From Mycoplasma elephantis ATCC 51980 (GTDB taxonomy: Bacteria; Bacillota_I; Bacilli_A; Mycoplasmatales; Metamycoplasmataceae): a stretch of 64,000 bases of DNA. Below, piece after piece: positions 1-64,000 of the stretch (position 1 is the first letter of the stretch; each line of letters starts with the position of its first letter). The DNA is taken from contig NZ_JHXU01000001.1 in the NCBI RefSeq assembly GCF_000687815.1, positions 1 to 64,000 of the forward strand, in the 5' to 3' direction. The notes under the pieces were generated by a model. That model made no database searches, was not told the origin of the DNA, and was given only the letters and a program-made list of their open reading frames with translations. Made by a program: the position numbers and the translations under genes.

Positions 1-94
1 ATCAGATGTAACACAATTAAAATCTGATGTTGCGGAATTAAAATCAGATGTAACACAATTAAAATCTGATGTTGCGGAATTAAAATCAGATGTA
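1..94 (+). repeat. 42-bp in-frame tandem repeat (two heptads)
   Basis: The same 42-base unit, beginning gatgtaacacaatt, runs for a little over two copies and continues past the left edge. Within each unit the two 21-base halves differ mainly in TQL versus AEL codons. The copies look identical at the DNA level, which points to recent expansion or gene conversion and makes copy number likely to vary between strains. Confidence 0.85.
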
Positions 95-145
95 AAAATG
101 CTTAAATCATTTCATATTGAAGACATTAAAAAATATAAAAAATAA
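2..145 (+). CDS. C-terminal end of a heptad-repeat coiled-coil protein (partial)
   Basis: The open frame enters from the left edge and stops at 143-145. It encodes alternating seven-residue units SDVTQLK and SDVAELK, then a short tail ending DIKKYKK. Spacing of V and L at a/d-like positions is that of a parallel coiled coil. The start lies outside the window, so neither the length nor any N-terminal domain can be seen. Mycoplasma proteins with such repeats include DUF16-type proteins and coiled-coil surface proteins; I cannot tell which applies. Function is not assigned. Confidence 0.75.
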   Translation, partial: SDVTQLKSDVAELKSDVTQLKSDVAELKSDVKMLKSFHIEDIKKYKK

Positions 146-347
146 AAATATTTTAATTTTTTAGAATTGAATGATAATTATTAACTTTATTTAATATATT
201 TAATAGATATATATTTTTGCAAGAATCTTGAATACTTTTTTTATTTTAAAATTGATATTAAAATATTCAAATCATTTTATTTTTTAAATTTAACGTTTTA
301 TACTTATTCTATTTTAATAATTTAAACTTTATATAAATTTTTAAAAT

Positions 348-387
348 AAAAATAGACCTTTTTAATTATAATTAGGTCTATTTTTTA
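348..387. terminator. Bidirectional terminator after ftsH
   Basis: A perfect 12-bp stem (aaaaatagacct / aggtctattttt) with a 16-base AT loop has A and T runs on its two sides, so it can end transcription both ways. It overlaps the ftsH stop. The preceding stretch 146-347 is AT-rich and holds no gene that I can support. Confidence 0.75.
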
Positions 388-2565
388 TTTTTTTGTCTTT
401 TTATTGTTTTCCTCTTCAACAACAATCTTAATTTCATTATCTTTTTCTTTATCGGTTTCTGTTTCAACCTCTTGCAAGATCTCATCTATAGAATATTCTT
501 TAATATTTGTTGTCTTTTTCTCTTTTTTGGGAGGCAATTTTAAATTTGTTGCAATATAATCAATTTCTTCTTTCACAATTGTTTCATTTTCTAATAATGC
601 GTCCGCAATTAATTTATGAAGTTCACGGTTCTCATTAATTGTTTTTTGAGCAATTGCTTGTGCCTCTGTAATTATTTCACGAACAGCTATATCTATCTCA
701 TGAGCAACTTTTGAACTAAAAGCTGAATTTTTGGCATAATCTCTACCTAAAAATGGATTTTCAGTATCTTCTTCATATTTTATTGGACCTAAATTTGACA
801 TACCGTATTCAGTAACCATTTTTCTAGCTATTTTAGTTGCTCTTGCAATATCGTCTCCTGCCCCGGTTGAAATATTTTCTTTTCCATAAATAATTTCTTC
901 CGCAGCTCGACCACCCATATATGAAGCAATCATTGCCAACATTTCTTTTTTAGTCATGTTGTACTTTTCAACGTCCGGAAGCATTAAATTATAACCGCCA
1001 GCATTGCCTCTTGGAATAATTGTAATTTTTTGAACTTTATTACCACCAGGGACTTTGAGACCTACAACAGCATGACCTGCTTCATGATAGGCAACCATTT
1101 GTAGTTCTTCTCTTGAAATAACACGGCCTTTTTTAGCGGGCCCAGACATAACACGATCTATAGCTTCATCTATTTGAGCAGGTGTTATTAATTTAGTATT
1201 TTCACGAACAGATAAAATTGCAGCTTCATTAATAACGTTTTCAAGTTGAGCACCAGAGTATCCTGGTGTTCTTTTTGCTATATTTTCAAATTTTATTTCA
1301 GGACTTAATCTTTTACCTGTAGCATGCAATTTAAGTATTTCCTCACGCTCTTTTATGTCGGGTAAATTAACTGTTATTGTTCTGTCAAAACGTCCAGGTC
1401 TTAAAAGGGCGGGATCCAAAATATCGGTACGGTTTGTTGCGGCCATTATTAATATTCCCGAGTTGTCTGTAATACCATCCATTTCAACAAGAATTTGGTT
1501 TAAGGTTTGTTCACGTTCATCATTTCCGCCACCAACACCACTTCCACGACGACGCCCTATTGCATCAAGTTCATCTATAAATATTATTGCAGGGGATTCT
1601 GCGCGAGCCTCTTTAAACATATCCCTAACACGCTTTGCACCCAAACCAACAAACATTTCAACAAAGTTTGATGCGGAAATGAAGAAGAATGGAACATTTG
1701 CTTCTCCAGCCGTTGCTTTCGCAATAAGGGTTTTTCCAGTTCCGGGAGGACCACCTAGTAATATACCTTTAGGAATTCTTGCTCCAGCATCAGAATATTT
1801 ACTTGGATTTTTAAGGTAGTCGACAAGTTCTTCTACTTCTTGTTTTACTTCCGCGTTTCCTGCAACGTCTTTAAATTTTTTATTAGTTTTAACTTTGACC
1901 GCTTGGTTATTTGTCCCACCTAGTCCGGTGCCCCCCATAGATTTCACTTGCATTTTATATACTCATACAAGCATAGCTATAAGCAATAAAGTAGGTAATA
2001 ATCTAATAAAAATATCAAAAATAGATACGCCCGTTTTTATTTCATTAACAACTATATTTTGGTCAATTAATTTGTTTGAATTTGCATCTGAGCTCCACAT
2101 AGATTGTTGAACCAACTTGTTTCATGTTGAATCAGGTGTAATTTCTATTTCTTTTCCTTTTTCATCCAACCCAACAATAGCGTGACCACCATCTTCTTTG
2201 GCTCCGTTTTTAATTAGTTCTTGAACAATTTCTAACCCAAGATTACTTGAATTAGATGATGAAAAAAACGCATTTCTTTCATCATTGCCATTAAGTTGGG
2301 TCTTAAATCAAACCAACTTTTCACCATTATCATCCACAACATATTTTCCTTCTATAGAAGCAGATTCTATATCCGATCTTAATTGCACAAATCTGTTTTT
2401 ATCATCGTTTTTAGCAGCCGCTTTTATTAATTGTGTCCTAAATTCATTAGGGGTTATCAATTGAGGTTTTGGTTTAAAAATTTTGTACAATATAAAACCG
2501 AATAATAAAGCTAAGATAATTGTTATTATTATTCTTCCTCATCTAACTGGTTTTGATTTTTGCAT
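385..2565 (-). CDS. ftsH: ATP-dependent zinc metalloprotease FtsH
   Basis: Membrane-bound AAA+ protease that unfolds and degrades membrane and short-lived proteins. About 726 aa with UGA read as Trp. In order: a first membrane segment near residues 10-28, an outside loop rich in charged residues, a second membrane segment near 180-200, Walker A GGPPGTGKT, Walker B IIFIDELDAIG, the second region of homology ending RPGRFDR, then the zinc site HEAGH and downstream acidic ligand region TGAGDD. The C-terminal tail is long and acidic/lysine-rich. The start at 2565 is preceded by a strong AAGGAG site. tilS and pth lie just upstream on the same strand, a common arrangement in Firmicutes and Mollicutes (tilS-ftsH). 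Confidence 0.97.
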
Positions 2566-2592
2566 AGGTCTCCTTTAATAAAACATAATGTA

Positions 2593-3453
2593 TTATATTA
2601 TAATAAAATCATTTTCTTTAATTAAATATGTATTATCTTTTAGTTTAAATGATGATGTAGAGATTTTAGAATTTATAAATTGTATTATTGATTTTAATTT
2701 ACTTGACGATAATTTTAAGTTAGAATAATTTTTATGTAAAAAAGTAAATAAAACCTCTTCCTTGTTAACTAAATTTGCAAAATATACACAACTATATTTT
2801 TGCTCCTTTCAAGCACTTAATTCTAACAATATTTCATCATTTTTTTTAATTCGATTTTCATTTAATTTCAAAAATTTTTCAACGTTTTTGCTGAATTCTT
2901 CATCAGAAATGTTTTTTAAATTATTACGTATTTTATTTCTTTCATATATATCCAATTCATTGGTTTCATCAATACCATACTTTATATTTTTTTTGTCTAA
3001 TAAATTTATTATTTCTTTTTTTCTAAATTTGAATAAAAATGGTCTAATCACCTTCATTCCATAGATATTTGTTTCTTGTTTAATGCCATAATATGAGGGT
3101 GTTTTTTTAGCATTATATTGCATCAAACATGTCTCCAAAAAATCATCTAAATGATGCGCTGTCATTAACGTGTCACAATTTTCTTTATCATAAATTTCTT
3201 TAAAAAATTCATATCTTATATTACGGGCGCAATTCTGAAAATTGCTATTATATGTATAATTTTTGCCCATCTGTTTTACATACAGTTTTATATTATTTTG
3301 TTCACAAAACGACACCACTATTTCTTCATCACGTTTTGCTGATTCCCTTTTATTATAGTTAACGTGACAAACTACTATATTTCTATTTTTGTACATATTT
3401 AATAAAAACATAGAGTCTGGACCACCCGAAACAGCTAATAAAAACTTAGACAT
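2593..3453 (-). CDS. tilS: tRNA(Ile)-lysidine synthase TilS
   Basis: ATP-dependent enzyme that attaches lysine to C34 of the CAU-anticodon isoleucine tRNA so it reads AUA, essential in an AT-rich genome. 286 aa, near the short end of the family, so the C-terminal domains seem reduced. The PP-loop SGGPDS is at residues 9-14, and TAHHLDDFLET matches the family HHxDD motif. A UGA Trp near residue 214 would otherwise cut the protein. The start overlaps the end of pth by 8 bases; ftsH follows 27 bases downstream, so the three are probably cotranscribed. Confidence 0.93.
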
Positions 3454-4012
3454 TATTACCTTTTAATTTTTCATTGTAATTATTCATCGCTATATAAATA
3501 TCATTATAGATAAAACATAATATCGCATCTACATAAAGGTCTAATTTAGATTCAATTATTTTTAGATCTTCCGGAGAAAATTTTGATAGAACCCAATCCT
3601 TCATTTCGTATTTCGGATCTTTTCCTATCCCCAATTTTAATCGATTTAAAACATCAACTTTTAACATTTGCATAACGTTTTTTACTCCATTATGATTACC
3701 ATCACCACCTTTAACTTTAAGAATTGCCGAACCCACTTTTAAAGAAATGTCATCATGAACAATCAACACATCATCAGGACTAATATTGTAAAAATTACAT
3801 ATGTCCCTCACAAATTCTCCAGATAAATTCATAAATGTCTTTGGTTTAGCAATAATAAAATCATTTTGTTTTGAAAAAACACCATTAAATTTTTCTTTAT
3901 CAAACTCTAAATTATATTTTTTTGCAAACGCATCTAAAACAATAAAACCATAATTATGTCTTGTATAATCATATTTTTCTGCGTCATTCCCTAATCCTAC
4001 TATTAATTTCAT
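3446..4012 (-). CDS. pth: Peptidyl-tRNA hydrolase
   Basis: Frees tRNA from peptidyl-tRNAs that drop off the ribosome. 188 aa, the usual size. The N-terminus is MKLIVGLGN, followed by YTRHNYGF carrying the catalytic His, IVHDDISL with the assisting Asp, and KGGDGNHNGVKN. An upstream in-frame ATG at 4039 would add nine residues, but homologs start at the MKLIVGLGN methionine, so 4012 is preferred. The end overlaps tilS by 8 bases. Confidence 0.95.
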   Translation of the reverse strand: MKLIVGLGNDAEKYDYTRHNYGFIVLDAFAKKYNLEFDKEKFNGVFSKQNDFIIAKPKTFMNLSGEFVRDICNFYNISPDDVLIVHDDISLKVGSAILKVKGGDGNHNGVKNVMQMLKVDVLNRLKLGIGKDPKYEMKDWVLSKFSPEDLKIIESKLDLYVDAILCFIYNDIYIAMNNYNEKLKGNNV

Positions 4013-4068
4013 ACAACTAATTATATGCTTTAAAAACATGATAATTTTTGATATTAAATAATTTACAA

Positions 4069-4074
4069 TATAAT
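4069..4074 (+). promoter_or_regulatory. -10 box TATAAT for the gene at 4084
   Basis: A consensus TATAAT lies 10 bases before the ATG, leaving room for a leader of only about three bases. No Shine-Dalgarno site is present. The -35 region is not clear. Confidence 0.55.
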
Positions 4075-4083
4075 TAAGAAAAT

Positions 4084-4977
4084 ATGAATGAATATAAACC
4101 TAAAAATTTTAAAGAAAATACAGATGCAATAGTTATAGTTAATACCCCAAATCACGTAAAAAAAGAAGAGGTTTTATTAGAAATAACTGAAAAAGACGAA
4201 AAAGATGCCTTAGAAAATAAGATGCCTGTACGTCTTTATAAATTACACAAATCCGAATTAAATATAGGCTTCTCAAAAATTTTTATCCATTCTATGATAA
4301 TTATTTTAGTTATTATCATGATTTCATTGCAAGTAACAAATGTGCTAATGCCTAAAATTAAAAACACATCAATTGGTTGATATATAACTTTTTCATTATT
4401 ATTGTTATCTTCTTTATTTTTCTTGATTAAACATTGAATTAATGTATGTTCAATAAAAGAACAAATGGAAGATTACAGGTTAGAAAATGTTGATACAACT
4501 GTAACACCAAGTTTTGTTGGAAGCTCTTATATAGGTGGTGTAAGATCCAATTTAATAAATATTTGATTTACATCGTGAATTAATTTTTATACTTTGCTTT
4601 TTATAATAATTATCCTTTCATTAAATAGTGCTGCTTGAGAGATAAATAGTAATAATGGGCATTTTGTAATGAATATTGATTGACCATTAATTTTAGAATC
4701 ATCTTTTGGAAATGTAACATTCTTTATTGCAATAGTGGGTATAGTTTTAGGAATTTTCGATATATTATCAATCACTAGATATATCTATAATTACAAAAAA
4801 ATAAAGATGATTGAAAATTATTCTCCTTCTAATATTTCTCAATACCATGAAAAAGCAAATCTCAAACAATTAAATAAAGCTTGTTTGATTATTTCGTTAG
4901 TAGTTTTAGCCCTTTTTCTTAGCTTAGTGGTGATTCCTCTTTATTTATTATTTAGAAAAAGAAGAAAGAGAGATTAA
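4084..4977 (+). CDS. Multi-spanning membrane protein of unknown function
   Basis: 297 aa with several UGA Trp codons. After about 85 hydrophilic, Glu/Lys-rich cytoplasmic residues come about five hydrophobic segments: one near residues 85-105, two around 115-130 and 175-190, one near 215-235, and one near 270-290, ending in a basic RKRRKRD tail. I recognise no motif or family. The HAD phosphatase gene follows after 5 bases, so they probably share an mRNA. It is conserved-looking in layout, but function cannot be given from sequence. Confidence 0.85.
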
Positions 4978-4982
4978 TATAA

Positions 4983-5801
4983 ATGAATAAAATTTTTGAC
5001 AAAATTAAAATCATTGCATTTGATATAGACGGCACAATTTTAACATATAGACAACATCTTATACATGATAAGATTAAAAAAATGTTCAAAACATTAAAAG
5101 ATAACGGCTACATTATAGTAATAGCTACTGGGCGCGAATATAATACAGTAACTAATATTATGCCCCAAATTACAGCCGATTATTTAATTGGTGGTAACGG
5201 AACATTTATTTATGATTTGAATAAGCAAACTGAAGTATGAAATAATTATATTAATATAGACTCTACTAAAGATATTGTTAACAAATTAAAAGATGAAATG
5301 AGCAATATTTTTATAACAGACTCAAAAGCAATACATGCTATAAACAAAATTAATACTGATAATTGGTTTTGATCAAAATACACAGATAAAATAAAATTGT
5401 TAGATTTTAATAATGTTGATAAAAATACAATCTCTAAAATAGAAATTTTTCATGACTTTGAAAATGCTTTAAATAAAATTAAAAAGGCTATGAATGAAAT
5501 CAATTCGCCTCTCGAAATAACTGCGTCATGATCTAGGGGTACATTTATATCTAATAAAAATGTAGATAAGATATATGCAATTGAAGTTATAGCTAAAAAA
5601 TATGGTTATAATTTAGAAAACGTTATGGCCTTTGGGGATGGCGCAAATGACTATAAAATGATAAAACATGCGGGTGTTGGTGTTAGTGTTTTGGGTAGAC
5701 AAGGACAAAACATAAACAACAATAAAGTTGCTAAATTTATTATTGCCCCTCCAGAAAATTTTGGTATATTAGAATTTTTAGAAAAAAATAAATTTATTTA
5801 G
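4983..5801 (+). CDS. Cof-type HAD superfamily phosphatase
   Basis: 272 aa. HAD motif I is AFDIDGTIL with both catalytic aspartates, and motif IV is GDGANDYKM near the C-terminus, which together with the large C2-type cap marks the Cof/IIB subfamily. These enzymes dephosphorylate small metabolites such as sugar phosphates, pyridoxal phosphate or FMN; the substrate cannot be told here. It sits in a + strand run with membrane-protein genes and pgsA. A second Cof-type protein lies at 19640-20479. Confidence 0.88.
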
Positions 5802-5809
5802 GAGAAAAC

Positions 5810-6391
5810 ATGAAAACATCAAATGTAACAAAATATTTTTATTCCTCTTCTGGGAGCAATAACACAAGCACTATTGTAATGCTTTCAATTGCTGGAGGAT
5901 TGTTAATACTATTTATATTGTATTCAGTAATTAAAAGCACAATTAGTAAAAGAAAAATAAAAAAACAAAAGCAAATGATAGAAGAAATTGCAACTAATGG
6001 TTATCAACAAGCAATTCTCGATATAAATGCTTTGATCGAAGAAAATAAAGATAGACTATCCAATTTTGAGGTATCTATTGGCGAATATAAAATGAGTGAA
6101 ATAACAAATGTTCCAAAAAAAATATTAAGCGAATTATTAGAAAGCGATGTTTATCAAACTGTTTTTAAAAATAATGTTGAATATAAAGAATTATTCAACC
6201 AAACGTTAGCGTTAAAAGAGACAAAAAGTAATCTTTGAGAAAAAAGAATCCCTAACACTTTAGAATTTTTTACCTCATTGAAAAATAACTTTGAAAATTC
6301 ATTAACAAATTTTGAGGGACGTTATCAATTATCAAAATCAAGAATTCAAAAATATTATAAAAATAAAAAGGATAATGATGAAAAATTATAA
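5810..6391 (+). CDS. Single-pass membrane-anchored coiled-coil protein, unknown function
   Basis: 193 aa. One membrane segment lies near residues 22-42 after a Ser/Asn-rich N-terminus, followed by a basic stop-transfer stretch and a long helical, Glu/Lys-rich domain likely in the cytoplasm. The shape recalls LemA-like proteins, but I see no LemA motif and do not claim it. A good GGAGA site precedes the ATG. Its end overlaps the start of pgsA, suggesting coupled translation. Confidence 0.8.
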
Positions 6392-7016
6392 TCTTCCAAA
6401 TAAATTAACAATTTGTCGCCTTTTTCTAGTTATTCCTTTTATCATTTGTTTGACCATGTATAAAGTAAGCATTTCTATAGAGAATATGGGGTATGAAATT
6501 TATGGCCGTATTTTCATGGGAATATCACTTTTTATTTTTATTTTTGCTATGTTCACAGATTTTCTAGATGGATATTTCGCAAGAAAAAACAGAATAATTA
6601 CTGAATTTGGCAAACTATGAGACCCTCTAGCCGATAAAATAATAACCACAACTGCTCTATTGTTTTTGGTGGGATTTCGCACGGTACCTGTTTGAATATT
6701 ATTAATTCACATACTAAGGGATTTAATTGTTGATGGTTCTAGAATAGTAATGGCTAAATATAATATAGAATTATCGGCATCAATATGAGGAAAACTAAAA
6801 ACTTTATGTTTAACTCTTGGAATAATATTAGTGATGTCTTTTTATACATTTTATAATGTCGATGAACACCTTGTTATATTAGAAAACCAAACATGACAAT
6901 ACTGAATGGACGCGTTGATTAATCACTCCATAAACAGTTTAATAATTTTTTCAACATTTTTTAGTCTTTATTCTGGTGCGCTATACTTGAAATCTGTTTG
7001 ACCATATTTAGGATAA
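6375..7016 (+). CDS. pgsA: CDP-diacylglycerol-glycerol-3-phosphate 3-phosphatidyltransferase
   Basis: Makes phosphatidylglycerol phosphate, the committed step to phosphatidylglycerol in the membrane. 213 aa. The full CDP-alcohol phosphotransferase motif is present: D-x2-DG-x2-AR-x8-G-x3-D-x3-D, seen as DFLDGYFAR then GKLWDPLAD near residues 62-86. A UGA supplies the Trp inside this motif. Several hydrophobic helices follow. ATGs at 6375 and 6378 are both possible starts; both lie inside the previous gene. Confidence 0.94.
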
Positions 7017-7018
7017 AA

Positions 7019-7047
7019 AATAAACCACCTCTTGTGGTTTATTTTTT
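7019..7047. terminator. Bidirectional terminator between pgsA and the DUF1934-like gene
   Basis: An 8-10 bp stem built on taaaccac / gtggttta with a 5-base loop and T runs on each side, lying between two convergent genes. Confidence 0.8.
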
Positions 7048-7414
7048 AAAATATTTTTAAAAAAATTGTAAATGATGCTATTTTTTTCTCTTGATCTAAC
7101 ATGTCGTAGCTAAATTCAATATTGTTTTTGCTATTTTTTATTTTTGTTGTTTCAATAATTAAATCTAAAAAACCATGTTCTGTTTTATATCTATTTTTTA
7201 TTTTTTTTCCTAATTCAAGTTCAAGAAAACTTACCCCAGAAATAATATTTATGGCATCATCTTTTACTTCTATCCTATTCATAACTTTATTACTAGGTTC
7301 CAAAAATTCATATACATCAAAGTCCTCATACTTATCAATATCTACAAATGATGTAAATTCAATAATGTTTTCTTGACCATTTGCATTACTAATACTTTTG
7401 AAATTTATTTTCAT
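7046..7414 (-). CDS. Small beta-rich protein, DUF1934/YwiB-like
   Basis: 122 aa, predicted soluble and rich in alternating beta strands, with the pattern N-terminal K-I-N-F, a central GVSFLELE and C-terminal paired strands ending FTIFLKIF. Size and pattern fit the calycin-like DUF1934 family (YwiB), whose role is unknown. It starts 4 bases inside the end of gltX and is probably translated from the same mRNA. The family call is by general pattern only. Confidence 0.6.
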
Positions 7415-8799
7415 AAAGAAAGTCTATCTCTTATTATTTTTTCACCAAATAAGAATATCGCTTTAGCAAGCTCTGGTCCATGTTCTTGATTCGTTGTGGC
7501 CAGTCTTATTGGCATAAATAAGTTCTTTCCTTTGATGCCCGTTTTTTCCATAACTTCAGAAATCGCTTTTTTAATGTTTTCAATATTAAACTCTTGATTT
7601 TTCATTGAATTATTAAATTCTTTGATAACCGAATTATCAAAATTTTTAATATCAAATTTAACGATTTGTTTATCATCATATATGGCTAATTTATCCTGTA
7701 ATTCTTTTATGCAATATACACTATCTTTGTATGTTTCTATGAATATATTATTCCATTCGCTATTATGGTTAGAAGCTAACATTTTTTCTATTTCTCTATT
7801 ATCTATTTGTTTTAAATATTGTTTAGAAAATCATTGCATTTTAGAAATATCAAATTTAGAAGGACTTTTTGATAATCTTTTATAATCAAATCTTTGTATT
7901 AATTCTTTATGTGAAAGGATTTCTCTTGACTCGGGATCTGTTCAACCTAAAAGTGCTAGAAAATTAAATACTGCTTCAGGTATATAACCTTCGTTTTTAT
8001 AATCTTCTATAAATTGTTTTAGTGTTAAATCACGTTTTGATAGTTTTTTTCCCTCCATATTGGTAATTATAGTTAAATGTCCAAATTTGGGAACTTCCCA
8101 TCCCAAAACATCATAAATAGCGAGCTGTTTTGGGGTGTTTGCTATGTGTTCCTCACCTCTTAATATATGAGTAATTTGCATATCATGATCATCCACAACA
8201 ACTGCTAAATTATATGTTGGAAAACCATCACTTTTTTTAATAACAAAATCACTAATTTCATTTGAATTAAATTCAATTAATCCTCGAACCAAATCATTTC
8301 ATTTGTAAATTTTATTTTTTGGAACTCGAAATCTAATAGAATATTCATTGTTTTTTTCACGTTTTTCTTGTTCTTCTTTTGAAATTTTAAGTCAATTAGA
8401 ATCGTATCTAAAAGAAGTAATACCTTTTGATAATTGTTCATTTTTTTGTTTTTCTAATTCCTCAGAATTATCATATGCCTTGTATGCTAAATTTTTATTT
8501 AACATATCTGCTATTACTTCATTATATCTATCTATCTTTTCTGATTGACGATATTTCCCGTATTTTTTATTTGGGTTTAACGGATCTTCATCAGCTATAA
8601 TTCCTAATCACTTTAAATTTTCTAGTTGAGATTTTTCACCATCTTTAACATCGCGTTTTTGATCTGTATCTTCTGTCCTTATAACAAAAGTTCCTTTATT
8701 ATGTTTAGCAAATAAATAGGAAAAAAGAGCTGTTCTAGCCCCCCCTATATGTAAATATCCTGTAGGACTTGGCGCATATCTTGTTCTAATTTTTTTCAT
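7411..8799 (-). CDS. gltX: Glutamyl-tRNA synthetase
   Basis: Class I aminoacyl-tRNA synthetase charging tRNA-Glu (and, where a GatCAB route exists, tRNA-Gln). 462 aa, full length. The N-terminus has [18 protein letters not shown] with the HIGH-like signature, ILRGEEH follows mid-protein, and KKLSKRD is the KMSKS-like loop near residue 240. Several UGA Trp codons are used. It faces dut, 45 bases away. Confidence 0.96.
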
Positions 8800-8808
8800 A
8801 ACACTATT

Positions 8809-8838
8809 TTAACACTTCGCGCTAAAAGAGTTTATAAT
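8809..8838 (+). promoter_or_regulatory. Promoter of dut (predicted leaderless)
   Basis: TTAACA (8809-8814), an 18-base spacer and TATAAT (8833-8838). The A of the dut start codon lies 7 bases past the -10 box, exactly where transcription should start, so the mRNA would have no leader. Confidence 0.7.
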
Positions 8839-8844
8839 AAACGC

Positions 8845-9342
8845 ATGAACCTTAGTGAAATATTTGATAAACAAAAAAAATTGGATAAAACAATATTAGA
8901 AAGATCGCAACATTTACTATCTAATTTAACCATTGAAGAAAGAAATAAACTTAGCAAAATATCTCTTATAGTTGAAATGGGCGAATTTATGAACGAGATT
9001 GAATCTTTTAAATATTGAAAGAAAAATAAGAAAAATAATAAAGATAATATTAAAGAGGAATTTGCGGATGTTTTACATTTTATTATCAGTTGAGCTGTTA
9101 TAAAAGACATTGATCCTATTATCGAACCTAAGATAATCAATAATGATGTAAATGATCAATATATAGAAATAATGAAATCATTAGTTTTATTGTTTGACAA
9201 TGATAATAAAGAAAATGTTACAAACTCGCTCTCTTTAATTCTTGGTTTAAGTAAACTAGTTGGCTTAACACCTCAAGAAATTAAAGAGTCATATTTAGTT
9301 AAAAATAAGATTAATTGAGAAAGAATGCAGAACAATTATTAA
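8845..9342 (+). CDS. dut: Dimeric all-alpha dUTPase-like NTP pyrophosphatase
   Basis: Hydrolyses dUTP to dUMP, keeping uracil out of DNA and feeding dTMP synthesis. 165 aa. The all-alpha NTP pyrophosphatase signature is visible: EMGEFMNE (paired acidic metal ligands, near residues 48-55) and EEFADVLHF (near 72-82). This is the MazG/dimeric dUTPase fold, not the trimeric beta form. No ribosome site is present, consistent with a leaderless start. Related MazG-type specificity cannot be fully excluded. Confidence 0.82.
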
Positions 9343-9367
9343 AAAACATTCATAATGAATGTTTTTT
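9341..9367. terminator. Bidirectional terminator between dut and mscL
   Basis: Perfect 11-bp stem aaaaaacattc / gaatgtttttt with a 5-base loop, between convergent genes. Confidence 0.85.
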
Positions 9368-9789
9368 TAAATGTTTTTATGATGACTATTTAATTTTTTC
9401 AACTCTTCTAATATTAGTTCTTCAGTAGTAGGGGGCGCTGGTTTTTCTTCTATGTTTCTACCCCTCATTTTAAAAACAATATTTTTTATAAGAAAATACG
9501 AACCTAGAAATATAAATAAAAATATAAAAACAATAACAAAATAAATAAGGGCTGCCAAAAACTTACCAAGATAAATACCATTAACTTGTCATTCAGATAT
9601 TGATTCATTAACTCCAACAATTTTAACAATAGTAGCCATTATAACATCATCAGCTAATGATTTTACAACAGCTGAAAAGGCGGCTCCAATAATAAGACCA
9701 ATGGCCAAAATAATCATGTTTCCTTTTGTTAATATCTTTTTAGCATCGCTAAACGATTTCTTAACAATATTAAAGTTTTCTTTTTTCAT
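9367..9789 (-). CDS. mscL: Large-conductance mechanosensitive channel
   Basis: Opens under membrane tension to release solutes during osmotic downshock. 140 aa, the usual size. The first membrane helix carries GNMIILAIGLIIGAAFSAVV, matching the conserved MscL pore helix, followed by a short loop and a second helix near residues 80-105, then a cytoplasmic C-terminal helix (EELILEELKKL). One UGA Trp lies near residue 67. Its ATG overlaps the aspS stop by one base. Confidence 0.93.
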
Positions 9790-11489
9790 TATTTAATCTC
9801 CTTTAATCTTAAAAACACCTCATCTAATTGTTCTTTTGTGATTTCTGATGGTGATCCCGTTAACAAATCATACCCATTAGCATTTTTAGGAAAGGCAATT
9901 ACATCACGTATTGAACTAGATTTTGTCATTATCATTATTAAACGATCTATGCCAAAAGCCATACCTAAATGAGGCGGCAACCCATAATTAAATGCATCTA
10001 TAAAGAAACCAAATTTATTTTTTACTTCTTCATCTGTTAATTTAATTAAGTTGAACATTTTTTGTTGTATTTCTTTCTTGTGAATTCTTACGCTACCTCC
10101 AGCAATTTCATAACCATTTAAAACTAAATCGTAAGCTTGTGATTTCATTTTAGTAATATCAACATTATCAATATCACCCTCAAAATTTGTGAATGGATGA
10201 TGCATGGCTACATATCTTTTTGATTCCTCATCATATTCAAACATAGGTCAATCTTCAACTCACGCAAACTCATATGTGTCTTTTGCGTAATTAAATAACT
10301 CATTAGCCTTTATACGAACAGCCCCTAAAGATATTGAGGTATTCATATATGTATTAGCAACTATAAAAATCGTTCCTTTTCCATAATGCATTTTTTCGCA
10401 TTTTTCAATAATTTTTAAAGAATTTTCTTTGTCTTTTACCGCAAAATTGCTTTTTATAATTTCATTATTTTCATGAGTAATGTATCAAAGAATATTTGCC
10501 CCATTTTTTTTAGCTACTTCTTCAAAAATTTTAAATTCGTTATTAGTAATAATATCAGGAATATGAATCATTCTTATTGATTCTTGTTTTGAAATTATTT
10601 CAAAACCTGATTTTCTGTCTCAATCTTCTATTGTAGTAATTTTGTTATCGTATCTTAAATCGGGTTTATCGCTACCATAATCGTTAATTGCATCATTATA
10701 ACTTATTCTTCTAAATGGTGTTTTTAATTTTTGTCCTATAGATAAAAAAACTTTTTTCATCATTTTTTCTATGTGTTCTTGAAAATGTTTTTTCGTCATA
10801 AATGAAGCCTCAATATCAAATTGAGTAAACTCTGGTTGACGATCTTTTCTTGAATCTTCATCTCTAAAAACTTTTGCTACTTGATAATATCTTTCGAAAC
10901 CTGAAGCCATTAATAGTTGTTTAAATAGTTGTGGTGATTGCGGAAGAGCAAAAAACTTTCCTTGATGTCTTGTTGGAACAAGATAATCCCTTGCACCTTC
11001 AGGAGTTGACTTACCTAAAATGGGAGTTTCGATTTCTATAAAGTCTTGATCAGATAAATAATTTCTCATTATTGAAATAACTTTAGCTCTTAAAATAATA
11101 TTTTTTTGCATTGTTGGACGACGAAGATCTAAATAACGATATTTTATCCTCAAATCTTCACTAACATTATTATCATCACGAATACTAAATGGTAATTCAT
11201 TTGAATCTGAAAGTAAATCATATGTATTTACTAAAATTTCTATATCACCTGAATTTATTTCTTTATTTGATTCAATTCTTTTAATTACTTTACCGGTCGC
11301 TTTTAAAACAGCTTCCTTATTGATATGTAAATCTATATTATCAAAAACAAGTTGAACTATACCACTTCTATCACGTAAATCAATAAAAGTTTTTTTACCA
11401 AATCTTCTTTTATTTTGAACTCAACCATAAACTGTTAATTCTTTTCCTAAGTGTTTTAATGTTATTTCATTATTATTAATTGTTTTCAT
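9789..11489 (-). CDS. aspS: Aspartyl-tRNA synthetase
   Basis: Class II synthetase charging tRNA-Asp. 566 aa. The N-terminal OB-fold anticodon domain contains GWVQNKRRFGKKTFIDLRD. The catalytic domain shows motif 2 FRDEDSRKDRQPEFTQFD and motif 3 LGMAFGIDRL. The bacterial insertion domain lies between. Several UGA Trp codons. It overlaps ktrA and mscL by one base on each side, so the three are likely one operon. Confidence 0.96.
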
Positions 11490-12175
11490 TAGTCTTCCAA
11501 TTTCTTTTCATTTTCTAGGTTAATTATTGCCATAAATTTTGTTGCGTCAGCAATTGAACCCACAAATGAAATATTATCATTTCTTAATAATTTAGTTGTA
11601 CCTACAGGTAGTATGCCTTTCCCTTCTCTTGAAACAAATACAATATTTATTCCCTGATCATACAAATTTAATTCTTTCAATTCTTTGTTTTCAAAATCTT
11701 TGTTATATACATTTGTTGAACCCATGACAAAATTATGTCCAATTTCATTTAAATTTTTTGAATAGTGAATAAAATTAGGATTTGTAGCAATTAGCGCAGT
11801 TCTTACTCCTGCTTCATATTCTGGTCGAACAATCATATGAACTCCTATTTGTTTTAAAACTCTAGCATGTCTTCTTGATGTTGCGCGAACAATAATATTC
11901 TTAACTTTTAATTCTAAAAGTGCCGCCACTATTTCTAAATTATCTGGTGAAGCCACAATAACTGTCGAAACTTCTTTAATGCTAATAGCATTTAATGCTT
12001 TCATGTCAGCGGCATCCAATGCATAAACATTAGTTGCTAAATCACTAATTGCTTGTAATGCTTTTTCATCTTTGTCTAAAACTAAAACTGGGTAATTTAA
12101 CTTATTAAGTTGTTCTATAATTGCCTGCCCGTAACGCCCAGCACCAATTACACAAATATCTTTTTTCATTTTCAT
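11489..12175 (-). CDS. ktrA: Potassium uptake regulatory subunit KtrA (RCK protein)
   Basis: Cytoplasmic gating ring of the Ktr potassium transporter. 228 aa. An N-terminal Rossmann fold has CVIGAGRYGQAI and LDKDEKA (nucleotide binding), followed by DAADMKAL and an RCK_C domain from about residue 135. The ATG at 12175 has a GAAGG site at good spacing and is preferred over one four codons upstream at 12187. Its membrane partner ktrB is encoded divergently from 12246. Confidence 0.93.
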   Translation of the reverse strand: MKMKKDICVIGAGRYGQAIIEQLNKLNYPVLVLDKDEKALQAISDLATNVYALDAADMKALNAISIKEVSTVIVASPDNLEIVAALLELKVKNIIVRATSRRHARVLKQIGVHMIVRPEYEAGVRTALIATNPNFIHYSKNLNEIGHNFVMGSTNVYNKDFENKELKELNLYDQGINIVFVSREGKGILPVGTTKLLRNDNISFVGSIADATKFMAIINLENEKKLED

Positions 12176-12245
12176 AATTGCCTTCATCTTTCATACTAAT
12201 ATTCTAATTTAAATATATATTAATAATAGTATAAAATATACAATT

Positions 12246-13745
12246 ATGAAAAATAATAAATTTAAATTATTATGATCAAAATACCAAAATAAAAATAATA
12301 ATAAGAAAAAAATCAAATATATATTTTTTGTATATTTCTTTATAGTTTTTATTTCTTCAATTATTTTATTTTTCCCATGAACCCACACCGGAAAAGAAGA
12401 AATTGATTATATGGATGCTATTTTTACAAGCGCTAGCGCTTTTAGTAATACTGGATTAAATACTATAGAATCACAACAAGATGCATGAAACATTTTTGGA
12501 CAAGCAATAATTGGAGCTTTAATATTTGTTGGTGGAATCGGGTTTTTTGCACTAAAAGTTTTTATAATGAACTACTTGTTTAGGTTTAAAAATTATGATT
12601 TATCTCAAAGAGAATTGTTAAATACTGAAAGAGGGGATACTACTCTTCAAACAAGCGACTTAGTTATTAAGAGTATTAATTTTATTATTGGTACTTTAAT
12701 AGTAGCTGGTCTAACGCTTACAATATACTTTTATTTTGTGCCAAACAAACCGCTTCCAACAGTATCAAAATCAGCTCTTCCACTTTCTCCTTATCATGAT
12801 ATATCACTATCTTTTAGGTTTGGGTTTTTCCACGCAATTAGCGCATTAAATAATGCTGGATATGATATTATGGGAACAAAATCTATTAGTCCATATTTTT
12901 ATAATTATGGTTTGCATATAATTTTTATGATTTTATTCATAATAGGCGGAATAGGATATCCTGTTATATATGATTTTTTATCATGAGTAAAATTTATTTT
13001 CAATAAAAAAAATAAAGGTAAAAAATATAAATGATCATTGTTCACTAAAGTTAGTTTAACAACGTATTTCTTATTGTCGTTTATCTCATTTTTGGTTGTT
13101 ATTTCAATTGAAGTAGGTGGTAATACAAACTATTGACAAAACGAAAACTTTGGCGGGCAATTAAATAAGTTATGAGTGTTGTTTTTCAGCATTTTTTCAA
13201 CAAGAAGTGCTGGATTTTCGCTTATATCTATGCATAATTTGTCTCCAGCCACATTAATAATTTTGAGTATACTTATGTTTATTGGTGCAGCTCCCGCATC
13301 AACCGGAGGAGGAATTCGAACCACTACATTTGCAGTTGTTTTTATTTCATTGTTTTCTAAAATGTTAGGTTATAAATCTACAAGAATGTTTAAAAGAAAA
13401 ATACTTGATGAAAGAGTGCAAATGGCATCAAATGTATTTCTTATTAGTTTGATATTAATTATTATTGGAATACTAATCCTACATTCTTCATTAGATATTT
13501 ATCATGGAGAATTAGATTCAACTTATACAACCTCACACTTATTATTTGAAGTAACATCAGCCTTCGGAACTACAGGTTTAAGTACGGGCATAACTAATAA
13601 ATTAAATATTGCTTCTAAAATAACATTAATTATATTAATGTTTATCGGACAATTCGGTATTTCAAGTACTATTCTTGTTTGGAAAAATAGATCAAGTAAA
13701 GAAAACTTTTATGAATATATTGAAGAAAGTATTGCCTTAGGTTAA
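12246..13745 (+). CDS. ktrB: Potassium channel-like transporter KtrB/TrkH
   Basis: Membrane subunit of the Ktr K+ uptake system. 499 aa with many UGA Trp codons and about eight to ten membrane segments. The four selectivity-filter loops typical of the family can be seen, each with its key glycine: SNTGLNT, NNAGYDI, TRSAGFS and GTTGLST. The conserved APASTGGGIRTTT stretch follows the third. The start at 12246 lies just after a TATAAA box, with almost no leader. It is divergent from its partner ktrA, with 70 bases between them. Confidence 0.94.
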
Positions 13746-13818
13746 TTGTGAATCTTATAATAATATATTTAATATATAATATATATTAATATTTTATATA
13801 TATTAATATAGGAGAATT

Positions 13819-16491
13819 ATGTTGTTTGATGAAGATGAAAAAAAAGATAATATTGAAGAATATGATGATGAAGAAATAAAAACAGTTTTTAATAATGATA
13901 AACCTAAAGAAGAGATTGAAGAGGATGATGAAGATGAAAATCTTCCTCAAAACATAACTGGTTATCAAGTTGAATCAGCAATAATTGAAGAGCCAACAAG
14001 AGGACTTTATCCTCGCGATATACGCGAAGAAATGAAGAGTTCGTTTATTGACTATGCAATGAGCGTTATAGTTTCTCGTGCTCTACCTGATGTAAGGGAT
14101 GGATTAAAACCTGTTCATAGAAGAATTTTACATGGGATGAATGAATTAGGAATTACATCATCTAGCGCCCACAAAAAATCAGCTAGAATTGTTGGGGATG
14201 TTTTAGGAAAATATCACCCACATGGTGATAGCTCTGTTTATGAGGCCATGGTTAGATTAGCACAAGATTTTTCACTTCGTTATCCTTTAATAGATGGTCA
14301 TGGTAACTTTGGAAGCATTGATGGAGATCAGGCCGCCGCAATGCGTTATACAGAAGCAAGGATGTCTAAAATTGCGTCTGAAATGTTAGATGGTATAAAG
14401 AAAAATACTGTAGATTTCATCGATAACTATGATGCCAGTGAATTAGAACCTGTTGTTTTACCAAGTCGTTTCCCTAATATTTTAGTTTCTGGTGCAACGG
14501 GTATTGCTGTTGGTATGGCAACTGCAATTCCGCCTCATAATTTAGGTGAAACAATTGATGCCACAATTGCACTTGCTAAAAATCCTAATATTTCAATTGA
14601 TGAGTTAATTACATATGTAAAAGGTCCTGATTTCCCTACTGGTGCAGAAATAATCGGAAAAAGAGGAATATATGACGCTTACACAACAGGAAGAGGTACT
14701 ATTCCTGTTAGAAGTAAGGCTAAAATAGAAACTCTTGCAAGTGGTAAGTCAAAAATTATAATCACTGAAATACCATATGAAATAAGAAAAACAGCAATTA
14801 TTGAAAGAATTGCAGAACTAGTAAAAACTAAAGTTATAGATGGAATTACCGATTTACGTGATGAATCTAATAAAGATGGAATTAGAATTGTTATTTTAGT
14901 AAAGAAAAATGCTGACCCTAACGTTATTCTTAACCAACTTTATCGACAAACCCCACTTCAAACAAATTACAATGCAAATATGGTGGCGCTTGTAAAAGGA
15001 GAACCAAAGCTTCTTAATTTAAAAGAAATGTTAGAATATTATCTCGAACACCAATATGACGTTGTAACAAGAAGGTTAAAATTTGATCTAGAAAAAAATG
15101 AAGCAAGACTATTAATATTAGAAGGTCTAAAAATAGCTGTAGATAATATTGATGAAGTTGTAAAAATCATTAGAAGCTCAAATAACGATCAAGAAGCAAT
15201 TGAACGTTTAATGGTTCGTTTTGAATTGGTTGAAATTCAAGCAAAATCAATAGTTGATATGCGTTTAGGTCGTCTTACTGGTTTAGCAATCGATAGAATG
15301 AATGAAGAAATTGCAATGTTAGAGGCTGAAATTTCAAAAATTAAAGCTATTTTAGCCAGCCAAGAATTATTAACTAATTTAATAGTAGACGAGTTAAGTG
15401 TAATAAAAGAAAAATATGGTGATGAACGTCGGACAAAAATAAATGAATCTGCTTCAATTAATATATCGGATGAAGATTTAATACCTGAAAGAGAAATTGT
15501 TATTTCCCTTAGTTCGAAAGGTTATGTAAAAAGAACTGATCTAGTACAATATCGTACCCAAAAAAGAGGTGGTATTGGCGCTAAAGGGATGCAAACATAT
15601 CAAGATGATGATGTTGAACAATTAATAATTACAACAACCCATATAGATTTATTAATTTTCACTTCTTTAGGCAGAATTTATAGAATAAGAGCTTTACAAA
15701 TCCCTGAACAAAGCAAAAGCTCAAAAGGAATACCTTTTGTAAATATAATTGATTTATTACCTGAGGAAAGCGTTATCTCGATTATTGCAAACAACGATTA
15801 TAGCGACAATAATTTCCTTGTTACAATAACAAAACAAGGAATGATTAAAAAAACACCTATTTCTGAATACAAACGAATTAACACAAACGGTAAAATAGCT
15901 CTTGGATTAAAAGAAGATGATCAATTAATTAGGGCCATGATAGTTGATGGTCAAAGAGATATAATCATTGCATCTAATGATGGTAGCTTAGCAAGATTTA
16001 CCTGTGATGATATTCGTCAAAGTGGGAGAACAGCTGTTGGCGTTATAGGTATAAGATTAAGAGAAAATTGCTTTGTTGTATCAGCTAGCCACAGTGGCGA
16101 GGGAGATTATATACTTTCGCTTGGTTTTAAAGGTTATGGTAAAAAAACATTAGCTGATGAATATAGAAAAACAAAAAGAGGCGCTCGTGGTGTACATACT
16201 CTAAACACCGATAAAGCAGGAGAATTAATAGGATGCCGTTATATAAAAGGTGATGAAGATATAATTCTTTTAAATAATAAAGGTACAACAATAAGAATCA
16301 ACGGAAATGAAATACCAATAATAGGAAGGTTTGCAAAAGGTGTAAAAGTAATTAGCTTAAAACGTAATGAAAGTCTTAAGGCGTTTGAGGTTATAGATAC
16401 TAAGGGAATAGAGGAAGAAGCAGAAGCTGAATACCAAAGAACGCAAGAAGTTATATTAAGTCAACGTAGCGAAGATAATGACGATGAATAA
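13819..16491 (+). CDS. gyrA: DNA gyrase subunit A
   Basis: Breakage-reunion subunit that introduces negative supercoils. 890 aa. After an acidic N-terminal extension of about 55 residues come the winged-helix core with [13 protein letters not shown], the active Tyr (Y177) in AAMRYTEAR, and a C-terminal beta-pinwheel with the GyrA-box-like segment [10 protein letters not shown]. That box and the GDQAAAMRY sequence favour GyrA over ParC. A GGAG site precedes the ATG. Confidence 0.93.
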
Positions 16492-16520
16492 AAAAGAGGA
16501 ATAAATCCTCTTTTTTATTC
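16486..16520. terminator. Bidirectional terminator after gyrA
   Basis: Perfect 15-bp stem from gaataaaaaagagga to its complement with a 5-base loop. It overlaps the 3' ends of both gyrA and the opposing gene. Confidence 0.9.
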
Positions 16521-18014
16521 ACTTTCTATTATGGAACGCTCAATAATTTTAAACAGATTTTTTGCTTTTTTCTTGAATTTTTGCTGGTTTTTGTTGATAT
16601 TTATAAAAATGTTGTATTTTTGATTTTTATCATCAAAATAGATTACTGCAAATACATCATGATCAAATACCAATTTTGTTTTGTTGTTAGTTCTCTCTCA
16701 TTCCAATAACTCGAATTGAGAATTGGCGAAAATATTTTTAATTGATTCCATAAAAACATCATGATCAACTTTTTTAAACTTAAATGATTTTTTAATCTCA
16801 AAATAATCACCATATATTTTGAAAAGATTTTTCCACCTTAATGAAAAATTTATGTTTTGATTTTTTAAATAATTCACATATTGAATAAATTTAAAAATAA
16901 ATGGAATGTTGTCATTTATGTAATCATTTGATAAACTTATGAATTCTTCTTCTTTTTTAAATAAATAATTATTTCCTTTATTGAGAGTTAAATTTTTATA
17001 TTTATTAATAATTTTTTTAACAAAATTATTTGTATAAATATCTAATTCTAAATTAATATCATTATTATTTTGATTAAGTCTTTTTTGATCTTCTAAAAAA
17101 TAATCAAGAAAGGAACCAATTAAATTGTTTATTTGGATTGTCTTGTGCGTTGTATTATGTAACATTTTAATTTCGGGCAAAACAAAGTTTTCAGAGTAAT
17201 TAAATATTAAATCTTGTTTTTCTATAAATCTAACATAAAATCAATTTAAAAATTTATTAAATATATTTTTATTTAATAATTTTGAAAACCTAATTTTTCA
17301 ATTCATTTTTTTACCAATAATTTTAAAAATTTGATTGTATTCAGTGTTATTTTTATAAACAAATATATTTACTAAAGGTTCATCATATAATGAATTACCT
17401 GAAAATTTCCTTATTATTTTTTCAATATAATCCTCAATAATCAAGCTTTGATCTATATTAATTGTCTTATCAAAAGAATATTTTGGTATATCAATATTTT
17501 GATATTTAGAATTGTTAATAGCTTCGGTAAGATTATTGTCATTAATTTTCTCGCCCTTACCATTATATATTTCCATAAAAATTTCTTTGTTTTGCTCATA
17601 AAAATAAAAAGCATAATCAACATTAATTCTTTTTATTATTTCCTTAACTATAACATAACATGTTTTTTGTTTATGTTTTGTAACAAAGAGATTAGCTCCA
17701 AATTCATTAGCAACACTAGAAAAAGCTTCGTATATAAAATTAGGTTTATTAATGTTTTGCATTAACAAAATTTTTTTATTTGCTAAGTTAATATAATCAT
17801 GAAATTCAACAATAAATTGAGAAAGAGTTAATAAATTCAAATTTGAATATCCTATATCTTTAATTCATTTAACCATACCATCATCATTAATAGACGGACT
17901 AGAAAAAAATAAAGAATCACTTTTGAATTTATCTACTATTTGCGCTATTTTTCTTTTTTTATTTTTTAACCAAAATTTTTTTCAATTTGTTAAAAGAAAT
18001 TCTTCATTATCCAT
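16515..18014 (-). CDS. Degenerate phosphohexomutase (phosphomannomutase/phosphoglucomutase-like), probable pseudoenzyme
   Basis: 499 aa, close to the length of mycoplasma phosphomannomutases. The order of weak matches follows that family throughout: a TLSQFIVEFHDYI helix, a region ending EIYNGKGEKI where homologs have SHNPxxYNGxKVYxxxGxQ, INNLIGSFLDYFLE where homologs have TGNxIGALLLDYILE, NYLKNQNINFSLRWKNLFKIYGD split over domain 3, and a phosphate-loop-like C-terminus (FDHDVFAVIYFDD). The catalytic Ser loop (TASHNP) and metal loop (DPDADR) are gone, so it should not act as a mutase. Asn/Lys-rich, no frameshift. The family call rests on pattern reading, not a search. Confidence 0.6.
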
Positions 18015-18159
18015 ATATCTTTACTTTAACTCTTTCGCCTTTTTAATTTAGTATTTAATTATTTTAATAAAATCTATATTTTCCATAAAAATTTATAAAT
18101 TAATATTATTTTTTTGATTTAATTGATAAATATATTTACATAAACTTAAATTACTATTA

Positions 18160-18723
18160 TTAATACCCTATTCCTTCAAACAATACATCTAAATCATTTT
18201 CTTTAAATAGTAATTCCTTATTATTATTTTTTAATATTGAATTCTGAGAAAGAATCATTCCTCAAGAACTAATATTATTAACTTTAAATTCCTCTATAAT
18301 GCTTCCATCACTCAAAATAGAGCCCTCTAGAGCAAATCAATAAGATTCATTTACTTTAATATCTTCTCTATTTGTTAATACAACAACACTATTATTTTGA
18401 GTTTGTATACATAGTTTATATAGATTTGAATTAATTAATTTATCACATTTTATGACTTTAGAATATAGAAAAAAATCATAGTTTTTAATAATAAAATTAT
18501 TAAATAAGTCACTAATTCTTTTAGGTAATTTATTTATTAATTGATATTCAAACTTGCTTTTAGTATCATTTGTATCAATAATTATTTTTAACTCATTGCT
18601 CTCAACATAACCAATTAAGTTATTCTTTTTTACTATTTCTACGTTTTCCCAATTAGCCACATTACCTAGTTTATAAATAGTATGATTTTTAAAATTTTTA
18701 TTTATTCTTAGTTTTATTATCAT
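18160..18723 (-). CDS. YtpR-like tRNA-binding domain protein
   Basis: 187 aa. The C-terminal half reads like the EMAP/Arc1p-type OB fold found in YtpR and the PheT N-terminus: VVVLTNREDIKVNE, FALEGSILSDGS, and SSWGMILSQNS, matching family elements of the form NVxxG, ALPGSxLPxG and SxGMxxS. The N-terminal half fits the YtpR N-domain in length. YtpR proteins may bind tRNA; the exact role is unknown. The stop at 18160 is followed by an AT-rich gap to the next gene with nothing else recognisable. Confidence 0.68.
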
Positions 18724-18731
18724 GTTTAAAT

Positions 18732-18737
18732 TATAAT
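18732..18737 (+). promoter_or_regulatory. -10 box TATAAT for degV
   Basis: Consensus TATAAT 13 bases before the degV ATG. The implied leader is about 7 bases with no ribosome binding site. Divergent from the YtpR-like gene. Confidence 0.5.
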
Positions 18738-18750
18738 GTAAAATAAGAAT

Positions 18751-19632
18751 ATGAAAATTGCAATAGTAGTAGATTCAGCAGCAAATTTAACAAAAGAAGA
18801 GGCTGAAAAAATAGGGTGATTTTTATTACCCTCTTATATAAATATATATGGTAAACAGTATGCTGATGGTATAGATATTAATGCGAAGGACTTTTTTGAT
18901 ATATATAATAAGGAGTCTGATGTTAAAACATCTGCCTCTAATTTATCGGTTGCATCAGAATTATTTTCTAAATTATCAAAAGAATATGATAAAGTTGTAG
19001 TTTATCCAATTTCTATTCATTTATCTTCACAATACTCAAATTTAAAACTTTTATCACAAGAATTTAAAAATGTATATGTTGTACCTAGCGAAAATATTTG
19101 TGAACTTATGGTTTTGGATATTTTTAAATTCTTAGATCAAAACATTAAAACAGATGAAGATTTTGAAAGAGAATTTAGTAAACTTGGTAAATGTAATAAA
19201 GAACAATCAGTATTATTGGTGCCAAAAAATACAGATTTCTTACTTAAAAGTGGTCGCTTAACCCCAGCAGCAAATGCTATAGCAAAACTTTTACATATTG
19301 TTCCAATCATCGAATTTAAAGATGGCAAATTATTAAAATACGGTAAAGGGCGCAAATTTATAAAAACTGTTTCAAATATCATAAATTCAAACATAGAAAC
19401 ATTAAAAAAGGATCCATCGTATAAACATATAGTTATTGAAGCTAGATGTTCTGACATTAATGAATTTTTAGATATTTATAAAAAAAATAATGTAAACATA
19501 AGTTATAAATATCATTTATCTCCACTTATTGCTGTACACACTGGACCTGAATCAATGACCATTATTTATTCACGTATAGAAGATAAATATTTAAAAAAAT
19601 TAACTGATTTAAGAAAAAAATCGCTTGAATAA
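18751..19632 (+). CDS. DegV family fatty-acid-binding protein
   Basis: 293 aa. N-terminal VVDSAANLT and the mid-protein KSGRLTPAAN are family signatures; the C-terminal domain has HTGPES. DegV/FakB proteins hold a fatty acid for phosphorylation by the kinase FakA, feeding host fatty acids to phospholipid synthesis. That fits plsY further along the same strand, although no fakA is in the window. One UGA Trp lies near residue 25. Confidence 0.9.
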
Positions 19633-19641
19633 GCGATTTTT
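19616..19641. terminator. Bidirectional terminator after degV
   Basis: Perfect 11-bp stem aaaaatcgctt / aagcgattttt with a 4-base loop, overlapping the ends of both converging genes. Confidence 0.88.
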
Positions 19642-20479
19642 ATATTTCTATTTTTTTACGATGTAAATAATCTACAATAGCCATATATAAACCTTCTTGA
19701 TTTACATCACAAGTATGATATTTTGCGGCATCTTTAACATTTTTTGGTGAGTTATCCATTGCATAACTATATCCGGCATATTCCAACATTGATATATCAT
19801 TAGCACTATCACCTATCGCCATTACTTCTTTAGGATCTATTTTATATATATTTTCACAAAGTCATTTAATACCTTCTCCCTTAGAAACACCATTTGCCAC
19901 AATTTCCATATGAGTTCCATTCATATACATAATATGAACTTCTTTATCTATTCCGTTGGCAACAAGTTCATTGTAACATTTTTTTATATTAGGAATTTCA
20001 CCATGTAAAGGATTTATTTCAAGAAGGGAACTAAAACATACTTCCATTTTTATTAAATCATCCGGAATTTCTCCCGTATTAATAAAATCTCTTGTACCAG
20101 CATGTTTAAAAATAAATTCATTATAATCATTTGATGTATTAAATAAATATTGTTTGTGTTCTCCAAAATAATACAATCCACATCCATTTTTAATCGCTAT
20201 ATCCATAATTTTTTTAGCTATTTTTGTATCAAAAGGGTATGTTTTTATATATTTTTTTTGTTTAATATCTCATATTCCCGCACCACAACTAAGAACTGCA
20301 TAAGTTGCATTTAAGTCTTCGCCCAATTTTAGATGTTTAGGATAATTAGCATTTCCTGTATTTATTACAAAATCTACACCAAGTTTTTTTAATGATAATA
20401 TTTTTTCTTTTGTTTTAGTAGTCATATCTTTGCCATGGCCATAAATTGTGCCATCTATATCAGAAAAAATTACATTCAT
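19640..20479 (-). CDS. Cof-type HAD superfamily phosphatase
   Basis: 279 aa. Motif I is FSDIDGTIYG at the N-terminus and motif IV is AIGDSANDISML near residue 225, with a large cap domain between, as in Cof/YkrA proteins. Likely a phosphatase on sugar phosphates or cofactors; substrate unknown. UGA Trp codons occur at two places. It is divergent from manA, 40 bases away. Confidence 0.88.
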
Positions 20480-20519
20480 GGATATATTATAGTTAATATA
20501 TTATAAAATATTAATAATT

Positions 20520-21275
20520 ATGAAAAAAATAGTACCTGTTGTTCATGAAAAATTATGAGGCAAAGAAATATGACTACACTCTCCTTTAAAAAATTTTGAA
20601 ACAACTTTTGAGAATAAAGAAAAGAATAGCTTTGGACCATTAATAAAAATAATCTCTGCAAATCAACCTTTAAGTATACAAGTTCATCCTGATGATACAT
20701 TGGCAAAAAAGCTAGAAAACCAATCAAATGGTAAAAATGAAGCATGAATTTTAATTAAAAAAAGTAAAAATGCAAAAATTATTTGAGGGTCTAAAACTAT
20801 AGACAAAAAAATAATTAAGAATGCCGTAATAAATAATTGTTTAGAAAAGTATTTAAATATTATAGATCCAGAAATTAATGAATTCTATAATGTACCTGCT
20901 GGCCTTATACATGGAATAGGTTACAATAAAGATGATTTTATTGAAGTTTTAGAAGTACAACAACCTAGTGATGTTACATATAGACTTTATGACTACCACC
21001 GAAAACAAAAAGATGGGACTTTTAGAGAGTTACATTTAGAAAAGTCACTTATTTCGTTAAAATTCGAAAAGTCTGATTTACAAAAGCAAAATGGCGATAC
21101 TAAAATATATAATTTAACAAATTATTCCATCATTGATACAAAAAAAGAAGATATTTCATTTAACACTTATACATGAGTTATAAAAAAAGATGATTATCAG
21201 ACTTTCTTATTTGAACCAAATGAAATAATTAATATAAAAAATGTTTGAATAGTTAAGGAAGAAAAATGTGATTAA
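20520..21275 (+). CDS. manA: Mannose-6-phosphate isomerase, class I
   Basis: Zinc enzyme interconverting mannose-6-P and fructose-6-P. 251 aa, shorter than the long class but like Firmicutes short PMIs. The zinc-site stretch SIQVHPDD and the following GKNEAWILI are present, and NVPAGLIHGIG carries a later His ligand. Several UGA Trp codons. Its last bases overlap the plsY start by 10. No ribosome site is seen; a TATAAA box lies 13 bases upstream. Confidence 0.88.
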
Positions 21276-21979
21276 TGATTTTATACAATTTATCTTTAAT
21301 TTTTATCGGTTATTTTATTGGGTCATTAAATATTTCCATTTTAATATCAAAAACAAAACAAAATAGAGATATAAGAAGCATGGGTTCAGGAAATGCTGGG
21401 GCCACAAATGCTCTAAGAGTTTATGGAAAAAAAATTGGTTTTTTAATTTTTTTATTTGATTTTTTCAAATGTTTAATACCTATTTTGCTTATAGGATTAC
21501 TTGCAAAATATATCGAACCACAATCAAGTAATATATTTTATAAAAATTATATTATTCCACAATCTATTGGTTTGGCGGTTATTATTGGTCACATATTCCC
21601 TTTATACCATGGATTTAAGGGTGGTAAAGGTGCGGCTTGTTTTGCAGGATTAATTTCATCAATTAATATTATTTTATTTATAGCTGGGGTCATACTATTT
21701 CTATCGATTGCCTTTTTAACAAAAATTGTTTCAGTTGCCACTCTAATTTCCACATTAATTTTAACTGGTTGCGCATTTATACCTTGAATTGCGACAGGAT
21801 CAATTTTAAGCGAGTTAAATCGAAGTGTGAATGAAAAATATTGACTAATAGGAATTATTTGTTGCATAACATATTTACTTGTTTTATATGCTCATAGACA
21901 AAATATTATCCGTTTATTTAAAGGTAAGGAAAACTCATTTAAAAATAAATATAAAATTGTAGAAAATGAACAAAAATAA
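21266..21979 (+). CDS. plsY: Acyl-phosphate:glycerol-3-phosphate acyltransferase PlsY
   Basis: Membrane enzyme making lysophosphatidate from acyl phosphate and glycerol-3-P. 237 aa. Family motifs: [17 protein letters not shown] near residue 40 and [16 protein letters not shown] near 112, plus about six membrane segments. The start at 21266 (MWLM..., with a UGA Trp) is chosen because AAGGAAG sits at ideal distance; an ATG three codons later is possible. Overlap with manA implies coupled expression. Confidence 0.93.
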
Positions 21980-22000
21980 ACAATTTTTGTTCATTTTTTT
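21967..22000 (+). terminator. Terminator after plsY
   Basis: 11-bp stem tgaacaaaaat / atttttgttca with a 5-base loop and a run of T, overlapping the plsY stop. Confidence 0.8.
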
Positions 22001-22068
22001 ATAAAGTTGTTTTTAAAATAATTAGAAAAAGTATATTAAATGTATTATTATTTTATAACAAACTTGTT

Positions 22069-22074
22069 TATAAT
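22069..22074 (+). promoter_or_regulatory. -10 box TATAAT for lepA
   Basis: Consensus TATAAT ending 10 bases before the lepA ATG, so the leader would be about three bases and no ribosome site fits. Confidence 0.55.
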
Positions 22075-22083
22075 AATACGTAT

Positions 22084-23877
22084 ATGGATAAGTCTAAAAT
22101 ACGAAATTTTTCAATAATAGCACATATTGATCACGGAAAGTCAACATTAGCTGACCGTATTTTAGAATTAACAAACACTCTTACTTCGCGAGATATTAAA
22201 GAACAAACAATGGACACCATGGACCTTGAACGCGAAAGAGGAATAACAATTAAATTAAATGCTGCTCAAATAAAATATAAAGATTATGTTTTTCATCTTA
22301 TAGATACTCCCGGACACGTTGATTTTACTTATGAAGTTTCACGTTCTTTGGCCGCAAGTGAAGGCGCTCTCCTTGTTGTGGATGCAACACAAGGAATTGA
22401 AGCACAAACTTTAGCTAATGTTTATTTGGCTATGGATAATAATTTAGAAATTATTCCTATTATAAATAAAATAGATTTGCCTAGCGCAAACCCTGAATAT
22501 GTAAAAAAAGAAATAGAAGATATAGTCGGCATCCCGACAGACAACGCTGTGGAAATTTCTGCTAAAACAGGTTTAAATTGCGAAAAAGTGCTTGATGCAA
22601 TTATTAATTATATTCCCGCTCCCAAAGACGCTAATGATGATAAACCATTAAAAGCTTTAATTTTTGATTCATATTTCGATCCATATAGGGGTGTTGTTTT
22701 ACTAATTAGAATTTTTGATGGTGTATTAAGGCAAAATGAAAAAATAAAATTTATGTCTAACAATAAAGAATTTCATGTTTCCGAATTAGGGGTTAAAAAC
22801 CCTAATGAAATTAAAAAAGAAATGCTTGTTGCCGGAGAAGTTGGTTGAGTAGCCGCAAATATAAGAGATGCGAAAGAAGTATCTGTTGGAGACACGATTA
22901 CAACATTTGAAAACCCTACCCCGGTCGCTTTGCCTGGTTATAAAAAAATGAAACCTGTTGTATATAGCGGTTTTTATCCAATTGATACTTTAGACTATGA
23001 TGATTTAAAAGAAAGTCTTGAAAAAATTTCGTTATCTGATTCTTCATTAACATGAGAACAAGAATCAACAAAAGCACTTGGTTTTGGATTTAGGGTTGGA
23101 TTTTTGGGTCTTTTACATATGGAAATATTGCAAGAGAGATTGGATCGAGAATATAACATTGGTGTTATAGCTACCTCACCTAGTGTGGAGTATACTGTTT
23201 ATTTAACTAATGGAGAAATCAAAAAAATATCAAATCCGGCACTACTTCCAGACAAAACATTTATAAAAGAAGTTACAGAACCTTATATAAAAGCCACTAT
23301 TTTACTTCCAGATAAATTTATTGGTGCTGTAATGGATTTATGCCAAACTAAAAGAGGTATTTATATAGATATTCAATTTTTAGATGGAGACAGAAGAAAA
23401 CTTATATATGAATTACCATTATCGGAAATAATTTTCGATTTCTTTGATAAATTAAAATCTATTTCAAAGGGATATGCCTCTTTTGAATATGATCTTATTG
23501 ATGAAAGACCAAGCGATCTTGTAAAAGTAGATATTATGTTAAATAGAGACAAAATTGATGCATTTTCAATAATTTGTCACAAAGACCATGCTTATGCAAG
23601 ATCTAGAGATTTAGTTGAAAAACTAAAAGAGGTTATTCCAAGACAATCTTTTGAAATTCCGGTTCAAGCAGCTATTGGAGGTAAAGTTATTGCTAGAGAA
23701 ACCATTAAAGCATATAGAAAAGATGTTACAGCAAAATTGTATGGTGGTGACGTTACAAGAAGACAAAAATTATTAAAAAAACAAAAAGCCGGCAAAAAAA
23801 GAATGAAGCAATTCGGAAATGTTGAAGTACCTCAAGAAGCCTTTATTAGTATTTTAAAAACTAATGTTAAAAAATAA
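22084..23877 (+). CDS. lepA: Translation elongation factor 4 (LepA)
   Basis: Ribosomal GTPase that back-translocates or helps maturation of ribosomes under stress. 597 aa. G1 [10 protein letters not shown]2 region RERGITIK, G3 DTPGHVDF, G4 NKIDLP and G5 SAKTG are all present. The LepA-specific C-terminal domain ends with [14 protein letters not shown] and [17 protein letters not shown]. Two internal UGA Trp codons join what would otherwise be three fragments. Confidence 0.97.
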
Positions 23878-23892
23878 TTTATATTTATTAAA

Positions 23893-23898
23893 TATAAT
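23893..23898 (+). promoter_or_regulatory. -10 box TATAAT for holA (predicted leaderless)
   Basis: Consensus TATAAT ending 7 bases before the A of the holA ATG, the expected transcription start. No Shine-Dalgarno sequence is present. Confidence 0.6.
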
Positions 23899-23904
23899 AA
23901 TGTT

Positions 23905-24861
23905 ATGTATTTAATATATGGTGAAGATAAATATTTAATTGAAACAAAGGTTAATAGTATTATTGAAGAATATAATAAAAAATTTGACGATAGTTCGGTT
24001 GATATTTTAAAATTTAACCAAGAAATCAATGAAGATGATTTTTTATTTCAATTAGAAAATAATCCAATCTTTATTGAACATCGAATATTTGTTTGCAACA
24101 ATTTAAGTTTTTTGACAAATAATTCAAAAAATGTTGATAAACTAAACAAAATAATTGAACTTTTAAAAAATAGAAAAGCTACTCATATTATTTTTATTAT
24201 TAATAGTATGAAGCTACCAGAATCAAATATTCTAATTGATTTTTTAAAAGAAAAGGCTAATGTTCTTTTAATTAAATCTCTTAACGATAATTTTTTAGCA
24301 CAATGAATCAAAAATTTTGTTGAACAAAAAAATGGAAAAATTAGTGATAAAAATATAGATATATTATTAAATTATCTCCCTCATGATCTACTTATTTTAT
24401 CTAAAGAAATAAATAAATTAATGGATAGAAATAAAGAGATTCGGATTGATCCAGAAATTGATTTTCCTTCATACTTAAATAAAAATCCTTACTCAATTCA
24501 AAATTTTTTAGAAAATAAAGATGTGGTAAATTTTGTTAGCGAATGTAAAAAAACAATTGAAATTGAAGGGGATACGTCAAAGCTTGTAAAAATAATTTCA
24601 AGTTTTTTTACATTAGCTAGTCAATATTATTGTTTTATTAAAGCTGGTTTTAATGAAAATCAAATTCAAGAAGCATTACAAATACATCCTTATCGTGTTT
24701 TTGTGGCTAATAAAATTGTTAGTTCTTATGGTATAAAAAAAATAAATAATATTATAAAAGAACTTGGTAACATAGAAATAAACTCTAGAACAACAAATAT
24801 AGGAAAAGAAAGGTGGTTTGATTATTTCCTTATAAAATATATGGATATAGTTTATGAATAA
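23905..24861 (+). CDS. holA: DNA polymerase III delta subunit
   Basis: Clamp-loader subunit that opens the beta sliding clamp. 318 aa. The N-terminus MYLIYGEDKYLIETK matches the HolA pattern (xxxYGxDxYLIxxK), followed by a DVLKF-like strand and a helical C-terminal domain containing HPYRVFVANK, also typical. The partner delta-prime is at 58568-59458. Its stop TAA shares a base with the next ATG (TAATG), so the following gene is translationally coupled. Confidence 0.88.
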
Positions 24862-26282
24862 TGCAGAGATATTATAAAATTGAACCATCATTATTTTTTG
24901 ATAGTGGTAATACTGGATTTGGTAATTACAATGGAATAATTCAAAAAATAAATGTTATAAACAAGTTGGATTTAAATTATATTATTTTACCCAACCCATT
25001 AGAGATATACAAATCTAGTTTTCCTGAAGAAATCGTTTTTAATGAGAATAAATTTGGTTCATTTGATGATTTTAAAAATATGATATATATTTTAGATAAA
25101 AATGAATTGTCCCCATTAATTGAAATTGACTTGTTAAAAATCAATGAAATAATTATTTGATTTAAAAACTTAAAAGATTATCAAAAAACCAATAAAGAAA
25201 ATTTGATTTCAAAAGAAAACGAGAACATGGATAAAACTGAAACTTTTTATATTTCAGATAATACATATATTTTAAATTTAAACTCACACCTAAAAGAGCA
25301 AGAAGAAAAATTGTTTGATATTTTCAATTATTTTCTTAAACTTGGAATTAAAGGTTTTGTATTTAAAAATATAGCAAATGAAATAGATCTTAAAAATGAA
25401 TTATGACTCAATTTTTTTAAAAAAACATATTCGAATATTAAGACCTTAAATAATGAATACAATGTTATTTTTGAAACATCTCTAAAAAACATAAAGAAAA
25501 TAAAATATCTAAAAAACATGGTTTTTGATGAAATACTTGTTAGTGAAATAGATAATTTGAATTGTAATAATTTTTCAAAAAAAATTAAAATGATTTTAAA
25601 AAATGATTTGATAGTAAATCTAACATATATAAATAATGTTCGAACTATAAACAAAATTTTTAATAACTATTATTTAAACACAGAAATATCTAAATTATTA
25701 TTATCAATAATATTATTAGCAAAAAGTAAACAATTTATATATTTTGGAGATGAAATTGGCTTAAATATTTTTAACCCTTCCGCTTCAGAATTTTCTGTTG
25801 AGACATTTTTAAAAGATTTTTTTAAAAAGAAGAATGATAAATTAATATTCACGTGAAATAGTAATATAAATGCCGGCTTTAGTGAGTCAAATACTATTTG
25901 TGGCATATATGACGAAAACTATAAATTAAATAATTATAAAATACAAAGAAACGAACCTAATTCTACATTACATTTTTATAAAAAATTAATATCTTTCACT
26001 AACTCTGACAATTTTATAAAATTAATTAAAAATTGTAATATAAAAATATCTTCATTTTTAAATCTATTAAAAATAAAATTTATTTCATTAGACTATTCAC
26101 TAACGCTTTACGCTAATTTTAGTCAAGTAAAACGAAATATTAAAAGATTTCAAACAGAAAGTATTATTTTTAGCAACTATAATTTTGATAGAAATTTGAT
26201 AAAAGACAAAAATTTTGTAAATCCTTATGAAGCAATTTTAATAATTGATAATCCTTATTTTAAGGATGAGTTTAATTGATAG
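24861..26282 (+). CDS. Degenerate GH13 (alpha-glucosidase-like) protein, probable pseudoenzyme
   Basis: 473 aa. It follows the order of oligo-1,6-glucosidase: an N-terminal FDSGNTGFGNYNGIIQKI where active homologs have DSNGDGIGDLxGII, an IDLLKINEIIIWFK stretch at region I, LGIKGFVFKN at region II, KQFIYFGDEIG where homologs have TPFIYQGEEIG, then TWNSNINAGFS and NSTLHFYKKLI for WDxSxNAGF and NSILNFYRKLI. The nucleophile Asp (GFRxD) is replaced and the NHD of region IV is missing, so hydrolysis is unlikely. Overlaps the holA stop by one base. Function is unknown; the family assignment is by pattern reading. Confidence 0.68.
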
Positions 26283-26289
26283 AATCAAT

Positions 26290-26317
26290 AAAAAATCAAT
26301 ATTTTTACTGATTTTTT
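26290..26317. terminator. Bidirectional terminator between convergent genes
   Basis: 9-bp stem aaaaaatca / tgatttttt with a 10-base loop, between the GH13-like gene and the DUF2779 gene; it overlaps the end of the latter. Confidence 0.7.
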
Positions 26318-28203
26318 ATATTTTTTTGTTTTTCTTTATTGTAAAAATATTTAACCAAATCAAATGCCATCAACATTGCCATTACATCATTATGACAATA
26401 CTCTTTAAGATCCTCTTCAATTACTTTTCACTCATTATCTTTACATTCGCCCAAAAACCTTCTTATTCCGGCTTCCTGTGCATACAAACCATTTTTTATA
26501 TTTAATGTATCATATTTTTTTATTTTGTTTTCTAAATTTATTTGAGGTTTTGCAGAAACAAATTTTTCAACCTTCTTAATAGAATAATAAAGTTTTAAGC
26601 TTGGTATGTATAATCTTGGTATTTTATACTCATTTTGATATGATTTTTCTTCTCCTTTTTTATAATTGAAAAAATCAGCTAAATCATAGGTTTTATTATT
26701 TATCTCTTCTTGCATGCTTTTTAAATTATCAAAATTTAAATTATATTTCTTTAGCACATTGTTAGCAAAATCTTTATCTTCATTAAATGACTTTTCAATA
26801 ATTTTTATCATTTCTTTATTTCTTATATTCTCAAAATTTTTATTAAATACAATATAATAATCAGCATTTTTTTCATATAAATGATAAAAATTATCAACAA
26901 AATCCATTGGCGTTAATGTTTTTGGATCATAAACTAAGTCATAACATTTTGTTTGTTTATTATTATTTGTTTTTATAATTGAAACTTGAAAAATAATCTG
27001 TTGATATGGCGTCGTATTCTTAATTATCGCATATGGAAGCGAAATAGATTCATAGTCATACCAAACTATTTTTTTAGAATCTATTTTTCTAATCTCTTCC
27101 TCAATTTTTTCTACATTAGGAATAATATATTCATCTTTTATACTTAAAAATTTTTTGGCTTTTTTTATTGATTCTGCTTCTTCTCCTTTTGAATAATCAG
27201 ACAATAAAGATTTTTTCGCAACATAATTCCCATGCAACCCATTTAACTCAGGAAAGTACGTTTCAAATAATTTATTAAAATTCTTATTATCTCCTCACAC
27301 ACCTTTATTTTCGTCATATATCGATATATATTTATCCTTATAATCTGTTATATTAAATTTAAAATCAATATTGCTCTTTATATATGATAATTGAGCATCA
27401 AAAGACTCATTAAAAAAACAATCAGTATTTGCTATTAATTTTACTTTATTGTTTTTATTATCATATCCAAACTTATAAAATTGATTTTTGTCAATCATGT
27501 TAATTAATTTTGCCTCTTGTTCATCTTGATTATTTAATTGAAGATTTAAGTTTGCAAAATTTGTCAGTCCTATTTTTTTAACAATAACAGAATTTTCTTT
27601 TGTCTTACCTTTTTTACATTCTGCATACTCTGTAAATTTAAAATAAAATTTCTTGGGTTCATAAGTTTCTTCTTCACTTCTGCATATGAATTTAATTGAA
27701 AAAATTTTGTTATAGTTTTTTTTTACAACATTATATACAAAATAAGCTTTTGCAATATCTTTTACAATAGGTGTAACACTAAATGAATCGACATACAATA
27801 TACCTTCTTTTGTATCTAGGGCATAAAAAGATGCTATAGCACCATTATATTCACATGCTCCGTTTACTATTGTTATATTTTCGTTTGAGTAAATTAAACT
27901 TGATGTTTCTTTAATTTTATCTTCAAGTTTTTTTGCACTTATCCATTTAATGTTATTGTTTTTTTGACTTTTTTCAAAAAAGATATCTCTAGATTTTTTA
28001 TAATCTTCAAAAACAGAAATTGGAGATTTTACATATGAATTAGCTTCTTCTTGAACTGTATCATCAGGATTTTCTATCCTAAAAAAATCTTCATCAATGT
28101 TTTCTTCCTCATCTTCATCATCATCAAACCACAAACCTTTTGAGCGGGTTAATGAATTATAAAATAATTTAAAATCAATTTTTTTATCCTTCAAATTTTT
28201 CAT
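26305..28203 (-). CDS. DUF2779 protein (DEDD exonuclease-like C-terminal domain)
   Basis: 632 aa. The C-terminal third carries DUF2779 features: KIVWYDYESISLPY (DxE, exonuclease motif I-like), YQQIIFQVSII, VFNKNFENIRNK (motif II-like), DLADFF and YCHNDVMAML (YxxxD, motif III-like), the layout of a DEDD 3'-5' exonuclease. The N-terminal part has the length of the Cas4-like domain often fused to DUF2779, with LFYNSLTRSKGLW near its start, but the expected ExK is not visible (YVDSFS), so it looks inactive. The ATG at 28203 has an AAGG site. It overlaps the upstream PD-(D/E)XK gene by 20 bases. Probable DNA-processing role; inferred. Confidence 0.75.
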
Positions 28204-29056
28204 CGCACTTACCTTCCCTTTTCCATTTATCAATTAATTGTTGCCATTGTTCTTCATTTTCACACTCTAAATATTCTAAAAGTTCTCCATCTTTTATTCT
28301 ATTAAATTCGGGAGAAATACCATTATAAATGTATTTTTTATACCATTCTTTTGCATAATTAAGGTCATCTTGAGCTTCCGCGTTATTAACTTTAAAAGGG
28401 AAGTTCTTAAGAATTCTTTTACTTACATCTATCTCTTCTGGTTTTTCATAATCTGATTCTTCTAAAAATGAAGTAACTATTCAAAACTTTTCTAACCCTA
28501 ATATATACGAGTATAATTGTGCTTGTTTTATATAATTTCTGGGCACATTACTGCATCATTCGTTATACTTCTTTTTACCAGCAGTTTTTATTTCTAGTAA
28601 AATTTTTGTTTTATCAGGAAGCGTAATAAAACCATCGGGTACCCCGTTAACTAAATCGTCAAAATTTTTAAAATAATTAAAATTATAATCTTTAGCAGAA
28701 ATACCTACAACATCTAATTTTTTATCTAAATCTCTATTTTTATTTAATTCTTTCCCTAATAATTCAATTACCTTTGGCTCTACTGCAATACCGGCATTAA
28801 TATATTTTAATACTAATGGTTTTGGTGCTAAATAAGCATAATTACAAAACGCATTAAAATCCGAACTAAATGAAGTGGCTTTTAAAATATTACCTAAAGA
28901 AGAACCACCAATTTTTTTATATCCAAATTTTAGGCTTGTATTTGGATAAACACATTCATTTTTTAAAAGTTTGTTATGTAATTCCTTATTAATAATAACT
29001 ACTTTTTTCTCGTAGTCAATAATATAGTCTTTATTTTTATAAAAATATCTTTTCAT
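28184..29056 (-). CDS. PD-(D/E)XK superfamily nuclease (YqaJ-like)
   Basis: 290 aa. Residues around GVPDGF and, 13-17 further, LLEIKTAG give the PD...(E)xK active-site pattern; a Gln-containing helix with QAQLYSYIL follows, as in RecB/YqaJ-type nucleases. This supports a metal-dependent DNA exonuclease. It is the first gene of a two-gene unit with the DUF2779 protein, which suggests the pair acts together in DNA end processing or degradation of foreign DNA. It faces ychF, with 64 bases between them. Confidence 0.75.
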
Positions 29057-29120
29057 ATAATATAAATATATATTATTATTAAGTACATTAATCATATTAT
29101 TGTATTTATTTGGAGGTATT

Positions 29121-30215
29121 ATGAGTTTAAAAGCTGGAATAGTAGGGTTGCCAAATGTGGGCAAAAGCTGTCTTTTTAATGCATTAACAAAAAAAATGGT
29201 TGAATCAAGCAATTATGCCTTTACAACTATAGAACCAAATATAAGTACAATTCTATTAAAAGATTCGCGTTTAGATAATTTGGCAAAAATTGTTAATCCA
29301 GACAAAATTGTTTATGCAACTTTTGATTTTGTAGATATAGCCGGACTTGTAAAAGGCGCTAGTAAAGGAGAAGGTTTAGGAAATAAGTTTTTAAGCAATA
29401 TAAAAGAGGTTGATGCAATAGTCCATGTTGTAAGATGTTTTGAAAATAAAAATATTCTCCATGTAAATAATAAAATTGACCCCGTATATGATGTCCAAAC
29501 CATAAATGAAGAATTAATTTTATCTGATTTAAACATGTTAGAAAATATAATTCCCAAGTTTCTTAAAAAGGCAAAATCCGGTGACAAAGAGGCAATAGAG
29601 GAATATGAAATATTGTTAAAAATTAAAAAGAATCTTGAAAATGGTGTTTTAATTTTTGACGATAAAGAGCTTATGGAAAATAAAACCATACTTAAAAAAT
29701 ATCAATTTTTAACATCTAAACCCACTATTTATGTTGCAAATATTGATGTTAAATCACTTGATTTACATTATAAAAATAGTTTTGTGGAAGCATTAAAGAA
29801 CTTTGTAAAAGATAAACCTGTTCTTCCTATGTGTATTTTGACAGAGAACGAAATTTCACAAGTTGATGATGATGAAAAAGAAGAATTTATGGCATTATAT
29901 AATCTACAAGATACAAGTTTAGATAAGTTAGCAAGAGCAACATTTGATTTATTAGATTTAAAAACATATTTTACCGCTGGTAAAATGGAAGTCAAGGCAT
30001 GAGTTTATAAAAATGGAATGCTTGCCCCCGAATGTGCTGGTATAATTCATTCTGATTTTCAAAACAAATTTATCAAGGCAGAAGTAATATCTTATGATGA
30101 TTATATTAAATATAATGGTGAATTAGGTGTAAAAAATGCGGGAAAATTAAGACTTGAAGGAAAAAATTACATAATGAACGATGGCGATATTTGTCATTTT
30201 AGATTTGGAAAATAA
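29121..30215 (+). CDS. ychF: Obg-related GTPase/ATPase YchF
   Basis: Ribosome-associated nucleotidase of the OLA1/YchF group, prefers ATP. 364 aa. G1 GLPNVGKSCLFNALT, G3 DIAGLVKGASKGEGLGNKFL, the diagnostic NxxE-type G4 region, and a C-terminal TGS domain with TYFTAGKMEVKAW (UGA Trp) and HSDFQNKFIKAEV. The ATG at 29121 has a strong GGAGG site. tsaE starts one base after its stop. Confidence 0.96.
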
Positions 30216-30216
30216 T

Positions 30217-30609
30217 ATGACAGAATTTGTTGTTAAATTACCTCTAATTAAAAACCAAGAATTTGTGAATTTTCTTGAAAATTCAATAAAAAATACTCAA
30301 TTTATCTTTTTAATGGGAGAATTAGGGGCGGGTAAAACTACGCTTGTTAAGCTCATTGGAAAAATATTAAATGAACAAAAAAATATTAAATCCCCATCTT
30401 TTAATTACATAAATATTTATGATAAATTTATTCATATTGATGCCTATAACTTAAATGGAAGCATAGATGATTTTGAAGATTTTATTGAAGATAAATTAGT
30501 AATTGTTGAATGAGCAAATTTATTAAATTATGATAAATATAAAAATAGATTAATAATTAAAATTAAATATACCAAAAACTTAAATGAAAGAAAATATTTA
30601 GTATATTAG
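30217..30609 (+). CDS. tsaE: tRNA t6A modification ATPase TsaE
   Basis: ATPase that drives the TsaB-TsaD complex making N6-threonylcarbamoyladenosine at A37 of ANN-decoding tRNAs. 130 aa. P-loop GELGAGKTTLVK near residue 36, then SPSFNYINIYD and HIDAYNL as in the family; one UGA Trp follows VIVE. tsaB and tsaD follow directly, so the complex is encoded as one operon behind ychF. Confidence 0.92.
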
Positions 30610-30618
30610 AAGGATACA

Positions 30619-31158
30619 ATGGAACTTTTTGCGGATACATCTAATAAAGATTTATATGTAGGAATTTTTGATCACGATAAATTATTGGCTAAAATTCATA
30701 TTAAAAACTTGATTAAAAAAATTGAACCATTAATTAATGAATTCAAAATTTTGTTAAGCAATCAGAAAATTAACATTAACCAAATAAATAAATTTTACAT
30801 TAATATTGGACCAGGATCATTTACGGGCAGCAGGACGGCGTTAATTTTTTTTAAAACTATTGCTGGCACCAATAATAAAAAAATTTATATTTGTAATTCT
30901 TTTAATCTAATAGCACCATTTTCAAATCAAAAGAACTTATATTTAGAAGCAAGTAAATTTGACTTATTTGAATTTAATACTGATTTAAAAACAATAACAA
31001 TAATTCCCAAAAAAAATGACGTAGTTATAAACTATATAAAATACGATAATATAGAAAATAATTTTAGTAAATTGAAGCAATTTTTTAAAGAAATTAAATC
31101 CGATGAAATTATTGATCCTCTTTACTTAAAAAGCCCACAAATAGGAGTTAAAAAATAA
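30619..31158 (+). CDS. tsaB: tRNA t6A modification protein TsaB
   Basis: Non-catalytic scaffold partner of TsaD. 179 aa, shorter than the usual 220 or more. The N-terminal ASKHA strand MELFADTSN and the diagnostic INIGPGSFTGSRTA are clear; the C-terminal half is reduced. AGAAGGATAC upstream gives a ribosome site. The stop overlaps the tsaD ATG by one base. Confidence 0.9.
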   Translation: MELFADTSNKDLYVGIFDHDKLLAKIHIKNLIKKIEPLINEFKILLSNQKININQINKFYINIGPGSFTGSRTALIFFKTIAGTNNKKIYICNSFNLIAPFSNQKNLYLEASKFDLFEFNTDLKTITIIPKKNDVVINYIKYDNIENNFSKLKQFFKEIKSDEIIDPLYLKSPQIGVKK

Positions 31159-32093
31159 TGAGAATATTAGGGATAGAAACAAGTCATGATGATACATCCG
31201 TTGCTCTTTGAGAAGATAATAAAATAATTAATATGATTACACTTTCACAAATTGATATTTTTAAAGAATTTGGTGGAACAATTCCAGAGATAGCATCAAG
31301 AGAACATACTAAAAATATTCAAATTATTTTTAATTTATTAAAAAGTAATCAAATGTTAAAAGACTTAAATTATATTTCTTATACTAATGAACCGGGTTTA
31401 ATTGGTTCACTTCAAGTAGGAAGACTTTTTGCAGAAGGTTTAGGAATTGCTTTAAATATTCCCGTTATTCCGATAAATCATATGTTAGGTCATTTTTATT
31501 CTGTTAATATTGAAGAACGAAAAATTAAATATCCCGCATTAGCACTGGTTTTATCGGGGGGACATAGCGAAATAATACTTGCAAATAAGCCACTTGATTA
31601 TATAGTAATTGGCGAAACTCAAGACGATGCTATCGGTGAAGCATTTGATAAAATATCTTCAAAATGTAATTTAGGTTTTCCGGGAGGGCCAATTATAAAT
31701 AATATTTATAACAAAAAAATGCCTTGCAAATTAATTAAATTTACAAAACCAAAAACACAAAATAGGTTTGATTTTTCATTTAGCGGAATAAAAACTCAAG
31801 TTGTTAATTACTATAATAAAAATAATAATATAGATGTTGAAATTATAGCATCCTCTTTTATGGAAACGTCAATTAATTATGTTATTGATAAAATGCAATT
31901 AGCAATTTCGAAATATAACCCCGAATCCATAATATTATGCGGAGGGGTCAGCTCTAATACTTTATTAAGAGATAAATTTTTATCATTACACAAAAATGCT
32001 CTTATACCTAATAAAAAATATTGTCAAGATAATGGTGCCATGATTGCACAATGTTGTTATGAAAAATTGCTTAATGAAAATAAATTATTCTAG
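31158..32093 (+). CDS. tsaD: tRNA N6-adenosine threonylcarbamoyltransferase TsaD
   Basis: Catalytic subunit that transfers threonylcarbamoyl to A37. 311 aa. N-terminal LGIETSHDDTSVAL, metal-binding HMLGH (H-x3-H), LVLSGGHSEII, GEAFDKISS, GGVSSN and a C-terminal DNGAMIA are all present. The zinc/iron ligands appear complete. One UGA Trp lies at residue 18. Confidence 0.96.
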
Positions 32094-32135
32094 TATCATT
32101 TATAATTTTTTTATAATAGATAGAAAGGAATAATT

Positions 32136-32615
32136 ATGAAAAGAATTTATTTTGCTAATGCTTTATTTTCTAATGCTGAATATTATTTTAATGAAATGTT
32201 AGTTAAAAAAATTAGGGATCTAAATAAATTTAACGTTTATGCCCCACAAGAAAACTTAAGTATAAATGATAAGTCAAAATCGGCAGATTCAAAAGATATC
32301 TATAGAGCTGACAAAAATGAATTGGATAAGTGCGATATTCTAGTTGCTGTATTAGATGGTCAAGTTATAGATCCTGGTGTTGCTGCAGAAATAGGAATAT
32401 TTGCGCAATGCAAAAAACCTATTTTTGGTTTAATTACTGACTCGAGAAAAACTGGTTATTTAAAGAATAATGAACCAAAATTAGAAATCATGAAAACCCA
32501 AGTTGCAGAATCTCAATTTATGTATTTTAATTTATTTGTAATTGGAGCCATTAAAGAAAATGGAGACATTTTTGATAGCATTGATAAATTATTAAATAGA
32601 TTAAATTCGCTTTAA
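32136..32615 (+). CDS. Nucleoside 2-deoxyribosyltransferase
   Basis: Swaps bases between deoxynucleosides, letting the cell reuse host DNA precursors. 159 aa. N-terminal RIYFANALFS, an acidic middle with KCDILVAVLDG, and PGVAAEIGIFAQCKKP, where the Glu is the family nucleophile. AGAAAGGAA precedes the ATG. The lipoprotein gene follows 10 bases later. Confidence 0.88.
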   Translation: MKRIYFANALFSNAEYYFNEMLVKKIRDLNKFNVYAPQENLSINDKSKSADSKDIYRADKNELDKCDILVAVLDGQVIDPGVAAEIGIFAQCKKPIFGLITDSRKTGYLKNNEPKLEIMKTQVAESQFMYFNLFVIGAIKENGDIFDSIDKLLNRLNSL

Positions 32616-32625
32616 AAAGGCCTTA

Positions 32626-34314
32626 ATGAAACTAAATAAAGTTTTAACTTTAACAAGCGCTTTTGTTTTATCTTTTAGCACAATTAGTTTATCTTGTACT
32701 TCTTTATTTCATAAAGAAGATGATATTACTATTAAAAAAGATAAATATCTATTTCACAATTTAGCTAATGATTATACAATTCCAACTAATTTCATAAACC
32801 TCTATGAAATAAATAATAAAAAAACAAAATATGTAAATTTAACAGAAATTATAAATGACTTGGATGGATTATTTAACCTTAATTCAGTTTTATATAGAAA
32901 GCGTTTTTTCACAAATAAATTTGTATTATATGCAAATAACTGTAAGCTTATTTTAGATTGAATCAATGATACTATTTGAGTAAGTAATGAAGGTGTTTTT
33001 AACTTTACTAATTCATCTCAAACAAAAGATTTTGATAGTAATATTGAATGATTGGATAACAAAATAGAAAACCCTAATAATGATGGTATTGTTTTTGATC
33101 TTAAAAAATATGGTATCGACATTTTTTACAAAAATGAAAAAATACTTATGCCATTAGCTGTATTTAATACATTATTTTGTAGTCCAAATTATTATAACCT
33201 ATATTTTACAGGTGATAATGTATATGGAACATATTTTCTTTTAAATGAAAATATGGCGGGTATAGAGAATATTAAAAAAAATTCTTTAAATAATACTAAA
33301 CCAACTAAAGAACAACGACAAGACACAATTAAACATCTTTTATTTACTATGGATTATTTTTATGGTTTAAAAAACAATAAATCTATAAATAATTTTGGGT
33401 CTCTTTTTAGTGAAAATGAAATAAATACGTTATTATCAAATAACCCAAATGAATTTACTCAAGCATATATAGATCTTTTATATGGAAAATTAAATGAATT
33501 ACATACATCAATACATATGACATCATTTTATAATCATTATAATAATACATTGAATTCTTATAATATAAATAGCGATAAATTAAAAAACTTCAAGAAAACC
33601 CGTGAAATCCTACAGAAAAATCAAAAAAATATAAGTAAAGATTATGTTAGATTTTATAAAGATATGGCTATTATAACATTTAATAGTTTTGATGTTGGTA
33701 ACAAAAATAACTCTACACCTTCCAATGATACTTTTGCCCTTATGACTGAAGCTATGAAAAAAATTAATAAATATGAATATATGGTAGACCCATTATCTAT
33801 AAATCCAAAAATTGAAGGTGTTAAAAAAATAGTAATTGATTTATCCCTTAATGGTGGCGGCAGTATAGCTGCCATGGGTAAAGCTTTAGGATTTCTTACA
33901 AATGATAATATAGATATATTATTTAAAAACTCAATTGATAATTCAATTACATCTAATGCACTAAGAGTAGATGTAAATAATGATAATAATTATGATGATA
34001 ATGATGCTTACACAAAATACCAATGATATGTTTTAACAAGCAATAATACATTTAGTGCAGCTAATTTATTTGCATTTCTTTCTAAAAAATATAAATGCGC
34101 AAAAATAATAGGTCAACGTTCAGGTGGTGGTATGTGTTCAGTTATACCTATTGTTTTAGATGATGGAACATCATTTCAAACAAGCTCGAATAATCTATTA
34201 GTTATTAAAGATGGTAATAATTATATTGAAGTTGAAAATGGAATAGAGCCAGATATCAAAATACCTTTAGATTATTTTTATAATGATGAAAAAATTTATG
34301 AACAAATTCAATAA
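32626..34314 (+). CDS. S41 family peptidase lipoprotein
   Basis: 562 aa, exported. The N-terminus has a hydrophobic signal ending SLSC, a lipobox, so the mature protein should be lipid-anchored on the cell surface. The C-terminal half holds S41 (tail-specific protease) features: KKIVIDLSLNGGGSIAAMGKAL, and LTSNNTFSAAN with the serine position, then IIGQRSGGG. No PDZ domain is obvious. Four UGA Trp codons. Such mycoplasma proteins are surface proteases of unknown substrate. Confidence 0.87.
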
Positions 34315-34316
34315 AT

Positions 34317-34344
34317 AAAAAAAACGGCAAAAGCCGTTTTTTTT
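34317..34344. terminator. Bidirectional terminator between S41 lipoprotein and ulaA
   Basis: Perfect 12-bp stem aaaaaaaacggc / gccgtttttttt with a 4-base loop. Confidence 0.92.
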
Positions 34345-34351
34345 GTTAGAA

Positions 34352-35911
34352 TTAAGCTTCTGCTTTAACTTCGTTAACTTCTTTGTTTGATGGTCTTGAT
34401 CTTTTAATAAAGAAACTGATAATTCCATCAAAAAGAATTCCAAGATAAATGGCGATTGGAACACCAAATCCAACTCATTTACCAACAGTTGGGATTTTAC
34501 CAAACAATCCTGGTATTGCACCAATAATGTAATCAGTGTCTCCTCAGTTTAAGGTATTAAGTGTGTCTAAAGCTTTTTTAGCTTCTTCATTTGTTGAACT
34601 TTCAAGAATTTGTTTAAGGGCATCACTTGAATATGGTACCCATCCACCTCATATAAATGCTGCTGGCACAAATGTAATTATAATACCACCAACAAATGGA
34701 CCAACAATAGCGCCAAGTCAACCACCACGAACATTACCAAACACACCTGCTGTTGCTCCTAAGAAGAAGTGAGGAACAAGTCCTGGTAAAATAACTACGG
34801 CAATTAATCCCCCTGAATAAAGACCGATTGTAATACCCATTCCTACTATACCTGCTACGAATGATGAAATAAACCCAATCAATACTGCAACTGGCGCATA
34901 TGGGAATACAACTGGACAGTCAACTGCTGCTTTAGAGTTTTTGATTAATTTGTCACTAATTCCTTTAAACATAGGAACTAATTCACCAACAAACAATCTT
35001 ACACCAGAAAGCATAATTTCTACTCCGGCTGTAAATGTAAATGATTGTACTAATAATGTTACAACTCAATTTCCTTTGCTAAGAATTGTATACGCACCTT
35101 CAGTATCTTTATTGGCTTTTGTTATTTTACCAATTTCATATAAAACACCACCAGGTATGAATGCTACTGCATAGAAAATAAAAATTGAAATTGTTAATGA
35201 GATTATTGTATTTCTTAAGAAATATAAACCTTTAGGGAATTTAATTTCTTCGGTTGAAGCAATTTTTCCTTTCGTTAGTTTGTGAATACCTTCACCAATC
35301 AAACCACTAAGAGCATATCCGAATCCTCCTGTGTGTCCTAACCCAATTTCGTCTGTACCTAAGATCATTTTCATGTATCTTTGTTGTGTTGCAGGGGCTA
35401 TAACCATGTATGCTGCTATTAAAGCACTACCTGATATAAGAGCTGCCGCAAAATTACCTGCATTGTTTCTCAAATCAAAACCCATTGCGTAAAATACCAT
35501 AGAAATCATTAATGATGTATAGTATAAAACGTGTCCTGATAAATAAACATATTTTAATCTTGAGAATGCGGCAAGAATCATATTAAGAATCATACCGATA
35601 ATCATGATTAAACTACCTAGAGTAACGATTGTTGGTAATGCACCTGTCATTGCACCAGCAAGCGCATCATTGTTAGGAATAACACCAGATAATCCATATG
35701 TTGCCATAAATACTGGTTGAAAAGCACTAATTGACCCAACAATAACACCAGATCCGCCACCTAAAATTAAAAACCCGATAATAACTTTAAACACAGATAA
35801 AGTTGTTTGGGAAGCTTTTTTACGTTGTACTAATGCACCTAGTAAAGTAAAGATACCAACTAAGAATGCTGGAACACCAACAAAAGCTTTAATAAATTCT
35901 AAGAATCACAT
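34352..35911 (-). CDS. ulaA: PTS ascorbate-type transporter subunit IIC
   Basis: 519 aa polytopic membrane protein. Regions such as GDTDYIIGAIPGLF, TGGFGYALSG and GLGHTGG fit the SgaT/UlaA family, which moves L-ascorbate (or a related sugar acid/polyol) and phosphorylates it with IIB and IIA. About ten membrane segments. The ATG has AAGGAAAAG upstream. IIB and IIA are encoded just upstream on the same strand; a 104-base gap lies before it. Confidence 0.9.
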
Positions 35912-36015
35912 CTTTTCCTTTCTTTCTCTTTCTATTTATAAAATTTAAATTAAGCTTTCACAAATCTTTGTACCAATAGAAAAATACAAATAATTTAAAT
36001 TTTTTTAACTAGTAA

Positions 36016-36291
36016 TTAATTTATTTTGAAATATTTTCTTAATTTTTCTTCTAGTTCAACTTTAGATAAAATGTTCTTAAGAACAATTTTGTGTTCTTCA
36101 GGAAATTCTAATGCCTCAGCAATATCAGCTCCTACAACAATTAAATCAACACCGTGAGCAGAAAAGCTTGAAATATTTGTGTCTTCACATGAGTCATATT
36201 GAACTCCTAATTTATCTAAAACACTCTTTACATTCATTTCTACAAGTAGTGAAGATCCTAAACCTGATCCACAAACTGTTTTTATATTCAT
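36016..36291 (-). CDS. ulaB: PTS ascorbate-type subunit IIB
   Basis: 91 aa. The phosphocysteine loop VCGSGLGSSLL lies at residues 6-16, and the fold pattern is that of the lactose/ascorbate IIB family. It takes phosphate from IIA and passes it to the sugar in IIC. The start shares one base with the ulaC stop, so the two are coupled. Confidence 0.92.
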   Translation of the reverse strand: MNIKTVCGSGLGSSLLVEMNVKSVLDKLGVQYDSCEDTNISSFSAHGVDLIVVGADIAEALEFPEEHKIVLKNILSKVELEEKLRKYFKIN

Positions 36292-36743
36292 TATTTACCT
36301 CCTTTTTTATAATTATCTAATAATTCAATGAATTTTTTAACAGAATCACATTCAAGTGCTTGTTTTTTAAAGTTTTCATCTGTAAAATATTCACCAAATT
36401 CTTGAATAATACTAATGTGGCTGGTACTATCAATTGCTGATAAAGTAATAATAATTTTTGCTTCTTTATCATCTTGATTATTAAACTTAACATATTTGTC
36501 AAGCAAAAGTGTACTTGTTCCTGGTTTTAAAGCATAAGGACCAGGCTTTGCATGAACTAATGCTAATCCTCTTTCTAGAACATAATATGCCCCATATTGT
36601 TTTGTTGATTCAAAGACTGCATCAGCTAGTTCTTTTTTAGCATATTTGTGTTTTACAAGAATATCAACACCAGCATGAACAACATCTTTTCAGTTATCCA
36701 AATCTGTCCTGTACTCTATCATTTTTGTGTCAAATAATTTCAT
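36291..36743 (-). CDS. ulaC: PTS ascorbate/mannitol-type subunit IIA
   Basis: 150 aa, soluble. The active His region is LERGLALVHAKPGPYAL (H near residue 64), as in the mannitol/fructose/ascorbate IIA fold. A GAGGAAT site precedes the ATG. One UGA Trp near residue 18. It transfers phosphate from HPr to UlaB. Confidence 0.9.
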
Positions 36744-36752
36744 ATTCCTCCT

Positions 36753-37070
36753 TTATATCATTCCTTGACTTTTAAAAGCTAAAAGTAAAAAAGTAAGTGT
36801 TGCACCAATAATAACAATGATTATAGATATAAATAGAATTCACCCTCCTCTAGTTGAAGTTTTTGGATTATATTCTTTAGGAAGAGGCATTCCTTTTATA
36901 TAAAAGAAATTATTTGGATTCCTTTTAATTTGTATATCTTTTTTCTGATGTTCTATACTTAATTCTTTTAGCTCTTCATCAGATAATAAATTCATTTTTT
37001 CATATTCTTCATCATACACACTTACCAATAATTGAATTGCGTGTTCTCTATTAAATTTATCGTTACTCAT
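36753..37070 (-). CDS. Small single-pass membrane protein, unknown
   Basis: 105 aa: about 75 hydrophilic residues with an acidic helix (EEYEKMNLLSDEELKELS), then one membrane segment near residues 78-99 with a UGA Trp at its edge and a short tail. No family recognised. It lies 9 bases before ulaC and overlaps the preceding gene by 8 bases, so it is part of the PTS transcription unit. Confidence 0.78.
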
Positions 37071-37758
37071 CTCTTCCTCATTTTTTAAAAGAAATCGCTA
37101 ATTCAAATATTGTTTTTGAATAGTGATTTAACAATTCATCAAAAATCAACCACCTTTTTAATTTTAATATTTTTAAAATTTTTGCATCAATTTCTTTATT
37201 ATCCGTTTTTAAATATTTGAATGAAATATCAATGTTTTTGTTGATTTTTGGTAAATTTATGATAAATTTAACAACAATTAATAAAAGTCGAGTTAATAAA
37301 ATAATTAGACCTAATTCTCATCAAGACATTGCTAAAAATGTAACCTCTATTATTCATATAAATAAATTTGTAAAAGAAAATATTTTATTAAATTTATAAA
37401 CGCTATTACTTTTACTTATTTTATCATCTATAAACATAAATGTAGTGTAAATTGAATTTACCGAATTATAAATATTTGTATTTAAGAAAACATCAGCATT
37501 AAATTTCACAATCGACTTTTTTAAATTGTATGGTAAAACAAAACTTAAATTCTCTCTCTTAAATGATGATGATAAACCATATTTCCCAATTAATGTTTTA
37601 GCTTCAAATAATATATGGTCCTTGTTTTTTAAACTTTCTTGTTTTTGTTCATGAGTAATATTAAATATTACGATGTAATTGTAAAATGCACTAATAATAA
37701 AACTAAAAACAATTATTGCAAAACCTATATAAAAATCAGAATATGTAAAGTCAATCAT
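37063..37758 (-). CDS. Membrane protein of unknown function in the PTS operon
   Basis: 231 aa. A membrane segment lies near residues 10-32 and another pair near 135-165 (WWELGLIILLTRLLLIVV), leaving a soluble domain of about 100 residues between and one of about 60 at the C-terminus. No motif recognised. Coupled by overlaps to its neighbours on both sides (TAATG upstream, 8 bases downstream). Confidence 0.78.
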
Positions 37759-38456
37759 TATTTGCTCACTTTCATCTTTATAAGGTTGTTTGATAATAAT
37801 TTTTGAATAATTTTATCTACTTTACTATCATCAATTTTGTCAACTTCATTCTCTTCCAAAAATGGAACTAAATTATAAGTGGAAACAACATTGTAATCAT
37901 TAATAACTGTTTGCGTTTGTTCGTTTAAAGTTAGAATTATTTTTGTAATTTGTTTATTTTCAATTTCATATTTACTAACTAAAAGTTTACAAATATCTTC
38001 ATATCATTCTAGTTTTACATCGTCAATTTTATTACTTTTCTTAGAATTAATAAGTTTTAAAACTCCATCCTCATATATTAAATTTTGACCTTTATAATTA
38101 CGTACCAAATTTGAAATTAAAAATATATGATTATTATGAATAATTAAAATTGGAATTAATGAATAATTAAATTTAGCAAACTTATTCTTAAGCAAAACAT
38201 TATAAAATAAACGTGATTCTTTCTTTAGGATAATTGTTTTTACAAATTTATTTAAATCATTATTAATTGACCCTACTTGTTTTTTCTCGCGACCTTTTTT
38301 AGTATCCAAGGATGGTCAAAAATAGATAAGTATTCTTCAAATTATAACCCCTATAAGAATAAGAATTAATAACGCACTTAATGTTCAAAAAGAAACATTA
38401 AGTATATTAGGTTCGGTTCAAGAATATCCCAATTTTTCTGTATTTTTTCCACTCAT
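37758..38456 (-). CDS. Membrane-anchored protein, weakly NERD-like
   Basis: 232 aa. One membrane segment lies near residues 22-44, then a basic stretch and a cytoplasmic domain. ILIIHNNHIFLISNLVRNYKG recalls the core of NERD (nuclease-related) domains, but the acidic and lysine active-site residues are not where expected, so the call is weak and activity is not implied. First of three coupled orphan genes leading into ulaC. Confidence 0.6.
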
Positions 38457-38568
38457 AATTTAAATTTATAAGTAAACTATGTTACTCTTTATTATTTGAT
38501 ATTTAAAATTATATATATAAAAATCTAAAAACACTTAAAAAGAAAAATAATATGAAAATAAATCCACA

Positions 38569-39222
38569 TTATTTAATTAATACGTATTTTTCTCAAAAAT
38601 CATTAAAGTTATTGTATTCTTTTATGTAATTTCTTAATATTGAACCACCAACAGCAATATCAACTCCTCATCTTTTAAACTCTAAAACATTTTCTGATCT
38701 TAAACCACCATCCGAAATAATTTCAATATTTTTATTTATTTTTTTTATTTTTGGGATTTTTTCAAACAAAATAGGGTTCAATTTTTGACCAACACCACCA
38801 ATAATATCTATTGTCATTAGCACAACATAATCTAGCATTTTAATTTGATCTTTTATGTCTTCAATTTTATCTTTTGATTCGATCATTATTCCGAATTTTG
38901 TGTTCGGATATTCTTTTTTAATTTTCAATATATTTTCTACAGAGAACTCACTAGAAGGTAAAGAGATTTTGTTTATTTTAATTTCTACTAATTTTTGAAT
39001 TAAAGCATCAGAATATTTACACATACAATGAGCTTCAAAAATTGCTTTTTGATATCTATTTCTTAATCAAATAACATCATCTAATTTTAATCCAAAACTA
39101 TTTACATAATGAAAATCCATAAAATCAAGATGAAAATTTTCAAACCCATTTTGATATAAATAATCTAAATCTTTTAATGATTCATATGAATTTAAAGCAC
39201 ATATACTTTGAGAATATTTCAT
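38569..39222 (-). CDS. rpe: Ribulose-phosphate 3-epimerase
   Basis: Interconverts ribulose-5-P and xylulose-5-P. 217 aa TIM barrel. Metal ligands can be traced: HLDFMDFH (His, Asp near residues 32-34), FEAHCM (His near 64) and ISDGGLRSENV (Asp near 171). Phosphate-binding VGGSIL follows, and GGVGQKLNP replaces the usual GFGGQ. AAAGGAAAAAA precedes the ATG. It is divergent from tkt, the next enzyme of the same pathway. A related hexulose-type epimerase is possible. Confidence 0.8.
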
Positions 39223-39325
39223 TTTTTCCTTTCTTTAATTTATAAATTATATTTTTAATTTTAGTATTAATAATATATTTTTATAAATGTATAATTTCTA
39301 TAATTGTATAAAGAAAGAGGAAAAA

Positions 39326-41260
39326 ATGAACTTAGATAAAAAAACAATTGCTTCTATGCAAGGTATTGCATTAGATGCAATAAATAAAGCAGGGCAAGGA
39401 CATATTGGTATGGCAATAGGTGCTGCTCCAATTACATACACAATTTTTACAAAATTATTAGAAATTAATAAAAATGATCCTAAGTGAATAAACAGAGATC
39501 GTTTTGTATTAAGCGCTGGACATGGATCAATGGCAATGTATTCAATTATGAACTACTTAGGTCTTTTAAATGTAGAAGATATCAAAAATCACAAAAAATT
39601 ACATTCTAAAACTCCAAGCCACCCAGAAATTGATTCACAAGATTACATTGATGCATCAACCGGTCCTTTAGGACAAGGTATTGCGATGGGTGTTGGTATG
39701 GCGATTAGTCAAAAATACTTACAAAATCGCGTAAACAAACCAAACTTTAATATTATTGATCATGATATTTATGTTTTACACGGTGATGGGTGTGTTCAAG
39801 AAGGGGTTGCTCTTGAAGCAATACAATTAGCTGGCACAATGAATCTTGGTAAACTAATTTTAATACATGATTTTAATGATGTTCAAATTGATTCAAGAGC
39901 AAAAGAGGTTAATAATACAGATTTTATTTCTTACTTTAAAGCACAAAACTTTGAAACATTTGTTGTTACAGAACCTACAGTAGAAAATATTGAATCAACT
40001 CTTAAAAAAGCAAGAAAAGCAACAAAACCTTCATATGTTCAAATACATACAGTTATTGCAGCCAATACTCCTGTTGAAAATACATCCGCTGGACACAATG
40101 GTGTATTAGATCCCGAAAAAACAATTGCTTTTAAGGAAAAAATAGGATTAAATAACAAAATTCCTTTCGAATATGATAAAGACGTATATACTCACGCACA
40201 AAGTCATTGAGTAAAAAAAGACAAGATTTATGATGAATGACAAAAATTATTTAAAGAATTTAAAAACAAATATCCAGAGGAATGAGAATTTTTAAACACT
40301 TTAAAAAATAAATCATACAAATTTGATTTATCAAAAATAGAATTTAAAGAATCAAATGTTGCAACAAGAAACTACTTTACACCAATAATGAATGAACTAG
40401 AAAAATCTCCTTATGTTATTGGGGGTAGCGCAGATTTAGCTTCAGCAACTAAAATTAAATTCGCAAACACATTAAATAATGGTGGCAAATATATAAAATA
40501 TGGTATTAGAGAACATGCAATGACCGCTATTAATAATGGTATATATTTACACTCTAATCTAAAAACAATAGATTCTACATTTCTTGCATTTGCCGATTAT
40601 GCAAAAGCCGCAGTTAGACTTGGTGCTTTAATGGAAATACCTAGTGTTCATATTTACACACATGATTCATATCAAGTTGGTGGAGATGGACCAACACACC
40701 AACCATTTGATCAAATACCTATGCTTAGAGCAATGGCAAACGTAAAAGTTATTCGTCCATGTGATGAAACAGAAATGAAATTAGCATTTAATCAAGCGTT
40801 AAATCAAGATAAAGAAAAATATGCAATTATTGCTTGTCGTCAAGGAATTAAGTCATTTAATTTAATTAAAGAATTTAAATCAGCATATGTAGTAAAATCA
40901 AATCCTAAATTTGATATTTCTCTTCTTGCAACAGGTTCAGAAGTATCTCTAGCAGTAGAATTAGCTAATGTTTTAGAGAAAGAAAATATAAAAGCGCAAG
41001 TAATATCAGTTCCACTACTTCAAGACCTTGTTGATAATGAAAAATTGATTAAAGAATTAAAACTTGATAAAAAACCTATGTTTGCAATTGAAGCAACAAG
41101 TGATTGCATGTGATATAAATTGTCAAAATATAATAAAATAGATGCATTCCTAGCAACTACATATGGACATTCAGAAGATGGCGGTAAAGTTTATTCATTA
41201 AAAGGTTTTAACACTGAAAACCTTCTAAAATTAGTTAAAAACTTTCTTTCTAAAAAATAA
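39326..41260 (+). CDS. tkt: Transketolase
   Basis: Thiamine-diphosphate enzyme moving two-carbon units in the pentose phosphate pathway. 644 aa with UGA Trp codons. N-terminal GQGHIGMAIGAAP, STGPLGQGI, the ThDP motif HGDGCVQEGVALEA (GDG...), and in the central domain TIDSTFLAFADY and THDSYQVGGDGPTHQPFDQ are family signatures. AGAAAGAGG precedes the ATG. It faces rpe across a 103-base promoter region. Confidence 0.97.
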
Positions 41261-41344
41261 ATTTGATTACAAAAATATTAATTTTGAAAGCAAATTCAAC
41301 AAAATATAAACAAATTTATAAATTATTGTAATTAAATTAAAAAT

Positions 41345-41371
41345 AAAATAACACAAGTTAAGTTATTTTTA
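41345..41371 (+). terminator. Possible terminator after tkt
   Basis: 8-bp stem aaaataac / gttatttt followed by T-rich sequence, about 85 bases after the tkt stop. The bases between are AT-rich with nothing else seen. Confidence 0.5.
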
Positions 41372-41386
41372 TAAAAATTAATTAAT

Positions 41387-41418
41387 AAAATAATCAACCT
41401 TTATTGGTTGATTATTTT
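41387..41418. terminator. Strong bidirectional hairpin between tkt and nrnA
   Basis: Perfect 13-bp stem aaaataatcaacc / ggttgattatttt with a 6-base loop; A and T runs flank it, so it can stop transcription from either side. Confidence 0.85.
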
Positions 41419-41471
41419 AAATAACAAATTTATATGTCATGATAGATCTATTAAAATTTTTTAAACAATGA

Positions 41472-42392
41472 TTAAATTAGAACTGATTTTGTATAATCCA
41501 AAACCTTTTGAACATCATTTATGTTATCTATTATAAAACCTGATGAGTTATGATGACCTCCGCCTCCAAATTTTCTAGCTACTTGAGAAACATCAAAATG
41601 TGTTTTTGATCTTATTTCCCCCCTATACTTACCATCATCTTTTTTTAAGAAAGCTATTGCAACTTCGCTTGTTGTTGAATCAACAAACTTCATTACTAAC
41701 GGTCTAACAATATCGTTTGTTATAACACTATCAGAAATAACATATGATATACCTTCATATTCCTGTTTATCTTTTATAGTATCAAATATAAGTTTATTTT
41801 CTAAATTATTCAACTTCATATTTTTTATTAATTGTGAATAATTTAGACCTTTCTCCATTAAAAAACCCATACATTTAAAAGTTTCTTGATTTATATTACG
41901 TTCCATAAAAAACTCTGTATCAGTTATTATGGCAACAGCTAATCCATTCAAAACTTTTCCATTAGTTTTTAACTTTAGTGCTTTTATTATTAATGTAAGT
42001 AATTCACCTGTTGCTGGTCAATTATCTCCACCTATTTCAAATAATCATTTATTTTCATGAGGATGATGATCAATTTTTAAAGATTGTTCTGGTATTACTC
42101 TAGAATCATAAATCCTTGATTTAGTTGATGTATCAACTACTATTTTTAATGATTTATTAAAATATTCATTTTCAACCAAGTTTATTGGTTCATCAATTAA
42201 AAACAATAAATTTCTTGGATAATCGCCACCAGATATTTTAACTTCTTTTACTTTTGGACAATTAATCCTAATCAATTCTTTTAAAGCAACAGCAGAACCT
42301 AAAGTGTCTCCGTCTGGTTCAATATGAGTACATATTGTAATATAAGAATGATTAGCAATTATTTTTCATAACTTTTTATAGTCATCAAGCAT
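41472..42392 (-). CDS. nrnA: DHH-family phosphoesterase (NrnA-like nanoRNase/pAp phosphatase)
   Basis: 306 aa. DHH signatures: HIEPDGDTLGS (motif I), VVDTS, KIDHHPH (DHH) and, in the DHHA1 domain, FGGGGHHNSSGF. Such proteins cut short oligoribonucleotides and 3',5'-bisphosphate nucleotides (or cyclic dinucleotide products). The start overlaps the end of phnE by 17 bases, so it may share the transporter mRNA, an odd pairing. Confidence 0.87.
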
Positions 42393-44553
42393 TTCATTGC
42401 CTATCCATAGGTTTGTGGATACCTTTTGAGAAATATTTTGAAACGTATGTTTTTAATGATTTAATAGCTATTTTATATCTAGCCAAAATTTGTCATTTAG
42501 GTTTATTGGTATTTGTAAAAATATCCATAAAAACCTTTTTCTTCATTTTTTGAAATTCTTTTTTATATTCTTTATAAGTTTTTCTTATTAATATATTTTC
42601 TTTTTTCTTGTTTTTTAAATCACATAAATATTCATTTTTGTTTGCATATTCTTTATTTAATGTTAATAAATTATCTTTTTTGTTTTTAGCAATATTAAAT
42701 TGAGCATTTGATAATTTATTGTTATATTCAACATTTGTTATATATGAGATAGAGAGTGATTTTAGAAGTTGAGAATGTCTAAGATTACGTTTTATTATAA
42801 AGTTCTTTTCGAAGAAGTAACCCTTAATTAATTTTTTTCTTAAAATGTTTGAAATTTGCTCAATTATCAATAATAATACAATAGTAACAATTAAATATGA
42901 TGATAGTCTATCTCAATTATTTGTATCTGCGGAATAAATAGAAATTTGTTGTCCAAATGGAGATGCTCCAACAGCGCCAATAACAACCGTTGTCTTAAAA
43001 TTAATTTCTATTCTATATAGGAAGTTTGATAATGTTTGAGGCATAATTTCTTTAATAACAACGTATTTAATTTTATGAAATCAATTTGCACCAACAGAAT
43101 CTAGAGAGACAAATACTTCATTATCTATTCTCTCAATAGACTCTGTAACTAATTTACCAAGCATACCTATAGAGTGAATTCCTAATGCCAATACCCCAAC
43201 AAATAATAATGAATAATGATACATAACCAAAAATAATAATGCTAAAGTAAATGGAGGGATTGCCCTTATAACTATAATTATAAATTTGAAAATTAATGAG
43301 AAATGCCCAGATATTTTTCTTGCCGCCAATATTCCTAATATTAAGGCAAACAATAAACCAAGCACAGATGAAACAACAGCTACAACTAAAGCATCCAACC
43401 CTAAATTAATTGGATTATTACCTGAATCTCAATTATTAAATAATGTTCAATCTGGGTTAAATAATTTTCTAAGTCCATTCCCAAAATTTCTTAATTTTAT
43501 ATCATTTGCAATTTTCCACTCAACTTCAAATAATGTTGCAATTGTTAAAATTGCTAACAAAATAATTAATGTTAAATAAGCATAAAATATTTTAGGTTTT
43601 TGTTTTTTAAGACTATCAATTTGATCTTTTAATTCTAATGAACTATCAATATTTGGATGTTTTGGCGTATATTCTAAAAGATATTTTTTAATTAAATAAT
43701 TAAATACTTCAAGAATAATCATAAATGCAACAAGAATTCATAAAACTATAGATAAATGAGATCAATGGTTTGGAACCGCATATTTATCATTCATTAATGA
43801 ACCAATAGTTTCAATACCTACAACTTCTAGAATTGCAGCAAAACGAACAACCATTTCAAAAGTGTATAAACCATAAGTTACAATTCTTTTCATTAAATAG
43901 GGAAGAATTGATTTTTTAAATGCTTGAAATCTAGTATTACCTATAGAAAGCATTCCGTAATATGTAGATACATCATAAGTATCTAGATCTTCATATAGCC
44001 ATTTTGTCATTAGTGTTGAAACAAATATAGCTATAGATAAAGACGCCGCCAATGATGGGCTAACTAATTGAAATATAAGAAACGCAAAAACAATTGGCGG
44101 AATTGCTCTTACAAATGACATGAAAATTCTTGTAGGATAATAAATAAATGGTGATTTAATAAAATTTTTAGAACTAAATAAAGCAAGAGGTACTGAAATA
44201 ATAATTCCTAATAAAGTACCTAACACAGAATAAGCAATTGTTTCCCATAATAGCTCAAGACTTAGTACAAAAGTATCTAATGGAGTTGTATCACCATTTC
44301 CAATATAAATTGTCTTGTTAAATTCGGTAAAATGATACAATTGTCCAAACATTTTATATGCATAGGAAAAATCCGGATGTACTTTATTTATTAAATATAT
44401 TAATAAAGCCGATCCTATTATTCAAGAAAAAATTAACAATCATGGAAATTTTTTAGTTACTTTTTGACCATTAATATCTATAAATTTTGGATTAAAAAAA
44501 TCTATAAATCTTTCAAAGTAATATCTAAGACTTCTTTTCTTTTGTTTATTCAT
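42376..44553 (-). CDS. phnE: ABC transporter permease, two PhnE-type domains fused
   Basis: 725 aa, joined by many UGA Trp codons. Two copies of the permease core are visible, each with the helix SFVRAIPP or VIRAIPP and an EAA-like loop (KKSILPYLMKR and IKYVVIKEIMPQT). The duplication makes one polypeptide carry both halves of the channel. After about residue 560 comes a Lys-rich cytoplasmic tail of about 160 residues with no known domain. Order is binding protein, ATPase, permease. The usual phosphonate label is by family; P37-type systems of mycoplasmas are linked to thiamine uptake. Confidence 0.86.
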
Positions 44554-44554
44554 A

Positions 44555-45448
44555 TTATTTTTCAAATTCTCTTATTCTGTTTTGAATATTTTCTTGAATT
44601 GCTTTTCTTTTCCTATTAGTTTCTAAAAATTGTTCTTTATCAAATTGTTCCAATTGTTCTCCATAAATGGATTTAAGAACATCCAAATTAACTTTATCTC
44701 ATGCGCCATCAAAAACAATTGCACCATCCTTAACCCCAATTATTCTATCCGCATACTGTAGTGCTAAGTCAACATGGTGTAAGTTTGCTAATACAGTTAT
44801 TTTATCTAATTTATTTACTAATAAAAACCCATCCATAACAGATTTTGCCATAATAGGATCTAGTGCACCTACGGGCTCATCAGCTAAAATAATTTTAGGC
44901 TTTTGCGCTAATGTTCTAGCCAATGCAACACGTTGCATTTGGCCACCACTTAAGTCTTTAGCTAAGTCATATGCATTTTCAAGAATATTAACTTTTGCTA
45001 AAGATTGATATGCAATTTGAACATCTTTTTTTGAATAAATGCCTAGAAATGATCTTCATTTTGGCATCTGCGGTAGTCTTGCCGTTAGAACATTTTGAAT
45101 TACTGATATATTTTCTATTAAATTGTATCTTTGAAATACTATACCGATTTTTGATCTAAATTTTCTTAATTTACTACCTTTTGTTTTACTAACATTATAA
45201 GGGCCAACATATAATTCACCCTCGCTAATATCATTTATTTTATTTACGGTTTTAATAAGCGTAGTTTTACCGGCCCCACTAAGACCTATGATTGCAACAA
45301 ATTCACCTTGATTAATAGAAACGTTGACATCAGTCAACACTCTCTTTCCGTTATCATAAATTTTTGATACATGATCCCACTTAATATTTCAATCTTGAGT
45401 TTCAATTTCTTGAGTATTAATTGGGGTACCTAATTTATTTTCATTCAT
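44555..45448 (-). CDS. phnC: ABC transporter ATP-binding protein (PhnC-type)
   Basis: 297 aa. Walker [10 protein letters not shown] near residue 55, Q-loop FQRYNL, signature [13 protein letters not shown], Walker [12 protein letters not shown] and switch His in [11 protein letters not shown] Trp codons occur at several places. It powers the PhnE permease next to it (1-base gap) and lies just after the P37-type binding protein. Confidence 0.93.
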
Positions 45449-45454
45449 AAATTA

Positions 45455-46735
45455 CTAATTAAATGATGTGAAACCTTCAAAGTGTTTAGCGAATCATACT
45501 TCTGGGAATGAATATGATGCTGAAGAAGTTGTTCCGGTGTGTCCGTATTTTATCTTATCTTTAACATCATCTCATTTTAGTTTTCAGTTAGAACCATGTT
45601 CTTTTAAAGCTTCTAGAATTATTTGCGCTATTTCTGAATCTTTACGAGCGTAAATATATGATCTGTAATATCCAGCTACATGTAAATCACCTTCATCAAT
45701 TGCATCTACTGCTTCTTTTAATTCTTTAGAATATCCTTCTGTTACAGCATTAGGTCTTTTGGCCTTTTCCTTTTGTACATATAATGAACCACCATTAAAT
45801 TCTTTATAGTTATTAAATGCTTCAACTAATATTTTTTCGTCATTAATAGCTGGTACTGAAGAATTTCCATTTTTATAAGGATCAATTATTTGAACTGGTC
45901 TTCCGGCTTGAATTATAAAGTTTGTACTTGGAGCGGTTTTATCTCATGTACCAACCGGTAAAAACGCAACATCAATTGATTTATTTTCTAACGCAGTGGC
46001 TGCCGGATCATAACCTGTTGAAACAGTTATTTCAGTCTTGTAACCTTTTGTAGCTAAAAAATCTTTAATTTTTTTACCCGCTTCAGCTATATCACTTGCA
46101 TCACTAGAAGGAATTAAGTAAATTTTTAAAGCTTTGGCATCAGCCTTAAATTTACCCGACTCATCAAAATAATCCCCGCCAGCAACTAAAGCTGAATTAA
46201 ATGCTTTTTTAGTTTTACCTTTTGCATTAACTGTAATTTCGGCATCTGGCGATACTTTTGTGTAGTCTGAGTGACTATAAATATCAAAAACTGTTCTTAC
46301 TTTAAGTTTTCCATCTTTCATTTCCGCTTTAAATAATAAACTTTTTTTATCAGCTGGTAACTTATCGTATTCTTCGAGACTTTTTAATTTTTTTGCTTCT
46401 TTAGCTTGGTTATTTGCTTCTTGCATTGCTAAAATAAACATATCTTGAACACCTTTTACATCGTCTGCTTTTAAATCTGCTCTTGCTTGAGCACCATCAT
46501 TCGAAATAGCACTTGTAGTTCCTACAACAATTATATCCTTAGCGTTTTCGCCTGCGTAAAATCTTGCATCTCCTCAGCAACCTAAAAGATTTATATCTTT
46601 TCCGGCTAGTTTTGTCATTGCATCAGCATAACCATTTGTTTTAATTGCTACGCTATCTTTACTACATGATATAGTAGTTAAAGGTAAAATTGCTATAGGT
46701 GCAATAACTCCTAAATATCATAATTTTCTTTTCAT
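45455..46735 (-). CDS. P37/Cypl-type substrate-binding lipoprotein (PhnD family)
   Basis: 426 aa. The signal peptide ends LTTISC, a lipobox, so it is anchored outside the membrane. The body fits the PhnD-like binding fold: KIYLIPSSDASD, SIDVAFLPVGTW and VPAINDEKI. The M. hyorhinis homolog P37/Cypl binds thiamine diphosphate, so that cofactor is the likely cargo by family knowledge. An AAAAGGAGGAAAG site precedes the ATG. It heads the binding protein-ATPase-permease operon. Confidence 0.88.
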
Positions 46736-46757
46736 TTCTTTCCTCCTTTTAGCCATA

Positions 46758-46791
46758 TTTTAGTATTTTTAAAAATACATAGATACTAAAA
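46758..46791 (-). promoter_or_regulatory. Nested inverted repeat before the P37 gene
   Basis: Outer arms TTTTAGTAT and ATACTAAAA (9 bp, perfect) enclose an inner palindrome GTATTTTTAAAAATAC. It sits between the upstream hairpin and the strong ribosome site of the P37 gene. It could be a repressor site or an mRNA switch; which one cannot be told from sequence. Confidence 0.45.
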
Positions 46792-46800
46792 CATGTTCAC

Positions 46801-46858
46801 AAAAAATAAAAAGGCGCCCCTAAACTAACAGACTAATCTGCAAGTTTAGAGACACCTA
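46801..46858 (-). terminator. Large hairpin with U tract, terminator after pncB or leader attenuator
   Basis: On the minus strand a 15-bp helix (AGGTGTCTCTAAACT pairing with AGTTTAGGGGCGCCT, with three G-U pairs) topped by CAGA/TCTG is followed by TTTTTATTTTTT. Much more GC-rich than its surroundings. It is about 100 bases past pncB and 65 bases before the P37 start. Confidence 0.75.
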
Positions 46859-46956
46859 AATAATTTGTGGTAATTACTATCTCATTCATTACATAAGAAG
46901 TATAACAAATTTATTTTTTAATTTTTAAAATAAACAAATACTATTTTTAAATATAT

Positions 46957-47949
46957 CTAATTATTTTTTTCGTATTTAATAAGTCTAGGATTATATGAAT
47001 AACCCCTACCAAATTTAGCTATTTCACTTCCATTAAGTTTCACTGCATCAGCACTAAAATTAATATTAATTTTTAAAATACTTGCCCCAACCCCGTAAAC
47101 ATCTACAGGTGTTTTTTGTTCTTCAAACATTTTAATTTTATTTGCATTAAAACCACTTGAAACAACAATTTTTACATGTTTACCGTCATTTTCATCAAGC
47201 GCTTTTCTTAATCTCTTTACTTGGTTTGGTGTTACACCATATTCATCTTCGTTATTAGTGAACATTTTATCCCTTACGTTTTGCGCAGTATCTATTCTTA
47301 GTGCCACAAGTTCTTTTCCAAAAGTTTTTAAAGCTTTTAATGAATCATCAATAACATTATTATTAAAATCAACCAATGCGGTAAGAGGTTCTTTAATAAT
47401 TTCCTTGTACGCTTTTAATGTTTCAATAATATCTCCATTGAACCCTTGAATTAAAATATGAGGAATAGTTCCTACCGCTAATCCGTTATGAAGCGCAACT
47501 TGTTCTTTTGTACATTGAGTGTCTATTCCACCTATGTGTGCTGCATAACCATCAAACCTTTGGACCAAATAATGATCTGCTCTATCACCCATAAAAACAA
47601 CATTTTTGTTATTAGCTACATCAATTATTCTTTTTGAATTAGTTGCAATACTTGAACCCCTAGCCAATATTCCATCAATCATTCCTTCATATATACCAAA
47701 ATCTTGATAGTGCCCTTCTAATTCGAGAACTACTTCTTTGTTGTTAATGATAGAACCATCTGGCAAATAACTAATCTTATATTTCTTTGTATCAGTTTCT
47801 TTTTCAAGTAATTCTAAAACTTCTTTTATTCCACACAAAACCACATTATCTTCTCGTTGAAAAAACTGAATTGTAACAATATTGTTTGGCTTCTTTTTCT
47901 CCAAAATCTTTTTTGTTTTAAAAAAGTATTCTGCTATATATTTTTTCAT
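46957..47949 (-). CDS. pncB: Nicotinate phosphoribosyltransferase
   Basis: First step of NAD salvage from nicotinate. 330 aa, the short form. Visible family segments: EGHYQDFGIYEGMIDGILARG, a GTIPHILIQG stretch, VDFNNN, ALRIDTAQNVRDKM, VVSSGFNANKI and VDVYGVGASI near the phosphate loop. The catalytic His likely lies in HIGGIDTQCTKEQV. It starts 16 bases inside the membrane-protein gene, so it shares the FMN-riboswitch transcript. Confidence 0.9.
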   Translation of the reverse strand: MKKYIAEYFFKTKKILEKKKPNNIVTIQFFQREDNVVLCGIKEVLELLEKETDTKKYKISYLPDGSIINNKEVVLELEGHYQDFGIYEGMIDGILARGSSIATNSKRIIDVANNKNVVFMGDRADHYLVQRFDGYAAHIGGIDTQCTKEQVALHNGLAVGTIPHILIQGFNGDIIETLKAYKEIIKEPLTALVDFNNNVIDDSLKALKTFGKELVALRIDTAQNVRDKMFTNNEDEYGVTPNQVKRLRKALDENDGKHVKIVVSSGFNANKIKMFEEQKTPVDVYGVGASILKININFSADAVKLNGSEIAKFGRGYSYNPRLIKYEKNN

Positions 47950-49055
47950 AATTTTAACTCCTCATTTTGATATCAACATAGTTTTTTATTTAAAAAATGA
48001 AATCCAGTAGCAAGCAACATAGGTAAAATGAATTGTAAACATAAAACATGTATCCACGATCAAATTTCACTATATCCCAGTTCAATTATTGTAAAAATTG
48101 GACCATATAATACAGCACTCCCCATTCCACCTAATACATAATTTTGATTTTTTTCTAAATTAAATTCACAAGGTAAAAGGCTTGCTAAAAATCCACAAAT
48201 CATAGATGCAAAACAAGGTAATATCAATAATTTCCAATTCTTTACATAATTATTCATATGAGTCATTGTGGTCCCAAAACTTGTGGAAATATAATAACTT
48301 ATGTTTTTGGTGCTAAGTAAAACTATAAAACCATAAGAAATCATTTGCGCTGTTGTTGCAGCTACAGCTATTGATGCGCCATATGAATTGAGATGAATTG
48401 AATAAGCGATAGATGCTGATGATATAGGTAATGTTAAAGCTAGCCCCATTATTAATCCTACTATTGGCGATAATATAATTCTTAATACATTATTAGAATT
48501 AACTGAATTAACAATTAATCACTCAATCCAAATCAAAATTAAATTACATATATATGTTAATCATAATGCATTAACAATACCTAAAGCAACACCAATTAAT
48601 GGTAAAACAAGAATTGAAAATGAATTATCAATATGTACAATATTAAAAAAGTAAATAATAATTACTGATGCTAATCAAGCACTAACTGCGTCACCAACAA
48701 TTTTTATATTTGTATTTATATTTATGGTTGAAACTTCATAAATAATATTGTTATTCACCACATCAAAAACCGGCTTTACAGAACTATTGGAAACAATAAA
48801 AGCACTCAATGAAATTGCTATTGTTTCTAATATACTTCTTTTATTCTTAATGCTAATCGCTAAACCTATTGCTAAAGGAGAAATAAATGACAAAAATATT
48901 TTAATTGAAACAAAAATATTTTCACTTGAATAACTACCAACCATACCAAATAATCCGCCTATAATCAAAGTGGCAAAAAATCCAAGACCTGTTCCAATCA
49001 AAGAATCAAACCATATTGTTTTATGGTTTAATTTAGATAATTTTGTAATATTCAT
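47934..49055 (-). CDS. PTS_EIIC_2-like membrane protein under an FMN riboswitch; candidate flavin transporter
   Basis: 373 aa, about nine to ten membrane segments, with UGA Trp codons. The pattern TLPISSASIA, AVAATTAQMISYGFI, FGTTMTHMNNYVKN and a Gly-rich VLGGMGSAVLYGP matches the PTS_EIIC_2 family (Pfam PF13303 by memory), which lacks a known substrate and needs no IIA/IIB partner here. The start at 49055 follows an AAGGAG site that lies inside the riboswitch output hairpin. Family members are usually called sugar PTS, but control by FMN suggests flavin or a related vitamin. pncB is cotranscribed. Confidence 0.8.
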
Positions 49056-49063
49056 AAATAAAA

Positions 49064-49083
49064 AACTCCTTTTAAAGAAGTTC
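49064..49083 (-). promoter_or_regulatory. Riboswitch output hairpin hiding the ribosome site
   Basis: AACTTCTTT pairs with AAAGGAGTT (one G-U pair), burying the AAGGAG site of the following gene, then TTTTTT. A competing pairing of TTCCTGA in the aptamer with TCAGGAA would free it. This fits an OFF switch acting at translation initiation, possibly also at termination. Confidence 0.6.
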
Positions 49084-49095
49084 CTGATGACCATA

Positions 49096-49226
49096 CACAT
49101 TGTGTAGAGACTATATTCAGACTTTACTGTCGGCACAGGAAATTAACCTGTTCATGCTCAAAGAGTACGATGGCTTTACATCCGGTTGGGGAACTAACCC
49201 AGTCAGGAAACTACAATCTTTGTGAC
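49096..49226 (-). ncRNA. FMN riboswitch (RFN element) aptamer
   Basis: Reading the minus strand, the conserved RFN blocks occur in order: TTCCCCAACCGG then TGTAAAGCC, GAGCATGA, CAGGTTAATTTCCTG hairpin, and GCCGACAGTAAAGTCTGAAT. The outer helix is formed by ATTGTAG near the 5' end and CTACACAAT at the 3' end. This is the FMN-sensing aptamer found before riboflavin genes. A TATAAT box lies just upstream, near 49234-49239. Confidence 0.93.
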
Positions 49227-49233
49227 TGCATTT

Positions 49234-49239
49234 ATATTA
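49234..49239 (-). promoter_or_regulatory. -10 box for the FMN-riboswitch operon
   Basis: TATAAT on the minus strand, with a TTAACT-like -35 about 15 bases further upstream, positioned to start transcription right before the aptamer. Confidence 0.55.
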
Positions 49240-49302
49240 TAAATAAAATCAAAAACAGTTAACCATAAAAAATTAAATCTTCGGTTTATAATTAAACACA
49301 TT

Positions 49303-50358
49303 ATGAAAAAAATTATCTTAATAGATTTTGAAGGTATCCAATCATACGGACTTTATATTCCATATATGTTCTCAATGGCAATTAAAAAGGATGAAAAAAC
49401 ATATAAAACTTTTACTAAATCAATTGATTTTAAAAAACTTAATTATAAAAATTGAAGCAAGTTAATGTTAGAGAAGATTGAAAATGTAGTTTTTAATGAA
49501 TTATCAATTAATTCGTGAAACGAATTTAATGATAAAGCAGAGTTTTATGGTTGGGCGCCCGCATACGAAAATAAAATTTTTAGAAATTTAAAAATTAGTA
49601 AAAATATTGTCGTAAAAGACATTAAAGATAATAATTTATTCAAAGCACCTTTGGCATTAAATATTCTTAAAAATAAAAAAGATAAAAATCAATTCCCAAA
49701 ATTTTATTCAATAATTTCCAATAAAAAAATTTTAGAATTATTCCCTGGATTGGCAAAATCTGAAATTAATAAAAAAATAATTGGAAATAATGGACACACA
49801 GCAAGTGTTTGCGGATATATTTATTGAAGACTTGTAAACAACGAACCAACTTGAAATTTCTTAAAAAAATACATTTCAAAGGAAGAAATTTTTAATGAGA
49901 TGAGAAATTATTCATATAGCGATATACAAACAATGATTTATGCATTTCAAATTAAGGATCAGTTAAATGCAAACATTAAACAAATTTGCAATCTCATCTC
50001 AACAAACGCCAAATTGGAAGAAACATTAAATAACGATAACTCATTATATAAAATATTAGATGCATTAAAAAACACTAAACACACCAATTTAACAAATGAC
50101 TATATTAAAATTATTAATAATTCCTCCATGAATGAAAACGAGAAAACTCTTTTAATCACATTTTTTACTACTATTTTTTCCATTAAAAAATTTGAAGACT
50201 TGAAACCTTGATTATCTTTAAATAATCAAAAAATTTTAGAGGAAAAAATTAAAGATAACTCAAATACCCTAATTAAAAATAAGCAGGAATTTAATAGTTT
50301 ATTAAGTAATCTTTATAATAATTTTAAAAAGCAAAACATCAAAATTATAATGTCATAA
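49303..50358 (+). CDS. Uncharacterised protein with DEDD exonuclease-like motifs
   Basis: 351 aa, soluble, with UGA Trp codons. The N-terminus LIDFEGIQ has a DxE like exonuclease motif I, FYGWAPAYENKIFRN resembles motif II, and NYSYSDIQTMIYAFQ resembles the YxxxD motif III; the last also matches the equivalent part of the DUF2779 protein at 26305-28203 (YCHNDVMAMLMAFD). The C-terminal 120 residues are helical and unassigned. A nuclease role is an inference from three short motifs. No clear ribosome site. Divergent from the riboswitch operon. Confidence 0.6.
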
Positions 50359-50365
50359 AAATAAC

Positions 50366-50402
50366 AAAATCAATGTATTTTATAGGAAACACATTGATTT
50401 TA
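50366..50402. terminator. Bidirectional terminator between convergent genes
   Basis: Perfect 11-bp stem aaaatcaatgt / acattgatttt with a 14-base loop. Confidence 0.75.
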
Positions 50403-50987
50403 TTTAAAAATTAACTTTGTTTTTTTATTTATTTTTGAACAGACAGACAATATTAATTTGTTTTCTAAAGAAATAGTGGATAGAATATTATTATTTATAA
50501 TGGTATCTAGTTTTTTACTTTCGAAAATTTTATTATTTAAATACTTAAAAAGGGCCTCTTTTTGCGTTCATTTTTCTAGTAAATAATTATTTTGCCTCTC
50601 TTTTTTAAGATTATTAAATTCTATTGATTCTTTTTCAGATAAAATGTGTTTTGAAATTTTTAATGAAATGTTTTTAATCTCTTCAATGTCTACCCCTACT
50701 CCTTCAGTAGATATAGCTACTGCAACAAATTTTTTTGAATGAGAAATAGAAAAAAAGAAATTATTACACTTTCACATATTATTGGAATCTTTTATAAATT
50801 TGATATCTTTTGGGTCTAATCCAAAGACTTCTTTAATTGCTTTTTGCAACAAAATTCAAACGCTATATTTACTATTTTTTACATCATAATTACTAACATT
50901 ATTAATTTCTTCTCTTCTTTCATCAGAATAAATATTATTTAAATTAATGTGTTTCTCTTTATGGGACACGTAAATATATATATCCAT
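50400..50987 (-). CDS. Sfp-type 4'-phosphopantetheinyl transferase
   Basis: 195 aa. FFFSISHSKKFVAVAIS, GVGVDIEEIK with the metal-binding Asp/Glu, and WTQKEALFKY are the three hallmark motifs of the family that moves the phosphopantetheine arm of CoA to a carrier protein. Size and SHS motif favour the Sfp group over the short AcpS type. The carrier is not in the window. One UGA Trp near residue 44 and others. Its ATG lies within an inverted repeat. Confidence 0.82.
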
Positions 50988-51011
50988 TTCTATATTTTAT
51001 AATATAGAAAT
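50986..51011. promoter_or_regulatory. Perfect inverted repeat over the start of the PPTase gene
   Basis: ATTTCTATATT / AATATAGAAAT, 11-bp arms around a 4-base loop, overlapping the ATG and probable -10 region. Could be a protein-binding operator. The remaining gap to the tuf terminator (51012-51244) is AT-rich and shows no gene. Confidence 0.5.
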
Positions 51012-51244
51012 TAAAAATAAGTAATAATAATATATTAGTTTTTTTGTCACTTTAGTATTTATATACTTTATTTCTTTAACTAGATTTAATGTTGATGTCT
51101 ATATAAAAACTATTTGTATTTTTTTATTCTTATTAATTTTGATTAATATTTTATTATTTTATGTATATTGTTAATCAATCAAATTAAATAATAAAACATT
51201 TGACATTATTATTAATTTATTCAATAAATTCCATTATTGATAAA

Positions 51245-51271
51245 TAAAAAAGCAACTTAGTTGCTTTTTTA
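51245..51271 (-). terminator. Terminator of tuf
   Basis: 11-bp stem taaaaaagcaa / ttgcttttttA-type with a 5-base loop and a U tract on the minus strand, just after the tuf stop. Confidence 0.85.
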
Positions 51272-51283
51272 TTCTTTTTTATA

Positions 51284-52468
51284 TTATTTAATAATTTTTG
51301 TAACTGAACCAGCACCAACAGTTCTTCCACCTTCACGGATTGAGAACTTTGTACCTTCTTCAACAGCAATAGGAGCTATTAATGTTACTGTTAAGTTAAC
51401 ATTTTCTCCTGGCATAACCATTTCACGGCCTTTTTCAAATTCAACACCACCGGTTACGTCTGTTGTTCTGAAGTAGAATTGTGGTTTATAGTTTTTAAAG
51501 AATGGGGTATGACGTCCACCTTCTTCTTTTTTAAGAGCATATATAGCTGCTTGGAATGTTGTGTGAGGAATAATTGAACCTGGTTTTGCTAACACTTGTC
51601 CACGTTCAACACCATCACGATCTATACCTCTAAGAAGTAATCCTGCATTATCTCCGGCTTGTGCTTCTTTAAGATTTTTACGGAACATTTCAATTCCTGT
51701 AACAACTGTTTTTTTAGTTGGTTTTAATCCAACAATTTCAACTTCTTCATTAAGTTTTAAAACACCACGTTCAACCCTACCTGTAGCAACTGTACCACGT
51801 CCTGTGATTGTAAATACGTCTTCTACTGCAAGTAAGAATGGTTTATCTAATTCTTTTGGTGGATTTTCTATTCATGTATCAACCGCATTCATTAATTGGA
51901 ATATTGTTTCTTCATATTTAGCATCTCCATTTAATGCTTTAAGAGCTGAACCACGGATAATAGGTGTATTATCACCATCAAAACCATATTGTGAAAGTAA
52001 TTCACGAATTTCAACTTCTACTAAGTCGATCATTTCTTCGTCATTTACCATATCACATTTATTTAGGTATACAACCATTTTTGGAACACCAACTTGTTTT
52101 GAAAGAAGGATATGTTCACGTGTTTGAGGCATTGGACCATCTGAGGCTGCAACAACTAATATTGCTCCATCCATTTGTGCTGCACCAGTAATCATATTTT
52201 TAACATAGTCAGCGTGACCAGGACAGTCTACGTGTGCATAGTGTCTCTTTTCTGTTTGATATTCAATGTGTGATGTGTTAATTGTAATACCACGAGCTTT
52301 TTCTTCGGGTGCATTATCAATAGAAGCATAATCTTTAGCTTCTGATAAACCTTTTTTTGCTAATACTGTAGCAATTGCTGCTGTTAATGTTGTTTTACCA
52401 TGGTCAACGTGTCCAATGGTACCAATATTAACGTGTTCTTTACTACGGTCAAAATCTTGTTTTGCCAT
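51284..52468 (-). CDS. tuf: Translation elongation factor Tu
   Basis: Delivers aminoacyl-tRNA to the ribosome as a GTP complex. 394 aa. G1 [10 protein letters not shown]2 [10 protein letters not shown]3 DCPGHADY, G4 NKCDM, G5 GSALKAL, followed by the two beta-barrel domains. A single UGA Trp (near residue 199). AAAGGAAC precedes the ATG. A leader of about 100 bases with a small stem precedes it. Confidence 0.98.
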
Positions 52469-52581
52469 TTTGTTCCTTTCATTTTATTATGTTTTAACGC
52501 GCTAAAACCACCTATGTATAGTCTTTCACCTATATCCTGTCCTATAAACGCTAAGTTATTATATTTTAACAAAAATTATAA
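52469..52581 (-). promoter_or_regulatory. tuf promoter and leader region
   Basis: On the minus strand a TATAAT box lies near 52558-52563, then about 90 bases of untranslated leader holding a small TATAG/CTATA hairpin and repeated ATAGG words. It is GC-richer than other spacers here, suggesting a structured leader; no known riboswitch class was recognised. Confidence 0.45.
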
Positions 52582-53370
52582 TTAAATTATACATTTATAA
52601 ATATTGTTAATATTGTTTGCAACATGTTCGGGTTGTTCAACAAATATTGCATGCCCACAATCATTAACTACATATAATTTTATGTTATAGATTTCTGATA
52701 ATAAATCCAAACTCTCTCTTGTTGTAAATAAATCATTATCTCCAACAATTATGAATATGTCATTATTATATTTTTTAAAAATTTCTTCTTGTCTATTTTT
52801 TAAATATGATGTATTTAATATTTGATTATCAACCATTTTTTCAAAAAATTTTCTATGTATGTTTGCATAATCAAGAGAAATTTTTGCTTGATTATCAATG
52901 ATAGATAAAAATTTTTCAGAATGAGAATTAAATAAATTTAACAATGCGTGTTTTGCTTGTTCACGTGTTATTGGTAATATGTTTTCCTTTATATCTATTT
53001 TTGAATATTGTAATTGGAATGTAAGCGGAGAAACTAAAATAGCTTTTTTAACAATTTTATTTTTTAAAAGTTGTAAAGCTATATCACTTCCCATAGAATG
53101 AGAAATTACTATATCTATTTTAGTATCTATTTTTTTTAAAAATTCCAGAACTATTTCATAAAGATATTCTAATGAACATATATCCTTATTCATTGTTGAT
53201 TTGCCACATCCGGGTAAATCAACTTGAATAAAGTCAAAATCTGGGGTAAATTTTTTTATCCTATTTATTACCATTCCATTAGAGCCAAAACCGTGTATAA
53301 AAAGAATTTTTTCTTTGTTATTGCTTTCTATTGAATAATTTATAGATTCATTTAATATATCGATTGTCAT
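52582..53370 (-). CDS. Alpha/beta hydrolase
   Basis: 262 aa. FIHGFGSNG oxyanion loop, nucleophile elbow SHSMGSD (Ser near residue 94), acid in VGDNDLF and His in CGHAIFVEQP complete the triad. Substrate unknown; these are often esterases or lipases. The ATG at 53370 lies one base after the lplA stop, so it is cotranscribed with lplA. An upstream TTG would add three codons and is not preferred. Confidence 0.87.
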   Translation of the reverse strand: MTIDILNESINYSIESNNKEKILFIHGFGSNGMVINRIKKFTPDFDFIQVDLPGCGKSTMNKDICSLEYLYEIVLEFLKKIDTKIDIVISHSMGSDIALQLLKNKIVKKAILVSPLTFQLQYSKIDIKENILPITREQAKHALLNLFNSHSEKFLSIIDNQAKISLDYANIHRKFFEKMVDNQILNTSYLKNRQEEIFKKYNNDIFIIVGDNDLFTTRESLDLLSEIYNIKLYVVNDCGHAIFVEQPEHVANNINNIYKCII

Positions 53371-53371
53371 T

Positions 53372-54349
53372 TTAACCAAAAATCAATTCAATAAATTCTG
53401 ATTTTTTAATTCCACCAAAATATAATACTAAATCAATTTTATCAAGAATGTTACCAATAGAATTTTTGTCATAATTTACACCAATAAATAAATCAATAAC
53501 ATCTGATAATTCTTTTTGAGATAAGAAATCTCCTTCAAAAGTTATAGTTTTAATTTTGTTTTCTTCAAGATTTGCTTTAAAGGTAATTAAACCATTATCA
53601 AATTTTCTTGTATTAACAATACTAAATTCTGGATTTTTAAAGAATAATCATTCATCAGATTGTTTATATTTAATTAAATCTGCATGTTCTTTATATTGAA
53701 AATCTTTTTCGGTAACAATTTTTGCATTATATTTTTCAACCATAAATTTAATTAAATTATCAGTAAATTCATTAATAGAAATATTTTCCTTTAACATTTG
53801 CTTTATATTTCCAACACGTTGTTTTACAGATTTAATACCTTTTGATTGCATTTTTAGAGGATTTGGTTTTAAAGCCTTCATCATTGTCTCAATATTTACA
53901 TCAAAAAGTAATGTACCATGACTAAACATTCTATTTTTGTATATAAATTGGGCGTTTCCACTTACTTTTAGTCCATTGGCCTTAATATCATTACGCCCTT
54001 CAAATTCTGCTAAAACACCTATAGAATTTAAGTATTCTATTATTGGTTTCAAGAATTGTGCATAACCCATTGATGTTTTATTTGTTATAAAACTAAAATT
54101 AAGATTGTTTAAATCATGATAGACTGCTCCGCCACCCGAAATTCTTCTGGCAATTTTTATATTGTTTTTAGTTGTATAATCAACGTTAATTTCTTCATAT
54201 AAATTTTGATTTCTACCAATTATAATTGAATTATCATGTTGGTATAACAACATAATATCTTGGTCTATATATTTTTCATCTTTTAAAATCAATTCCTCTA
54301 ACGATAATGTTTCATAAGGATTGTTTGATTTCATTTTTAAAACTATCAT
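53372..54349 (-). CDS. lplA: Lipoate-protein ligase A
   Basis: Attaches scavenged lipoate to E2 subunits such as that of pyruvate dehydrogenase. 325 aa. RRISGGGAVYHDLNNLNFSF, ANGLKVSGNAQFI and SHGTLLFD are the canonical motifs. A UGA Trp near residue 234 joins the catalytic and C-terminal domains. Start at 54349 fits the MIVL terminus and an AGGAGA site. Confidence 0.93.
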
Positions 54350-54422
54350 TTATATCTCCTTTTTTTACCTTATTAATTATTACATATTTAAAAAACAAAA
54401 CATAATGTTTTGCTTTTTAAAT

Positions 54423-54839
54423 TTATTCAACAATACTAAAAGTATATGTTTTATCTAAGGATGTTTTATTATCAACTCATGACACATATATCTCTAATGT
54501 TTCAGGGTTTATTTGTTTATAACTTCAAAACAAATCACCAGATAAAATATTTATTTTTGTTATGAGTTCATTAATAAAAGCGGCTATTATTTCTTTATCA
54601 AAATATGGTTTTTTTTGATCAGAATTGTATCTAATAAATTTTAAAAATGAGTCCTTATGTATTTCCGGGAAAACATTTTTATGATTGTACAAACCTGTTT
54701 TATTATTGGAAGTTTTTGTATTTATCATTTCAGTTGAATTATTAATAGGAGAATTATTTTTATTACAACTAATTGTAATTAAGGAAGGGGAAACAATAAA
54801 TGAAAAAAATAAAAAAAATCTCTTAGTAAATTTATTCAC
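54423..54839 (-). CDS. Small lipoprotein of unknown function
   Basis: 138 aa from a GTG start (54839). The signal VNKFTKRFFLFFSFIV...ITISC ends in a lipobox, so it is probably lipid-anchored. The mature part is Asn/Ser/Lys-rich with no known domain. The GTG gives a normal short signal and a 1-base gap after the upstream gene; an ATG at 54875 would lengthen the signal and overlap that gene. It follows the gene at 54841-55980 directly, so they are coupled. Confidence 0.72.
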
Positions 54840-54840
54840 A

Positions 54841-55980
54841 TTAGTCTTTCTTTTTTTCTTCAATGATAAATACATTTTCTTTTCATGGCAATACCGCTCC
54901 ATTTAATATTGATTTTTTAATTAATAAAAAATAATTTAGTTGATTAGGCAAAATATAAGAAAAATCTTTGGAGGATATTTTGTAATGATTCCAACTAAAA
55001 TCTTTGTTTTTTATTGAATTTTCTTCTTTTATGTTAACAGTATATTTGCTATCAAGTTCTCCTAATAGCGAATTTTGTACTTCTACATCATAACCAATTT
55101 TGATATTTTTATAATGACCAAAACTAAACTCTAACCTTGGAGAAAACACTCCTTTAAATGAATATGGCAAAATATACCCGTCTTTTATTTCTGCATTAGA
55201 TAATGTTGTGGTGGTCTTATTATTATAATCGTACCTACTTTGTATATCAGAGTTTATTTCCCAACAAAATTTATCTTTCATATATTTTGTTGGGATAGAT
55301 TTTAAAGTATTATCAATAGGAATATTTTTTAACCCATAATGTTCAAATTTAGGACTGTAATTAATATAGGGGAGCAAATTGTGAAAATGTAATCGAAAAA
55401 AATCATTTTTATTTACATATAAATCTGGTTCTTTATCAATAATAGGTCGAATATCTAATTCGCAATATTTTTCTTCAAACCTTCTTATTTCTTCCATTCT
55501 CATCATATCTAAACCTTTTAATTCGCGAAATATAATACCGTTCTTGCCTATTGAATATTCTCGATTTTTAATATCCTCCTCTTTAGGGGGATTTACTATA
55601 TGTAATTTTGCATACATTTCTCATTTTTTTGTTTGATAATTTTTATATTGCATATCAATATAAATATTTCTTACGTCACTTCATTTCATATAATTAAATA
55701 TGTTTTCTCTAAATAAAAATGAAAAATAACCATATGAATGTTCTTTTATTTCTGGTTCGCCTCCATCAAAGACTAAATTTGAATTAATGAAAATTTTTGT
55801 TTTCATATCTTCATAACCAAACTTGTTTCTGTTGGTGCCGAATGAAATATGAAAATGATCATTAACGGGATTTATACTGAGTTCAAACCCGGAATATTCC
55901 ACGGCAACCTTTTGTTCTACAGTCCCTCTAAACTTTTCCTCAATTACTTTTTGAGGAATATCATAATTCAATACTAACAT
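54841..55980 (-). CDS. Conserved-looking soluble protein, unknown function
   Basis: 379 aa with several UGA Trp codons. Beta-rich with scattered Tyr/Phe/Asp; no signal peptide or membrane segment. I recognise no family motif; it recalls unnamed mycoplasma proteins found beside small lipoproteins, from memory only. Its ATG overlaps by TAATG the end of the broken small gene before it, so the three formed one operon. Confidence 0.75.
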
Positions 55981-56326
55981 TATTTATCATATAGATAGTC
56001 TAAAAACTCATCTACAGCCTCATGTTATCTTTTATAGAAAGTTGTTTTAGAAAAATATTGCTCAGCTCATTCTTTTTCATTTTCTACATTCTTCAGAAAA
56101 AGTTATCAATAATCATATAGCTTGTTGGTGAAAGTAAATTCAATATTTGTTCAAAAATTGATTTTACTTTTGTAGTTTTATTCATTTCTAAAATGTTTTT
56201 AGCAGATGTGTCATATTTTTTTAAAATTTCATCACTTAACTGAATGTTTTTTATTCGGTTATAGAATTTACATGCATCTCTAACTAAATTTTTTTTAGAT
56301 ATGAAATCTAATTTTTTTATGTTCAT
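55980..56326 (-). pseudogene. Broken small gene: frameshift plus in-frame stop
   Basis: The reading frame from the ATG at 56326 (good GGAGG site) ends early at 56084 after 80 aa. One base lacking in a run of T (near 56097-56101) puts a second segment out of frame: LKNVENEKEWAEQYFSKTTFYKR, then a TAA, then HEAVDEFLDYLYDK, ending in a TAATG overlap with the next gene. Joined, they give about 115 aa with a Trp (UGA) expected where the TAA is. So two lesions are seen. The intact form resembles the small MG284/MPN403-type mycoplasma proteins, by memory only. Confidence 0.7.
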
Positions 56327-56383
56327 TTTTTTTACCTCCAACCAATAAAAGTATGAAAATGGGGATAAAATGCCAAAAAAATA

Positions 56384-56410
56384 AAAAAATGGGAAAAATG
56401 CCCATTTTTT
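56384..56410 (-). terminator. Terminator after proS
   Basis: 10-bp stem aaaaaatggg / cccatttttt with a 7-base loop, overlapping the proS stop, with a U tract on the minus strand. Confidence 0.82.
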
Positions 56411-57836
56411 AATAGCTTTTAGCAAAAAGAACACGCCTTTTTGTCTTAATTCTAGAATAAATACATTTTTTTAATGGTGCTTTTTTTTCTTGCATAAGTA
56501 CACACCGAGATGTTGCTCCTGTCTCTTTTTGTATTAATTCCTCTACTATTTCATCCCCCTCAAATGGGGCAATGACAAATTTGTTTTGAGCAATTGCTTC
56601 TTTAAATTCTTTATAAGTGCTTACTTCAATCATATTATTAATAAGACTCTCATTAGCTTTTTTATATAAATTTTCTTGAATATTTTTAATTAATTTTTTA
56701 ATATAAAAACTGATATCACATAAATTAACAATTTCTTTTTCTAAAGTATCACGACGAACAATTGACACATTATTATCAACAATATCTCTTGGTCCTATTT
56801 CTATTCTTATTGGGGTACCTTGTATTTCACTTTCCGATGCCTTATAACCAGGTTGTTTATCTGATATATCTAATTTAACGCGATATTTTTTTGATAAATT
56901 TTTATAAATATTTTTAGCCACATTTATAATTTCTGGATTTTTATTAGCGAAAAAAGTTATTATATCAATTTGTGTATTTGCTATATATGGAGGAATTATT
57001 ACACCTCTATCATCACCATGATTCATAATAATTGCGCCTATCAATCTAGTTGAAAGTCCTCATGATGTTTGATATACATGTTCAAATTCATTATTTTTAT
57101 TTTTAAATTTAATATCATATGCTTTTGAAAAGTTTTGAGCTAAATAATGACTTGTTGCACTTTGCAATGCCTTACCATCCTTCATCATTGCCTCAATAGT
57201 GTAAGTGGTGCATGCGCCAGCAAACTTTTCTCGAGGTGTTTTTTTACCCATAATTGTAGGTATTGCTAAATAATCTTTAATGAATTTTGAATAAATGCTT
57301 AAAATTTTTCTAGTAAGCTTTCTTGCCTCAATCGCATTATCGTGTGCTGTGTGACCTTCTTGTCATAAAAATTCTGAATTTCTTAAAAATGGATTTGTTG
57401 TTTTTTCTCATCTTAATACATTTGCTCATTGATTAAAAATAATTGGTAATTCATTTTTTTCACTAATTATATTTTTAAAAAGATCGGCAAATATAACTTC
57501 AGAAGTTGGCCGAATATAGATGTGCTCAGCGAGTTCTTTGTCTCCAACTTTTGTTATAGTAGCCAATTCAGGATTAAATCCGGCTATATGATTCTTCTCT
57601 TTTTGAAATTGTTCTACAGGAATAAGCATGGGTAAATAAACATTTTGTACACCTTGCTCTTTAAATTTTTTATTTAAGATTCTTTGTATATTTTCTCATA
57701 TGCCATAACTATTAGGTTTAAAAACAATAGTACCTTTAACTAACCCATATTCCATTAAATCGCCATTTTTAACTACATCAACATATCATTTGGCAAAATT
57801 TTCACTTTGAGGTGTTATCTTATTTAAAGTTTTCAT
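56409..57836 (-). CDS. proS: Prolyl-tRNA synthetase (short type)
   Basis: Class II synthetase charging tRNA-Pro. 475 aa, matching the eukaryote/archaea-like form without the bacterial editing insert. [28 protein letters not shown] (motif 2) and [14 protein letters not shown] (motif 3 region) are present. Several UGA Trp codons. The C-terminal zinc-domain region keeps Cys residues near [18 protein letters not shown]. Confidence 0.95.
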
Positions 57837-57912
57837 TTACTAATTATTACATAAAATAATAAAAACATGTTTTATACATAAAAAACATTCTGAATTTAGT
57901 TTTTTTGTTTTT

Positions 57913-58575
57913 TTAATAAATTTTAAAGACAATCGTGAATTCCCCTTTTAACGAGTTATTATTTAATTTATTTAAAACCTCACTTGGGGTGCCAAAAAAA
58001 TGTTTTTCATTTATTTTTGTAAGTTCTTTTAATAAATATATTTCAGCGTTTTCGTTGAAATTCTCTTGAAAAATTGTCATTGTTGTAATTAATTTATGGG
58101 GCGAAATGAAAGCAACATAGACGCCTTTTGTTAGTCTTGTTAATTGTTTTTTTATTTGATTTGTTTTTGATTCTAAAAAACCTAAAAAGGTAAAATTATT
58201 ACCCAAACTAGAATAGGCAAAGGCAAGCGTGGATGCGCTTACACCTGGTATAATTTCAAAATCTATATTATTCTTTTTTGCTTCTTTAAGTAAATTAAAA
58301 CCTGGGTCGGAAATAATTGGCATCCCCGCATCAGAAATTAGGGCAACAGTTTTGCCTTCATTAACTAATTTTAATATCCCTTTTGTACTATTTTTTTCAT
58401 TAAATAAATGGTGAGATAATAATGGTTTTTTTATTTCATAATGGTTTAATAATTTTATTGATGTCCTTGTATCTTCACAAGCCACATAATCAACAGACCT
58501 TAAAACTTCTAGCGCCCTTAATGTTATATCTTTCAAATTACCTATAGGTGTACCAACTATATAAATTTTAGACAT
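57913..58575 (-). CDS. rsmI: 16S rRNA (cytidine-1402-2'-O) methyltransferase
   Basis: SAM-dependent enzyme of the tetrapyrrole-methylase fold. 220 aa, shorter than the usual 270-290, so the C-terminal part is reduced. IYIVGTPIGNLKDITLRA at the N-terminus, ACEDTRTS and ISDAGMPIISDPG are family signatures. It starts 8 bases inside holB, and tmk precedes that, as often in Firmicutes. Confidence 0.94.
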   Translation of the reverse strand: MSKIYIVGTPIGNLKDITLRALEVLRSVDYVACEDTRTSIKLLNHYEIKKPLLSHHLFNEKNSTKGILKLVNEGKTVALISDAGMPIISDPGFNLLKEAKKNNIDFEIIPGVSASTLAFAYSSLGNNFTFLGFLESKTNQIKKQLTRLTKGVYVAFISPHKLITTMTIFQENFNENAEIYLLKELTKINEKHFFGTPSEVLNKLNNNSLKGEFTIVFKIY

Positions 58576-59458
58576 AAGACCTCATTGTATTTATAATTAA
58601 TACTTGTTTAAATAAATAAAAATTATATTTTGATTTTATTTGTTTTATAAATTTATAAATTTCATCAATAATAGGCTCAATTTTTAGATTAGATTCTAAA
58701 ATAAAATCAAACTTTTCCTTATTATTTTTAGAAAATTCTGTTCTACGCAAATGAATTTCTTGGAAAATAAAAATTAACATTAAACAAAAATGATAATAAT
58801 TTTTTAAAGTCATTTTTTCAATTATATAAGCAGCTAAAATATATTTATTTTTGCAAGAATTATAAATAACATCAAGGATATTATAAATATCACTAAATTC
58901 GAAAAAGCCACAAAATTCTTCAATTTCTTTGTAAGAACACAAAATATTTGTTAATACATTTTTATAAATTGGCTCTTTTATTTTTTTATCTAATAATGCT
59001 ACTTCTTTTTTTGATAATGATGGCGGCACATTAATTAAAATAGCGCGCGAAATGATTGTTTTAGGTAATGAAGAAATGTTTCTTGTACTAATTATAATAA
59101 TAGAGTTTGGGAATGGTTCTTCAATAAGTTTTAAAATATAACTTATTGCATTAGGACTCATTTCATCTAAATTTTTTATCATTAAAAACTTATATCTATC
59201 TTGAGATACTTTATTTTCTAATTTTTGAAAAGCATTTACCATTGATTCTTTACTAGAATATGCATTATCAAAATTAACAAGATGTAAATTATCATAATTT
59301 TGTTCATAATTTAATTCAACATATTTTGACTTATTCACTTTATTAAAAAAATAAAGCATATATTGTTCTATGTCTACATTTTTAGAAGAATAAAAAATAA
59401 AACAATGATTTATTTTATCTTTTTTAACATAATTATCCACAATACTATAAACATCCAT
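58568..59458 (-). CDS. holB: DNA polymerase III delta-prime subunit
   Basis: Clamp-loader stator subunit. 296 aa. FLMIKNLDEMSPNAISYILKLIEEP matches the family's Walker-B/sensor-like region split over two helices, followed by ISTRNISSLPKTIISRA (sensor 1 and SRC-like). No Walker A is present, as usual for delta-prime. Overlaps tmk upstream by 14 bases and rsmI downstream by 8. Confidence 0.88.
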   Translation of the reverse strand: MDVYSIVDNYVKKDKINHCFIFYSSKNVDIEQYMLYFFNKVNKSKYVELNYEQNYDNLHLVNFDNAYSSKESMVNAFQKLENKVSQDRYKFLMIKNLDEMSPNAISYILKLIEEPFPNSIIIISTRNISSLPKTIISRAILINVPPSLSKKEVALLDKKIKEPIYKNVLTNILCSYKEIEEFCGFFEFSDIYNILDVIYNSCKNKYILAAYIIEKMTLKNYYHFCLMLIFIFQEIHLRRTEFSKNNKEKFDFILESNLKIEPIIDEIYKFIKQIKSKYNFYLFKQVLIINTMRSYV

Positions 59459-60095
59459 TTATATACTCCAAAAATTTATTGTTTGATTCTAATGATTTAA
59501 TGATTTGTCTAACTACTTCATTAAAACTTTTTGTAGCATCTATTAAAATAAATCTTTCTTTATCCATATTAATTAAAAATTCATATCCTTTTTGAACTTT
59601 AAAATAAAAATCTCTATCTAAACTATCTAAACGATCTAATTTTTTTCTTGTTTTTGACATTCTTTCCAAACATTTATCAACCCCAATATCAAAATAAAAA
59701 GTTAAAGTAGGCATAGTGTCTTCAATTATAAATTTAGAAAAATCAAATAATCTTTGATATCCTATTTCTCTCCCGAATCCTTGGTAAGCATAAAAAGAAT
59801 CAATATAGCGATCCGAAATTATTAATTTATTTTCTTTTAATCCTGGTCAAATAACTTTTTCAAGGTGTATTCTTCTTGCCGCTGAAATTAATATCGCTTC
59901 AGATCAATCAGATAAATTCGATTTATTACTTAAGACTATTTCTCTTACTTCTTCCGCTTCCTTTATATTAACTCCACCTGGTTCTCTTGTTATTATTAGC
60001 TTAATTTTAGGATATTTCTTTTTTAAATAATCCCCAACTTTTTTTAATACAGATGATTTTCCGCTAGCATCCAAACCTTCGAAAGTAATAAACAT
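59445..60095 (-). CDS. tmk: Thymidylate kinase
   Basis: Phosphorylates dTMP to dTDP. 216 aa. P-loop FEGLDASGKSS, then ITREPGG, the DRY motif in ISDRYIDS, and a lid region with SKTRKKLDRLD. UGA Trp codons are used. With dut it supplies dTTP for replication. Cotranscribed with holB. Confidence 0.94.
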
Positions 60096-60155
60096 TTATC
60101 TCCTTTTATATTTTTAATTATGCATTAATTGATAAAAAAGATATTTTTATTTTAT

Positions 60156-60161
60156 TATAAT
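60156..60161 (+). promoter_or_regulatory. -10 box TATAAT for polC (predicted leaderless)
   Basis: Consensus TATAAT ending 7 bases before the A of the polC ATG. No Shine-Dalgarno site. Confidence 0.58.
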
Positions 60162-60167
60162 CATATT

Positions 60168-63100
60168 ATGAACGATATGAACTCCAATAGAAAAGAAATA
60201 ATTAATGATTTTACAAGAATATGCAATATAGTTTTTAAAATAAATGTCGATGCTAATAAATTAAAAATTGAAAACTTTCAATGTGATTTTGACAAAATAA
60301 ATAGAACCATAAAAAAAATGTATTTAAAAGTAGAAGAAATTCCAAATTCATTAGAATACAAAAAACTTTATGATGTTTTAGGTAAAAATTTAGTTTTAGA
60401 AATCAATAATCCCGTATATAATACAGAAAATTTTATTACTTACTTATGACTTTTTTTTGAAGAGGCATCAAAAGTTTTACAAAACAATGAAAAAAATTTA
60501 ATACAAAAATCCCTAGGTAATTCTACATCTATAAAACCAGATGGTATTATTGTTTTTGCTTTTGATACAGAAGAAGTAAAATTAATATTTGAAAAAATTA
60601 AAAACCAATTATTAAATTTAATTCATGAAGCTGGTTTTAAAACAATTTCATTAGATATTTTAAAACGCAAAAATCATGACGAACTCTATGAAGTATTGGA
60701 ACAGCAAAAAGACGAAAACTTTAAAAATGGGGTATATGATAAAACTGAAAATGAAGAAGAATTAGAATATTCACTAACTTTTAAAAATAATCATTACAAA
60801 TATTTTCAAAGAACTATTTCAGAAATTAACTCTACAGAGGATATAAATCTAAAAGAAAAAGTAATTGTTAGAGGGACAATTTTTGGTGAAATTGTTAGCA
60901 AAAGCGTAAAGAATGGAGCATTAATGTTCTCATTTAATATAACTGATTTTAAGGACGCTATTTCATTTTTTTGCTTTGCTAGAGAAGAAAAATATATACA
61001 AGAATTTAAAAAACTAGAAACAGGGAAAACTTATGAATTTAAAGGTACAACACAATATAAATCATTTTCCAATATTCATGAATGAAATATACAATTAAAT
61101 TCTTTTGTTGAAATAGAACCTCTTTTTTCTTTGAAAAAAGATAAAAGTAAAAAACCAAGAATTGAATTCAATGTCAAATCAAATATGACTACCTTAGACG
61201 GTTTTAGAAAAGCAAAAACACTGGCACATGACATAAAAGAAATGGGATTAAAAGGTATGGCATTAATGGATATTGATTCTGTACAAAATTTTCCTGAATT
61301 CAACAAATTTTCAGCAAATTTTGCTGAATTTTCGAAATTTTATGGTTGTACATTTACTACTGTTAAAAAATTAAATAATGTTATTTTATTAGAGGGAAAA
61401 TATAATGAAAAAATAGATGATAATGAATTTATTGTTTTAGATATAGAGACAACAGGTTTATCTCCTATCATTAGTGAAATAATTGAGTTTGGAGCTAGTG
61501 TTGTTAAAAATAATGAAATAATAGATAAAATTCAATTTTTTATAAAATCATCTAAACCAATATCTGAGGAAACAACTTCGCTAACTGGTATAACAAATGA
61601 TATGTTAGAGGAATTGGGTTATACCCAAGAAGAAGGAATTAAAAAAATATATGACGTCATAAAAGATAAAGTCGCTGTTGCTCATAATGCTTCTTTTGAT
61701 ATGAATGTTATTATTCAAAAATTTGAAGAGTTTAATTTAAACAATTGTAATACAACTTTTATTGATACACTTGCGCTTTCAAGAATCATGCACCCATCAT
61801 TCAATAAATATACTTTAGGTAGTGTTGCTAAAAAATTAAGTGTTCCATATAACACCAGAGAAGCACACCGCGGTGATTATGATGCTGAGGTATTAGCTAA
61901 AATATGAATAATATTAAAAAGACAACTTTCTATTAATAAAAATATTACCACAATAAAAGAATTAAAAAATTTAAATCATCCTGGTGAAATACCTAAATAT
62001 CTAACTTCAAAAGTTAGTGTTTTAGCAAAAAATAAAGTAGGTCTTAAGGAATTATATAAACTTGTTTCAAGTGCTCACACAAAATTAATTGCAAATAATT
62101 CTTCAAAATACCCATTAATATTTTTTGATGAAATTAAAAAATGTAAAAATGTTTTAATTGGGTCTTCAACTTTACAAAGCGATTTATATGAGTGTTTATT
62201 TTTTAAATCTCTCTTCGCGCTAAGACAAGAAATGCAAAAATATGATTACATAGAAATTACACCACCACATAATTTTGCATCATTCGAAGATAAATTTAGC
62301 AAGGATGAAATAACTAGATTGCTAAAAGTTTTGGTTAGAGAAGCTAAAAAAATGAATAAATTAATAATAGCGGTCTCGGATGCAAGGTATATTTATCCAC
62401 ACGAACAAGAAATTCATAAGGTCTTAATTCATGCAAGTGGGGTTGGTGGGGTAAAACATTATTTATATAATTATAAAAGAGCTCAAGAAGGAACATTAAC
62501 TTATCCATTGCAATTTGTACCAACAACTGATGAGATGATTAATTATTTTAATTTTTTAAATGACCCGGATTTAATTTATGATATTGTTGTAAATAATACT
62601 TATAAATTAGCAAACCAGATTTCAGAAATTAATATTTTTGAAGATAAATTATTTACCCCTAAATTCGATAATTCCGAAACTAATTTAAAAGATCTTGTCT
62701 ACGAAAATGCTCATATAAAATATGGTGAAGTTCTCCCTAAAATAATTGAAGAAAGAATAGAAAGAGAAATTAATCCAATTTTAAAATACGGTTTTTCAGT
62801 TATTTATTGAATCGCAAGCAAACTTGTAACAAAAACACTAAATGATGGATATTTAGCAGGAAGTAGGGGGAGTGTTGGTTCTTCACTTGTTGCTACACTA
62901 GCCGGAATTACAGAAATTAATCCTTTAGCTCCACATTATTTATGTAATAAATGTAAATATTTTGAAGTAATTGAAAATAATAATTTTACTTCTGGTTTTG
63001 ATTTACCAAATAAATTATGTCCAAAATGTAATATAGAATTATATAAAGATGGTCAATTAATTCCTTTTGAAACTTTTTTAGGATTTAATGCAAATAAAGT

Positions 63101-64000
63101 TCCTGATATAGATTTAAATTTCCCTGGAGAGTATCAATGCATAATTCACAATGAAGTAAGACGTATGTTTGGTAAGAATCATACTTTTAGAGCGGGTACA
63201 ATAATGACCGCAAAATTAAAAACATGTTATGGTTATGTTAAAACATATTCCCAAGAAATTAAAAAGGAATTTACTTCTGGTTTTACTAAATATCTTTCTT
63301 CATCGATCGAAGGTTCAAAAAGAACATCTGGTCAACATGCGGGGGGGATAATGATAATTCCTAAAGAATATGATGTTGAAGATTTTACGCCAATAAACTT
63401 TCCTAGCGATGACCCTGAAAGTGAATGAAAAACAACACATTTCAATCATGAATCAATACACGAATCTTTACTAAAACTTGATTTATTAGGCCATAAAGAT
63501 CCTTCCGCTATAAAAATGCTAGAAAGGTTAACCAAGATTAAATTTAGCGATATTCCAAATATGGATGAAAAAGTACTATCACTTTTTAGAACAAATGAAG
63601 CTCTAAACATAAAACCAGGGACAATTGGTAACGACACCACTGGAGCAATCGGAATTCCTGAATTTGGTACTCCATTTGTTAGACAAATGTTACAAGAAGT
63701 ACAAGTTGAGTCTTTTGCAGATTTAATTTCAGTTGCCGGATTAAGTCATGGAACAAATGTTTGATTAAATAATGCGCAAAAATTAATCAGGGAAGAAAAT
63801 AAGAAAATAAAAGATATTATCTCATGTAGAGATGATGTAATGATTTACTTAATAAGAAAAGGTGTTGAACCATTAACCGCTTTTCAAATAATGGAAAATG
63901 TGCGTAAAAAGAATACTAATGTAACAAAAGAACAGGAAGAGATATTAATTAAACACAAAATTCCTAATTGGTATATAGAAAGCATGAAAAAAATTGAATA
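60168..64000 (+). CDS. polC: DNA polymerase III PolC-type alpha subunit (partial, 3' end cut)
   Basis: Replicative polymerase with built-in proofreading; over 1277 aa visible and it runs past the right edge. N-terminal domain, an OB-like region near 220-320, then a degenerate PHP domain (EFNVKSNMTTLDG, ALMDIDSVQNFPE) split by the DEDDh exonuclease: FIVLDIETTGLSP, HNASFDMNV and HRGDYDAEV. Next come a Cys4 zinc region (CNKCKYF and LCPKCN) and the catalytic PDIDLNFPGEYQ near residue 980. Start 60168 is chosen by the promoter; 60177 is also possible. UGA Trp codons throughout. Confidence 0.96.

What the first reader, a model, noticed from the sequence alone, without database searches (positions are those of the whole stretch)
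47934..49239. FMN riboswitch controls an unassigned PTS_EIIC_2-like membrane protein: candidate flavin transporter
The RFN aptamer blocks are clear on the minus strand right after a promoter. The gene they control is not RibU, RibM, ImpX or any flavin transporter I recognise. It has the pattern of the PTS_EIIC_2 membrane family, with no IIA/IIB partner nearby. A mycoplasma that makes no riboflavin needs an importer, so control by FMN points strongly at flavin uptake. If right, this assigns a substrate to part of a family now labelled as sugar transport.
Basis: partly seen in the sequence, partly recalled or inferred. Interest (0 to 1): 0.88.

Follow-up and report, generated by a model that had tools for sequence, protein, structure and literature searches.

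The report
Variant FMN riboswitch controlling niacin salvage
In this mycoplasma, an RNA switch that looks like the vitamin-B2 sensor sits in front of genes for taking up and using vitamin B3, and its binding pocket is altered in the same way in 16 species, so it probably senses a B3-derived compound instead.

Summary
In detail: an FMN-riboswitch-type RNA lies at 49216-49102 (-) directly before a PF13303 membrane protein (49055-47934). It scores below Rfam's threshold (51.1 vs 66.2 bits) because it belongs to a distinct variant. The flavin-transporter reading fails. The gene overlaps nicotinate phosphoribosyltransferase (NAPRTase, niacin salvage). Among 320 genomes of the order, all 16 variant RNAs precede NAPRTase, 8 directly and 8 through PF13303; the canonical FMN riboswitches examined precede RibU-type, RibV or riboflavin-synthesis genes, and five genomes carry both types. 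All nine PF13303 genes in the order adjoin NAPRTase. The window's own genome has a separate RibU beside ribF, with no riboswitch. The variant keeps the FMN fold, with covariation, but changes pocket positions A48U, G98A, G10U/C and G12A and loses G101 in all 16, while keeping four of five phosphate-binding guanines, A85 and A99. In distant Bacilli, some PF13303 genes adjoin NiaR (niacin repressor) or NAPRTase. Best explanation: an OFF switch, derived from the FMN aptamer but probably sensing an NAD-pathway nucleotide, controls a niacin importer plus NAPRTase. Ligand and substrate are inferred; nothing was assayed. I found no report of this variant, but the two key papers on FMN-riboswitch variants were not held.

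The parts
49236..49241 (-). TATAAT, probable -10 box
   Evidence: read; A/T-rich -10 boxes recur at this place in most of the other variant loci; the consensus scan is not informative in this A+T-rich region
49212..49230 (-). 5' hairpin UGCAGUC/GAUUGUA whose 3' arm is the 5' strand of P1 (competes with P1)
   Evidence: a similar arm can be drawn in many other variant loci; weak statistically (2 of 200 shuffles reach the summed length) and absent in G090 and G087
49102..49216 (-). variant FMN-type aptamer, P1-P6
   Evidence: RF00050 51.1 bits; variant model R1 121.9 bits; covariation
49205..49205 (-). pocket change: U at the position of F. nucleatum G10 (phosphate-coordinating G)
   Evidence: U/C in 16/16 variants, G in 32/32 canonical
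49203..49203 (-). junction change: A at the position of G12
   Evidence: A in 16/16 variants; G30 A2 in canonical
49167..49167 (-). pocket change: U at the position of A48 (stacks on the flavin)
   Evidence: U in 16/16 variants, A in 32/32 canonical
49117..49117 (-). pocket change: A at the position of G98 (pairs with A85 under the flavin); the position of G101 is deleted just after it
   Evidence: A in 16/16 variants, G in 32/32 canonical; G101 deleted in 16/16
49203..49209 (-). UUCCUGA in J1-2, 5' arm of the alternative (anti-sequestor) helix
   Evidence: 7 bp with 49087-49081; across 16 loci the summed helix length is 97 vs 74.4 +/- 3.7 shuffled, 0/200
49081..49087 (-). UCAGGAA, 3' arm of the anti-sequestor helix, overlapping the 5' arm of the SD hairpin
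49064..49082 (-). hairpin that pairs the Shine-Dalgarno sequence AAAAGGAG with AACUUCUU (sequestor)
   Evidence: a comparable SD hairpin in at least 11 of 16 loci
47934..49055 (-). PF13303 (PTS_EIIC_2) membrane protein, 373 aa, candidate niacin importer
   Evidence: PF13303 4.4e-38; AlphaFold pLDDT 89, nearest solved folds are EIIC components; all nine PF13303 genes in the order adjoin NAPRTase
46957..47949 (-). nicotinate phosphoribosyltransferase (NAPRTase), 330 aa, overlapping and same strand
   Evidence: NF005529 483 bits, cut-off 378

Best explanation
This is a niacin-salvage operon under a variant of the FMN riboswitch. The variant keeps the FMN aptamer fold and most of its phosphate-binding guanines, but the slot that holds the flavin ring has been rebuilt, probably to bind a pyridine nucleotide of the NAD pathway (NAD+, NMN or NaMN). 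When ligand is scarce, the J1-2 strand pairs with the 5' arm of a hairpin around the ribosome-binding site, so the importer and NAPRTase are made. When ligand is abundant, P1 and the aptamer form, the hairpin hides the Shine-Dalgarno sequence, and the operon is off. The PF13303 protein most likely imports niacin for NAPRTase. Shown: the RNA fold and its covariation, the shared pocket changes, the gene association in 16 genomes, the PF13303-NAPRTase adjacency, the separate RibU. Inferred: the ligand, the OFF direction, the transported substrate.
For: Segregation: of 50 RF00050 hits in the order, all 16 variants precede NAPRTase or PF13303-NAPRTase, and the canonical ones examined precede RibU-type, RibV or riboflavin-synthesis genes; five genomes carry both types. 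A model built from the variants scores them 113-137 bits and everything else in the order at most 90.3. Fold kept: 91.5% of cells paired, 12 pairs with two-sided changes, 0/500 shuffles as high, slid controls 31-44%. Pocket: A48U, G98A, G10U/C, G12A, G101 deleted in 16/16; G11, G32, G62, G84, A85, A99 unchanged, where A48 and A85-G98 sandwich FMN, A99 pairs with it and G10/G11/G32/G62/G84 hold its phosphate (PMC7573352, PMC7824784). PF13303 over cut-off in 9 of 320 genomes, all adjoining NAPRTase, the ninth (G068) behind a variant RNA with an internal deletion. Outside the order, of 107 PF13303 loci 6 adjoin NiaR (HTH_11 + 3H) and 8 NAPRTase, in six families. Own genome: RibU (2.5e-36) beside ribF, no riboswitch. 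Switch: alternative helix J1-2/SD-hairpin arm, 0/200 shuffles.
Against: No binding or transport data. All 16 variants lie in one bacterial family and probably descend from one event, so the 16 associations are not independent. A99, A85 and most phosphate ligands are kept, so residual FMN binding is possible. The J1-2 changes (G10, G12) lie in or beside the strand needed for the alternative helix and could serve switching rather than ligand choice. The PF13303-NiaR/NAPRTase link outside mycoplasmas covers 14 of 107 loci only, partly in closely related genomes, and other neighbours (MatE, YchF-like) are as common.
Confidence: 0.58

Rival explanations
1. The variant still binds FMN (perhaps more weakly) and couples niacin salvage to flavin status; the PF13303 protein is still a niacin importer.
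For: Overall FMN fold, A85, A99 and G11/G32/G62/G84 kept; FMN-type aptamers sense FMN in most bacteria.
Against: A48 and G98, invariant in all 32 canonical riboswitches of the order, are changed in all 16 variants together with the gene association; five genomes keep an unaltered FMN riboswitch for flavin genes.
Confidence: 0.25
2. The variant senses another small molecule, for example a flavin breakdown product as in the clostridial FMN-riboswitch variants, or a phosphorylated metabolite outside the NAD pathway.
For: Clostridial variants with changed pockets bind lumichrome and lumiflavin (PMC11477304, PMC9788692).
Against: In C. difficile such a variant acts as an ON switch before an efflux pump (PMC11477304); here only niacin-salvage genes follow and the anatomy looks like an OFF switch.
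Confidence: 0.11
3. One reading: the PF13303 protein is a flavin transporter under an ordinary FMN riboswitch.
For: FMN-riboswitch homology; membrane protein; no riboflavin synthesis is expected in a mycoplasma.
Against: Variant pocket; overlap with NAPRTase; the same RNA controls NAPRTase alone in eight genomes; separate RibU in this genome and in relatives; NiaR and NAPRTase next to PF13303 in distant Bacilli.
Confidence: 0.05

Closest known systems
FMN riboswitch (RFN element, RF00050)
   Same: Six-helix fold, most core nucleotides, full-length alignment
   Different: Below the gathering score; A48U, G98A, G10U/C, G12A, G101 lost; controls niacin salvage, not flavin genes
FMN-riboswitch variants of Clostridium/Atopobium (Atilho, Perkins, Breaker 2019; seen here only through PMC11477304 and PMC9788692)
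   Same: FMN-derived aptamer with altered pocket and changed gene association
   Different: Those bind lumichrome/lumiflavin, and in C. difficile act as an ON switch before an efflux pump; these occur in mycoplasmas before NAPRTase. The two sets of pocket changes could not be compared because the paper is not held
NAD+-I and NAD+-II riboswitches (PMC9971707)
   Same: Control of NAD-pathway genes, if the ligand inference is right
   Different: No significant Rfam match to any family but FMN in the region
RibV of Mesoplasma florum (Mfl576, PMC4418817)
   Same: Transporter gene behind an FMN-type riboswitch in a mollicute
   Different: The gene in the M. florum-sized genome G159 follows a canonical riboswitch and its close homologues have no Pfam match; it is not PF13303
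Niacin transporters NiaP, NiaX, NiaY (PMC5343564, PMC6593275)
   Same: Niacin context; NiaY is a NiaR-regulated candidate family in Bacilli and Clostridia
   Different: The window protein matches only PF13303. Whether NiaY is itself a PF13303 protein could not be checked; if so, the niacin role of the family was proposed in 2008
PTS EIIC sugar permeases (ChbC, MalT, glucose IIC)
   Same: Predicted fold, Foldseek probability 0.91-1.00
   Different: Foldseek E-values only 0.016-0.13; no IIA/IIB nearby; NAPRTase partner

Membership tests
FMN riboswitch RF00050 | covariance-model score at or above gathering cut-off 66.2 | tested here: not met
   51.1 bits, E 9.1e-11
FMN riboswitch RF00050 | P1-P6 junction fold | tested here: met
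   full-length alignment; 12 pairs with two-sided change, 0/500 shuffles
FMN riboswitch RF00050 | flavin-slot residues A48, A85, G98, A99 | tested here: not met
   A85 and A99 kept, A48U and G98A in 16/16
FMN riboswitch RF00050 | phosphate-coordinating G10, G11, G32, G62, G84 | tested here: inconclusive
   four of five kept, G10 changed to U/C in 16/16
FMN riboswitch RF00050 | controls flavin synthesis or transport genes | tested here: not met
   16/16 variants precede NAPRTase directly or through PF13303
FMN riboswitch RF00050 | binds FMN | not testable with these tools
   needs in-line probing or calorimetry
Clostridial FMN-riboswitch variants | Clostridium/Atopobium distribution and efflux-pump gene | tested here: not met
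   features from PMC11477304
NAD+ riboswitches I and II | match to a curated NAD+ riboswitch family | tested here: not met
   only FMN is significant in the region
PF13303 PTS_EIIC_2 | Pfam score above cut-off 28.9 over the whole domain | tested here: met
   131.6 bits, profile 4-326 of 327
PTS sugar permease | IIA/IIB partners | tested here: not met
   none among the neighbours scanned
Known flavin transporters RibU/RibV | sequence homology | tested here: not met
   only Pfam match is PF13303; RibU is a different gene in this genome
Niacin importer | conserved genomic link to NAPRTase or NiaR | tested here: met
   9/9 PF13303 in the order beside NAPRTase; 14 of 107 loci elsewhere beside NiaR or NAPRTase
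Niacin importer | niacin uptake | not testable with these tools
   needs an uptake or complementation assay
NiaY niacin transporter family | sequence membership | not tested
   no NiaY sequence at hand; the defining paper is not held

The most novel reading that the evidence does not exclude
An aptamer inherited from the FMN riboswitch was converted in mycoplasmas into a sensor of the other great redox cofactor family: a pyridine nucleotide (NAD+, NMN or NaMN) bound through the old phosphate site and A99, with the flavin-stacking residues replaced. It regulates a niacin importer of a family still labelled as PTS sugar transport.
Probability: 0.5. Interest if true: 0.85.

Novelty: new variant of a known kind. 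Interest (0 to 1): 0.72.

Why it matters
If true, it would be a natural change of riboswitch specificity between flavin and nicotinamide cofactors, with the change confined to a few pocket positions that can be tested one by one. It would add an RNA-based control of NAD salvage in mycoplasmas. It would also give a substrate to PF13303, a protein family common in Bacilli and labelled as sugar transport. A minimal-cell model could assign a nicotinate importer only tentatively, to an ECF component (PMC6609329).

Tried and rejected
Flavin transporter: rejected for the reasons above. Ordinary FMN riboswitch that merely scores low because of A+T richness: rejected, since canonical riboswitches in A+T-rich relatives score 78-120 bits and keep A48 and G98. 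Decaying riboswitch: rejected, since the fold covaries and the changes are identical in 16 genomes. PF13303 as RibV: rejected. Wider occurrence of the variant: a pattern scan of the genome collection found it only in mycoplasma-type genomes; five other pattern hits are not supported by the model, and 376 class genomes gave no variant-level score outside the order. The pattern fixes part of the P3 sequence, so variants with another P3 could be missed in distant phyla. Other regulatory RNAs at PF13303 loci elsewhere: the Rfam scans found only tRNAs and one distant fluoride riboswitch. First parse of loci was wrongly oriented and was redone. One search used a wrong-strand query and is ignored. 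One of the five proteins first taken for NiaR (L122:2630-3154) was wrong; the true NiaR of that locus is 886-1461. No solved structure matches by sequence. Terminator/promoter scan uninformative.

Full report
What is there. On the minus strand at 49216-49102 lies an RNA that matches the FMN riboswitch model RF00050 from end to end at 51.1 bits, E 9.1e-11 in 501 bases and 3.4e-11 in the whole genome; it is the only such hit in the genome. It is below the gathering score of 66.2, so the standard Rfam scan misses it. The next ORF (49055-47934, 373 aa, code 4) is a PF13303 (PTS_EIIC_2) protein, E 4.4e-38. Its end overlaps NAPRTase (47949-46957, NF005529 at 483 bits) by 16 bases on the same strand, so the two are very probably one transcript.

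The RNA is a distinct variant. Searching 320 genomes of the order with RF00050 gave 50 hits in 43 genomes. They fall into two sets. Sixteen, including the window's, share a characteristic sequence and lie before NAPRTase: directly in G074, G092, G124, G090, G087, G039, G037 and G036, and through a PF13303 gene in G000, G064, G066, G067, G070, G017, G016 and G071. The canonical hits examined lie before RibU-type genes, the RibV-type gene or riboflavin-synthesis genes; two weak extra hits (G016 C8:13687, G240 C7:350) were set aside. Five genomes (G016, G066, G067, G070, G071) have one of each. A covariance model from the sixteen scores them at 113-137 bits and every other sequence in the order at 90.3 or less.

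Fold kept, pocket changed. On the alignment of the sixteen, the FMN-type P1-P6 structure pairs 91.5% of cells, with 12 pairs changed on both sides; no shuffle of 500 reaches this and slid controls pair 31-44%. The sequences are related, so the shuffle figure is not a probability, but the slid controls keep relatedness. Against 32 canonical riboswitches of the same order, five core positions differ: G10 (U15/C1), G12 (A16; canonical G30/A2), A48 (U16; canonical A32), G98 (A16; canonical G32), and G101, deleted in all sixteen. G11, G32, G47, G62, G84, A85 and A99 are the same in both sets. [quoted passage not shown] So most of the phosphate site and A99 are kept, and both faces of the flavin slot are altered.

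The switch. After the aptamer, at least 11 of 16 loci have a hairpin that pairs the Shine-Dalgarno sequence; in the window AACUUCUU pairs with AGGAGUU. The J1-2 strand (AGUUUC or UUCCUGA) can instead pair with the 5' arm of that hairpin; summed over loci this helix is 97 bp against 74.4 +/- 3.7 in shuffled leaders, 0 of 200 as long. In some loci (G039, G037, G036) the partner strand is present but no clear SD hairpin was found. An additional 5' hairpin that competes with P1 is present in the window and several relatives, with weaker support. The simplest mechanism is an OFF switch at translation: ligand stabilises P1 and the aptamer, freeing the hairpin to hide the ribosome-binding site. Because part of J1-2 serves the alternative helix, the G10 and G12 changes may be explained by switching as well as by ligand choice; A48 and G98 cannot be explained that way.

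The transporter. PF13303 is over its cut-off in 9 of 320 genomes of the order, and all nine adjoin NAPRTase. Eight have the variant RNA; in the ninth, G068, the RNA has lost its middle (remnant 25.6 bits). NAPRTase itself occurs in 260 of the 320 genomes, mostly without the RNA. Outside the order PF13303 is common (126 of 326 class genomes). Of 107 loci, six adjoin a NiaR-type regulator (HTH_11 + 3H, the architecture described for NiaR in PMC5343564), five of them directly upstream on the same strand, and eight adjoin NAPRTase, five directly downstream on the same strand; six families are involved. Some of these genomes are close relatives, and other neighbours (MatE, YchF-like) are equally frequent, so this is support, not proof. 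A tree puts the mycoplasma proteins in one long-branched clade and the NiaR/NAPRTase contexts on several other branches. The AlphaFold model (pLDDT 89) resembles EIIC components ChbC, MalT and glucose IIC with Foldseek probability 0.91-1.00, though with E-values of 0.016-0.13, and no IIA or IIB gene was found nearby.

Flavin supply is elsewhere. A profile of RibU proteins that follow canonical riboswitches in the same family finds a RibU in the window's genome at C7:7770-8381 (E 2.5e-36), divergent from ribF, with no FMN-type RNA nearby. The published mollicute candidate RibV (Mfl576, PMC4418817) appears to be the 228-aa protein behind the canonical riboswitch of G159, whose contig length of 793,224 bases equals that of M. 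florum L1 (my memory); its close homologues have no Pfam match.

Known relatives. FMN-riboswitch variants with changed ligands are known from Clostridium and Atopobium (lumichrome, lumiflavin; in C. difficile an ON switch before an efflux pump; PMC11477304, PMC9788692). The original papers (Weinberg 2017, Atilho 2019) are not held, so their pocket changes could not be compared and an earlier mention of a mycoplasma variant cannot be excluded. No held paper contains both 'FMN riboswitch' and 'nicotinate phosphoribosyltransferase'. NiaY, a NiaR-regulated niacin transporter candidate of Bacilli and Clostridia, might be a PF13303 protein; this could not be checked, and if so only the riboswitch part is new.

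How sure. Niacin-salvage operon: very likely (about 0.9). PF13303 protein imports niacin: likely (about 0.75). Ligand no longer FMN: likely (about 0.7), and if so an NAD-pathway nucleotide is the first candidate. NMN or NAD+ would fit the retained A99 and phosphate site, and NaMN is the product of NAPRTase; I cannot choose between them. All ligand and transport statements are inference.

Noticed in passing
window 46756-42376 (-): A PhnD-like lipoprotein, PhnC-type ATPase and double-length PhnE-type permease follow NAPRTase on the same strand after about 200 bases; similar ABC systems in mycoplasmas have been linked to thiamine uptake. Whether it belongs to the same transcript is unknown.
   Followed up: no
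window 49303-50358 (+): Divergent 351-aa ORF upstream of the riboswitch with no Pfam match above cut-off and no NCBIfam match.
   Followed up: no
window 50987-50400 (-): 4'-phosphopantetheinyl transferase-type protein (ACPS) just beyond the divergent ORF.
   Followed up: no
L094:3397-3446 (G068): Variant riboswitch with its middle missing, before an intact-looking PF13303-NAPRTase pair; a real deletion or an assembly fault.
   Followed up: partly
L033:4518-5492 (G064, same genus): PF13303 protein loses homology over its last ~60 residues, as after a frameshift.
   Followed up: no
L050 (G016:C8:13687-13795): A second, weak FMN-type element (35.7 bits) about 3.6 kb before the canonical one, with no gene of its own recognised.
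   Followed up: no
G240:C7:350-461 (L051): Weak FMN-type match (31.7 bits) far from any flavin gene; possibly chance or a remnant.
   Followed up: no
L215:1714-2394 and 2911-3747 (G000 C7): RibU of the window's genome lies divergently beside ribF and has no riboswitch, unlike its relatives in the same family.
   Followed up: yes
L206:496-574: Fluoride riboswitch (43.3 bits) about 1.7 kb upstream of a PF13303-NAPRTase pair in a distant Bacilli genome; probably belongs to another gene.
   Followed up: no
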